From NCBI GenBank assembly GCA_947447825.1, contig CANFLL010000030.1, positions 1 through 42,505 on the forward strand: a stretch of 42,505 nucleotides of DNA, in the 5' to 3' direction. The stretch is from Chitinophagaceae bacterium. Lineage in GTDB: Bacteria; Bacteroidota; Bacteroidia; Chitinophagales; Chitinophagaceae. The notes below the pieces were generated by a model, which did no database searches, was not told the DNA's origin, and saw only the letters and a program-made list of their open reading frames with translations. Made by a program: the position numbers and the translations under genes. Each line of letters begins with the position of its first letter. Position 1 is the stretch's first letter. This document shows, in pieces, positions 1 to 42,505 of the stretch.

Positions 1-122
1 CCAAGAACACAAGGATTGTGAAATATTATTCCTTCAGAACTACCATTGGGGGACTCTAAACCTTAGTGTTCTTTGTTTTTTCCCTTGTTTGCTTAGTGGT
101 AAATAACCCCTGAAGAGTTACA
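1..122. repeat. Partial copy A of a MITE-like intergenic element
   Basis: This stretch aligns almost base for base with 6675-6794: shared words include CCAAGAACACAA, AACTACCATTGG and GACTCTAAA, and both end in a GTGGTAAAT...ACCCCTGA..AGTTACA tail. The copy at 6.6 kb is bounded by perfect 18-bp inverted termini. Here only the right terminus is inside the window, with one mismatch, because the left part lies beyond base 1. It sits about 60 bp upstream of prmC. No coding potential was seen. Confidence 0.75.
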
Positions 123-182
123 TTTTATAAATCTTAAAATATCATATTGACCTAAAAATATATTAATCACTAACATTGCACC

Positions 183-1046
183 ATGTCAATTTATATAGAA
201 GATACCGCACTAAAAAATAAGCTTGCTGAATTGTATGACCCTAGAGAGGCTACTAAGATTACAGAATTAGCTTTTGAGTATATTACCAATATGTCTCGTG
301 TTGAAATGGCAAGAGGAAGATATAGAAGTATGACGGAGCTTGAAAAAGAAAAACTAGTCATCCTTACAGAAAAGTTACTAACACATTGTCCTATCCAATA
401 TGCGATTAACGAATCATGGTTTGGTGGTCTTAAAATCTTTGTAGATAATAACGTTTTAATCCCCAGACCAGAAACAGAAGAACTCGTTGAGCTTATATCA
501 AAAGATAAAGCAATCGCATTAGAAAATAGCAAGTCTTTTAAAATATTGGATATAGGAACCGGAAGTGGTTGCATTTCTATTCTTCTAAGAAAAAAATTGT
601 TTAGAGCCGAAATAACAAGCATCGATGTCAGTGAAAGTGCCTTAACTGTTGCTAAAAAGAATTCAGATACTTACAGAGCCAATCTTCTCTTGAAGAAAAT
701 AGATATCCTTGATGAAAAACAATGGGAAACACTAGATGTATACGATGTCATTGTTAGTAATCCACCTTATGTAATGGAAAAAGAAAAAGAGGCCATGAGT
801 AAAAATGTATTGAATTTTGAACCCTCCATTGCGCTTTTTGTTCCTGATAAAGACCCTCTATTATTCTATAAAAAGATTGCATCTTTTGGCATTACTCATC
901 TTGCCCCCAATGGTCATATATATGTAGAAATTAATGAGGCCTTAGGAAAAGAAACGAGTAGTATGTTTAAAGCAGCAGGTTATAATGCAGAAATAAAAAA
1001 AGATTTACAAGGAAAGGATAGAATGATAAAAGCTAGAAAACTTTAA
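183..1046 (+). CDS. prmC: Peptide chain release factor N5-glutamine methyltransferase PrmC (HemK)
   Basis: PrmC transfers a methyl group from S-adenosylmethionine to the glutamine of the GGQ motif in release factors RF1 and RF2, which supports efficient peptide release in the cytoplasm. The 287-residue product has the usual two parts. An N-terminal helical domain ends near PIQYA (about 70-74) and VLIPRPETEELVE (about 91-103). A class I methyltransferase fold follows, with SAM motif I ILDIGTGSGC at 121-130, an acidic SAM-ribose end (TSIDVS, about 145-150) and the family signature NPPYV from 193, which binds the target glutamine. Length is typical of the family. The ATG at 183 follows an AT-rich leader without a clear ribosome binding site. 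It is not in an obvious operon; the next gene is 117 bp downstream. Confidence 0.93.
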   Translation: MSIYIEDTALKNKLAELYDPREATKITELAFEYITNMSRVEMARGRYRSMTELEKEKLVILTEKLLTHCPIQYAINESWFGGLKIFVDNNVLIPRPETEELVELISKDKAIALENSKSFKILDIGTGSGCISILLRKKLFRAEITSIDVSESALTVAKKNSDTYRANLLLKKIDILDEKQWETLDVYDVIVSNPPYVMEKEKEAMSKNVLNFEPSIALFVPDKDPLLFYKKIASFGITHLAPNGHIYVEINEALGKETSSMFKAAGYNAEIKKDLQGKDRMIKARKL

Positions 1047-1163
1047 AAAATAATTATTAATTATTAACAATCCTATAGATAATATTAGGCTTTAAAACAG
1101 ATTTTGAATAATTAGATTAGTTTTTCTGTATAATTGTAAAATTATCAAATTAACAATTTAATA

Positions 1164-2012
1164 ATGTTTATCAGAAAAAGAATATTACCCCACCTTGGCT
1201 TCTTTGTCATGCTATCGTTTTCTATTCATTCTAAGGCTCAATTATATGTAGGAGCAGAAGTGGGAGGAAACCAAAATTACTTAATAAAAAATGTGTCAAG
1301 TCTGAATGCCACAGAGATTGTTCCTAAAAATGGAATCACGCTGGCGGCTATTGTTCAGTATAAATTTAATGACTGGTTTTCTGTTGAAGCTACTCCACAA
1401 TTCATTCAGAAAAACTATCAAATACAGCGAACTGGTTACTACACTGGTGTTTATCAACGAACTGACAATAACTATCTACAATTGCCTGTTTCTGCTAAGT
1501 TTAGTTTCGGAACTAAAAAATGGAAAGGCTTTGTAGATCTTGGCGTTTATGCTGCTTATTGGGTTTCTAGCCATATAAAAGGCAAGATTCCAAACATATT
1601 AGATCAATCAGCTTACAATCAAGCCTACAATCCTTATGTAGATGCACCTACTTCTCCCGTTGTAATGAGCGAAACAATATTTGATGACTACAATCCTTAT
1701 ACCTTCAGCCAAAAGTATCAATTCGATAAAATAAAAGACAGAAGATATGAACTTGGCCTCTCGGCTGGTTTAGGGGTTAGCTATGAAGCTACACCCAAGA
1801 TTACTGTTTTTGCTGAATTCAAATACTCAGATGCACTTACTGATCAGCAAAAAAAGTATCAGTATATCCAAGATGCTCAATATAATGAAACGGGAAGTTT
1901 CCTTGTAGGGTTTACTCGAAAAATACATTTACACTGTAAGAAAAAAGTATCTAAAGAAGTAGAAAGTAAAAAAGTGAAAGTAAAAAGTCAAAAAGACACT
2001 GGATTGAAGTAA
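1164..2012 (+). CDS. Outer-membrane beta-barrel protein with repeat-derived Lys-rich tail
   Basis: A predicted secreted barrel protein of 282 residues. It starts with a basic stretch and a hydrophobic signal segment (LGFFVMLSFSIHS, about 11-23, cleavage near SKAQ). Alternating hydrophobic/aromatic strands follow (LYVGAEVGG, FSVEATPQF, YLQLPVSAKFSF, GFVDLGVYAAYW, YELGLSAGLGVSYEA, ITVFAEFKYS, GSFLVGFTRKI), as in the small PorT/OmpW-like barrels common in Bacteroidota. The function is not known. The last strand should close the barrel near FTRKI, but about 30 further Lys/Ser/Val-rich residues follow (ending VKVKSQKDTGLK). They are encoded by AAGTAGAAAGTAAAAAAG-like DNA resembling the intergenic repeats elsewhere in the window, which suggests that a repeat extended the gene. 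It lies 66 bp upstream of the S41-like lipoprotein gene on the same strand. Confidence 0.7.
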   Translation: MFIRKRILPHLGFFVMLSFSIHSKAQLYVGAEVGGNQNYLIKNVSSLNATEIVPKNGITLAAIVQYKFNDWFSVEATPQFIQKNYQIQRTGYYTGVYQRTDNNYLQLPVSAKFSFGTKKWKGFVDLGVYAAYWVSSHIKGKIPNILDQSAYNQAYNPYVDAPTSPVVMSETIFDDYNPYTFSQKYQFDKIKDRRYELGLSAGLGVSYEATPKITVFAEFKYSDALTDQQKKYQYIQDAQYNETGSFLVGFTRKIHLHCKKKVSKEVESKKVKVKSQKDTGLK

Positions 2013-2078
2013 AAGTTGATCAATTAATTTATGCTGGGTATCTAAAAAAGAAAATAAGCTTAAAAAGAAAAAACGCTC

Positions 2079-3359
2079 ATGACTCATATATCAAATTATA
2101 TCTTAAAACTAACAAAAAGCCTAGGTGTTCTGATGGCTGTATTAATAATTTTTACTTCATGTCATAAAGAAGTATCACCCACCCATCAAGTCGGAACTAC
2201 TTATACAGTTAATTACGCTCAGGTATTTGAAGATTTCTGGAATACAATGAATAAAACTTATGTGTTCTGGAGTATTGATAAAACAGATTGGAATAAAGTT
2301 CACACAGACTTTGCACCTGCTTTTGCAAAACTTGATTACGAAGTGGGTTATTATACAAGTGATCAAATTTCACTAAAAGCCGCACGTTTATTCAAACAAA
2401 TAGTTGATGGGTTAGTAGATTCTCATTATACCCTTTCCTTAATAACTGGCTATGGAATTGATCCTGCCTTGGATAGAAAGTGGGAAAATCCTGCATTTAT
2501 AGGTAATATGTTTATGCAAAATGGTGCCATAACTGCTCTTTACCCTGATCAGGTTAACTATTATAACGTAACCGTAGATTCATTGTATTTAACCAACAAA
2601 GTAATAGGATACGATACCTTGAATAGCTTCTATACTATTTCTGGGATAGTGAAAAATACTAACATTCTGTATTTTTCCTTTAGTAGCTTTTCATTGTTGT
2701 CTCAATACCAAAATGGCACTAATCCAAAAGTAAAAGCAGCCATAGATAATTTTTTCACTCAGTTAACCAATCCTAAAGTTACTAGCTTAATAATAGATGT
2801 TAGAGGAAATGGTGGAGGTTCTATTGCAGATTTAAATTTTTTATTAGGAAGGCTTGTGTCTGAACCCTTAAAAATAGGATATACCAGAAGTAAAAGCGGT
2901 ACTGGCAGATTAGACTACACCCCTTGGGCTGATGCAATTGTGAAGCCTTGGTATGCGTTTCCTTCTGGGTTTAGTAAGCCTATTGCTGTTTTAGCAGATG
3001 GATTATCTGTTAGTATGTCTGAACTTACCACAATGACAATTAAAGCTTTGCCTAACACCATATTTGTTGGTGACACTACATGGGGAGCAAATGGACCTTT
3101 AACCCAAAACACTGATTTTAATGCTGGTTCATTCAATTTTGGATATATTGGTAGTAACATACAGAGTGGATACAATTATTATTACGGTAGTGTCTATACT
3201 TCATCTTGCATGTTTAAGTACAAGGATAATAAAATTTATGAAGGACAGGGCTTCCCGCCTGATTATGTGGTGAAGGTTACACCGGATCAGATTTTTTTGC
3301 CGAATGATGTTGTAGACGATCCTCAACTTAACAAAGCTATTTCGCTTCTACCTAAATAG
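2079..3359 (+). CDS. S41-family (C-terminal processing/tricorn-like) peptidase, lipoprotein
   Basis: A predicted serine protease-like protein of 426 residues, anchored as a lipoprotein by a signal peptide with lipobox FTSC (Cys28). Segments resembling the S41 core are visible: a DSHYTL motif at about 114-119, the core strand IIDVRGNGGGS at about 238-248, and SVSMSEL around 310-316, where Ser314 occupies the nucleophile position (S before E). The segment that in CtpA-type enzymes carries the catalytic lysine (GEPTFGKG) reads GDTTWGANG (331-339) and lacks it. This matches the S41 subgroup that uses a Ser/His/Ser/Glu-type tetrad, or else an inactive relative. No PDZ domain is obvious. The likely location is the periplasm or outer membrane, and the substrate is unknown. 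Confidence 0.82.
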   Translation: MTHISNYILKLTKSLGVLMAVLIIFTSCHKEVSPTHQVGTTYTVNYAQVFEDFWNTMNKTYVFWSIDKTDWNKVHTDFAPAFAKLDYEVGYYTSDQISLKAARLFKQIVDGLVDSHYTLSLITGYGIDPALDRKWENPAFIGNMFMQNGAITALYPDQVNYYNVTVDSLYLTNKVIGYDTLNSFYTISGIVKNTNILYFSFSSFSLLSQYQNGTNPKVKAAIDNFFTQLTNPKVTSLIIDVRGNGGGSIADLNFLLGRLVSEPLKIGYTRSKSGTGRLDYTPWADAIVKPWYAFPSGFSKPIAVLADGLSVSMSELTTMTIKALPNTIFVGDTTWGANGPLTQNTDFNAGSFNFGYIGSNIQSGYNYYYGSVYTSSCMFKYKDNKIYEGQGFPPDYVVKVTPDQIFLPNDVVDDPQLNKAISLLPK

Positions 3360-3651
3360 AAGTCGTTCACAAACGAGGCAGCATAATAAGTGTTGTCTGT
3401 TTTTTTTAGATTATATGTTTCTTAAACTTTCATATACAGAATCCTTTTGCTTTTATTAATTATTATGCACTTACAAGTCAATACTTGCTAGTTAAACTAA
3501 GATTTTAACACTAACGAGGGTTTCGCTCACAGAGAAGCTTCTTTAGCTAATCGGCATTGATTTATAAGTTCAAATTCTAAATAATAAACCAATAAATTGG
3601 AATCTATATATTTACAATAAATTTCTATCAATCAAATTAAACTATAAAGTT

Positions 3652-4152
3652 ATGAGTGAAATATCTAACGGAATGGATGAAGAAAAAATCCCATCAACCG
3701 TAAACACACTGACTATTCTAACATTTATTGGTAGTGGGTTTGGTATCATTTCTGGGGTATGGAGTTACGTTAAAAGTGCAAGTAATCTAGCTAAAATGGA
3801 AGAAGTAGTGAGTAAACCAGACTTTGAGAAACTACCAGACTTCGCCAAAAAAATGTATAGTCCTGAGGCTTTGGAGCTTTACAGAAAACTTGATATAAAC
3901 AAACTTCCATTGGCCATTATTAACATTATTAGCTATTTACTGTGCATTTATGGTGCTTTGGAAATGCGTAAATTGAAAAGAAGTGGGTTTTACACTTATT
4001 GTATTGGTGAAATACTCCCATTTTTTGGAACGCTTTTATTTGTTGGAATTTCATTCTTTACTGCTGGATGGAGTGCTTATATCGGATTAGGTTTTGCGGC
4101 ACTCTTTATTGCACTATATGCTTTCCAACTAAAATATATTTCTAACCTATAA
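3652..4152 (+). CDS. Small four-helix integral membrane protein of unknown function
   Basis: I do not recognise the family. The 166-residue product has four hydrophobic segments: about 20-42 (LTFIGSGFGIISGVWSYV), 87-107 (LAIINIISYLLCIYGAL), 114-135 (YTYCIGEILPFFGTLLFVGI) and 138-160 (GWSAYIGLGFAALFIALYAF). A charged soluble loop at about 43-85 is rich in Lys/Glu/Asp. The N-terminus is acidic and there is no cleavable signal. It stands alone, with 292 bp before it and more than 1.1 kb of gene-free DNA after it, and nothing nearby suggests a partner. The coding call rests on an open frame with membrane-protein composition and an ATG start. Confidence 0.72.
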   Translation: MSEISNGMDEEKIPSTVNTLTILTFIGSGFGIISGVWSYVKSASNLAKMEEVVSKPDFEKLPDFAKKMYSPEALELYRKLDINKLPLAIINIISYLLCIYGALEMRKLKRSGFYTYCIGEILPFFGTLLFVGISFFTAGWSAYIGLGFAALFIALYAFQLKYISNL

Positions 4153-4592
4153 TCAGATTTATGAAAAAAGGTTTATCGCTTTACAAATTATGAGGCTAAT
4201 ATATAGACGCATATCTATGCGTCTTGAATGCCAAAAACCATTATGCCCCCAATCAGTTTCTCTTTCTACTTTAGATAATAGCTTCTAGCATCTACCTTTC
4301 GCTTACATTACCTACAAAATAATTACTACCTAAGTAGTTGAATTAAAATGAACGCCACTTTTTTTTATTTTAATCATGGAGTATAATTCAACCACAAAAT
4401 CCATTAAAGTATTAAGCAAAGGAAAAGCGAATGGATAGGTAAGGATGGAAAAAAAACGGCACATCAAGGACGCAAAGAAGGTGAGTAAAGAAGTATCGAT
4501 TATTTTAAATGGACTAGTTAGAATTAATTTCAATTTAAAATTATTTAAAAGATTTAATGCCTCAAAGCAAATGTTGCCACTTGTTTAAAAAA

Positions 4593-4771
4593 GATTGCCG
4601 TTTATGGCAGAATGGTTGCTCCTTATGAGGTAATAAGAGCAACCGATTTAATAAAGCTTGCCAACTTTGGCCAAAAAGGGGCAAAGCACACCCCATCTGG
4701 TTGCCGTTTATGAGTAATTCATTGCCGTTTATGAGTCAAAAAGGGCAATGAATGACTCATAAACGGCAATG
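4593..4771. repeat. Cluster of TTGCCGTTTATG repeats with a 19-bp perfect inverted repeat
   Basis: The word TTGCCGTTTATG occurs at 4595-4606, 4701-4712 and 4722-4733, and in reverse complement at 4758-4769. The copies at 4701 and 4722 are exactly 21 bp apart. The third and fourth form a perfect 19-bp inverted repeat (arms 4720-4738 and 4753-4771, loop 14 nt). Between them is another hairpin, GGTTGCTCCTTAT...ATAAGAGCAACC (4614-4644), with one bulged base. No T-tract follows the large stem, so it does not look like a standard intrinsic terminator. Confidence 0.8.
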
Positions 4772-5280
4772 CCATGACGATTTTATTGAACATTTTGGAG
4801 CAGAATGCCTATAAACCATGCAAAAAATACAATTTGAGTAGCTGCTTAGTAGGAAGAGTGAAATAAACGCCCCTTTTATACGCCCATCTTTGCGTCACTG
4901 AAGTACAATGCTTCACCTTTGTTGCTTATCCCTTTCCAACTTCTTTGTAAAAAATCTTTATGGACATTGCGCTAAATTACCTTCCTCATTTTATTTTATT
5001 AAAGGACGTAGGTTGCCGTTCATCTACTTAGGTACTATACTACTAAGGTTACTATGAAAAACAAACAATATAAGGGTTTAGTGCCCACAGTTGTTATTCT
5101 ACACTTACAATAAACTTCAATCCTTTAGTTCTTGATGATAACCTTACTATTCCTTGTTGTTAAATACCCCCTTGATTTCTAAGAAAGAATTTGCGAAAAA
5201 TCCTAAATATTACTTTTAAATCATCATGTTGCGGTATTTTTTCTTTTCAGTTTACTAAACTGCAATGATGCCTAAATATA

Positions 5281-5288
5281 TATATTTG
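5281..5288 (+). promoter_or_regulatory. Candidate Bacteroidota -7 box of rluD
   Basis: TATATTTG fits the Bacteroidota -7 consensus TAnnTTTG and ends 5 bases before the rluD ATG, so a transcript from it would be leaderless or nearly so. I found no TTG at the standard spacing for the -33 element, so this is a weak call. Confidence 0.3.
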
Positions 5289-5293
5289 CCAGT

Positions 5294-6343
5294 ATGAACG
5301 TGGATGTTAATTTAGTACAAGACGAAAACAGTGAGGATATTTATGAAAAGAAAACCTTTATTGTAGATAAAGGACAAGAACCTATACGCATTGATAAATG
5401 GATTCAAAACCATATTGAAGGTGCCACCAGAAACAAAATTCAACAAGGAATAGATGCTGGCTTTTTAACCGTGAATGGTAAAATTGTTAAAAGTAACTAC
5501 AGAATTAAGCCAGGAGACGATATTGTATTGATGACATTTGTTAACCCTGATTACACCATTCTTAAATCCGAGCCTGTTCCGCTTAATATTGTTTATGAAG
5601 ACGAAGATGTATTAGTTATCAATAAACAAGCAAATATGGTTGTTCATCCTGGTGTAGGCAATTTTTCTGGAACATTGTTGAATGGGGTTTTCTATCATCT
5701 ATTGCAACAAAATCCTGAAATAAGTGAAGAGTCTCTACCACGCTTTGGATTGGTTCATCGGATTGATAAAAACACTACAGGGTTGATTGTTATGGCTAAA
5801 AATGCAATGGCCGCAGCGCATTTATCTAAACAATTTTTTGAACATACTGTACAAAGAAAATATGTTGCTGTGGTTTGGGGTGATGTTGAGGCAGACAAAG
5901 GAACTGTTAATGCACACATCGCTCGCCATCAACAATACCGGAAAATGTTTGCCGCTTATCCTGAAGGAGAAATGGGCAAACATGCCATCACTCATTATAA
6001 TGTTTTGGAGAGGATGAATTATGTGACGGTTGTGGAGTGTGTGCTAGAAACAGGACGTACGCACCAAATTAGGGTACACATGAAGCACCTTGGTCATACC
6101 CTTTTTAATGACTGGGAATATGGAGGGGAAAAGATTTTAAAGGGAACCGTTTACACAAAATACAAGCAGTTCGTTGATAACTGTTTAGAGATATGCCCAC
6201 GGTGTGCTTTACATGCTAAAACATTAGGCTTTATTCATCCAAGAACAGAAAAGCCTATATTTTTCACTACAGAATTGCCAGATGATATGCGCTTAATGAT
6301 AGAAAAATGGCGTAATTATGTGGGCAATAAAAACGAAGAATAA
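5294..6343 (+). CDS. rluD: RluD-type ribosomal large-subunit pseudouridine synthase
   Basis: Cytoplasmic RNA-modifying enzyme of the RluA/RluD family, which isomerises uridines in 23S rRNA (helix 69 for RluD). The 349-residue protein has an N-terminal S4 RNA-binding domain (about 31-85, RIDKWIQNHIEG...VNGKIVKSNYRIKPGD) and a catalytic domain. The latter shows YEDEDVLVINKQANMVVHPG (about 101-120), the signature HRIDKNTTGLIVMAKN with catalytic Asp158, and ETGRTHQIRVHMKHLGH further on. Length and domain order match RluD. A 30-residue stretch near the C-terminus carries cysteines (about 295-305, CLEICPRCALHA), with CPRCALHA just where relatives have CPRQALHA-type sequence. It is apparently monocistronic, with a hairpin 49 bp downstream. 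Confidence 0.92.
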   Translation: MNVDVNLVQDENSEDIYEKKTFIVDKGQEPIRIDKWIQNHIEGATRNKIQQGIDAGFLTVNGKIVKSNYRIKPGDDIVLMTFVNPDYTILKSEPVPLNIVYEDEDVLVINKQANMVVHPGVGNFSGTLLNGVFYHLLQQNPEISEESLPRFGLVHRIDKNTTGLIVMAKNAMAAAHLSKQFFEHTVQRKYVAVVWGDVEADKGTVNAHIARHQQYRKMFAAYPEGEMGKHAITHYNVLERMNYVTVVECVLETGRTHQIRVHMKHLGHTLFNDWEYGGEKILKGTVYTKYKQFVDNCLEICPRCALHAKTLGFIHPRTEKPIFFTTELPDDMRLMIEKWRNYVGNKNEE

Positions 6344-6391
6344 ACGATACACAATTTTCATATTAATTTATCATTACATTTTAGTAAACTT

Positions 6392-6436
6392 ATAATTCCA
6401 AAAGCTCTACTTCTCAGGTTGAGCTTGTGGAATTAT
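6392..6436 (+). terminator. Hairpin downstream of rluD, possible terminator
   Basis: Arms 6392-6407 and 6421-6436 (ATAATTCCAAAAGCTC versus GAGCTTGTGGAATTAT) pair over 16 bp with one mismatch and a 13-nt loop, 49 bp after the rluD stop. The T-tract that would make it a classical intrinsic terminator is missing. A second 8-bp inverted repeat (6432-6439 with 6453-6460) overlaps it. Confidence 0.45.
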
Positions 6437-6499
6437 GAAATAAGTTACAATCTTCATAATCCCTTTTCTGATAAGTTGAACATTACAGCCGCTACTTAA

Positions 6500-6631
6500 C
6501 AATTCAGAATTGTAATAAAATTGGAATTTGAAATCGCCCAAAACACCGACCTGCAAGCTTACCGATGGATTGAGTTAACTAAATCAACCGAAACGCAACA
6601 TAACTGGTATACGGCAAACAAATCTTTGTAA
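6500..6631 (+). pseudogene. Short coding-like relic ending inside the MITE-like element
   Basis: An open stretch of 43 codons after the stop at 6497-6499 reads, from 6521, LEFEIAQNTDLQAYRW and so on. Its codons (GCC, ACC, GAC, CTG) are richer in GC than the surrounding intergenic DNA. It has no plausible start codon, and its stop lies inside the left terminal repeat of the element at 6625-6796. That is what would be left if the element had inserted into an older gene. No family is recognised, and it could be chance. Confidence 0.25.
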
Positions 6632-6796
6632 CTATTCAGGGGATTTTTAACCAAAAGGGTCACTAAGGCTTTCACCAAGAACACAACGTTGTGTTGTATT
6701 ATTTCTTCATAACTACCATTGGAGGACTCTAAAACTTAGTGTGCTTAGTTTTTTCCTAGAGTACTTCGTGGTAAATTACCCCTGAATAGTTACAAA
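6625..6796. mobile_element. MITE-like element with perfect 18-bp terminal inverted repeats (copy B)
   Basis: The ends TTTGTAACTATTCAGGGG (6625-6642) and its exact reverse complement (6779-6796) bound 172 bp of non-coding DNA. The inverted symmetry continues imperfectly inward: TTAACCAAAAGGGTCACTAAGG on the left (described here by its ends TTAACC and CACTAAGG, about 6647-6669) against CTTAGT...GTGGTAAATT on the right. Bases 6675-6794 are repeated at 1-122. Size, palindromic ends and absence of a gene are typical of a miniature inverted-repeat element moved in trans. No clear target-site duplication was found, and no transposase lies in the window. Confidence 0.6.
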
Positions 6797-6944
6797 ATGT
6801 GCAAAACAGTATATCTAAATATTGTCATTTTTTGAACTATCACGTTGCGAGAATTAGTCTATTTTTGCTGTCCCACTGTTATTAATAGAGTATAGAATTG
6901 TTTTAAAAAACAGTTTGTTTACTCATAAACTTCTGAAAACAAAC

Positions 6945-8837
6945 ATGAAAATATGTTTGCTGTTTTGTTTCTTCTTTTTTCTTACTTATTCCATATCTTT
7001 TTCGCAAATTGGTAAGGTTGATAGTGTTATTAATCTGTACCAAAAGTGTAAAGTTGATACTGCAAAGATTGACTTTTTGCTTAAAAATGCTGAATTGTTG
7101 ATTGATGCTGATTCCAAAAAATTAATTTATTATGGAGAGGATGCCCTAAAAATTGCACAAAAGCTTGATGATAAAAAGAGGCAAGAATATTTGATGCGTT
7201 TAATTAGTCAGGGGTATCAACAAATAGGGAAAATTGCTGAGGCAATTGATTATATCAATGAAAATATAAAATTGGCTGCTCTTTTAAATGACCAAAATGG
7301 TATTGCAGTTGCGAAGATGAATTTGGGGGTATGTTACAATCAATTAGGGAATTTTTCATTAGCAATTGAATATTACAAAAACTGTTTAGCATACTTTTCT
7401 AAGCGAAATGAGACAATCTATGTTTGTGAATGTTACATAGCTCTATCTGACTCATATTTCAAATCGAATAATCCAGACAAGTCTCTTTTTTATATAGCAA
7501 GGGCTGAAAAAGTAAGTTTACGGAAGAACAATTATTTACTAGATTATGTTTACACCAACTTTGCCGAATCCTATTTTTTGAAAAATGATTTTAAATTAGC
7601 TAAAGAATATGCCTTAAAAGGCATTGCCATATCCCAACCTGCCGACAATCTTTATGCATTATCCGCAGAATATTTAGTAATTGCAAAAGTTAGTTTGGCA
7701 CTGAACGATTTTTCAAATGCTACTTTGTTCACAAAAAAAGGATTGAAACTAGCAGAAGAAACTGACTTTAAAGAAAACTTAATTAATGCTTATGACATAT
7801 TTAGTCAACTTCTTGAAAAAGAAAAAAAGTATGCAGAAGCACTAAAATATAAAAGTCTTTATATTAATTCAAAGCTAAAAGTTCAAACTTCAGTAAATAA
7901 TAATATCTCTCAGGCGTATGAAAATCTAAAAAATGACGAGGAACTAGCCGAAATAAAAGCTAAAAACTTAAAAAAAGATGCTGCTATAAAGAGTGAGCGA
8001 TTTTTGATAATAATTATTACACTGACGCTGTTAATGGTCATTTGCATAGCGGCTTTAATTTACTATTCAGGAAAAAAAATAAAGCAATCTAACCAAGAAT
8101 TGATTGAAAAAAATGAAAAAATAAGTTCGCAAGCAGAACATATAGTTGAACTGAACCGCCTAAAAGACAGGTTATTATCAATTGTTTCGCATGATTTACG
8201 GAGTCCACTTAATAATTTAAAGGGGATGTTAGATTTAGTGATAAATGGGCATTTGACACAGGATAGGTTTCAAACGATTATTCCTCAACTTAATAAAGGG
8301 GTATATGCCACCCTAGATTTGTTGGAGAATTTATTGCAATGGTCGAAGTCTCAAATGAAAGGATTCATTGTTTCTCCCAAAAAAATCGACTTATATGCCC
8401 TTGCTGAAATACAGTTGAATTTATTTGAGAAGCAATTAGAAGAAAAATTTGTTACTATAAAAAATAATATTCCAGTTAACACCATGGCTTTTGCAGATAA
8501 AGACATGATAGATGTTGTGTTTAGAAATCTTGTGGCTAATGCGATTAAGTTTTGCAAAGCAAATGATGTAATAACTATTGCTAGTAGTTTAAAGGATAAT
8601 TGTATAGAAATTTCAGTTGCAGATACTGGAACGGGAATAACGGAAGCAAATATGAAAAAGATATTTCATGTTGAAAATACATTTACTACTATTGGAACAA
8701 ACAATGAGAAAGGAACTGGATTAGGATTGTTGCTATGTAAGGAATTTGTTGAGACAAACAAGGGCTGCATTAGAATTGAAAGTAAAGAAAATATAGGAAC
8801 CCAAATTTATTTCACATTGCCAATATCCAATAGCTAA
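6945..8837 (+). CDS. TPR-repeat sensor histidine kinase
   Basis: A membrane-bound two-component sensor of 630 residues. It has a signal segment (ICLLFCFFFFLTYSISF) and a periplasmic region of TPR-like repeats (for example AVAKMNLGVCYNQLGNF and ALKYKSLYIN). A single transmembrane helix follows (about 344-364, FLIIIITLTLLMVICIAALIY), then a short coiled coil and a HisKA domain with H-box VSHDLRSPLNNLKG. The HATPase domain shows the N box (FRNLVANAIKFC), G1 (ADTGTGI) and G2 (GTGLGLLL). I start it at the ATG at 6945, directly before the signal sequence; a TTG 30 bases earlier would place a polar stretch in front of it. No response regulator is adjacent, so it is an orphan sensor with unknown signal. 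Confidence 0.87.
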   Translation: MKICLLFCFFFFLTYSISFSQIGKVDSVINLYQKCKVDTAKIDFLLKNAELLIDADSKKLIYYGEDALKIAQKLDDKKRQEYLMRLISQGYQQIGKIAEAIDYINENIKLAALLNDQNGIAVAKMNLGVCYNQLGNFSLAIEYYKNCLAYFSKRNETIYVCECYIALSDSYFKSNNPDKSLFYIARAEKVSLRKNNYLLDYVYTNFAESYFLKNDFKLAKEYALKGIAISQPADNLYALSAEYLVIAKVSLALNDFSNATLFTKKGLKLAEETDFKENLINAYDIFSQLLEKEKKYAEALKYKSLYINSKLKVQTSVNNNISQAYENLKNDEELAEIKAKNLKKDAAIKSERFLIIIITLTLLMVICIAALIYYSGKKIKQSNQELIEKNEKISSQAEHIVELNRLKDRLLSIVSHDLRSPLNNLKGMLDLVINGHLTQDRFQTIIPQLNKGVYATLDLLENLLQWSKSQMKGFIVSPKKIDLYALAEIQLNLFEKQLEEKFVTIKNNIPVNTMAFADKDMIDVVFRNLVANAIKFCKANDVITIASSLKDNCIEISVADTGTGITEANMKKIFHVENTFTTIGTNNEKGTGLGLLLCKEFVETNKGCIRIESKENIGTQIYFTLPISNS

Positions 8838-9017
8838 TGTCTCTATACTGTTATTCTAAAATGAAACTGAAAAATTTGCGCTTTCTTTCATCACGATTTG
8901 ATTGAAGGAAAATTGTGGGTTTGTATATATAAGCAATTCAACTATGTTTTTTAAATGAATAAAATAACTCATCAAAACTATACTACCATTACTTCAACCT
9001 GATAAAAGTCATTATTA

Positions 9018-9037
9018 AAATTGAGACATGTCAATTT
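9018..9037. promoter_or_regulatory. Candidate Crp/Fnr-type operator upstream of ccoI
   Basis: AAATTGA-N6-TCAATTT forms perfect 7-bp outer half-sites (9018-9024 and 9031-9037). It contains TTGA-N6-TCAA, the half-site spacing of FNR/FixK boxes, although the inner T/A of the classical TTGAT...ATCAA site are replaced by G and G. It lies 42 bp upstream of the ATG of the copper ATPase, a gene that is FNR/FixK-controlled in many bacteria. This is inference from pattern only. Confidence 0.45.
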
Positions 9038-9079
9038 GCAATCTTCATAAAAGTTGGTATTTCGCTGACAATTAAGAAT

Positions 9080-11500
9080 ATGCTTACAGTCGCTACTAAA
9101 TCGGTCACTTGTTCACACTGCGGAGAGGAATGCACTTCAGAAAACTTATTATTTGATGATAAAAGTTTTTGTTGTCAGGGTTGCAAGATGGTGTACCAAC
9201 TGTTAAACAATAAAGGATTATGCGATTATTATTCACTAAATGATAAACCAGGAATTAACCAAAAGTTTACAATCAGAAAAGACAAGTTTGCTTTTTTAGA
9301 CGATAAAAGTATATCTCAAAAGCTAGTAACCTTTAGTAATGGGGAGCAAACACATGTATGTTTCTATTTGCCCCAAATGCACTGTAGTTCCTGTTTGTAC
9401 CTTTTAGAAAACCTCCATAAGCTAAACAAACATATCATTTCATCTTCTGTCAACTTTACTTCAAGGGAAGTTAGTGTTATTTTCAATGAGGGGGTTTCTC
9501 TTAGGGAAGTAGCTGAATTGCTTACATCTATTGGTTATGAACCTTATATTAGTCTTAATAATTTAACTGGAAAAGAATCGAAGGTTGATAAATTAATGAT
9601 TTATAAGCTTGGAATTGCTGGATTTTGTTTCGGCAATGTTATGATGATGAGCTTTCCTGAATATCTTGGATTGAATGTTTTTGAACATGATTTGCAAGTA
9701 TTATTCAGAATAATGAATGTTTTACTTGCCCTTCCTGTATTCTTTTATAGTGCTCAACCTTTTTACATTTCTGCATGGAAAGGGTTAAAACATAAATTCC
9801 TAAACATTGATGCGCCTATAGCCTTGGCAATTATTGTTACATTCGGAAGAAGTATGTATGAGGTAGCTTCTGGTACAGGGTCAGGTTATTTCGATTCTAT
9901 GACTGGCATTGTTTTCTTTATGCTTTGTGGAAGGGTATTGCAAGATAAAACCTATCAGCAGCTTTCATTTGAGAGAGATTATACTTCCTATTTTCCTGTT
10001 GCTGTGTCTGTAGTAAAGGATGGAATAGAAATACCAACTTCCTTGCCTAACATTAACCTAGATGACACACTTATTATTCATAACGAAGAATTGATTCCAG
10101 CAGATGGAATACTTACAAAAGGAAAGGCTTTTATAGATTATAGTTTCGTTACTGGAGAATCGATACCAGTTTTAAAAGAAATGGGGGAAATTGTTTATGC
10201 AGGTGGAAAACAAAAAGGTGGAAATATTGAGATATTGGTAATGAAAGAAGTTTCTCAAAGTTACCTTACAAGCCTTTGGACAAAAGATGAAACGAAAAAT
10301 AATAAAGAAGAAGCAAATCCTTCATTTGTACATTTATTAAGTAGGTATTTTACTTATATAGTTTTTGGTATTGCTATTGTTACTGCAACTTATTGGTGGT
10401 ATCATAATCCAAATAAAATTTGGAATAGTGTAACTGCAATTATGATTATTGCATGCCCTTGTGCTTTGCTACTATCTAGCACATTTACAAACGGAAATCT
10501 ATTAAGAATTTTAGGAAATAATCATTTCTATCTGCGTAGTGCACAAGTGATAGAAGCTATTGCCAAAATTACACATATAGTTTTTGACAAAACAGGTACA
10601 CTCACCACCATTCATGAGCAAGACATATCGTATGAAGGAGCTACTTTAACAGAGAAGCAATTAGTCGCAATAGCTCTTTTGGCATCACAATCAACACATC
10701 CTCTAAACAAAATGTTGGTGAAATACTTAAACAAAAAAATCTTAACAATTAAGGCGAATGTTGAATCGTTCGTTGAGCATACAGGTAAAGGTATTGAAGG
10801 TGTTATAGGAAAGGAACTGTATGCTATTGGTTCAGCGTCATTTATTACTGGACAAAAAATTAAAAAGAATGAAGTTACTTCAGTTTATATCTCTCAAGAA
10901 GGTGTGCCACTTGGACAGTTTATTTTTAAAAATCATTACAGAAAAGATGTTCCTACATTAATAAAGCAATTACAGCAATACTTTCAGTTATCAGTTGTTT
11001 CTGGAGACAATGATGGTGAAGAAAACAATTTGAGAAAATTAACCGGAAGTAAAACTACTTTATTATTTCATCAGCAACCAGAGGATAAGCTAAAGTATAT
11101 AGAACTATTACAAAAAAATGGTAGCAGAGTAATGATGATTGGGGATGGATTAAATGATGCTGGAGCTTTAAAAAGTAGTCATGCTGGTATAGCAGTGGCA
11201 GAAGATTGTAACAATTTCACACCAGCAAGTGATGCAATTATTGAAGCAAAACAATTGCCTAATCTTTTAAGATTCATTCTGATGTGTAAGGCTAATAAGC
11301 GAATTGTTATGACTAGTTTTATATTGTCAATAATATATAATTTAATAGGGTTATTCTTTGCTGTTCAAGGTAGCTTGTCTCCATTGATAGCAGCAGTTTT
11401 AATGCCTTCAAGTTCACTTTCAATAATACTAATAACTTATGGGAGTAGTAATATTACTGCTATATTTCTAGGATTGTCTTCGAAAAGTAAATTGAAATAA
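9080..11500 (+). CDS. ccoI: Heavy-metal P1B-type ATPase, CcoI/FixI-like copper transporter
   Basis: An inner-membrane ATP-driven cation pump of 806 residues. The FixI/CcoI type supplies copper for assembly of cbb3-type cytochrome oxidase. The N-terminus has the cysteine-rich metal-binding module of this subgroup (CSHC at 11-14, CCQGC at 31-35), followed by an HMA domain with MHCSSC at about 101-106. Membrane helices include the ion-binding CPC motif (IIACPCALLLS). The actuator loop reads FVTGESIPV and the phosphorylation site DKTGTLT. The hinge region reads MMIGDGLNDAGAL, and the SEHPL-type nucleotide motif appears as STHPL. No ccoS, ccoNOQP or ccoGH genes follow, so the oxidase must be elsewhere if this is truly CcoI. 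A candidate FNR-type site precedes it and a clear terminator follows. Confidence 0.87.
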   Translation: MLTVATKSVTCSHCGEECTSENLLFDDKSFCCQGCKMVYQLLNNKGLCDYYSLNDKPGINQKFTIRKDKFAFLDDKSISQKLVTFSNGEQTHVCFYLPQMHCSSCLYLLENLHKLNKHIISSSVNFTSREVSVIFNEGVSLREVAELLTSIGYEPYISLNNLTGKESKVDKLMIYKLGIAGFCFGNVMMMSFPEYLGLNVFEHDLQVLFRIMNVLLALPVFFYSAQPFYISAWKGLKHKFLNIDAPIALAIIVTFGRSMYEVASGTGSGYFDSMTGIVFFMLCGRVLQDKTYQQLSFERDYTSYFPVAVSVVKDGIEIPTSLPNINLDDTLIIHNEELIPADGILTKGKAFIDYSFVTGESIPVLKEMGEIVYAGGKQKGGNIEILVMKEVSQSYLTSLWTKDETKNNKEEANPSFVHLLSRYFTYIVFGIAIVTATYWWYHNPNKIWNSVTAIMIIACPCALLLSSTFTNGNLLRILGNNHFYLRSAQVIEAIAKITHIVFDKTGTLTTIHEQDISYEGATLTEKQLVAIALLASQSTHPLNKMLVKYLNKKILTIKANVESFVEHTGKGIEGVIGKELYAIGSASFITGQKIKKNEVTSVYISQEGVPLGQFIFKNHYRKDVPTLIKQLQQYFQLSVVSGDNDGEENNLRKLTGSKTTLLFHQQPEDKLKYIELLQKNGSRVMMIGDGLNDAGALKSSHAGIAVAEDCNNFTPASDAIIEAKQLPNLLRFILMCKANKRIVMTSFILSIIYNLIGLFFAVQGSLSPLIAAVLMPSSSLSIILITYGSSNITAIFLGLSSKSKLK

Positions 11501-11534
11501 ATATTTAATAATCGTGTTGTGTGTTGTTTTTAAC

Positions 11535-11569
11535 AGGGGCTGCATTTTTGTGCGGCCTCTTTCTTTTTT
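11535..11569 (+). terminator. Intrinsic terminator of ccoI
   Basis: AGGGGCTGCA (11535-11544) pairs with TGCGGCCTCT (11551-11560) around a short T-rich loop, with one mismatch and one G-U pair, and is followed by TTCTTTTTTA. It lies 35 bp after the ccoI stop and reads in the plus direction. Confidence 0.75.
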
Positions 11570-11608
11570 ATTTAACTAGAATCATTTGCTCAAGAAGATT
11601 ATTCTTCA

Positions 11609-12739
11609 TTAAACTATATCCTTCAACACTTTAATTACAGCATCTATTTCTTTATAAGTATTATGTTTACTAAAAGAAAAACGAATGGTATCCTGATTTG
11701 GATTATTATTTATTGCTTGCATCACATGACTTCCTTGATTAGCACCACTTGTACAAGCACTTCCTCCACTGGCACATATATGATTGATATCTAAATTGTA
11801 AATTAACATTTCACTTTTTTCTGAACTAGGAATGTTTACACTCAAAACAGAGTATAAACTACTTCCAGCTACATCACCATTAAAGTTTACATGTTTCAAA
11901 TGCTTTCGAAGTTGCTCCATCATGTAAAGTTTAATACTTTTAATATATGTGCTATCTGCCAAATAGTTTTCGCTTGCAATCTCAAGTGCTTTTGCAAAAC
12001 CTACGATGCCTGCAACATTTTCTGTTCCTGCTCGCATATTACGTTCTTGAGCTCCTCCATAAATTAATGGTTTTATTTTCACATTTTCATTTATATAAAT
12101 TATTCCGACTCCTTTAGGACCATGAAATTTATGGGCAGAACCTGTAATAAAATGTACTGGTGTATTACGTAAGTTAATAGGATAATGACCAAGCGTCTGA
12201 ACGGTGTCTGCAAAATATATTGCATTGTTTTGTTTGCATAAGTCTCCAATTGCATAGATGTCAGACAAATTGCCAATTTCGTTATTAGCATGCATCAGCG
12301 CAACAAGGCACTTTTCGGGTATACTAGACAAAAGATGCGCAAGATTTTCTAAATTGATATGACCATTTGGCAATAGACTAACATTAGATACGGTAATCTT
12401 CTCCGTTTTTTGAACATACTCAGCAGCATGAAGGGTTGCATGGTGTTCAATTGGTGAGGTAATGATGTGCTTACAATTCAAATCTCTAACGGCAGCTAAA
12501 ATTGCCATACTCGTACTTTCTGTTCCTCCAGAGGTAAAAAATATTTCAGAGGGGTGCGCATTTAACAATTTAGCAATCAATTTACGTGAATTCTCTATTG
12601 CTAATCTACTTTCCCTTCCATAACTATAAATTGAAGAAGGATTGCCATAATGCGTAGTAAGATAGGGCATCATCGCATCTAATACGTCCTTATCTAAAGA
12701 AGTAGTTGCTGCATTATCTAGATAAATCCTTTCTTTCAT
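11609..12739 (-). CDS. Cysteine desulfurase (NifS/IscS-type, class V aminotransferase fold)
   Basis: A pyridoxal-phosphate enzyme that removes sulfur from L-cysteine as an enzyme-bound persulfide for Fe-S cluster and thio-cofactor synthesis. The 376-residue protein has the group I landmarks: N-terminal IYLDNAATT, TSGGTEST (about 69-76), the ITSPIEHHA histidine motif (about 93-101), MHANNEIG (149-156), the Schiff-base lysine in SAHKFHGPKG (Lys204), RAGTENV (236-242) and the mobile catalytic cysteine loop SGGSACTSG (Cys329). Class I (NifS/IscS) rather than SufS is favoured by this loop. No IscU/SufU scaffold is adjacent. It lies downstream of the phosphoglucosamine mutase gene on the same strand, separated by a 21-bp tandem repeat. 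Confidence 0.9.
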   Translation of the reverse strand: MKERIYLDNAATTSLDKDVLDAMMPYLTTHYGNPSSIYSYGRESRLAIENSRKLIAKLLNAHPSEIFFTSGGTESTSMAILAAVRDLNCKHIITSPIEHHATLHAAEYVQKTEKITVSNVSLLPNGHINLENLAHLLSSIPEKCLVALMHANNEIGNLSDIYAIGDLCKQNNAIYFADTVQTLGHYPINLRNTPVHFITGSAHKFHGPKGVGIIYINENVKIKPLIYGGAQERNMRAGTENVAGIVGFAKALEIASENYLADSTYIKSIKLYMMEQLRKHLKHVNFNGDVAGSSLYSVLSVNIPSSEKSEMLIYNLDINHICASGGSACTSGANQGSHVMQAINNNPNQDTIRFSFSKHNTYKEIDAVIKVLKDIV

Positions 12740-12755
12740 AGAAAATAAGTAAAGA

Positions 12756-12839
12756 GTTGAACGTTAAAAGTCAAAAGTTGAGCGTGAAAAGTCAAAAGTT
12801 GAGCGTGAAAAGTCAAAAGTTGAGCGTGAAAAGTAGAAG
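12756..12839. repeat. Four tandem copies of a 21-bp unit
   Basis: Units start at 12756, 12777, 12798 and 12819. The core unit is GTTGAGCGTGAAAAGTCAAA plus A; units 2 and 3 are identical, unit 1 has two changes and unit 4 diverges at its end. In one plus-strand frame the period gives a heptad (VKSQKLS), a spurious-looking frame that runs into the antisense of the next gene. The words belong to the AAAGT(C/T)AAAAGTTGA family found in several gaps of this window. Confidence 0.9.
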
Positions 12840-12863
12840 AAAGTCAAGAGTCTACTTTCTTCT
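12835..12863 (-). terminator. Hairpin after the phosphoglucosamine mutase stop
   Basis: AGAAGAAAGT (12835-12844) and ACTTTCTTCT (12854-12863) form a perfect 10-bp stem with a 9-nt loop, 6 bp beyond the minus-strand stop at 12870. It is followed on that strand by ACTTTTC rather than a true T-run. It overlaps the last 21-bp repeat unit by 5 bp. Confidence 0.4.
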
Positions 12864-12869
12864 AATAAC

Positions 12870-14264
12870 TTATGCATTCATTGCTTCGTTTATGTCTTGC
12901 ATCAATCTATTCGAAATATTTAAAGCTGTTGTTTCGAAACTACTTTCCGAATAAATACGAATAATAGGTTCAGTATTACTTGTTCGTAGATGTACCCAAT
13001 CATTATCGAACTCTATCTTTAAACCATCTTCGGTGTTTATCGGATTCTTTTTATATTTTTTTTGAATGTGAGCAAACACCTTTTTAATGTCAACACTACG
13101 GTCTAGTTCAATTTTGTTTTTGCTCATGGTGTAATTAGGGTAATGATTACGTAGTTTTAGCACACTTGTTTTCTCATGTGCCAAGTGAGACAAAAACAAA
13201 GCTATACCAATCAGAGCATCTCTACCAAAGTGCAGGTCTGGCACTATGATTCCGCCATTTCCTTCGCCACCAATCACTGCATTTGTTTCCTTCATTTTGG
13301 TAACCACATTCACTTCTCCCACCGCACTCGGAGTGTATTGCCCACCATGTTTAAGGGTTATATCTTTTAAAGCACGAGTAGAAGACATGTTGCTTACGGT
13401 ATTCCCTTTTTTATGTTTCAAAACATAATCTGCAACTGCAACAAGTGTATATTCTTCACCAAAAAGACTGCCATCTTCACACACAAAACAAAGCCTGTCT
13501 ACATCTGGGTCAACAGCAATGCCTAAATGGGCTTTTTGTTTAACTACAGCATCACTCAATCCTCTTAAATGTTGCGGTAATGGTTCAGGATTATGTGCAA
13601 ACTGACCGTTAATTTCACTATTCAATACTGTAAAATTGGTTAATCCAAGAGCTGTTAATAAAGCAGGAACAGCTGTTGCACCAGTGCTGTTTATTGCGTC
13701 TATTACAATTTTAAAGTTTGCATTCGCTATTGCATGAACATCAACTAATGGATAATTAACAACAGCATCAATGTGCTTCTTCAGTGCATCAATATCTAAT
13801 GAATAGGCCCCCAATTGATCTACTCCTGCAAAAGAATAATTATCATTAGCAGCCAGTTCAAGTATAGTAAGCCCATCAGCTCCACTAATGAACTCACCTT
13901 TATGGTTTAATAATTTTAGTGCGTTCCATTCTTTTGGGTTATGACTAGCGGTTAAAATTATTCCACCAGCAGCTTCATGAAAAACTACAGCCATTTCAAC
14001 AGTAGGAGTGGTGCTCAAATCAAGATCAATTACGTTAAGTCCAAGGGCATTCAATGTGCTGATAACTAATCTCTGAACTAATTCTCCACTAATTCTTCCA
14101 TCTCTTCCTATAACAATTTTTTTACTATTGTTAAGTTCAGATTGCCTTAAAATCCATGAACCATAAGCCGCAGTAAATTTCACCACATCAATCGGCGACA
14201 AAGAATCTCCAACTCTTCCACCAATTGTTCCCCTAATTCCCGAAATGCTTTTTATTAATGACAT
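12870..14264 (-). CDS. glmM: Phosphoglucosamine mutase (GlmM-type phosphohexomutase)
   Basis: An alpha-D-phosphohexomutase of 464 residues. GlmM interconverts glucosamine-6-phosphate and glucosamine-1-phosphate on the way to UDP-GlcNAc for peptidoglycan and lipid A. Family landmarks are the N-terminal SGIRGTIGG, the phosphoserine loop ILTASHNP (Ser107), the metal-binding loop DPDVDRL, the sugar-binding GEGNGGII and the phosphate-binding RTSNTEPIIRIY near the C-terminus. Related phosphomannomutases share most of these, so the substrate is inferred from length and Bacteroidota convention. It lies upstream of the cysteine desulfurase on the minus strand and divergent from the methyltransferase at 14522. 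Confidence 0.87.
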   Translation of the reverse strand: MSLIKSISGIRGTIGGRVGDSLSPIDVVKFTAAYGSWILRQSELNNSKKIVIGRDGRISGELVQRLVISTLNALGLNVIDLDLSTTPTVEMAVVFHEAAGGIILTASHNPKEWNALKLLNHKGEFISGADGLTILELAANDNYSFAGVDQLGAYSLDIDALKKHIDAVVNYPLVDVHAIANANFKIVIDAINSTGATAVPALLTALGLTNFTVLNSEINGQFAHNPEPLPQHLRGLSDAVVKQKAHLGIAVDPDVDRLCFVCEDGSLFGEEYTLVAVADYVLKHKKGNTVSNMSSTRALKDITLKHGGQYTPSAVGEVNVVTKMKETNAVIGGEGNGGIIVPDLHFGRDALIGIALFLSHLAHEKTSVLKLRNHYPNYTMSKNKIELDRSVDIKKVFAHIQKKYKKNPINTEDGLKIEFDNDWVHLRTSNTEPIIRIYSESSFETTALNISNRLMQDINEAMNA

Positions 14265-14521
14265 ATTTTTTATTTAAAGTTTATATAAAATGCTAATAAG
14301 ACTCAAAAACTGCGCAAATTGATGCCCTAAAATTACCAATAACCAACACAAATAATTGCTAAACTAAACATTTAGACTAAGTGTTCTTAATTACACCTTA
14401 GTTTTTTCTATTTAAATACTATCTATAAATTGTAATTCATAGTGACTACTTATGGTTGTTGCAAACATAAAAGAAAACTTTTTTCTATGTATGCTTATTT
14501 TTTACTCCTTATCTTAGCCCG

Positions 14522-15268
14522 ATGATTGAAAAAGCATGGTTTAAAGATTGGTTCAATTCTCCTTACTATCATTTATTATATCAAAATAGAAATGATCAAG
14601 AGGCACTAGCATTTATAAATAGGTTGATTGAATATTTGAATCCCTCCAAAAATGCAATGATGTTAGATATGGCGTGTGGCAAAGGAAGACACAGTAAAGC
14701 ACTAGCTGATATGGGTTTTGAGGTAACTGGTGTCGATTTGTCTGAGGCATCAATTGAACATGCCTCTTTTCAACAAACAGAAAAACTTCATTTCTATCAG
14801 CATGATATGCGGTTGCCATTTCGAATTAATTATTATGATTACGTCTTTAATTTTTTTACCAGTTTCGGATATTTTAAAACCCAACGTGAGCATAATAATG
14901 CCATTAAAAATATTGTTCAGAATTTAAAGAAAGATGGTGTTTTTGTAATAGACTACCTTAATGTTCAGTATATATCAGATAGATTAGTTGAGTCTACTAC
15001 TACCACCAAAGAAGGAATTGAATTTCTAGTTACCAAATGGGAAGATGAGAAACACTTTTTTAAACAGATACAAATAAGTGAAAATGGCTCTCACACTCTT
15101 GAAGAAAACGCTTACACTGAAAGAGTTGCCAAATTCAGTTTATTAGACTTTGAAGAAATGCTTTCCCTTCAAAATACTGTTATTACCGATGTTTTTGGGG
15201 ACTATAATTTGAATTCCTACGATACAATAATTTCTCCAAGAATGATAATTGTAGCAAAGAAATTGTAA
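14522..15268 (+). CDS. Class I SAM-dependent methyltransferase
   Basis: A cytoplasmic methyltransferase of 248 residues with a Rossmann-like fold. The SAM-binding motif I reads MLDMACGKGRHS (about 42-53), followed by the acidic strand VTGVDLSEASI (about 62-72) that holds the ribose hydroxyls and by motif YDYVFNFFTSFGYF (about 103-116). A FVIDYLN strand follows. Its N-terminus (WFKDWFNSPYYHLLY) resembles a Bacteroidota group annotated only as class I methyltransferases, so the substrate is unknown. It is monocistronic; a short hairpin (15307-15313 with 15321-15327) 38 bp after the stop may end the transcript. Confidence 0.87.
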   Translation: MIEKAWFKDWFNSPYYHLLYQNRNDQEALAFINRLIEYLNPSKNAMMLDMACGKGRHSKALADMGFEVTGVDLSEASIEHASFQQTEKLHFYQHDMRLPFRINYYDYVFNFFTSFGYFKTQREHNNAIKNIVQNLKKDGVFVIDYLNVQYISDRLVESTTTTKEGIEFLVTKWEDEKHFFKQIQISENGSHTLEENAYTERVAKFSLLDFEEMLSLQNTVITDVFGDYNLNSYDTIISPRMIIVAKKL

Positions 15269-15755
15269 TTTCTAAGATGCTAAATATTTTCGGATGAAAG
15301 TAAATGATCGGCTATTTGTAAGCCGATTCAAGAACTTCTCGAAATTCTAGTTTGTTTCCACTAAAGAGTCTTATCTCAATTTTCTCGAAGAAAAAACAAA
15401 AGACACCAAGGTTTAATGTTGGCTTTTATAATTAATTAACAAACGACTTTTGAATTCCTATTAGAAACATCCTCTCATTATTGTCAATTGGTTTATTTTA
15501 ATTTTAAACATGCTTCCAATAAAATGTTATTGGGAGCATGGCCACACAAAAAATTGCTCCAGGAAACATGATTTGGTTTATTCTTCATTTAAATCTAATT
15601 CCATTATTTTACACAAAACCTAACATATATAATATTCAATGTTACACATTGGGGGCATATAGTTATATTCCTTTTGCCTTGTGAATTTTTAGTAAAACTT
15701 CGAAATAGAAACATTCACTGTTACATCAACTTATTCTTGAACACTTTTATTGACA
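15269..15755. other. 487-bp gene-free region
   Basis: No coding frame is supported. It contains a 7-bp-stem hairpin at 15307-15327 (ATCGGCT/AGCCGAT) behind the methyltransferase, AT-rich filler, and the palindrome at 15509-15540 listed separately. Confidence 0.6.
15509..15569. repeat. GGAAGCAT/ATGCTTCC palindrome related to the 41-bp array after ureC
   Basis: CATGCTTCCAATAA (15509-15522) and TTATTGGGAGCATG (15527-15540) form a 14-bp stem with one mismatch and a 4-nt loop. The same words, ATGCTTCC followed about 20 bp later by GTTATTGGGAGCAT, recur in the array at 42110-42505. A further GGAAACAT lies at 15562-15569. It looks like a solitary, off-phase member of that family. Confidence 0.6.
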
Positions 15756-16340
15756 TTAAAACTCTCCTGTTAGACTGTAATAAATCCAAATCAAAATCCC
15801 TCCACCCACAATTTGCTTTAAAGTTTTTATAGCTTGAGAAATCTGATTGCGTGCCACTTGATACTGAATCTGCATGATATCGCATATTTCCTCATAACTT
15901 AAATTAAGGTAATACTTTAAATAAATTATTTCTCTCTGCCTATTTGGCAACTTTTCCAAGGCAGCTATAAGTTGAGATACTTTTCGCTTTCCCTCTTCAT
16001 CAGTAATTATAAAAGCTTCATGGCTAATCTCAAAATTTAGGTTCAATTGTCCGTCAATGCTATTTATCTTCTTTGCTTTTTCTATTACTTTAAGCAATTT
16101 ATATTTCATTGCTTTAATCAAATATGCCTTTATTGAACTTACAGGAGGTGGTGCTTTTTGATGCCATAAATCTAGAAATAGCTCTTGCATAGTATCCTTA
16201 ATCACCTCAGTATCGTCTGTAAATTTGCAGCCGTATTTAAATAATTCAGAAAAGTATTTGCAAAATAATTCTGCCAAAGCCTCTCTATTGCCTTGTCTGA
16301 ACCGTTCCCAAATAAATATGTCATTTTCCTTGTCTGTCAT
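15756..16340 (-). CDS. ECF-type RNA polymerase sigma factor (Bacteroidota FecI-like)
   Basis: A sigma-70-family extracytoplasmic-function sigma factor of 194 residues. Region 2 appears as YGCKFTDDTEVIKDTMQELFLDLW (about residues 35-58; written here only by its ends YGCKF and LFLDLW). Region 4 carries the helix-turn-helix LPNRQREIIYLKYYLNL, SYEEICDIMQ and QVARNQISQAI (about 122-165). It is transcribed away from the FecR-like anti-sigma gene with 74 bp between them, so the two probably share a control region. By analogy with FecIR-type systems it should drive the susC-susD genes once the anti-sigma releases it. Confidence 0.9.
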   Translation of the reverse strand: MTDKENDIFIWERFRQGNREALAELFCKYFSELFKYGCKFTDDTEVIKDTMQELFLDLWHQKAPPPVSSIKAYLIKAMKYKLLKVIEKAKKINSIDGQLNLNFEISHEAFIITDEEGKRKVSQLIAALEKLPNRQREIIYLKYYLNLSYEEICDIMQIQYQVARNQISQAIKTLKQIVGGGILIWIYYSLTGEF

Positions 16341-16414
16341 TATTTTTTATTTTCTTATGTTACATTTATGCTTTTAATGGCACAAGTTCATAAAATAAGC
16401 AGAAAAGTATAGCT

Positions 16415-17413
16415 ATGAAACAAATTGAAGAAATTTTGGAAGACGAGGGTTTTATTGATTGGGCCTCGAACCTAAATTCTCAACAAGCTCTTGAATGGAA
16501 GCAATGGATGGTGGGACATCCAGAGCACAAAAGCGATGTTGATGATGCAGTAAAGTTATTAAAAAAAATGAAACTGAATGAAAAAGATGTGGAAGAATCT
16601 ATTATTCAGGAAGAAAAAAACAAATTAATAAATGCATTATATGTTCCTGGTGAAAGAACAAATGTTATTTCTATTAAGAAGTACAAATGGGTTATGACAG
16701 CCGCTGCTTGTTTATTACTAGTAATTTGTGGGGCTTATTTGTTCAATCTTATCTATGGAACAACCAAGATACAAACAAATTATGGTGAATTGGCCGAACG
16801 CAGTTTGCCAGATGGCAGCTCAGTTATTTTAAATAGTAACAGCTCCATTCAATATGCTGCAAAGTGGGATAACAACAAAGAACGTGAAGTTTGGATTAAA
16901 GGAGAAGCCTTTTTTCACGTAACTAAAAAGGTTGATCACAAGCGTTTTGTAGTTCATACGGATAAGTTTGACATTGTTGTTACAGGAACAAAGTTTGATG
17001 TAGAAAACAGAAAGAACATAACTACAGTAATGCTAAAAGAAGGTGGGGTAACTATTCACTTCCCTAATAGGGATGATATAAAATTAAAGCCAGGTGAATA
17101 TATTGAACTCAATAATAGCCAAACAGATTTAAGCCAAGTTAAGCCTTTAATTGCTAAGGAAGATAAAGTTTTAGCTTGGGTAAATAAGAAACTATATTTT
17201 GAAAACACAAATATCCTCGAAGTCTGCGATAAAATTAAAGAGCTTTATGGTCTGCAAATTGAGATCAATGCTGATACTGCACAACTGAAAAATAAAACAG
17301 TAACAGGAATTTTACCTAATGATAATCTGAATGTATTAATTGAGTCGTTAGAGGCAACTTCAGAGTTAAAAATGATTCGTAATGACAATAAACTATCGAT
17401 AAGCTTGCGCTAA
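16415..17413 (+). CDS. FecR-family anti-sigma factor
   Basis: An inner-membrane signal transducer of 332 residues. A cytoplasmic N-terminal part with the helical anti-sigma region (residues 1-85) precedes one transmembrane helix (about 89-110, WVMTAAACLLLVICGAYLF). The periplasmic FecR domain follows, with SLPDGSSVILNSNSSIQY (about 130-147), WIKGEAFFHV (160-169), FDIVVTGTKFDV and VMLKEGGVTI. The C-terminal DUF4974-like part (LYFENTNILEVCDKIKELYG) is typical of Bacteroidota FecR proteins and contacts the STN domain of the partner transporter. It lies 33 bp upstream of susC and forms one operon with susC and susD. Confidence 0.92.
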   Translation: MKQIEEILEDEGFIDWASNLNSQQALEWKQWMVGHPEHKSDVDDAVKLLKKMKLNEKDVEESIIQEEKNKLINALYVPGERTNVISIKKYKWVMTAAACLLLVICGAYLFNLIYGTTKIQTNYGELAERSLPDGSSVILNSNSSIQYAAKWDNNKEREVWIKGEAFFHVTKKVDHKRFVVHTDKFDIVVTGTKFDVENRKNITTVMLKEGGVTIHFPNRDDIKLKPGEYIELNNSQTDLSQVKPLIAKEDKVLAWVNKKLYFENTNILEVCDKIKELYGLQIEINADTAQLKNKTVTGILPNDNLNVLIESLEATSELKMIRNDNKLSISLR

Positions 17414-17446
17414 CAAAGGAATTTATTAATTAAAAAAAGACTGTTT

Positions 17447-20400
17447 ATGAGATTAACTTTTATTGTACCCTGTAGATTAATTTTTGTTTTAGTGTTGTCA
17501 GTAATAGCAAAGATTGCAGTTTCTCAGTCGGATAATCAATACAAAAATGTATTTCACTATGCTGTTAGTAAACAGTATCTTGATCAAAATCTACAACAAA
17601 AACAGAAGAAAAGTCTGTACACAATCTTAAAAGATCTTAACAAAACAAAAGGCTTTTACTTTTTATTCAGTGATTCCACTATTGCTAATAAACAGGTAAA
17701 TTCACCAGATATGAATGGAGAGATAGAAGAAATTTTGTCTGACATTTTGAAAAATACTGGCTTAAAGTACAGAAAGATAACTAAAAACACGTTTGTAATA
17801 ACTGTAGATAAAAATTCATCAGCCAAAGCTGAGAGTGATTTGTTGTATAATTTGATTGAGACACCTTTAGGAGAAATTAGATTTGCTTCAATCAGTTCAG
17901 AATATTTCTTACCAATGAAACGTATTACAGGTAAGATTGTTTCAAGTAAAGATGGTGCGCCAATTGAAGGAGTATCTGTTAAGGTAAAAGGCAAAAAGAT
18001 TGGTACAATCACTAAGTCAGATGGCACCTTTTCCTTGGAAGTACCAGATAATGCTACAATAGAATTCTCAGCAGTTGGTTATTTGACTACTTCTACCAAA
18101 GTAAATGATTCCGGATTAGTAAGTATAACGCTTCAAGAAGCTGCTGCCGATCTTGATGATGTTGTTGTAGTTGCTTATGGCACACAGAAACGTTCCACTT
18201 TCACAGGTGCGGCAACAACGGTTAATAATCAAATGATTGAAGATGTGCCACGTACCTCTTTTCAAGAAAGCTTACAGGGTAATGCGGTAGGGGTATTGTC
18301 CACAAATGGTTCTGGTCAACCAGGTGGTGTACCATCAATCAGAATTAGAGGGATTGGTTCTGTAAGTGCTTCTTCAGCTCCTTTGTATGTTATAGATGGA
18401 ATACCCGTTGTTTCTGGTGATATTTCTAACGGATTTAATTCTAATACTATTGCTGCTTTAAACCCATTAGACATTCAAAGTACTGTAATTTTGAAGGATG
18501 CTGCTGCAACGGCACTATATGGTTCTAGAGGTGCAAATGGTGTTATATTGGTAACCACCAAGAGAGGAAAAGCTAGTAAAACAACATTAATTGATAGCAG
18601 AATTCAAACTGGAGTAACATATAATAATACTTTAAACAATCCTTTGTTCAAAACCCTTACTACCTCTCAAATGCTGGAATACTTGAGAGATGCATGGAAA
18701 AACTCTCCTACTTACAATAAAGGTGACTTCATTACAGATAAGGACGGATTGCTTGCTAATGTTCCAGACACAACTCACAATACTGATTGGTTTAAACAAG
18801 TTCTTCGTACTGGAAAATATTCTAATGTCTCAATTAGTGCCAGTGGCGGAAATGAAAAAACCACATTCTATGTATCAGGAGGATTTTATCAACAAGATGG
18901 GATTCAAAAAGGTACGGATTACCAAAAAATAACAACCCTAATTAATATTTCTCATAAAGTATCAGACAAATTCTCTTTGAGTGCCGGCATTTCAGGCACA
19001 TATCAATTGGCAAATAGCTCCATTGTAGGTGCTGTTTTTCAAAACCCTACAAGGGCAATGTATCGTTTGCAAAATTGGCTTACGCCAACAAATACTGATG
19101 GCTCATATCGAACTGATTACAATAATGGATACAATCCTGTAGCAATTCAAAGTACTGATATAAGACGTACCACTACTTATGTATTGAGAGGAACTACTAA
19201 TGGAATTTATAAAATAGCTAAAGGACTTACCTACGAAACAACTTTGGGCATTGATTTTAGTCATGCCTACAACCTCTCTTACAATGACCCTCGTTATGGT
19301 AATGCTAATGCTGCGGCTGGTGGATCAATTAGTAATTACGCTGGGGATATTGCAAATTGGATTTGGACAAACATGGTTCGTTATAAGAAAACAATTAATG
19401 GCAGTAATAACTTCGAAATATTTGGTGGTTATGAGGCTTCCAAAAGAACAGACGCTAATATTAATGCAACTGCTTTTAATCTTTCACAAATTAATTTGTA
19501 TTCTATTTCAGATGGCGCACGTCCTGGCTTACCAACAAGTAGTATTGAACCAAGTAGTTTAGTTTCTCAGTTTGCAAATGGAACATACAGCTTTAAGAAC
19601 AGATATTTTTTATCCGGCTCTGTTAGAAATGACCGTTCTTCAAGATTTGGTGCTGTTAAAGATGGGCAATTTTGGAGCGTAGGTGCTGGATGGGATTTGT
19701 ATAAAGAGAAATTTTTCAATATAAATTGGATACATGATCTTAAACTTAGAGGTAGTTATGGTTGTACAGGAAATTCTATTGGCTTATCAAACTATGGTGC
19801 TTATGGTTTGTATGATATTACAACTTCCTACAATGACCAGCCCGGTATGACATTTTCTCAATTGAAGAATGATGCGCTTACTTGGGAAAAGAATTATCCA
19901 TTGAACTTTGGACTTGATGTGTCATTTCTCAAAAATAGAATCGCTGCTTCTTTTGATTGGTACTCGCGTAAAACAACCGACTTAATAGTAAATCAAGTAT
20001 TACCAGCAACAAGTGGAGTTACCTCTGTGAGTGGAAATTTTGCACAGATGAGAAACGAAGGTTTTGAAATAATTGTAAATACTGTAAATATTATACCAAA
20101 AAAACAAGGCGGTTTTAAATGGACTAGTCAAGTTAACTTTTCTGTAAACCATAATAAAATATTAAAATATAAAAGATCAACTGCTGGAGATTATGTACGT
20201 GAAGAAGGTGGCGACTTTTATCAATGGTATTTAAAATCATATAGTGGTGCCGATAGTGCTACTGGACAGGCTTTATGGAGAGATTCTGCAAAAGGTTATG
20301 TAAGAGATACTACCAATTGGGGTAGCGGAAGTTATTTTAAGCAGGGAAGTGCATTACCTAAGTTTTATGGTTCTTTCACCAACGTTATAAGCTATAAACG

Positions 20401-20866
20401 CTTTAGCTTAATGGCTCAGATTTACTTCAGCTGGGGGAATAAAATTTATGACCAAAACGGTATTTTTAATAGTTCTGATGGCTCTAATGGATTCAGTGCT
20501 ACTGGCAATGTTTCTTATTATGATTATGTTCATAGATGGAGAAAACCTGGTGATAGAACAGATGTGCCAGCCCCAGTTTATTTTGGCACTCAAACAGGGC
20601 TTTCTAACCAACCTTCTACAAGATTTCTGTATGATGGTAGTTATATAAGACTTAGGGATATTATGCTTTCTTACGATTTTCCTTCCAGTATATTATCAAA
20701 GGCAAGATTATCTACCACGAAGGTTTATCTAAGAGCGAGTAATTTATTCACTTACAGAAAAGACAAGCGTTTGTATTATGATCCAGAAACACCAGTGGAT
20801 GGCACCATCAATTTAAGACCACCTTCCGGTATTACCATACTTTTAGGTGCAAACATTAACTTTTAG
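17447..20866 (+). CDS. SusC/RagA-family TonB-linked outer-membrane transporter with STN signalling domain
   Basis: A TonB-dependent outer-membrane channel of 1139 residues that imports glycans, peptides or similar ligands together with a SusD lipoprotein. Order of parts: signal peptide (IFVLVLSVIAKIAVSQ), STN domain (about 45-125) that signals to the FecR partner, carboxypeptidase-regulatory-like domain (about 160-228, ITGKIVSSKDGAPIEGVSV and FSAVGY), then the plug. The plug shows the SusC hallmarks VVVAYGTQKR, IRIRGIGS, PLYVIDGIPV and ALYGSRGANGVILVTTKRGK, and a 22-strand barrel follows. The STN domain and the linked sigma/FecR pair mark it as a self-regulating transducer. No glycosidase or peptidase is adjacent, so the ligand cannot be inferred. 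Confidence 0.95.
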   Translation: MRLTFIVPCRLIFVLVLSVIAKIAVSQSDNQYKNVFHYAVSKQYLDQNLQQKQKKSLYTILKDLNKTKGFYFLFSDSTIANKQVNSPDMNGEIEEILSDILKNTGLKYRKITKNTFVITVDKNSSAKAESDLLYNLIETPLGEIRFASISSEYFLPMKRITGKIVSSKDGAPIEGVSVKVKGKKIGTITKSDGTFSLEVPDNATIEFSAVGYLTTSTKVNDSGLVSITLQEAAADLDDVVVVAYGTQKRSTFTGAATTVNNQMIEDVPRTSFQESLQGNAVGVLSTNGSGQPGGVPSIRIRGIGSVSASSAPLYVIDGIPVVSGDISNGFNSNTIAALNPLDIQSTVILKDAAATALYGSRGANGVILVTTKRGKASKTTLIDSRIQTGVTYNNTLNNPLFKTLTTSQMLEYLRDAWKNSPTYNKGDFITDKDGLLANVPDTTHNTDWFKQVLRTGKYSNVSISASGGNEKTTFYVSGGFYQQDGIQKGTDYQKITTLINISHKVSDKFSLSAGISGTYQLANSSIVGAVFQNPTRAMYRLQNWLTPTNTDGSYRTDYNNGYNPVAIQSTDIRRTTTYVLRGTTNGIYKIAKGLTYETTLGIDFSHAYNLSYNDPRYGNANAAAGGSISNYAGDIANWIWTNMVRYKKTINGSNNFEIFGGYEASKRTDANINATAFNLSQINLYSISDGARPGLPTSSIEPSSLVSQFANGTYSFKNRYFLSGSVRNDRSSRFGAVKDGQFWSVGAGWDLYKEKFFNINWIHDLKLRGSYGCTGNSIGLSNYGAYGLYDITTSYNDQPGMTFSQLKNDALTWEKNYPLNFGLDVSFLKNRIAASFDWYSRKTTDLIVNQVLPATSGVTSVSGNFAQMRNEGFEIIVNTVNIIPKKQGGFKWTSQVNFSVNHNKILKYKRSTAGDYVREEGGDFYQWYLKSYSGADSATGQALWRDSAKGYVRDTTNWGSGSYFKQGSALPKFYGSFTNVISYKRFSLMAQIYFSWGNKIYDQNGIFNSSDGSNGFSATGNVSYYDYVHRWRKPGDRTDVPAPVYFGTQTGLSNQPSTRFLYDGSYIRLRDIMLSYDFPSSILSKARLSTTKVYLRASNLFTYRKDKRLYYDPETPVDGTINLRPPSGITILLGANINF

Positions 20867-20892
20867 TAAATCACATTTTAAAAGAAATTATA

Positions 20893-22446
20893 ATGAAAAT
20901 ATTTAAAGTTTTTATCCCACTAATAATTGTATTGTTTTTCGGAGTTTCATGTAGTAAGAGTTTTACAAACTTTACTCCTTCAACTTCTATTATTGCCGAT
21001 AGTGCCATTACAAGCCTCTATAATGTTCGTGTTGCTGTAAATGGATTATATTCATTGATGACAAATGATGGGTATTATGGAAGAGTAGCCATATTATTAC
21101 CAGATCTTATGGCAGATAATGTTTATAGAAGCCGCCAATCTGGGGCTAGGTTTACTGGTTGGTCAATTCAATCTTCTGGTTCTGTAACCACTAGCGATTC
21201 CTACGCAAGTGGGCTTTGGGGGCAATTATATTCTGTTATTATTAATGCTAATACCATTATTAATAAAGCACCCTCTCTACCAGCCTCAGGAACAGATTCT
21301 ATCGAGTTACGTCAATTGATTGGTGAAGCGTATGCGGCTAGGGCATTGGCTTACTTTGATTTAGTTCGCTTTTTCTCTTACTCCTACACTAAAATGAACT
21401 ACAATACATCAACAGCTAATTCAACAGATTTAGGTGCAGCTATCGAAACAAATTCTTATCCTAATGATGTGAATGATATAGTTTATCCAGTTAGATCTAA
21501 AATAAAAGATACCTATACTTTTATTGAAACCGATATTGCGAATGCATTAAACTATCTTCCTGTAAAAGGAGATATATGGTCGAAGGGGCAGATTGACCCT
21601 ACTTTATTTAAAATACGTCTGAATGCAATTTCTGTAACTGCATTAGCTGCAAGGGTTTATTTATACGAAGCAAAATATGCCCAAGCAATTCAGGCAGCAA
21701 CTGCTGTTATAAACAGTGGTAGATATTCATTATTGCCAGCTTCCTCTTTGGTAAATGATTTTCATACTAAAGGTAATAACGAAAGCATCTTTGAGCTCGC
21801 AAACACCTCCTTCAACAATCAAGGCACAAATAGTATAGCTTATATTTTTAACCAAAATGGTTATGGCGAAATGCTCGCTCCTGATGAAGTGTATAAAATG
21901 TATGATAATACCGATGCGAGAAGAGACTTTATTACTCTTGGAAAACGCAATAGTTATGGAGGTGAAAATCCATGTTATGTTATTAATAAATATAACAACA
22001 TTAGCAATTACGAAGAGAATATCAAGCTTTTCCGTTTGTCGGAGATGTACTTAATTAGGGCTGAGGCACTAGGATATTCCGATATTCCATCCGCATACAA
22101 TGACATAAAAACTATTGCCCTTGCACGGAATGAAATATTGGGTACTGTTCCAACGAATAAAGTCACTTTTTTCCCTTTAATAATGTTGGAAAATAGAAAA
22201 GAATTTGCTTTTGAAGGACATCGAATTTTTGATTTAAATAGAGTTCATGATCCATCAGCAACTGACAACCCTGCAACAACTTACAACTTTGTTCATTACA
22301 ATTCACAAACAAAAACAATCAATCGTTTTGGATCTTTTTTAACTTCTTCAGGTGTGGAATCCACAACTATAAAACTAAATATATTGCCAATTCCATATTC
22401 TGAAAGATTAAGAAATCCACTATTAATCCAAAATTATAAGTGGTAA
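20893..22446 (+). CDS. SusD/RagB-family nutrient-binding outer-membrane lipoprotein
   Basis: The surface lipoprotein that caps the SusC channel and binds the ligand. The 517-residue product has a lipoprotein signal with lipobox GVSC (Cys20). It contains the SusD helical/TPR scaffold: VRVAVNGLYSLM, IIGxAYAARA-type segment GEAYAARALAYFDLVRFF (about 150-167), ALAARVYLYEAKYAQAIQAA, and the RagB C-terminal block LFRLSEMYLIRAEA (about 377-390), then ENRKEFAFEGHRIFDLNR and LPIPYSERLRNP. It begins 26 bp after susC and closes the operon; a terminator follows. Confidence 0.94.
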   Translation: MKIFKVFIPLIIVLFFGVSCSKSFTNFTPSTSIIADSAITSLYNVRVAVNGLYSLMTNDGYYGRVAILLPDLMADNVYRSRQSGARFTGWSIQSSGSVTTSDSYASGLWGQLYSVIINANTIINKAPSLPASGTDSIELRQLIGEAYAARALAYFDLVRFFSYSYTKMNYNTSTANSTDLGAAIETNSYPNDVNDIVYPVRSKIKDTYTFIETDIANALNYLPVKGDIWSKGQIDPTLFKIRLNAISVTALAARVYLYEAKYAQAIQAATAVINSGRYSLLPASSLVNDFHTKGNNESIFELANTSFNNQGTNSIAYIFNQNGYGEMLAPDEVYKMYDNTDARRDFITLGKRNSYGGENPCYVINKYNNISNYEENIKLFRLSEMYLIRAEALGYSDIPSAYNDIKTIALARNEILGTVPTNKVTFFPLIMLENRKEFAFEGHRIFDLNRVHDPSATDNPATTYNFVHYNSQTKTINRFGSFLTSSGVESTTIKLNILPIPYSERLRNPLLIQNYKW

Positions 22447-22485
22447 AATAGTATAGTCATTGAATTAAATAAAAAATACTTCACT

Positions 22486-22532
22486 AAAAAAGCACCATTA
22501 GCATTTTATTTAAATGTTGATGGTGCTTTTTT
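22486..22532. terminator. Bidirectional intrinsic terminator between susD and tgt
   Basis: AAAAAGCACCAT (22486-22498) pairs with ATGGTGCTTTTTT (22520-22532), the stem extending imperfectly into GCA/TGT around an AT-rich loop. The A-run and the T-run give a usable tail on both strands, which fits its place between two convergent genes. Confidence 0.85.
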
Positions 22533-22568
22533 GTTTTATAATTACTTTACTCTTGCATCCTATCTATG

Positions 22569-23708
22569 CTATAACCGTTGTTTCAATTGTTCTATCATGG
22601 CTGGTTTCCAACTATTAAACGTGTTTTCCACTATCTGTTTCCTTGCCTCAGTAACTAGCCATAGATAAAATGAAAGATTGTGTATACTAGCTATTTGCAA
22701 AGCCAATATCTCATTAGCCACAAATAAGTGACGTAAATAAGCTTTACTGTAGTAGTTGCTAGTAGGGCAGGGGATACCCGAATCGATACAACTAAAATCG
22801 GTAGCCCACTTTTTATTGCGTATGTTTATCACCCCATTCGATGTAAATAGCATCCCATTACGACCATTACGAGTAGGCATCACACAATCGAACATATCAA
22901 CCCCAAGCGATATGTTTTCCAGAATGTTCCAAGGTGTTCCAACGCCCATCAAATATCGGGGTTTGTCCGTAGGCAAAATGTTGCAACAGTGTTCTGTGAA
23001 GTCATACATCATCTGCTCTGGTTCGCCCACACTCAATCCGCCAATTGCATTGCCCACCGCATTCTTACTTGCGATGTATTCTGCAGAGGCGGTTCGCAAA
23101 TCTTTATATGTACTGCCTTGCACTATCGGAAAAAGATTTTGAGTGTAGCCATATTTATCTGGTGTATCTGCCAATCGGGCAACGCACCTGTCTAGCCATC
23201 TATGGGTAAGTTCCATACTCTTTTTGGCGTAGTTATATTCACTTGGATAAGGCGGACATTCATCAAAAGCCATGATAATATCTCCACCAATGCTGCGTTG
23301 AATATCCATTACCCTTTCTGGCGAAAACAGGTGTCTGCTTCCATCAATGTGGCTTTGAAACATGGCTCCTTCTTCTGTTATTTTTCTATTAGCTGCCAAA
23401 GAAAAAACCTGATAGCCACCACTATCCGTAAGTATTGGCCTATCCCAACCATTAAATTTATGTAGTCCACCTGCCGCTTCAAGTACTTCTGTTCCGGGGC
23501 GTAGGTAAAGGTGATACGTGTTGCCCAATATTATCTGAGCCTTAACTTCTTCTTTAAGTTGCTTCTGAGTAACCGCTTTCACACTGCCCACTGTTCCTAC
23601 TGGCATAAATATGGGGGTGTTTATTATGCCATGATCTGTGGTAATAACTCCTGCTCTTGCTTTGCTATTAGTATCTGTATTGATTAAATTAAATTGTAAT
23701 GCAGCCAT
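22569..23708 (-). CDS. tgt: tRNA-guanine (queuine) transglycosylase Tgt
   Basis: Exchanges guanine-34 of Tyr, His, Asn and Asp tRNAs for preQ1, the base-swap step of queuosine synthesis, in the cytoplasm. The 379-residue protein shows PIFMPVGTVGSVKAVT, ILGNTYHLYLRPG, TDSGGYQVFSL (catalytic Asp of the TDSGG motif), GGDIIMAFDECPPYP, GGLSVGEP, PRYLMGVGTP and VDMFDCVMPTRNGRNG (second catalytic Asp). The usual zinc site is only partly kept: the region expected to read CxCxxC..H has CIDSGIPCPTSNYYSKAYLRH, given here by its ends CIDSGIPCP and YLRH. I start it at the ATG at 23708 (MAALQFNL); an in-frame ATG at 23732 adds eight residues unlike the family. Confidence 0.92.
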   Translation of the reverse strand: MAALQFNLINTDTNSKARAGVITTDHGIINTPIFMPVGTVGSVKAVTQKQLKEEVKAQIILGNTYHLYLRPGTEVLEAAGGLHKFNGWDRPILTDSGGYQVFSLAANRKITEEGAMFQSHIDGSRHLFSPERVMDIQRSIGGDIIMAFDECPPYPSEYNYAKKSMELTHRWLDRCVARLADTPDKYGYTQNLFPIVQGSTYKDLRTASAEYIASKNAVGNAIGGLSVGEPEQMMYDFTEHCCNILPTDKPRYLMGVGTPWNILENISLGVDMFDCVMPTRNGRNGMLFTSNGVINIRNKKWATDFSCIDSGIPCPTSNYYSKAYLRHLFVANEILALQIASIHNLSFYLWLVTEARKQIVENTFNSWKPAMIEQLKQRL

Positions 23709-23929
23709 TAGGCAAAAATAGGGGCAAAGCAAAGACGGTGTTGGTTTTGAGACGAATGATTGTGAACATTAGAAATCCATTCAAAAAAAATTAAGCAATT
23801 TTCGCTACAATACAGTATCTCATTGAATTATAATTTTCAACTTCCTTAAAGGTACTCCCGTTTGTGGGGTAAGGAATCTTAAATATGCACACTACTGATT
23901 TGAAGTTTCGGTGCAGTTTCTGAATCATT

Positions 23930-24118
23930 GAGTGATGTCACTTTACTTTCGAGTGACTTCACTTTACTTTCGAGTGACGTCACTTTACTTTTGAGTGACG
24001 TCACTTTACTTTCGAGTGATGTCACTTTACTTTCGAGTGACGTCACTTTACTTTCGAGTGACGTCACTTTACTTTCAAGTGACGTCACTTTACTTTCAAG
24101 TGACGTCACTTTACTTAT
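23930..24118. repeat. Nine-unit 21-bp minisatellite built on a GTGACGTCAC palindrome
   Basis: Nine units of exactly 21 bp start at 23930 and every 21 bases up to 24098, reading GAGTGACGTCACTTTACTTT plus C with few changes: T for C in units 1 and 5, a GACTTC core in unit 2, a T end in unit 3, AAG for GAG in units 8 and 9. Most units contain the 10-bp palindrome GTGACGTCAC, extended to 14 bp (AAGTGACGTCACTT) in units 8 and 9. Because 21 is divisible by three, the array stays open on both strands; the minus frame gives the heptad SKVTSLE with Val and Leu in coiled-coil a and d positions. Confidence 0.95.
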
Positions 24119-24155
24119 CAGTAACCGATAAAAGTAGTAAAATGACAAGGGCATA

Positions 24156-24201
24156 TCAAATTATAGTACATCATCAGTAGTAAGGATGTACTATAATTTG
24201 A
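24156..24201. other. Perfect 17-bp inverted repeat, possible terminator
   Basis: TCAAATTATAGTACATC (24156-24172) and its exact reverse complement (24185-24201) flank a 12-nt loop, 48 bp beyond the stop of the minus-strand secreted-protein gene. The stem is strong but no T-run follows on the minus strand. It may end that transcript, protect its 3' end, or belong to the repeat families of this region. Confidence 0.55.
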
Positions 24202-24249
24202 CTGTTTACTATTTTATTACAGAAAAATTAAAAAATTAAAATTCAGCTG

Positions 24250-25575
24250 TTAAAACTTCCTGATGGCTCTAACGTTTGCCTTATTGCTTTTCCAGTAACC
24301 AAAATTACTATTACCACCAAAATCATGAACCCAAGCTTGATGGGTTTGATCACTAGAATATTCTGATGAAGACCAATAGAAGGTGGCAGTGAAGCTCCCT
24401 AATCCTTTTACATACAAATTGGTGTACATTAAATTTAATTCATCTATCGAAGGAAGATACCAATCGCTATAGCCATTGGCTGTTTGGCTAGCAATGTAAG
24501 CAGCATACGAGCCACTACCTTGAGTGGTAAGAATGCTATTGGTGTTTGACAGACCAGTACCATTTACTGTACCAGTGGCACCTGTGATAATATAGCCGCC
24601 ATTGTACCATTGAATACCCGTACTTTGATCTGTACTTGCAGCAATTAACCCATGTTGACTAGTGTTGTCAAGATAAAAAATGATTCCACCGCCATAAGAT
24701 TGTCCAAGTGTGTAAGTAGTAGTGGTAGCCGCAGAAGTTGTAAAACTTATAGGTGTACTGTAGGTGGTGCCAGCACTATTAGTGGCATAAGCCGATACAT
24801 AATAAGTGGTGCTTGCTATTAACCCAGAAACAGTTGAGGTAAAGGTTCCTGTTCCACTTCCTGCGGTAACGCTAGTAACATTGCCAGTATTGTCTAGTGT
24901 TGGATTTACTGATTTATAAGAATATACAAATCCCCTTACAGTAACTGTGTTTCCTCCATCAGCAGTAACATTACCAGTAAACAAAGCACCAGTAGAAGTT
25001 ATGGCACTAGGAGAGGAGGAGGTTACAGTTGGCACACCAGTAGTTGTGCTACATCCACCCCATGTTGGTACTCCATTGCAAAGGGTAAGTACACTTCCAT
25101 TGGTTCCGGCAGTAACAGCAGTCCATTTAGTGCCATCCCAATAAAGCAAGTCACCCGCTTTATTACCATTAGGAATTCCATTGGCTGCATAAAGGGCATA
25201 AGGAACACTAACAATTTTACTGCTTCCCACAACTGTTCTGTTATTGCCTCCAGTTGGGTCTATCGCAGACTTAATGTAATAAGTGCCGCTACCCCAATTA
25301 ATGCTAGATAAGCTACCTATTTGTGATTGTCCATTGCCAATGATTACACTAAATAGACCATTCGCATTTGTAGTAACATTGTCTATTTCTCCATAAACAA
25401 CATCTCCATTAGCGGAATCTTTTTTAATGGTAATAAAGGCACTAACCTGCGTGTTAGTTACCAGCACATTGGAAGCATTTCTAACTACTGCCTGATAGCT
25501 GATCCCTTGAGGTGCTTGCGCAAAGCTGAATGTGGTAACTAACAATAAACTGAATAAGTAGTAAAGCTTTTTCAT
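24250..25575 (-). CDS. Secreted protein with fibronectin-like segment and C-terminal DUF1566/Lcl-type domain
   Basis: A predicted exported protein of 441 residues with a clear signal peptide (LYYLFSLLLVTTFSFAQAP). Residues 20-130 form the beta-rich N-terminal module frequent in Bacteroidota surface proteins (GISYQAVVRNASNVLV, YGEIDNVTTNANGLFSVIIG). A Ser/Thr-rich Ig/fibronectin-like repeat follows (about 180-280, TSTGALFTGNVTADGG and TYYVSAYATNSAGTTYSTP). The C-terminus (about 287-441) looks like a DUF1566/Lcl C-terminal domain: GGGIIFYLD, GLIAASTDQSTGIQWYNGG, DWYLPSIDELNLMY and YWSSSEY. No T9SS sorting domain ends it. The start lies 6 bp after the stop of the T9SS protein gene, so the two form an operon. 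Confidence 0.8.
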   Translation of the reverse strand: MKKLYYLFSLLLVTTFSFAQAPQGISYQAVVRNASNVLVTNTQVSAFITIKKDSANGDVVYGEIDNVTTNANGLFSVIIGNGQSQIGSLSSINWGSGTYYIKSAIDPTGGNNRTVVGSSKIVSVPYALYAANGIPNGNKAGDLLYWDGTKWTAVTAGTNGSVLTLCNGVPTWGGCSTTTGVPTVTSSSPSAITSTGALFTGNVTADGGNTVTVRGFVYSYKSVNPTLDNTGNVTSVTAGSGTGTFTSTVSGLIASTTYYVSAYATNSAGTTYSTPISFTTSAATTTTYTLGQSYGGGIIFYLDNTSQHGLIAASTDQSTGIQWYNGGYIITGATGTVNGTGLSNTNSILTTQGSGSYAAYIASQTANGYSDWYLPSIDELNLMYTNLYVKGLGSFTATFYWSSSEYSSDQTHQAWVHDFGGNSNFGYWKSNKANVRAIRKF

Positions 25576-25581
25576 TGAAGT

Positions 25582-26343
25582 TTAATTTTTAATAATTCTA
25601 AATGATTTAATGGTGATGCCGTTTTGTATTACTTGTAGTAGATAGGCACCGTTAACTAGTTTTGAAGTGGAAATGGTGGTTAAATCGTTGGTTATTTTCT
25701 GTTGCTCAATCAATTTTCCTTCTGTAGAAAATACTTGATAAGTTAGCTTTCTAAATGCAGCATTTTTAATGCTAAGATTCAAAAGACTCGTTGTAGGATT
25801 TGGGAAAGCTGTTAGTTCATTGTCGTTAGTAGAAATGGAAACTGCAATGCTTTTAGAATAAGTGCTTTTGCCATCAATATCAGTTTGTTTTAAACGATAA
25901 TAGCTAGTTCCAGCATAAGGAGCAACATCTACTGTGTTGTATGTTTGGTTGCCTACATTATTTCCCTTGCTATTCAATGTTATTACAGATGAAAACGAAA
26001 TTCCATTTGCAGAACGCTCTACTGTAAAGAAATGGTTATTACGTTCAGAAACTGTTTCCCAACTAATATCAATTTGTTTGATAGCATTAACTGAAGCCTT
26101 AAATTCTAACAAGGTAATGGGCAATTCAGTTTCGCTGTAAGCTTGTTGAACACCTTCAATTACATAACCTCCAGATGTGGCATAGCTAGAAAAGAAAACT
26201 TCACCTAAAGAATAACTGGCAGAACCGCCGCTTCCTGATGCTTCCCCTCCAGAGGAAACAGGGCTTGATTGGGCTTTAACTTTTGTTATTGATAATAACA
26301 AAAAGATCAAGGCAGAAAAATAGAGCCTCATATTTTTATTCAT
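25582..26343 (-). CDS. Secreted protein with T9SS type A sorting domain
   Basis: A 253-residue exported protein. A signal peptide (LYFSALIFLLLSITKVKAQ) is followed by a Gly/Ser-rich start (SGGEASGSGGSASYSLGEVFF). A beta-sandwich segment reads LPITLLEFKASVNAIKQI and SYYRLKQTDIDGKSTYSK, the block usually just before type IX sorting domains. The C-terminal 75 residues carry the type A signal: FPNPTTSLLNLSI, YQVFSTEGKLI and LVNGAYLLQVI, ending in the basic FRIIKN. It should be moved by the PorSS machinery to the cell surface. It is short for a T9SS cargo and has no catalytic domain, so an adhesive or structural role is possible. It is the first gene of a two-gene minus-strand operon. Confidence 0.85.
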   Translation of the reverse strand: MNKNMRLYFSALIFLLLSITKVKAQSSPVSSGGEASGSGGSASYSLGEVFFSSYATSGGYVIEGVQQAYSETELPITLLEFKASVNAIKQIDISWETVSERNNHFFTVERSANGISFSSVITLNSKGNNVGNQTYNTVDVAPYAGTSYYRLKQTDIDGKSTYSKSIAVSISTNDNELTAFPNPTTSLLNLSIKNAAFRKLTYQVFSTEGKLIEQQKITNDLTTISTSKLVNGAYLLQVIQNGITIKSFRIIKN

Positions 26344-26663
26344 TTAATTATTGTGTTGCTTCAAAATAAAATCCCACCTTAAATTATGGACAAGAAAAAG
26401 ACTTAGTGGGGGTCGATAATAATTCAGTTTGCAACTGCAATATTAACAAAGTAATAGTTATACTACAAAATAAATATTTTATTACTATTAATGTTCAATT
26501 TAAAATAAATATTATACTAAAAGTGGGGCTGTTTAAAATTATACCCATTCCGATTATTGCTTCCAACAAGAGAATTTGCCAATAAACAAAACATAGATAA
26601 GGAGTGCCAAGCATCCACAACATTTTTCAATTTATATACTTTTCCTTTTGTTACTTTACCGCC
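26344..26663. other. 320-bp divergent control region
   Basis: AT-rich DNA between the minus-strand T9SS operon and the plus-strand sensor kinase. It contains two near-identical direct words AAAATAAATATT (about 26466 and 26503) and a weak CCCAC/GTGGG pair (about 26373 and 26406). No gene is seen. Promoters for both directions must lie here, but I cannot fix them. Confidence 0.45.
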
Positions 26664-27818
26664 ATGATACAACAGTGGTGGAATTGGCGCAGCTTGCTTG
26701 GCTTTATTGCCGTTTTAATAGTGCTTGGCACTGTGTTTTATTCAGAATCATTGGCTAAAAAGATTGCAGAACAGGAGCATAATAATGTGGCAGTTTGGGT
26801 AGAGGCCCAGAAAACAATACTTAATTCGTCTGATAGTGCAAATCTAAACTTGGCAACCAAAATAACGAGTGGTAATATTGATATACCTATCATAGAAACA
26901 GATGAAAAAGATAATATATCTAATAATTACCTCAACCTAGATACGTTTGATGTAAAGAGAAATAAAAACTATCTGTCCGAAACATTAGAGTCTTTCAAGG
27001 AATATGCGCCACCAATTATTTTAGTGATTAGTAAAAAGCCCTACATGGCCAATAGATATTACTATGGGCCTAGTACTTTATTGAAAGAGGTGAAATATTA
27101 TCCTATTGTTCAATTAATTATTGTTTTTCTTTTTATTGTTATCGTAATGTTAGCCCAGCGAGCGAATTATAAAGGTCGTCAAAACCAAGTATGGGCAGGA
27201 ATGGCAAAGGAAACAGCACATCAACTGGGCACACCTGTAAGTAGTTTGCAAGGATGGGTTGAAATGATGAAAGACATACCGGGCAATGAATTGATTGCAC
27301 CAGAAGTAGAAAAAGATGTAAACAGATTATTGCTCATAACCGATAGATTTGGAAAGATTGGTAGTATGCCAGTTTTAGAAGAAAAGAATATTGTGGAGTT
27401 GGTGGCTAATATGATGGAATATATTCAGAAGCGAGCAGGTGGAAATGTAAAATTTCAATTGAATGCTAATGATGAACGGTATATTTTGTCGTTTATTAGT
27501 CCTCCATTGTTTGATTGGGTAATTGAAAACCTACTTAAAAATGCGTTGGATGCGATGGAAGGTAAGGGTAATATTCTGGTTACCATAAAAGATACGGCTG
27601 CACAAATAATTATTGATGTAGCTGATTCGGGAAAAGGAATTTCTAAGGCTAATATTGGCAAAGTATTCAATCCTGGGTTTTCTACTAAAAAGCGTGGTTG
27701 GGGATTGGGACTGACCCTAACTAAACGCATTATTGAACAATATCATAAAGGGCAAATATTTGTGCTTAATAGCGAGGCAGGCAAAGGCACAACCTTTAGA
27801 ATAATACTTAATAAATAA
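26664..27818 (+). CDS. Membrane sensor histidine kinase
   Basis: A two-component sensor of 384 residues. It has an N-terminal membrane helix (SLLGFIAVLIVLGTVFY), an extracytoplasmic loop of about 110 residues, and a second helix (IVQLIIVFLFIVIVMLAQ, about residues 140-157). The phospho-acceptor segment is GMAKETAHQLGTPVSSLQGW, an AHQLGTP-type H box common in Bacteroidota kinases. The HATPase domain has N box VIENLLKNALDAM, G1 DVADSGKGI, F box FNPGFSTK and G2 GWGLGLTL. I chose ATG 26664; an in-frame GTG at 26604 would add 20 residues of unlikely leader. No response regulator is adjacent. It lies upstream of waaA across a repeat-filled 153-bp gap. Confidence 0.88.
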   Translation: MIQQWWNWRSLLGFIAVLIVLGTVFYSESLAKKIAEQEHNNVAVWVEAQKTILNSSDSANLNLATKITSGNIDIPIIETDEKDNISNNYLNLDTFDVKRNKNYLSETLESFKEYAPPIILVISKKPYMANRYYYGPSTLLKEVKYYPIVQLIIVFLFIVIVMLAQRANYKGRQNQVWAGMAKETAHQLGTPVSSLQGWVEMMKDIPGNELIAPEVEKDVNRLLLITDRFGKIGSMPVLEEKNIVELVANMMEYIQKRAGGNVKFQLNANDERYILSFISPPLFDWVIENLLKNALDAMEGKGNILVTIKDTAAQIIIDVADSGKGISKANIGKVFNPGFSTKKRGWGLGLTLTKRIIEQYHKGQIFVLNSEAGKGTTFRIILNK

Positions 27819-27823
27819 GAATT

Positions 27824-27962
27824 AAGTGGAAAGTTGAAAATTGAAAGTGGAAATTATATACTGAGAAATAATTTTAAAACATTAAGTTCTACGTCTAACT
27901 CTTAACTCTCAACTTTCGGCTTTCAACTTTAAACTTTAAACTTACGACCTTCCACTTTCAAC
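27824..27962. repeat. Inverted array of AAAGTTGAAA-like words between kinase and waaA
   Basis: The left part (27824-27851) runs AAGTGGAAAGTTGAAA, then ATTGAAAGTGGAAA. The right part (27907-27962) repeats the complement in short blocks: CAACTTTC, TTTCAACTTT, AAACTTTAAA, TTCCACTTTCAAC. The two parts can fold onto each other in several registers. The words match the family at 12.75 kb and 33.5 kb. Confidence 0.7.
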
Positions 27963-27971
27963 AAACATAAC

Positions 27972-29261
27972 ATGAAGCTCTTCTATCAATTATTTATTAC
28001 AATTTATCCTTTTGTTGCTAAATTGATAAGTGGCAAGAATGGAAAAGCAAGGCTTTGGGTAGCTGGAAGAGAGAATATCTTTCAGCGTTTGCAGGATGTA
28101 TTTGCTAATAATAGGGATAAAGTGCTTTGGATTCATTGTGCATCTTTGGGAGAATTTGAACAAGGTAGACCAATTATTGAACTGTTGAAAAACGATAATA
28201 CGGCTATCAAAATCCTTCTTACGTTCTTTTCTCCTTCGGGCTATGAAGTAAAAAAGAATTATGAACTAGCAGACTGGGTGTTTTATCTTCCGATGGATAG
28301 TGATACTAATGCGCAAAAATTTTATGACATAGTAAAACCTTCTGTTGTAGTTTTTGTGAAGTATGAATACTGGTTTTATTATTTAAGAGAAGCTAAAAAG
28401 AGGGATATTCCTTTATTGCTTGTGTCGGGTATATTCAGAGAGGGGCAACCTTTTTTTAAATGGTATGGAGGTTTCAATAGGCAGATGCTTACTTATTTCA
28501 GTATGTTTTTTGTGCAGAATAATGAATCTGTAGAATTGTTGAATTCAATTGGCATTAAAGAAAATGTAATGATAAGTGGCGATACCCGTTTTGATAGAGT
28601 ACTTACTATTGCCCAAAAGTTTGAACCAATTTCAGAAATTGAAGTATTTATAGGCAAGCATCAGCAGGTAATTGTGGCAGGAAGCACGTGGTTAGAAGAT
28701 GATGAAGTGCTGGTTCATTATGCTAAAGCTCATCCTGATAGTAAGTTTATTATTGCCCCACATGATATACAAAAAAGTAGAATAGATGAATGTCTGGCAC
28801 TATATCCACTTTCAATTAAATTCAGTGAATGGTGTACTTTAAATAAAAAACAATCAGTGGATAGTAAAACTTCTGCAATGATGGGAACGAACAACATTAT
28901 CATTATAGATAACATGGGCATGTTAAGCAGAATATATAAATATGGAACTATTTGTTTTGTAGGTGGAGGGTTTGGTGATGATGGCGTACACAATGTGCTT
29001 GAAGCAGCTGTGTTTGGCAAGCCTGTAATCATTGGTCCAGAATACAGTAAATATATTGAAGCAGATGGATTAGTTAATGCTGGAGGTGCTTACAGTATTA
29101 AAAACACCTTGGCATTCGAAAAAATAGTAAATAAACTGTTTGAAGATTCACAATTATATAATAAAGCATGCAATGCCGCCGGCAACTATGTTGCAATTAA
29201 TGGAGGTGCAACTAACATTATTGTGAAATACATTTATGAAAAGCGCCTTTTTACTAATTGA
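27972..29261 (+). CDS. waaA: 3-deoxy-D-manno-octulosonic acid (Kdo) transferase
   Basis: A glycosyltransferase of family GT30 that adds Kdo from CMP-Kdo to the lipid A precursor at the cytoplasmic face of the inner membrane. The 429-residue protein has a hydrophobic N-terminus (FYQLFITIYPFVAKLIS). The family acceptor-site block is WIHCASLGEFEQGRPIIE (about 56-73, with the catalytic Glu). Further blocks are TFFSPSGYEV, VKYEYWFYYL, ISGDTRFDRV, VAGSTWLEDDEV and, in the donor domain, CFVGGGFGDDGVHNVLEAA. Length matches the family. Its last 28 bases overlap the convergent conserved hypothetical gene. Confidence 0.92.
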   Translation: MKLFYQLFITIYPFVAKLISGKNGKARLWVAGRENIFQRLQDVFANNRDKVLWIHCASLGEFEQGRPIIELLKNDNTAIKILLTFFSPSGYEVKKNYELADWVFYLPMDSDTNAQKFYDIVKPSVVVFVKYEYWFYYLREAKKRDIPLLLVSGIFREGQPFFKWYGGFNRQMLTYFSMFFVQNNESVELLNSIGIKENVMISGDTRFDRVLTIAQKFEPISEIEVFIGKHQQVIVAGSTWLEDDEVLVHYAKAHPDSKFIIAPHDIQKSRIDECLALYPLSIKFSEWCTLNKKQSVDSKTSAMMGTNNIIIIDNMGMLSRIYKYGTICFVGGGFGDDGVHNVLEAAVFGKPVIIGPEYSKYIEADGLVNAGGAYSIKNTLAFEKIVNKLFEDSQLYNKACNAAGNYVAINGGATNIIVKYIYEKRLFTN

Positions 29262-30133
29262 TCAAATAACTGAACAACCTCATTGTCTGCCGGCCAATTT
29301 AGTTTTATTTTCAATTCTCGTTGAATCCAAAATGTTGCTTCTGGTAAAATACTATAGCTCTGAATTTGCTTTATACTGCGGTCAAACAAAGACTCGTCTC
29401 CACCAAACAGTTCATTAATAAACAAATATTTATCATTGATACTAATTGCTTTCCGCAAATCTTTGATGTGTGTATTTTCTAGTAAGTGAGCAACCTCAAC
29501 TTTGTGTTCCTTAAATTTACTGTTAATATCAGTTTCTTCAATTGGGGCTGTTTCAGTAATAGATTCTTTTAATTCAGTAGGAATGTCAATTTCAGGAAGT
29601 GTAGGAATGTCTGAAGGAATATTGTAAAGATACTCATTGGGCGTAACCTCAAGTGGTTGACTAAAAATAGCTTGTGCAACTGGCATTACTTGTTCTTGTT
29701 CAATTTCAGACACAGTTTCTTCCGGCAATTCCAGTATAAATTCCTCTCTAGGCGCCAACACTTCTGGTGTTTCTTGTTCTTGCATAAACCAAGTAATAGG
29801 CGTAGGAAGTTCTTCAATTATTTCTAGAGGAGGAGTTTTAAGTTCTTCTAAGGGTTCTGTCTCAGCGGTGAATGGGGGGGCAGCAGTTTCTTCTTTCTCC
29901 TCTTTTGCTTGTTCAAATAGTTCAGTATTAACTTCTGCTTGTTTTGGTAATTCAGCAACCACTAAAGTTTTCCTAGGCATTGTTACAGATATGGCGATTT
30001 CTGTATTTCCACCTTCCATCTGTTGCAATTCAGTTACAAGCATTTGAGCAATGGTTAGTAAAATTGCAGGATTCGCATTGTCATCTACTAATTGTTGTAA
30101 CTTTTTTATAATAAGAGAGGCTCTTTCTAACAT
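29234..30133 (-). CDS. Conserved hypothetical protein with acidic Pro/Glu-rich linker
   Basis: No function is known to me. The 299-residue protein has a short helical N-terminus (RASLIIKKLQQLVDDNA and ILLTIAQMLVTELQQM, about 4-39). A long disordered centre (about 60-215) is rich in Glu, Pro, Thr and Ile. A folded C-terminus (about 218-299) reads VAHLLENTHIKDLRKAI, SINDKYLFINELFGGDES and WIQRELKIKLNW. The C-terminal block resembles one in hypothetical proteins of other Bacteroidota as I remember them. No signal peptide or membrane segment is seen, so it should be cytoplasmic. Its 3' end overlaps waaA tail-to-tail by 28 bp; its 5' end is 72 bp from the divergent tdk. Confidence 0.75.
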   Translation of the reverse strand: MLERASLIIKKLQQLVDDNANPAILLTIAQMLVTELQQMEGGNTEIAISVTMPRKTLVVAELPKQAEVNTELFEQAKEEKEETAAPPFTAETEPLEELKTPPLEIIEELPTPITWFMQEQETPEVLAPREEFILELPEETVSEIEQEQVMPVAQAIFSQPLEVTPNEYLYNIPSDIPTLPEIDIPTELKESITETAPIEETDINSKFKEHKVEVAHLLENTHIKDLRKAISINDKYLFINELFGGDESLFDRSIKQIQSYSILPEATFWIQRELKIKLNWPADNEVVQLFDQLVKRRFS

Positions 30134-30205
30134 ATATGGGTACTTTTACCGGCCAAAAATAGAGTATTAATTATACAACGAAAATAAAGAAAATATATTT
30201 AGTAA

Positions 30206-30784
30206 ATGTTTATTGAACCGAATTTAAGTGGAGAAAAAACTGGATGGATTGAAGTAATCTGTGGTAGTATGTTTAGTGGCAAAACGGAAGAGCTTATCCG
30301 TAGATTAAAAAGGGTAAAGATTGCGAACCTAAAAGTTGAAATATTTAAACCTGCCATTGATGTTCGATACGATGAGCTACAGGTAGTGAGCCATGATGCC
30401 AACGCCATTTTATCTACACCTATCGAAAACCCTCAGGTAATTCTTTTAATGGCAACAGATGTGGATGTAGTAGGTATTGATGAAGCGCAGTTTTTTGGGG
30501 ACGAGATTGTAAATGTATGCCAAACACTTGCTACTCGTGGTGTAAGAGTTATTGTAGCTGGTCTTGATATGGATTATAAAGGCAATCCTTTTGGTGCCAT
30601 GCCAAACTTACTAGCCATTGCAGATTATATAACTAAATTACATGCCATCTGTGTTCAATGTGGCAATATAGCCAGTATTTCCTACAGAAAAACCTCACAA
30701 GATGGACAAGTTCTTTTAGGGGAAAAAGACACCTATGAACCAAGATGCAGAAAGTGCTACAGCAAAGGAAAAGCATTACAGTGA
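30206..30784 (+). CDS. tdk: Thymidine kinase
   Basis: A type II thymidine kinase that phosphorylates thymidine (and deoxyuridine) with ATP in the salvage of pyrimidine deoxynucleosides. The 192-residue protein has the P-loop [11 protein letters not shown] (20-30), the DEAQFF motif with the catalytic Glu, a lasso region with [21 protein letters not shown], and a zinc ribbon formed by CVQCG and CRKC. Length is normal. It starts 72 bp from the divergent hypothetical gene and precedes a 271-bp gap of inverted repeats. Confidence 0.94.
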
Positions 30785-30811
30785 TAGGTTAGGAAATTTT
30801 AAGTTTTTAAT

Positions 30812-30865
30812 TACTTATTTTGAGTTTTGAATTATAAACTTTTAAATTCAAAACTTAAAATAAGT
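30812..30865. repeat. Inverted repeat of AAATTCAAAA-type between tdk and lspA
   Basis: Arms 30812-30832 and 30845-30865 (ACTTATTTTGAGTTTTGAAT versus ATTCAAAACTTAAAATAAGT) match over 21 bp with a single G/A change and a 12-nt loop. It lies between the convergent tdk and lspA genes and could end either transcript, though no T-run follows. Words such as TTTTGAATT recur in the ureA-ureB gap. Confidence 0.75.
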
Positions 30866-31031
30866 AGTGTAGTTGATAGATTGGAAAAATTATTGCAAGT
30901 CCGCTTGGTTTGCAACATTATTAAGAATTAGAACAGCAGAAGGAAAATATTATAAAGGATAAATTAAGTTTGAAATTACAAAGGCATTTGTGGTGTTTAT
31001 CATCACACTTTCTCATCAAAAGGACATTGCA

Positions 31032-31069
31032 TTTTCAATTATTAATTTTCAATTATTAATTTTCAATTA
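31032..31069. repeat. 14-bp tandem repeat overlapping the lspA stop
   Basis: TTTTCAATTATTAA repeats at 31032 and 31046, with a partial third copy at 31060. On the minus strand the third copy supplies the last codons of lspA (Ile-Glu-Asn) and the second supplies its stop, so the repeat and the gene end are the same DNA. Confidence 0.8.
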
Positions 31070-31688
31070 CTCCTTCAACTTCTTTTTTGAAAAAAGTATT
31101 TTGAAAGATAAGAATAATTATGACACCGACCGAAATGGACGCATCAGCTATATTAAATACAGGCTCGAAGAAATCAAATTCTTTTCCTCCCCAAAAAGGA
31201 ACCCATTTTGGTAGTATTGTGCTGATTAAAGGAAAATATAGCATGTCTACCACTTTGCCGTGTAAGAATCCTGTGTAACCCCCACCTTTAGGAAATATAT
31301 GTGCTACATTTTGCAGGAATGGATCACTATTTTCAAAAATCAATCCATAGAACATACTATCAATTAAATTGCCCAGCGCACCAGCAAATATCATCCCAGC
31401 ACAAATAATGAAACCTTTATGAAATTTTTTATTTATGAAATCATTCAGTAGAAATACACCCCAAATAACTGCAGCAAGCCTGAACAATGAAAGTATTATC
31501 TTACCAAAATCACCTCCAAACTTCCAGCCCCATGCCATACCTTCGTTTTCAATAAAATGAAGACGAAACCATGTGCCGAGAATATCATATTCCTGACCAG
31601 AAATAAAGTTTAATTTAATGTAAAACTTCATCGCTTGATCTGCAAAAATGATAGCAGCAATGATTATTGCCAGATACTTTCCTTTCAT
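31056..31688 (-). CDS. lspA: Lipoprotein signal peptidase (signal peptidase II)
   Basis: An inner-membrane aspartyl protease that cleaves signal peptides from prolipoproteins after lipidation. The 210-residue protein has four membrane helices (YLAIIIAAIIFADQAMKFYI; about 64-82; 92-109; 185-198). The conserved motifs are GALGNLIDSMFYG (catalytic Asp110), GKVVDML (145-151) and FNIADASISVG (catalytic Asp182). It is longer than the E. coli enzyme because of an extra loop between the catalytic motifs (about 115-175), usual in Bacteroidota. The last residues and the stop are encoded in a 14-bp tandem repeat. The many lipoproteins predicted here (the SusD-like and S41-like proteins) would be its substrates. 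Confidence 0.92.
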   Translation of the reverse strand: MKGKYLAIIIAAIIFADQAMKFYIKLNFISGQEYDILGTWFRLHFIENEGMAWGWKFGGDFGKIILSLFRLAAVIWGVFLLNDFINKKFHKGFIICAGMIFAGALGNLIDSMFYGLIFENSDPFLQNVAHIFPKGGGYTGFLHGKVVDMLYFPLISTILPKWVPFWGGKEFDFFEPVFNIADASISVGVIIILIFQNTFFKKEVEGVIEN

Positions 31689-31956
31689 GAATTGTTTTTT
31701 GAACAGGCAAATATAAGGTTTGGAGCATTTGAGTTTTTGTTTGAATTAAAAGCATTAGAGGTTGTTTAACAAGTTGCAAGTTGATTTTGGACAGTAAATA
31801 AATAAAATGTCATTTGTTTCTTTGTAAATAATCATTGAATATTGTGCAGTAAGTAAACTATAAATTGCTCATTATTGTAGTTTACCCACCTGCATATATT
31901 GTTTATTTGCAATTTACCCCTATTTTGGGACGTTATTTTTATTTTAAAAAAACATT

Positions 31957-33459
31957 ATGAATACACCATCTGCACAAAAAGGACACCCTAAAGGTTTGTA
32001 TGTATTATTTGCCACAGAAATGTGGGAAAGGTTTAATTACTATGGAATGCGTGCCATTCTGATTCTATTTATGACTAAGGCACTCATGTTCGACAAAGTG
32101 TTTGCTTCTAATCTTTATGGTAGTTATACTGGTTTAGTTTATTTAACCCCTTTAATTGGCGGTTATATGGCCGACCGATATTGGGGCAACCAAAGATCTA
32201 TAATTGCAGGAGGTTTAGTTATGGCACTCGGCGAATTAGTGTTATTTTTTTGTAGCACTTTCTATCATTCATCACCACAATTATCTACTTTGTTATTCTT
32301 TTCAGGATTAGGATTTATGATTGCGGGCAATGGATTCTTTAAACCAAACATCTCCTCTTTAGTGGGGCAACTTTACCCTAAAGGAGATAGGCGTTTAGAT
32401 GCCGCTTATACTATTTTTTACATGGGCATCAATGTGGGTGGTGCATTTGGACCGTTTCTGTGTGGATTATTTGGTGATACAGGCAACCCCGACGACTTTA
32501 GATGGGGATTTTTGATTGGTTGCATCGGAATGTTATTGAGTGTGGTAGTTCAAATAATGTTTCATCATAAATATGTTAAATCTCCCGAAGGAAATGTATT
32601 AGGATTAACCCCTGATAATTCCCCTGCCATTGCAACAAAACTAACTACCATTATTGGAGGATTATTATTATTCTCCTTTGTAACTATTGGATTGATATAT
32701 ATTGATGCAAAAGTGTTTAATTATTTATTCTATTTATTGATAGGATCGGTAACATTTATTGCCATCGTTATTTTCTCTGACAAATCACTTGATCCTGTAG
32801 AAAAATCAAAAGTGGCTGTAATATTTATTGTGTCCTTCTTTGTTATCTTCTTTTGGAGTGCTTTCGAACAAGCAGGTGCCTCTTTAACCTTCTTTGCAGA
32901 TGAACAAACAAACCGTAATTTAGGGTTCTTTACTGTTCCTGCAAGCTGGTTTCAATCATTGAATTCTGCTTTTGTCGTTTCTTTTGCTCCATTGTTTGCT
33001 TGGTTATGGTTAATATTAGGAAAAAAAGAACCCTCATCGCCAACTAAAATGGCACTTGGTTTATTGTTTTTATCAATTGGGTACTTATGGATTGCCTTTG
33101 GCGTAAAGAATGTGCAACCAGGCATTAAAGTAAGTATGATATGGCTTACAGGCATGTACGCTTTGCATACTTGTGGAGAATTGTGCTTGTCGCCGATAGG
33201 ATTGTCGTTAGTAAATCAGCTTGCCCCAGCAAAGTTTGCTTCTTTGTTAATGGCAGTTTGGTTTACGGCTAATGCCTTTGCTAATAAGTTCGCAGGCGTG
33301 TTAAGTAGTCTTTATCCAGATAATAAAACAACCAACTTTTTAGGAATTTATGAAATGAGCAACCTTTATAGTTTCTTTATGTTATTTGTATTTATGGCAG
33401 GAATTGCATCGCTTATTTTATTTTTCCTTACTAAGAAATTACAAAAGATGATGCAATAG
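31957..33459 (+). CDS. POT/PTR-family proton-coupled peptide transporter
   Basis: An inner-membrane major-facilitator transporter of 500 residues that takes up di- and tripeptides with protons. The family signature near the N-terminus is present: ATEMWERFNYYGMRAILILF (about 19-38), carrying the ExxERFxYY motif. The second signature is in FFKPNISSLVGQLYP (about 127-141), the third in YTIFYMGINVGGAFGPFLCG (about 151-170). About 12-14 hydrophobic segments span the rest, and the C-terminal half contains the conserved FWSAFEQAG. The 268-bp upstream gap holds an 8-bp inverted repeat (31853-31860 with 31878-31885) that might be an operator. It is monocistronic. Confidence 0.93.
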   Translation: MNTPSAQKGHPKGLYVLFATEMWERFNYYGMRAILILFMTKALMFDKVFASNLYGSYTGLVYLTPLIGGYMADRYWGNQRSIIAGGLVMALGELVLFFCSTFYHSSPQLSTLLFFSGLGFMIAGNGFFKPNISSLVGQLYPKGDRRLDAAYTIFYMGINVGGAFGPFLCGLFGDTGNPDDFRWGFLIGCIGMLLSVVVQIMFHHKYVKSPEGNVLGLTPDNSPAIATKLTTIIGGLLLFSFVTIGLIYIDAKVFNYLFYLLIGSVTFIAIVIFSDKSLDPVEKSKVAVIFIVSFFVIFFWSAFEQAGASLTFFADEQTNRNLGFFTVPASWFQSLNSAFVVSFAPLFAWLWLILGKKEPSSPTKMALGLLFLSIGYLWIAFGVKNVQPGIKVSMIWLTGMYALHTCGELCLSPIGLSLVNQLAPAKFASLLMAVWFTANAFANKFAGVLSSLYPDNKTTNFLGIYEMSNLYSFFMLFVFMAGIASLILFFLTKKLQKMMQ

Positions 33460-33467
33460 TGAAGTGA

Positions 33468-33655
33468 ATAGTAGATTGTAGAAAGTAATAGTCAAAAGTT
33501 GAGAGTTGAACTTTAAAGGTAAAAATGAAATGTAATAAGCCAAATGTTTAGATTATTTGGTTTAATGTTATCTACTTTAATGCTATTTAGTCATATAAAG
33601 TTTCTCCCATTTACTCACAACTTTTTGCTTTTAACTTTAAATTCTCTTCAACAAA
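33468..33655. repeat. AAAGTTGA-family inverted words between the peptide transporter and a small membrane gene
   Basis: Plus-sense words (AGTCAAAAGTTGAGAGTTGA, near 33490-33510) face complementary words (CACAACTTTTTGCTTTTAAC, near 33617-33636, then TCTCTTCAAC). This is the same vocabulary and inverted layout as at 27.8 kb and 12.75 kb. A frame can be read through it into the next gene, but the true start of that gene is downstream. Confidence 0.6.
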
Positions 33656-33663
33656 TTTATATT

Positions 33664-33900
33664 ATGGATCCAGAGGTTGCAGCATTTTTAAAACGCATAC
33701 TAACTACAATTGGTATTGTACTATTCTGGATGGGCGTAAACTCAACCTTCGGAATCATGCTTGGCTATGCTTATATTGAGGGAAAGCTTCAAATTGGCAA
33801 TATAGTTTTCTACGTATGGGTAGTAGTCGGTACACCTGCAACAATTTGGTATCTACGAAAGCTTTGGAAAGAGCAAAGTGATTTTGATGTATATAATTAA
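33664..33900 (+). CDS. Small two-helix membrane protein of unknown function
   Basis: A 78-residue protein starting at the ATG at 33664 (MDPEVAAFLKR). An in-frame ATG 120 bases upstream would add 40 residues translated from the AAAGTTGA repeat, so I reject it. Two hydrophobic segments are seen: about 13-38 (LTTIGIVLFWMGVNSTFGIM) and 46-64 (IGNIVFYVWVVVGTPATIW), with a charged C-terminal tail (RKLWKEQSDFDVYN). No family with known function is recognised. The position after a peptide transporter gene (204 bp) is not close enough to argue for shared work. Confidence 0.7.
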   Translation: MDPEVAAFLKRILTTIGIVLFWMGVNSTFGIMLGYAYIEGKLQIGNIVFYVWVVVGTPATIWYLRKLWKEQSDFDVYN

Positions 33901-34119
33901 ACCAGCCTCTAATTAACAATATTCTATCTGCAATCTATCAAGTTGTTATTTGATATGTAGTTATAATAAATCTACCTCTTAATCATTCTACTACAAGTCG
34001 TAAATTTTTAGCTAATCTTCTTTACTGTCCATTCTACGTGTCTTCTTGTTTAAATTTTGAATTTTTGTAGCAACAAACGAATAGTTACAATTAGTATTTA
34101 ACACTCAAAATTTAAAGTT

Positions 34120-35163
34120 ATGATGAAGCAATTTTTCAAATTAGCCTGCGTACTTTTTATCACAACTTCAGTAAGTGCTAATGCACAATCAGCATCAAGA
34201 AATGTCGGTGTATTTATAAGCAATCTAAGTACTAGCTTAGATCCAGTTCACAATAAGTGGAATTATAAAGACAAAAAGTGGATGGAGGATTCAGTTATTA
34301 AATTACGAACTAAACTTGGGGAAGATGACACTTCTGAGACTAGTTTTAGGAATAAACTCGAAGAAACAAATAGCAGATTAGCATTACAGGCATCCTATAA
34401 AAGCGAAAACAAATTAACAACCTTATCAGGAAAAAAAGCCGATAACAATAAGGACTACAGCTTTTTTGTAAAATATGTAAAGCTTGAGGGGGCTAACATT
34501 AAATACGGATTTCACATTGAAGGACATGTAAAGGCTTGTGAAGGTCAGGGTAAAATTCCACGTGCTTATGTGTCTTTGAATAGCGCATTGGGCGCAGGTA
34601 GTTTCGAAATAGTCCCTACAAATACAGATGGATGGTTTTCAACCGACATTACCGATGATTCTATTGCCAGTATCTCTTTGATAAAAAAAGGGTTTCAGGA
34701 AAAAGATATTGTCTTATTAAACAATAAATCTAAAGTAAATGATAGCACTTCTTATGTTTTTGACGCTTGTTTAGAGAAAACTGATGATGTAGAAAATGAA
34801 ATTGTTAGTAAACTTACAAGTACTTCAAAAGCGGCTAATGTGTTTTTTGACTTCAATAAATCTGCTTTATCAGATGAAACTAAACAGATGCTTGATGGTG
34901 TAATAGAAAATGTGAAATCACAAGGAACTTCTGTGAAATCAATTGACATAAATGGGTTCACAGATAAAAAAGGAACAAAGAAATATAATTTAACATTGAG
35001 CAAGGAAAGATCATTGGCTTGTAAGCAATATTTGATGACGCATGGATTAAATAATGTTAAGATAAATATTAAGGCTTGTGGCGTTGATGATGTAGAGGTA
35101 AAAGATGAATCAGAAATGGCAAAAAGTAGACGTGTAGATATTATTATTCATAAAATTGTATAA
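34120..35163 (+). CDS. OmpA-family peptidoglycan-binding outer-membrane protein
   Basis: An exported protein of 347 residues with a signal peptide (FKLACVLFITTSVSANAQS). The middle (about 125-210) is a beta-rich segment resembling a carboxypeptidase-regulatory fold (GHVKACEGQGKIPRAYVSL, FEIVPTNTDGWFSTDI). The C-terminal OmpA domain (about 235-347) is canonical: VFFDFNKSALSDETKQML, INGFTDKKGTKKYNLTLSKE with the peptidoglycan-contacting Asp, RSLACKQYL and AKSRRVDIII. It probably links the outer membrane to the cell wall. An unusually strong hairpin follows the stop. Confidence 0.9.
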   Translation: MMKQFFKLACVLFITTSVSANAQSASRNVGVFISNLSTSLDPVHNKWNYKDKKWMEDSVIKLRTKLGEDDTSETSFRNKLEETNSRLALQASYKSENKLTTLSGKKADNNKDYSFFVKYVKLEGANIKYGFHIEGHVKACEGQGKIPRAYVSLNSALGAGSFEIVPTNTDGWFSTDITDDSIASISLIKKGFQEKDIVLLNNKSKVNDSTSYVFDACLEKTDDVENEIVSKLTSTSKAANVFFDFNKSALSDETKQMLDGVIENVKSQGTSVKSIDINGFTDKKGTKKYNLTLSKERSLACKQYLMTHGLNNVKINIKACGVDDVEVKDESEMAKSRRVDIIIHKIV

Positions 35164-35175
35164 CCAGCATAGATT

Positions 35176-35230
35176 AAAAGCAAAGAACTCTACTAGGATA
35201 AATATCCTTATAGAGTTCTTTGCTTTTGTA
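35176..35230. terminator. Long bidirectional hairpin terminator between ompA-like gene and allE
   Basis: AAAAGCAAAGAACTCTA (35176-35192) is perfectly complementary to 35211-35227. Pairing continues inward to a total stem of 25 bp with two mismatches and a 2-nt loop. The A-run and T-run at its edges serve both convergent genes. Confidence 0.85.
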
Positions 35231-35314
35231 TATACTTCAAAATATTATCTCTGCTATATTGTCCTAGTAATCCTTAAAGAAAATATCTCTTTGAAGAAGT
35301 CAAATTCATAACAA

Positions 35315-36061
35315 CTACATCACAGTCGGGAATCTGTTTACATTCTTGTAATAAATATACACCGCAGGTTCTTTTCCCATTGCTGTAAACCATTGCTGAC
35401 AATAAGGTGCCATCCAGATGCTATCTCCTTTTTTTATGGGATACCACTGATGGTCGAGCATATAAACGCCTTGCCCTTGTAAATAAATCAAGCCATGCTC
35501 CATAATATGGGTTTCCACCATAGGTAAATGCCCGCCGCTATCATAAGTAAATATGTTTACTGCCATATCAAACGACAATTCATCTGGTAATAAAACTTGT
35601 AAGCGTAGGGCATCATCACCCAAATAAGATGGTCCTGGAATTGTAGCCGCGTCACCAAACAAAACTTCTGGTGCACTATAGCCTTCCAAATGCTCATATA
35701 CTTTATGGAAGGTGAGTATTTGTGTTCCTTCTAATATATCGCTAAAAGCATATTTCGTTCCAATTGGCACATATACAAACTGACCTATAGCCAATGTTTT
35801 TGTTTTTCCATCTACCGTTGCCTCAGCTCCACCACTGATGATATAGAAGAATATTTGCGACTCTTTTGTTGTGCCTACCAATGTACAATCTGCCTTTGCA
35901 GTAACTAAAGTCTGGCAAAGTTTTGCCCCCATTGCTTCGTTAATAATCACATTCACAGTGCAGTTTGTCCAGCCCGGCACGTTACTATTAATGTATCCGT
36001 CTGGCGCAATTACTGCGTGATTACTCTTTACTACACTTCTTGTTAATGCTGATATTTCCAT
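35315..36061 (-). CDS. allE: (S)-ureidoglycine aminohydrolase
   Basis: A manganese bicupin enzyme that converts (S)-ureidoglycine to (S)-ureidoglycolate and ammonia, the step after allantoate hydrolysis. The 248-residue protein has two cupin halves. The first is at about 40-115, with IFFYIISGGAEATVDGKT and IGQFVYVPIGTKYAF. The second is at about 165-240 and holds the characteristic block HLPMVETHIMEHGLIYLQGQ (metal-binding Glu and His residues), then WYPIKKGDSIWMAPYCQQWF. These blocks match AllE/UGlyAH proteins closely. It is the last gene of the minus-strand allB-allC-allE cluster, 169 bp from allC, and ends at a shared terminator. Confidence 0.92.
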   Translation of the reverse strand: MEISALTRSVVKSNHAVIAPDGYINSNVPGWTNCTVNVIINEAMGAKLCQTLVTAKADCTLVGTTKESQIFFYIISGGAEATVDGKTKTLAIGQFVYVPIGTKYAFSDILEGTQILTFHKVYEHLEGYSAPEVLFGDAATIPGPSYLGDDALRLQVLLPDELSFDMAVNIFTYDSGGHLPMVETHIMEHGLIYLQGQGVYMLDHQWYPIKKGDSIWMAPYCQQWFTAMGKEPAVYIYYKNVNRFPTVM

Positions 36062-36078
36062 CTTAATTATTTTAATTA

Positions 36079-36125
36079 TTTACCACTAAGTACACTAACA
36101 AAAAAACACAAAGAACACAAAGATT
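36079..36125. repeat. Half-copy of the ACCACAAAG-type element between allC and allE
   Basis: TTACCACTAAGTACACTAAC followed by AAAAAACACAAAGAACACAA and AGATT resembles one arm of the palindromic elements at 39213-39430 and of the MITE-like copies at 1-122 and 6625-6796. No matching opposite arm is seen nearby. Confidence 0.5.
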
Positions 36126-36230
36126 GCTTTTCTATGTGTACATTACTTAAAGTAAATTACACTTAAAACCTATGTTCCCTATATGCCTATGTCCCTATGT
36201 ATTTAACTTTTTATCTTCTCCATCCAAAAC

Positions 36231-37469
36231 TTACAACCTGTTACTTATTACCTCTTCAAGAAACTTATCTGAAACCTCAATTGCAGCAGCAATATCTTTC
36301 GTCTCTGCATTTTCAAGTGGGTTGTGACTAATGCCTTTAAAGCATCTGACAAACAACATCGATATAGGAGAAACGGCCGAAATAGGCACTCCATCATGGC
36401 CAGCTCCACTCACCAATTCTATAACAGGATGTCCACTTTGGCTGATAGCCTCTTTTAAAGCATTTGTCAAAGTTTCATCGCATTTAGTAGGATTTGTTCC
36501 TTGAACTAAATTCCATTTTACGTCCACATTGCGTTTCTCTGCCACTGAATAACAGGTTTCTTTTATGCTGTTATATGCCGCATTCAAAACATCTATTTCT
36601 GCACATCTAACGTCGAGTGTGCAAACAACTTTACCCGGAATAACATTACTTGCCGATTGAATAACTTCCAATTTACCAATCGTTGCTACTATCTTATCCT
36701 TTTGCTCTAACGCTAGTTTCTCTGTTTCCAAAACAAATTCGGCTGCTGTTGCCAACGCATCTTGGCGCATATCCATTGGTACAGTTCCAGCATGACCTGC
36801 TACTCCTGTAAAGGTTATTTCAGCTCTTTGCTGACCGGCAATTCCGGTAACTACTGCAATAGGAATATTTTTTTCGTACAAAACAGGCCCTTGTTCAATG
36901 TGAATTTCAAAGTAGCCCAACCATTCAGCGATTTTATCTTCTGGTAACAGGTGATAATTTCCTCCCATTTCATTAATAACCTCTTTTAATGAAATGCCAT
37001 GACCGTCCTTTTCATCTAATTTATTGGACTCAAATAATCCTGCAACAACTTTACTTCCTAAATAAGTTGTATGAAACCTGACGCCTTCCTCATCGCTAAA
37101 AGCAATTAATTCAATGTGAAAAGGAAGTTTAGTTTTTGTTTTTATTAAGTTCTCCAGCAAATCCAAACCCATAATTACTCCCAATGGTCCATCAAATTTA
37201 CCAGCATTAATTACCGTGTCAATGTGCGATCCAATAACAAACTTTTTGGCATAAGGATTATCGCTTAATAATTTGCCTCGAACATTTCCAATGTTATCGA
37301 TAGTTGTTAGTAACCCTGCTTCAAGCATCCAATCGAATACTTTTTTACTACCTTCCAAAAACTGCTTCGTTCCAAATGTCCGTGTGATGCAACCTTTTTC
37401 TTCCGTTATTAAAGCCAGTTCATCAATTCTTGCTACAATCTTCTCTGCCCTTTTAATGTAACTATCCAT
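36231..37469 (-). CDS. allC: Allantoate amidohydrolase (M20 family)
   Basis: A metal-dependent amidohydrolase that splits allantoate to ureidoglycine, ammonia and CO2 in the cytoplasm. The 412-residue protein follows the M20/AllC pattern: VIGSHIDTVINAGKFDGPLG (about 78-97) supplies metal ligands His82 and Asp93 and the supporting Asp84, AFSDEEGVRF supplies the Glu pair, and HIEQGPVL the next His. GVAGHAGTVPMDMRQDAL belongs to the dimerisation domain and GAGHDGVPIS to the C-terminal His motif. Related hydantoinase/carbamoylase enzymes share the fold; placement between allB and allE makes allantoate the likely substrate. The 260-bp gap to allB is AT-rich with no clear feature. Confidence 0.9.
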   Translation of the reverse strand: MDSYIKRAEKIVARIDELALITEEKGCITRTFGTKQFLEGSKKVFDWMLEAGLLTTIDNIGNVRGKLLSDNPYAKKFVIGSHIDTVINAGKFDGPLGVIMGLDLLENLIKTKTKLPFHIELIAFSDEEGVRFHTTYLGSKVVAGLFESNKLDEKDGHGISLKEVINEMGGNYHLLPEDKIAEWLGYFEIHIEQGPVLYEKNIPIAVVTGIAGQQRAEITFTGVAGHAGTVPMDMRQDALATAAEFVLETEKLALEQKDKIVATIGKLEVIQSASNVIPGKVVCTLDVRCAEIDVLNAAYNSIKETCYSVAEKRNVDVKWNLVQGTNPTKCDETLTNALKEAISQSGHPVIELVSGAGHDGVPISAVSPISMLFVRCFKGISHNPLENAETKDIAAAIEVSDKFLEEVISNRL

Positions 37470-37729
37470 ACGCTTTAATAAATTTTTATATCCTTTCCAT
37501 TATCCCTTTAAACTTATGTTTCCTATCTCCTAATACTATATAACTTTAGTTCCCTACCACTCTAATTACACCCATAAACACGAATGTGTTTTAATCGTTT
37601 CAATAGTAAAATTCGTGGCAAAAAGTTATATCAGTTGGAAAAATTAGCCCTTAATCTTTAATTATGTGTTGAGTCTTTTTCCATATCTCTAATTAGAACT
37701 TTGTGTTAATGACTCTGCTCACTCTGCCG

Positions 37730-39061
37730 TTATTTTGATAGAATTATTTTCCCATAGTTCAACTGCGTAAATATACTGTTATCATACACTTTCTCTCCAG
37801 ACAAATAGGTTTGCTCCACAATACCATACAATGTTTCATTTAGATATGGTGTTGTCTTGTGTTTGTGATGCAACATGTTTTCAGTTACTACAAAAGAACT
37901 ATCAATATCAACCACAATTAAATCTGCATCATAACCAATGGCTATTTTTCCTTTTGTGGTTGATTTGCCAATCAGTTTTGCTGGGTTCTCGCATAGCCAT
38001 TTAGCTATAAAATCTATTGTAAATCCTTTTTCCCTAGCCTTCGTCCACAGTACAGGCAATGCCAATTGCAATGATGCAATGCCTCCCCAAGCCTTCATGA
38101 AATCACCGCTCTCTAATTCTTTTAGGGTAGGTGTAGAAGGGGAGTGGTCTGTAGCTACTAGGTCAATTACTCCATCTTTCAAGGCTTGCCAAAGCTGATC
38201 ATTATTTTCATTCTCCCTGATAGGCGGCGCACATTTAAACTGTGTCTGTCCGTCTTTTATAGTTTCTGCGTTGAAGTATAAGTAGTGCTGTGCCGATTCC
38301 ACCGTTATTGGCAAGCCCTTTTCTTTAGCTTTAATTATTTGTTCAATAGAATTAGCTGATGATAAATGGACTATATGAACCCTGCAATTAAACTCTTCGC
38401 ACAAACGAATCATCATGGTAATGGCCTCATCTTCCCACTCTTTAGGACGGGAAGACATATAGTTTTGATAAGAACGGTTATCGCCAGTAGCACGCAATAG
38501 TTCATCAGTCAACTCACAATGAACTAGTAAAGGGAGATTGTGTTTGGCTATAATTGGCATTGCAATACGCAGATCTTCTTCGGTAGCATTTGGGAAATCG
38601 TCAATACCCGAATGAGTTAAAAATGCTTTAAACCCTAGAATTCCTTTTGCAATCAATCCTTCAATCTCATCTGTATTTCCCGGAATGATACCGCCCCAAA
38701 AGCCCACATTGGTGTGTAGTTTATCTTTTGTAGCGTCCAGCTTTTCTTCAAACGCAGCAACTGTAGTAGTAACTGGTGCAGAGTTGAGTGGCATATCTAT
38801 TAGTGTGGTCAATCCGCCGGCAATGGCTGATTTTGTAGCCGTATCAAAACCTTCCCAATCAGTTCTGCCAGGTTCGTTTATATGAATATGCGGGTCAATT
38901 ACTCCGGGCATCAAAACCTTGTTGCCCACTTCTATTAATTCATAGCCATGATTAAAGGGAAGATCAGATACTATGTCTTTTATTTTTCCATCATCTATCA
39001 ACACAAATGCCGATGTTGTACCCTGTGGTAATAATATGTTGTTACTGTGTATTGCTATCAA
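37730..39061 (-). CDS. allB: Allantoinase
   Basis: A cyclic amidohydrolase that opens the ring of allantoin to give allantoate, the entry step of the pathway. The 443-residue protein shows the dihydroorotase-superfamily metal motif MPGVIDPHIHINEPG (His58, His60) and the allantoinase-like GRTDWEGFDTATKSAIAGG. LGFKAFLTHSG contains the lysine expected to be carbamylated (Lys145). PLLVHCE (His181), VHIVHLSSA and DLVATDHSPS with the catalytic Asp follow. It heads the minus-strand allB-allC-allE set and is divergent from ureA, 399 bp away, so one region can control both halves of the pathway. Hydantoinases share these motifs, but the neighbours decide. Confidence 0.92.
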   Translation of the reverse strand: MIAIHSNNILLPQGTTSAFVLIDDGKIKDIVSDLPFNHGYELIEVGNKVLMPGVIDPHIHINEPGRTDWEGFDTATKSAIAGGLTTLIDMPLNSAPVTTTVAAFEEKLDATKDKLHTNVGFWGGIIPGNTDEIEGLIAKGILGFKAFLTHSGIDDFPNATEEDLRIAMPIIAKHNLPLLVHCELTDELLRATGDNRSYQNYMSSRPKEWEDEAITMMIRLCEEFNCRVHIVHLSSANSIEQIIKAKEKGLPITVESAQHYLYFNAETIKDGQTQFKCAPPIRENENNDQLWQALKDGVIDLVATDHSPSTPTLKELESGDFMKAWGGIASLQLALPVLWTKAREKGFTIDFIAKWLCENPAKLIGKSTTKGKIAIGYDADLIVVDIDSSFVVTENMLHHKHKTTPYLNETLYGIVEQTYLSGEKVYDNSIFTQLNYGKIILSK

Positions 39062-39212
39062 AATAAAATATTTTACCTATTATTGCTACAAATATTGTAA
39101 AATTAAAATGAATAATAAGCATTTATTTTAGAATAATTAATTATTGTAATTTTTTATAGGGTTATGAAATAGATTTTTTCCCTACATTCACTTTCAATAA
39201 ACGGATATTAAT

Positions 39213-39430
39213 TTAACCACAAAGAACACAAAGGTTTTTACACAAAGGACACTAGGAATATGGGGTATTAATAGAATAAGAAATTTAACCACAAAGCACA
39301 CAATAGTTTTCACGAAGAAACACAAGGATTAATTGGAGAATATGGCATGTGCGAATCGTTGTACAAAAACTTTGTGAGCCTTGTGTCTTTTTCTTAGTGC
39401 TCCTTGTGGTAAAACTTCCTTTGTGGTAAA
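39213..39430. repeat. Palindromic ACCACAAAG/CTTTGTGGT element in the allB-ureA divergent region
   Basis: TTAACCACAAAGAACACAAA opens the block at 39213 and CTTTGTGGTAAA closes it at 39430. Inside, a second pair, TTTAACCACAAAGCACACAA (about 39283) and GTGCTCCTTGTGGTAAA (about 39397-39413), nests within it, with CACAAGGATT facing GCCTTGTGTC further in. It fills more than half of the 399-bp gap between the divergent allB and ureA genes, where promoters are expected. No gene is present in the gap. Confidence 0.75.
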
Positions 39431-39460
39431 TCTTAAGACTAATATTTAATAAAGACAACT

Positions 39461-39763
39461 ATGCATTTAACACCGAGAGAAACGGAGAAATTACTGATAT
39501 TCCTTGCAGGAGAATTAGCTGAAAAGCGAAAAGCGAGGGGATTGAAACTCAATTATCCCGAAGCTATTGCCCTGATAAGTAATAGTTTACAAGAAGCAGC
39601 GCGCGATGGAAAATCTGTTGCGCAATTGATGCAATATGGAACAACTATCCTTACCAGAAATGATGTAATGGAAGGCATTGCAGAAATGATTCATGAAATT
39701 CAGATAGAAGCCACTTTCCCTGATGGAACTAAGTTGGTAACAGTACACGATCCAATTAGGTAG
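39461..39763 (+). CDS. ureA: Urease subunit gamma
   Basis: The smallest structural subunit of the nickel enzyme urease, which hydrolyses urea to ammonia and CO2 in the cytoplasm. The 100-residue protein matches UreA along its length: [20 protein letters not shown] at the start, [16 protein letters not shown] in the middle, and TLLTRxDVMxG-like [16 protein letters not shown], ending [14 protein letters not shown]. Alpha and beta subunits follow as separate genes, the ordinary three-gene arrangement. The gap to ureB is unusually long (153 bp) and filled with inverted repeats. Confidence 0.95.
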
Positions 39764-39764
39764 A

Positions 39765-39910
39765 ATTATTTTGAATTTTGAATTTTATGTTTTAAATATT
39801 AAATTAAGTAAGATTACGTTTGCTGTAATTTAAAATTTAGAATACAAAATTTAAAACAATCACTTTTTGGACGTAGTAATTTAAAATTCAAAATAATAAA
39901 ATTTAAAATA
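39765..39910. repeat. Inverted AAATTCAAAATAAT words filling the ureA-ureB gap
   Basis: ATTATTTTGAAT (39765-39776) is the exact reverse complement of 39886-39897. Flanking copies of TTTGAATTTT, TTTAAAATTT and AAAATTTAAAA continue the pattern on both sides, so the whole spacer can fold into an AT-rich hairpin. The same vocabulary occurs in the tdk-lspA gap. Confidence 0.7.
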
Positions 39911-39916
39911 ACAAAA

Positions 39917-40270
39917 ATGATTCCTGGAGAATATATTTTGGCTAAAGGGGATATAGAATGCAATGTAGGTAGAAAAACAGTTGCGATGACTGTGGTTAAT
40001 ACCGGTGATCGCCCAGTGCAGATTGGGTCTCACTTTCATTTCTTTGAAGTAAACAGACAGGTAAAGTTTGAACGGGAGAAGGCTTATGGTATGCGCCTGA
40101 ATATTGCTGCCGGAACCGCCGTTCGCTTTGAACCCGGCGAAGAAAAAGATGTAGAATTGGTGGAGTTTGGAGGTAATAAAAAAATAGTAGGCTTCAATAA
40201 CTTAGTGGATGGAAGTCTTGAAGATGCTGAAGTGAAAGAGAAAGCTTTAAAAATGATTGAAGGATTCTAG
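39917..40270 (+). CDS. ureB: Urease subunit beta
   Basis: The beta structural subunit of urease. The 117-residue protein matches Ure[21 protein letters not shown], then [20 protein letters not shown] (about 33-52), [20 protein letters not shown] and [11 protein letters not shown]. It begins 6 bp after the repeat that fills the upstream gap and stops 97 bp before ureC, another repeat-filled spacer. Its C-terminus is slightly extended ([16 protein letters not shown]), as is common. Confidence 0.95.
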
Positions 40271-40274
40271 AAAT

Positions 40275-40363
40275 AGTTTCAAGTTTCTGGTTACTGGTTT
40301 CATGTACTGGTAACCGTTAACTTGCATAATGCAACCTGAAACTTGTAACCTGTAACTTGTAAC
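40275..40363. repeat. Inverted GTTTCAAGTTTCTGGTTAC-type words in the ureB-ureC gap
   Basis: AGTTTCAAGTTTCTGGTTAC (about 40275-40294) faces CCTGAAACTTGTAACC (about 40333-40348), with a repeated GTAACTTGTAAC before the ureC start. GGTTAC/GTAACC at 40289-40294 and 40310-40315 form an inner stem. This is the same kind of inverted-word filler as in the ureA-ureB gap, with different words. Confidence 0.65.
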
Positions 40364-40367
40364 AATT

Positions 40368-42083
40368 ATGAATATCAACAGAATAAAATATGCGAATATG
40401 TACGGCCCAACTACGGGCGATAAGGTTCGTTTGGGCGATACTGAACTGTTTATAGAAATAGAAAAAGACTATACAGTTTACGGTGACGAAGCCAAGTTTG
40501 GCGGCGGCAAAACTATTCGTGATGGTATGGCGCAGTCCGCAACCGCCACCCGTAAGGAAGGCGTTTTGGATTTTGTGATTACCAGCGTGATGATTATCGA
40601 TCATTGGGGAATTGTAAAGGCCGATATTGGCATTAAGGACGGAAAGATTGTAGGCATTGGCAAGGCGGGAAATCCTGATACTATGGAGGGTATTACCCCA
40701 AATATGGTCATCGGTGCATCAACAGAAGTGCATGGTGGTGCGGGTTTGATAGCCACGGCTGGCGGCATAGATACCCACATACATTTTATATGTCCCCAAC
40801 AAATTGAACATGCTTTGTTCAGTGGCATTACTACCATGATTGGTGGCGGAACTGGCCCTGCCGATGGAACAAACGCTACCACTGTTACGCCCGGTGCATG
40901 GAATATCCAGAAGATGTTGGAAGCGGCAGAAGCTTTCCCTATGAACCTTGGTTTCTTTGGCAAAGGCAATTGTGCCAGCTTGGATCCGTTGGAAGAACAG
41001 ATAGAAGCAGGGGCTTTAGGATTGAAAATACATGAGGATTGGGGCAGTACTACCGCCGTAATTGATGCATCGCTGCAAATGGCAGATAAGCACGATATTC
41101 AGATTGCCATACACACAGATACTTTAAATGAGGGCGGCTTTTTAGAGGATACCATCAACGCCATCAATGGTCGCGTTATCCATACTTTCCATACGGAAGG
41201 TGCGGGTGGTGGTCATGCGCCAGACATTATAAAGGCGGCTATGTATCCAAATGTGTTGCCTTCGTCCACCAATCCTACGCGTCCTTACACGGTAAACACC
41301 ATTGATGAGCACCTCGATATGTTGATGGTTTGTCATCATTTGGATAAGTCAGTTCCCGAAGATGTGTCTTTTGCCGACTCCCGCATCCGTCCAGAAACCA
41401 TTGCCGCAGAAGATATATTACACGATATGGGCGTATTCAGCATGATGAGTAGCGACTCGCAAGCAATGGGACGTGTGAGTGAGGTTATTACGCGCACTTG
41501 GCAAACGGCGCATAAAATGAAAGTGCAAAGAGGAGGATTGGAGCAGGATGCCCAGAATGAGAACGATAACTTTAGGGTAAAAAGATATGTTTCAAAATAC
41601 ACCATCAACCCAGCCATTACACACGGTATCTCGGAATATGTAGGCTCGTTGGAGAGTGGTAAGATGGCCGATCTTGTATTGTGGAAACCCTCCATGTTTG
41701 GGGTGAAACCAGAGATTATCATTAAAGGCGGAATGATTATAGCCGCACGTATGGGCGACCCAAATGCGTCTATCCCTACGCCGCAGCCTGTTATCTATCG
41801 CAATATGTTTGGGGCTTTTGGCAAGGCATTGCATAAAACCTGTGCCACATTCGTATCAAAACTTTCTCTAGAAAAGAATATTGTACAGCAATATGGTTTG
41901 CAGAAACTCGTATTGCCCGTAAAGAACTGTCGCAATATTTCTAAAAAAGACCTGATACACAATGATGCCACACCGCAGATAGACGTTAACCCAGAAAACT
42001 ACGAAGTAAAGGTGGATGGCGTGGTAATTACTTGCGAACCATTGGGGGTATTGCCATTGGCTCAACGGTATTTCTTGTTTTAG
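40368..42083 (+). CDS. ureC: Urease subunit alpha (catalytic, nickel-binding)
   Basis: The catalytic urease subunit, an amidohydrolase-fold protein with two nickel ions. All active-site residues are visible in the 571-residue product: GGIDTHIHF with His137 and His139, GLKIHEDWG with Lys220 (carbamylated bridge), [10 protein letters not shown] with His249, [14 protein letters not shown] with His275, the flap [13 protein letters not shown] with Cys322 and catalytic His323, and SSDSQAMGR with Asp363. Length is normal. Nickel incorporation needs UreDEFG, which are not in the window; the sequence ends about 420 bp after ureC, so they may lie to the right. Codons are richer in GC than the local average, as expected for a conserved, highly expressed gene. 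Confidence 0.97.
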
Positions 42084-42109
42084 ATAGGAATGGAGTATTT
42101 TATTTCACT

Positions 42110-42505
42110 TGAAGCATTCTAATTTGACGAATACACCAAATGATGTTATTGGGAGCATCTTATTTTGGGGAATGCTTCCTTTTACGTTAATGGAAGCATA
42201 TTACAATGCGGCATACACCAAAGAGCGTTACTGGAAGCATGTTTTAAATCAGAAAACAACAAATAGCGTTACTGAAAGCATGTTTCAAATAAATATGCTC
42301 CAATGAGTGTTAATGGAAGCATTCCTCAAAATAAGATGCTTCCAAAAATGCAAAAGGGTGTGTATTTCACTCAAAAATGCTTCCAGCAACGTTATTTTGT
42401 GTATTCTGCAATGGGAAATACACTAAACGATGTTAATGGAGGCATATTTCATTGAGATATACACCAAACAACATTAATGTAGGCATGTTTCAATTATAAA
42501 TATAC
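42110..42505. repeat. Phased, strongly diverged 41-bp tandem array after ureC, running off the window
   Basis: Ten units begin at 42110, 42151, 42192, 42233, 42274, 42315, 42356, 42397, 42438 and 42479, exactly 41 bp apart with no insertion or deletion. Offsets 1-8 read GGAAGCAT or a near variant in eight units. Offsets 22-31 read either ATACACCAAA (units 1, 3, 8 and 9, with 4 close to it) or ATGCTTCC-type (units 2, 5, 6 and 7). Offsets 35-41 read CGTTAAT or close to it in nine. Middle bases are AT-rich and variable. The last unit is cut by the window edge. No spacer logic, gene or terminator is seen. Confidence 0.88.

Follow-up and report, generated by a model that had tools for sequence, protein, structure and literature searches.

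Ordinary minisatellites (VNTRs) have free periods, and iteron and partition-site arrays consist of helically phased repeats that are bound by a cognate protein encoded alongside. In type III toxin-antitoxin systems (ToxIN, CptIN), tandem repeats of about 35-45 nt lie upstream of a single protein gene. An account of REP/BIME elements (PMC2817692) describes extragenic, imperfectly palindromic repeats of alternating orientation and regular spacing, whose clusters adjoin a gene and have related clusters elsewhere in the genome, and whose copy number correlates with that gene. REP/RAYT is the nearest analogue of the arrays reported here, gene-linked and dispersed palindromic arrays being found in both. 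The open-access literature, which excludes most subscription journals and preprints, yielded no description of the class of arrays that we encountered at the end of contig C30 of a Chitinophagaceae bacterium; the window, as used below, is this whole stretch of 42,505 bp.

An exact 41-bp period had been proposed from the letters alone for the array that closes the window, and this was confirmed. The array comprises 9.7 visible units and is cut by the contig end, so that its visible length is partial. Self-match at lag 41 was 0.631 over positions 42110-42505, compared to a maximum of 0.388 in 1000 dinucleotide shuffles (lags 10-149), and 41 was the best lag in all six 164-bp blocks when lags 38-44 were tried. 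Neighbouring units mismatched at 131 of 355 positions and the phase never shifted. A weight matrix, trained partly on these same units, matched at 42110, 42151 and onward to 42438 in steps of 41 bp. A covariance-model match at 42076-42150 (E 4.9e-7) extended the array weakly to 42076, and its lag-based extent started at 42074; the array itself begins at most about 30 bp past the stop codon of ureC (Table 1).

Each unit holds two arms in inverted orientation at distances of 21 and 20 bp, which corresponds to two DNA turns. The arms are of two types, A (GGAAGCAT-like) and B (TTGGTGTAT-like), and each arm of a unit may be either. Among 38 units from four arrays, the left/right pairs were AB (12), AA (7), BA (6) and BB (1), with 12 unclassified; the two block types of the sequence-only reading do exist, but the regular alternation that it described does not. 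The consensus of the 12-bp linker is also palindromic, making the entire unit dyad-symmetric, and the array consequently reads nearly alike on both strands. The inverted relationship previously noticed between two stretches 164 bp apart in the array was upheld (Table 1). With a symmetrised matrix built on 18 units, specificity was about 26 bits per unit.

Conserved RNA stems are expected to covary, and independent DNA half-sites need not. Across 36 dyads from 18 arrays, pairing of arms within units was not above pairing between units (difference -0.10 to +0.05, with both signs), and this absence of covariation favours a row of DNA sites over RNA hairpins. Conservation as a hairpin or cruciform was rejected, the arms being uncoupled, and the earlier suggestion of a structured RNA downstream of urease is disfavoured on the same ground. 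RNA folding of the window array was far better than that of shuffled sequences (z -10.9 on the plus strand, z -7.5 on the minus strand), strength on both strands that follows from the inverted repeats, which must fold in this way. Rfam gave no match in the window array, and identity with an RNA family was rejected on that result. CRISPR was also rejected, as the units are contiguous and themselves degenerate, and spacers are absent.

Table 1. Coordinates of the repeat arrays and of the adjoining urease gene in the 42,505-bp window.
Feature	Position	Strand	Remarks
Window array	42110..42505		arm 1-8, 13-bp loop 9-21, inverted arm 22-29, palindromic 12-bp linker 30-41
Weak leading half-units	42076..42109		begin at the ureC stop codon or slightly ahead of it
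Unit with two A-type arms	42151..42179	+	near-perfect inverted copy of 42315-42343
Inverted partner of 42151-42179	42315..42343	-	27/29 bases match the reverse complement
ureC (urease alpha subunit)	40368..42083	+	ORF; Pfam Urease_alpha, Amidohydro_1
Degenerate relic, same array family, 2-3 units	15448..15572		steps of 41 then 43 bp
Phased 21-bp array, 12.1 units, palindromic core GTGACGTCAC	23893..24147		TRF; lag scan; consensus
21-bp array, heptad substructure	12722..12859		between two minus-strand genes; TRF periods 21 and 7; lag scan

The degenerate relic scored 15.8, 16.8 and 9.2 with the weight matrix (BLAST E 8.8e-5; model E 9.3e-11), its best lag being other than 41. An ORF of 80 aa or more, possibly spurious, runs across the 21-bp array with the palindromic core; this array clusters with one at L175 13950-14188, and contig C10 carries a related array. 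The heptad-structured array clusters with three heptad-like arrays. Degenerate 7-bp tandem repeats were observed at 27846-27893 of the window, at L175 6579-6760, L177 4992-5117 and L219 1231-1389, and at the 3' ends of genes of the 316-aa family (see below) in L088-L104. These runs often come directly after a stop codon and their unit can hold TGA, TAA or TAG; since 7 is not divisible by 3, a run with a stop triplet would place stops in all three frames. Inside ureC, the minus strand of 40518-40812 matched Rfam 5_ureB_sRNA (E 1.8e-19), a match that may merely reflect conserved urease coding sequence.

We searched this genome and its relatives with a profile of the unit, as had been suggested for the 41-mer, and recovered other copies in both. 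Related arrays that keep the 41-bp phase were located on contigs C8 and C16 here and on C45 in a sister species. A dyad-symmetric weight matrix was trained on 18 units, taken from the window and C16; in the two untrained arrays (C8 and the sister-species C45) the matrix found exact 41-bp steps, with one unit of the C8 array, at 1723 of L003, scoring below the cut. From the four arrays, 33 stretches of 82 bp on both strands aligned without a gap. Clustered by sequence, the window array and those of C16 and C21 group with the gene-linked C8 and C3 arrays, so that dispersed copies accompany gene-linked ones here as in REP/RAYT. Labelled gene families were never mixed within a cluster, and 92 of the 154 arrays remained unclustered; the procedure kept only arrays with a period in a preset list, which makes it unsuited to period statistics. 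A dyad-symmetric consensus was clear (z at least 2.5) in 14 of 26 gene-linked arrays and had z under 2.5 in 12. A private minisatellite, the fallback of the sequence-only reading, was excluded, given same-family copies at several loci of the genome and in its relatives, and quantised periods.

The C8 array sits upstream of a gene of an unnamed 316-aa family. Within the genus, 11 of 13 genomes carry this family (1-13 matches each). Across the taxonomic family it was found in 17 of 294 genomes and 9 of 101 genera, and a sample of 395 genomes from the phylum added three others (best E 2.3e-15). Of 18 named loci, 17 belong to Chitinophagaceae MAGs and one to an uncultured bacterium. A subset of the matches, 53 distinct full-length copies with sequence, was used for counting, and 49 of them have at least 300 bp upstream. 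An array of 40-42 bp (or doubled) lay at most 1 kb upstream of 47 of these 49 testable genes, the exceptions being L113 (0.53 at lag 42, cut 0.58) and L098. Seven gene fragments were left out of the count (three with an array, two without, two untestable), and a broken copy on C1 was without an array. In a chosen set of 40 loci, 37 of 38 had an upstream array. Other genes of this genome had an array within 800 bp in 39 of 320 cases, a comparison that sets 1-kb regions from many genomes against 800-bp regions from one genome and ignores kinship. Downstream of the 53 genes, two reached the upstream cut (lag 40-42 or 80-84), both beside 7-bp repeats. The 37 scored arrays (lags 40-43) had a best lag of 41 (18 arrays) or 42 (19), 5-17 units (median 7) and a median distance to the gene of 170 bp; their edges were degenerate, but the outer value is set by the threshold, so that we read no growth of arrays from the leader side into it. 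L098 was the sole full-length copy with a quite different upstream period, 118 bp (self-match 0.94).

Arrays of the same kind lie upstream of DUF6261 (PF19775), a catalogued family of unknown function. We found 27 DUF6261 loci, two of which (L297, L299) gave no ORF; at the 25 scorable loci in the genus, 20 had an upstream array (scores 0.65-0.98), three had one downstream and two had none, one of these with only 153 bp upstream. The genes with a downstream array, of 41 bp, were L286, L292 and L295 (G011). Kinship between the two families was undetected (hhalign probability 0.3%), and common descent is thus unsupported by hhalign. The 316-aa profile weakly matches 260-283-aa ORFs of another family of the class (G481 C2 349940, C1 1863842 and C1 461200), which keeps the possibility alive and perhaps reflects a remote link to DUF6261-sized proteins. 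A second unnamed family, of 217-220 aa and without a Pfam match, was seen at L227 15465-16115 and L198 4999-5658, both loci examined lying 18-48 bp from 21-bp arrays. A 354-aa gene also adjoins a 42-bp array.

When 442.5 kb of this genome were scanned agnostically for self-match at lags 7-120, with a cut of 60% or more over 120 bp, 37 tandem arrays emerged, or 8.4 per 100 kb. Their periods were 21 (16 arrays), 42 (8), 41 (4), 7 (3), and 62, 63, 82, 83, 12 and 51 bp (one each); 32 of the 37 (21, 41, 42, 62, 63, 82 and 83 bp) fall close to a multiple of two helical turns. ORFs of 80 aa or more, possibly spurious, overlap six of these 32, and heptad substructure was present in some 21-bp arrays. 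Ten further regions of the genome, partly chosen for cassettes, held 16 arrays, 11 of which fit, the others having periods of 7 (twice), 48, 72 and 108. At L228 15450-16440 we observed a homogeneous 108-bp repeat, perhaps coding and of collagen-like type. Periods near two-turn multiples were also found in G004 (7 of 9), G011 (4 of 7), G032 (6 of 6), G006 (6 of 9) and G007 (3 of 3), and in 3 of 9 arrays, counting one of period 20, in G012, which is richer in 7-bp repeats. Array density was 6-9 per 100 kb in G004, G006, G011 and G032, several stretches of which were chosen on contigs with the 316-aa gene family. Among control genomes of the taxonomic family, G016, G030, G034 and G050 gave one array, of period 103, in 380 kb, and twelve others gave none in 205 kb; fifteen of the controls (G050 left out of this statement) had no match to the 316-aa family. 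G005 and G008 belong to the same genus and are without the 316-aa family, yet have DUF6261 arrays; the scan returned no array in 105 kb of G005 and two short 41-bp arrays in 98 kb of G008. At the sampled density, each genome of this Chitinophagaceae genus may carry some hundreds of arrays.

Comparison of gene-linked copies outlined a unit of array, leader and gene. The copies on G000 C28 and G004 C1 shared 92.7% identity over 1724 bp, a stretch that runs from some 30 bp beyond the called edge of the array to the stop codon, and their flanks and neighbouring ORFs differed; neighbouring ORFs also differed for L069/L089 and L058/L088. In other pairs similarity ended at most about 80 bp from the stop codon and its 5' end was variable, lying inside the array region for pairs with diverged arrays and some hundreds of bp outside the array for L092/L094, L093/L094 and L103/L104; L095/L096 had about 1.7 kb of upstream flank in common. 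The leader, about 180 bp between a 41-bp-type array and the start codon, was well conserved. One intergenic slot, beside a conserved gene that we take from its sequence to be DUF1501, was occupied by a 316-aa gene in G004 (C1), a DUF6261 gene in G000 (C26) and a 354-aa gene in G003 (C459), each with an array of the class, and by a 21-bp array in G006 (C127); five genomes had no array there and one was cut by a contig end. Downstream of ureC, the 41-bp arrays of G000 and G003 differ from each other, G007 shows weak periodicity at multiples of 21 (0.59 at lag 105) and five others have none (G005 was unscorable). Upstream of trpS, a 41-bp array was present in G000 only, among twelve loci.

Six gene-less arrays were examined for remnants of the leader. 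The C21 array is followed by leader positions 10-165, with no family ORF found alongside, and L042 has kept 65 bp of leader, which marks some gene-less arrays as cassette relics. The remaining four (L002, L031, L046 and L136) had no leader remnant, and arrays of this kind may have arrived alone. We infer from these sequence comparisons that the units of array, leader and gene are mobile cassettes; the putative mobility draws mainly on one copy pair and one intergenic slot. The best reading of the window copy is a solo array, or a cassette with its gene past the contig end.

The sequence-only reading had also suggested that spacing itself is constrained, and proposed a test for depletion of indels relative to substitutions. 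Neighbouring units of the four arrays differed at 544 of 1423 positions compared with no phase shift within an array, and this, along with the periods near two-turn multiples, makes a constraint on spacing likely. The claim stands in a weaker form, however, as the relic contains a 43-bp step, units of 41 and of 42 bp occur together in some other arrays (lag 83) and orthologues show gaps. Over eight orthologous cassette pairs, the leaders had 20 gaps against 164 substitutions and the array regions 42 gaps against 639 substitutions, one gap only being a whole 42-bp unit (L095/L096). The array regions overran the array edges and repeats align ambiguously, which makes the gap count unclean and nevertheless bars the claim that the arrays are free of indels. 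In-phase exchange between units could also purge phase shifts.

The 316-aa protein had no Pfam match above the cut-off and no NCBIfam match, and its PHROGs matches were at E 0.1 or worse. PADLOC gave no match for five proteins, the 316-aa protein included, and a known defence system was rejected on that result. An AlphaFold2 model from 18 sequences (pLDDT 83, pTM 0.49) is helical in its N-terminal part and has a beta domain at the C-terminus, with no recognisable DNA-binding domain. A PDB fold search gave no match at E below 0.001, and ToxN was absent among the 50 matches listed. Seven predicted viral proteins fell below E 0.001, the best of them a tail protein (7.3e-6); TM-scores by query length were at most 0.24, so that these matches concern parts of the model at most. 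The pI was at least 7.9 in 19 of 20 members of the family, which is no more than consistent with nucleic-acid binding. An origin in phages or plasmids was rejected, as the 316-aa family had no relative in viral contigs (pattern-based search) or phages and one DUF6261 query found none in plasmids.

The best explanation for these results, which we put forward tentatively and would place somewhat below an even chance, is a helically phased array of degenerate dyad-symmetric sites, candidate protein sites, within a mobile array-plus-gene cassette. It would be one of a class whose spacings are two-turn (21 bp), four-turn (41/42 bp) and higher. A dimeric or oligomeric DNA-binding protein would engage the inverted half-sites from a single side of the helix, and such contact would tolerate point changes better than changes in spacing. 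The likeliest binder would be the protein that the cassette itself encodes, here that of the 316-aa family, whose C8 copy carries a matching array; such binding would determine cassette-gene expression and reach solo arrays, of which the window copy may be one, in trans. The sites would lie upstream of a putative promoter within the leader, a presumed match to the Bacteroidota consensus. The main rival to the cassette product as binder is a host factor common to the arrays, for instance a nucleoid protein or a recombination machine, that would read phase or shape and not the motif. The arrays would then be generic handles (for silencing, insulation or as mobility ends for unrelated cargo) and the pairing of motif and gene would reflect linkage alone. 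This rival gains from array-bearing gene families without detectable kinship, the 316-aa and DUF6261 families and apparently the 217-220-aa and 354-aa genes all bearing arrays of the same spacing class, and from very different motifs having periods in common. Within a motif family, however, the arms are specific to the extent given above, which pure shape recognition would not need, and we regard a host factor as a serious though rather unlikely answer.

Functionless satellites, with a period set by two-turn slippage or recombination and kept by in-phase exchange, would account for the gain or loss of whole units, seen in the single 42-bp gap of L095 versus L096 and common to VNTRs, as well as for higher-order 82-bp repeats and the small gaps in orthologous arrays. 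We nonetheless judge them improbable: such arrays are near-absent in the stretches sampled from 15 genomes of the taxonomic family that lack the 316-aa family, the upstream association with one gene family is close to complete, and 544 substitutions without a phase shift contrast with the gap rate of the leaders. The concentration of periods near two-turn multiples and the company of particular genes likewise set these arrays apart from VNTRs. Repeat RNAs that form a ribonucleoprotein with the downstream protein, or neutralise it in the manner of type III toxin-antitoxin systems, would suit the layout, in which repeat units of about 40 nt precede one gene in tandem; that layout is all that the two have in common. 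The strong folding would fit as well. Folding on both strands is nevertheless common to any inverted-repeat array, the arms within a unit do not covary, and no terminator-like site was found in the one cassette scanned (C8). The 316-aa protein, with its empty Pfam, NCBIfam and PADLOC searches, matched no toxin family and gave no sign of a ToxN-fold endoribonuclease; the units here are degenerate and dyad-symmetric, and many arrays have no such gene alongside. A repeat RNA is accordingly very improbable.

The arrays were also compared with the remaining described systems. They differ from REP/RAYT in that the partner genes are not Y1 (HUH) transposases, the 316-aa protein being without a Pfam match; in that identity stops near the stop codon with no second flanking repeat, tandem repeats having been sought; and in their strict phasing, with arms that lack compensatory changes. 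Arrays driven by a RAYT were rejected: 12 of the genus's 13 genomes have Y1_Tnp genes, whether or not the 316-aa family is present, and the one RAYT-like locus readable here, on C125 (a weak Y1_Tnp match only), had no array beside it. Y1_Tnp matches were observed at most 1 kb from a cassette at G007 C21 27980-28324 and G011 C62 1976-2317. Iteron and partition-site arrays have the phasing in common with the present arrays, which differ in their many chromosomal copies and several gene families; no replication or partition gene was noticed alongside.

Taken together, we consider it possible, with confidence a little under one half, that these arrays represent an undescribed class of mobile cassette, in which a phased array would be joined to one gene drawn from interchangeable unrelated families, with motif families linked to gene families, solo arrays acted on in trans, and spacing carrying more of the information than sequence. 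If true, this would be a new mobile or regulatory unit in the genus, in which helical phase is kept while the sequence drifts. It would also provide the first functional context for DUF6261 and several unnamed gene families, highlighting a natural system for studying how proteins read DNA spacing.
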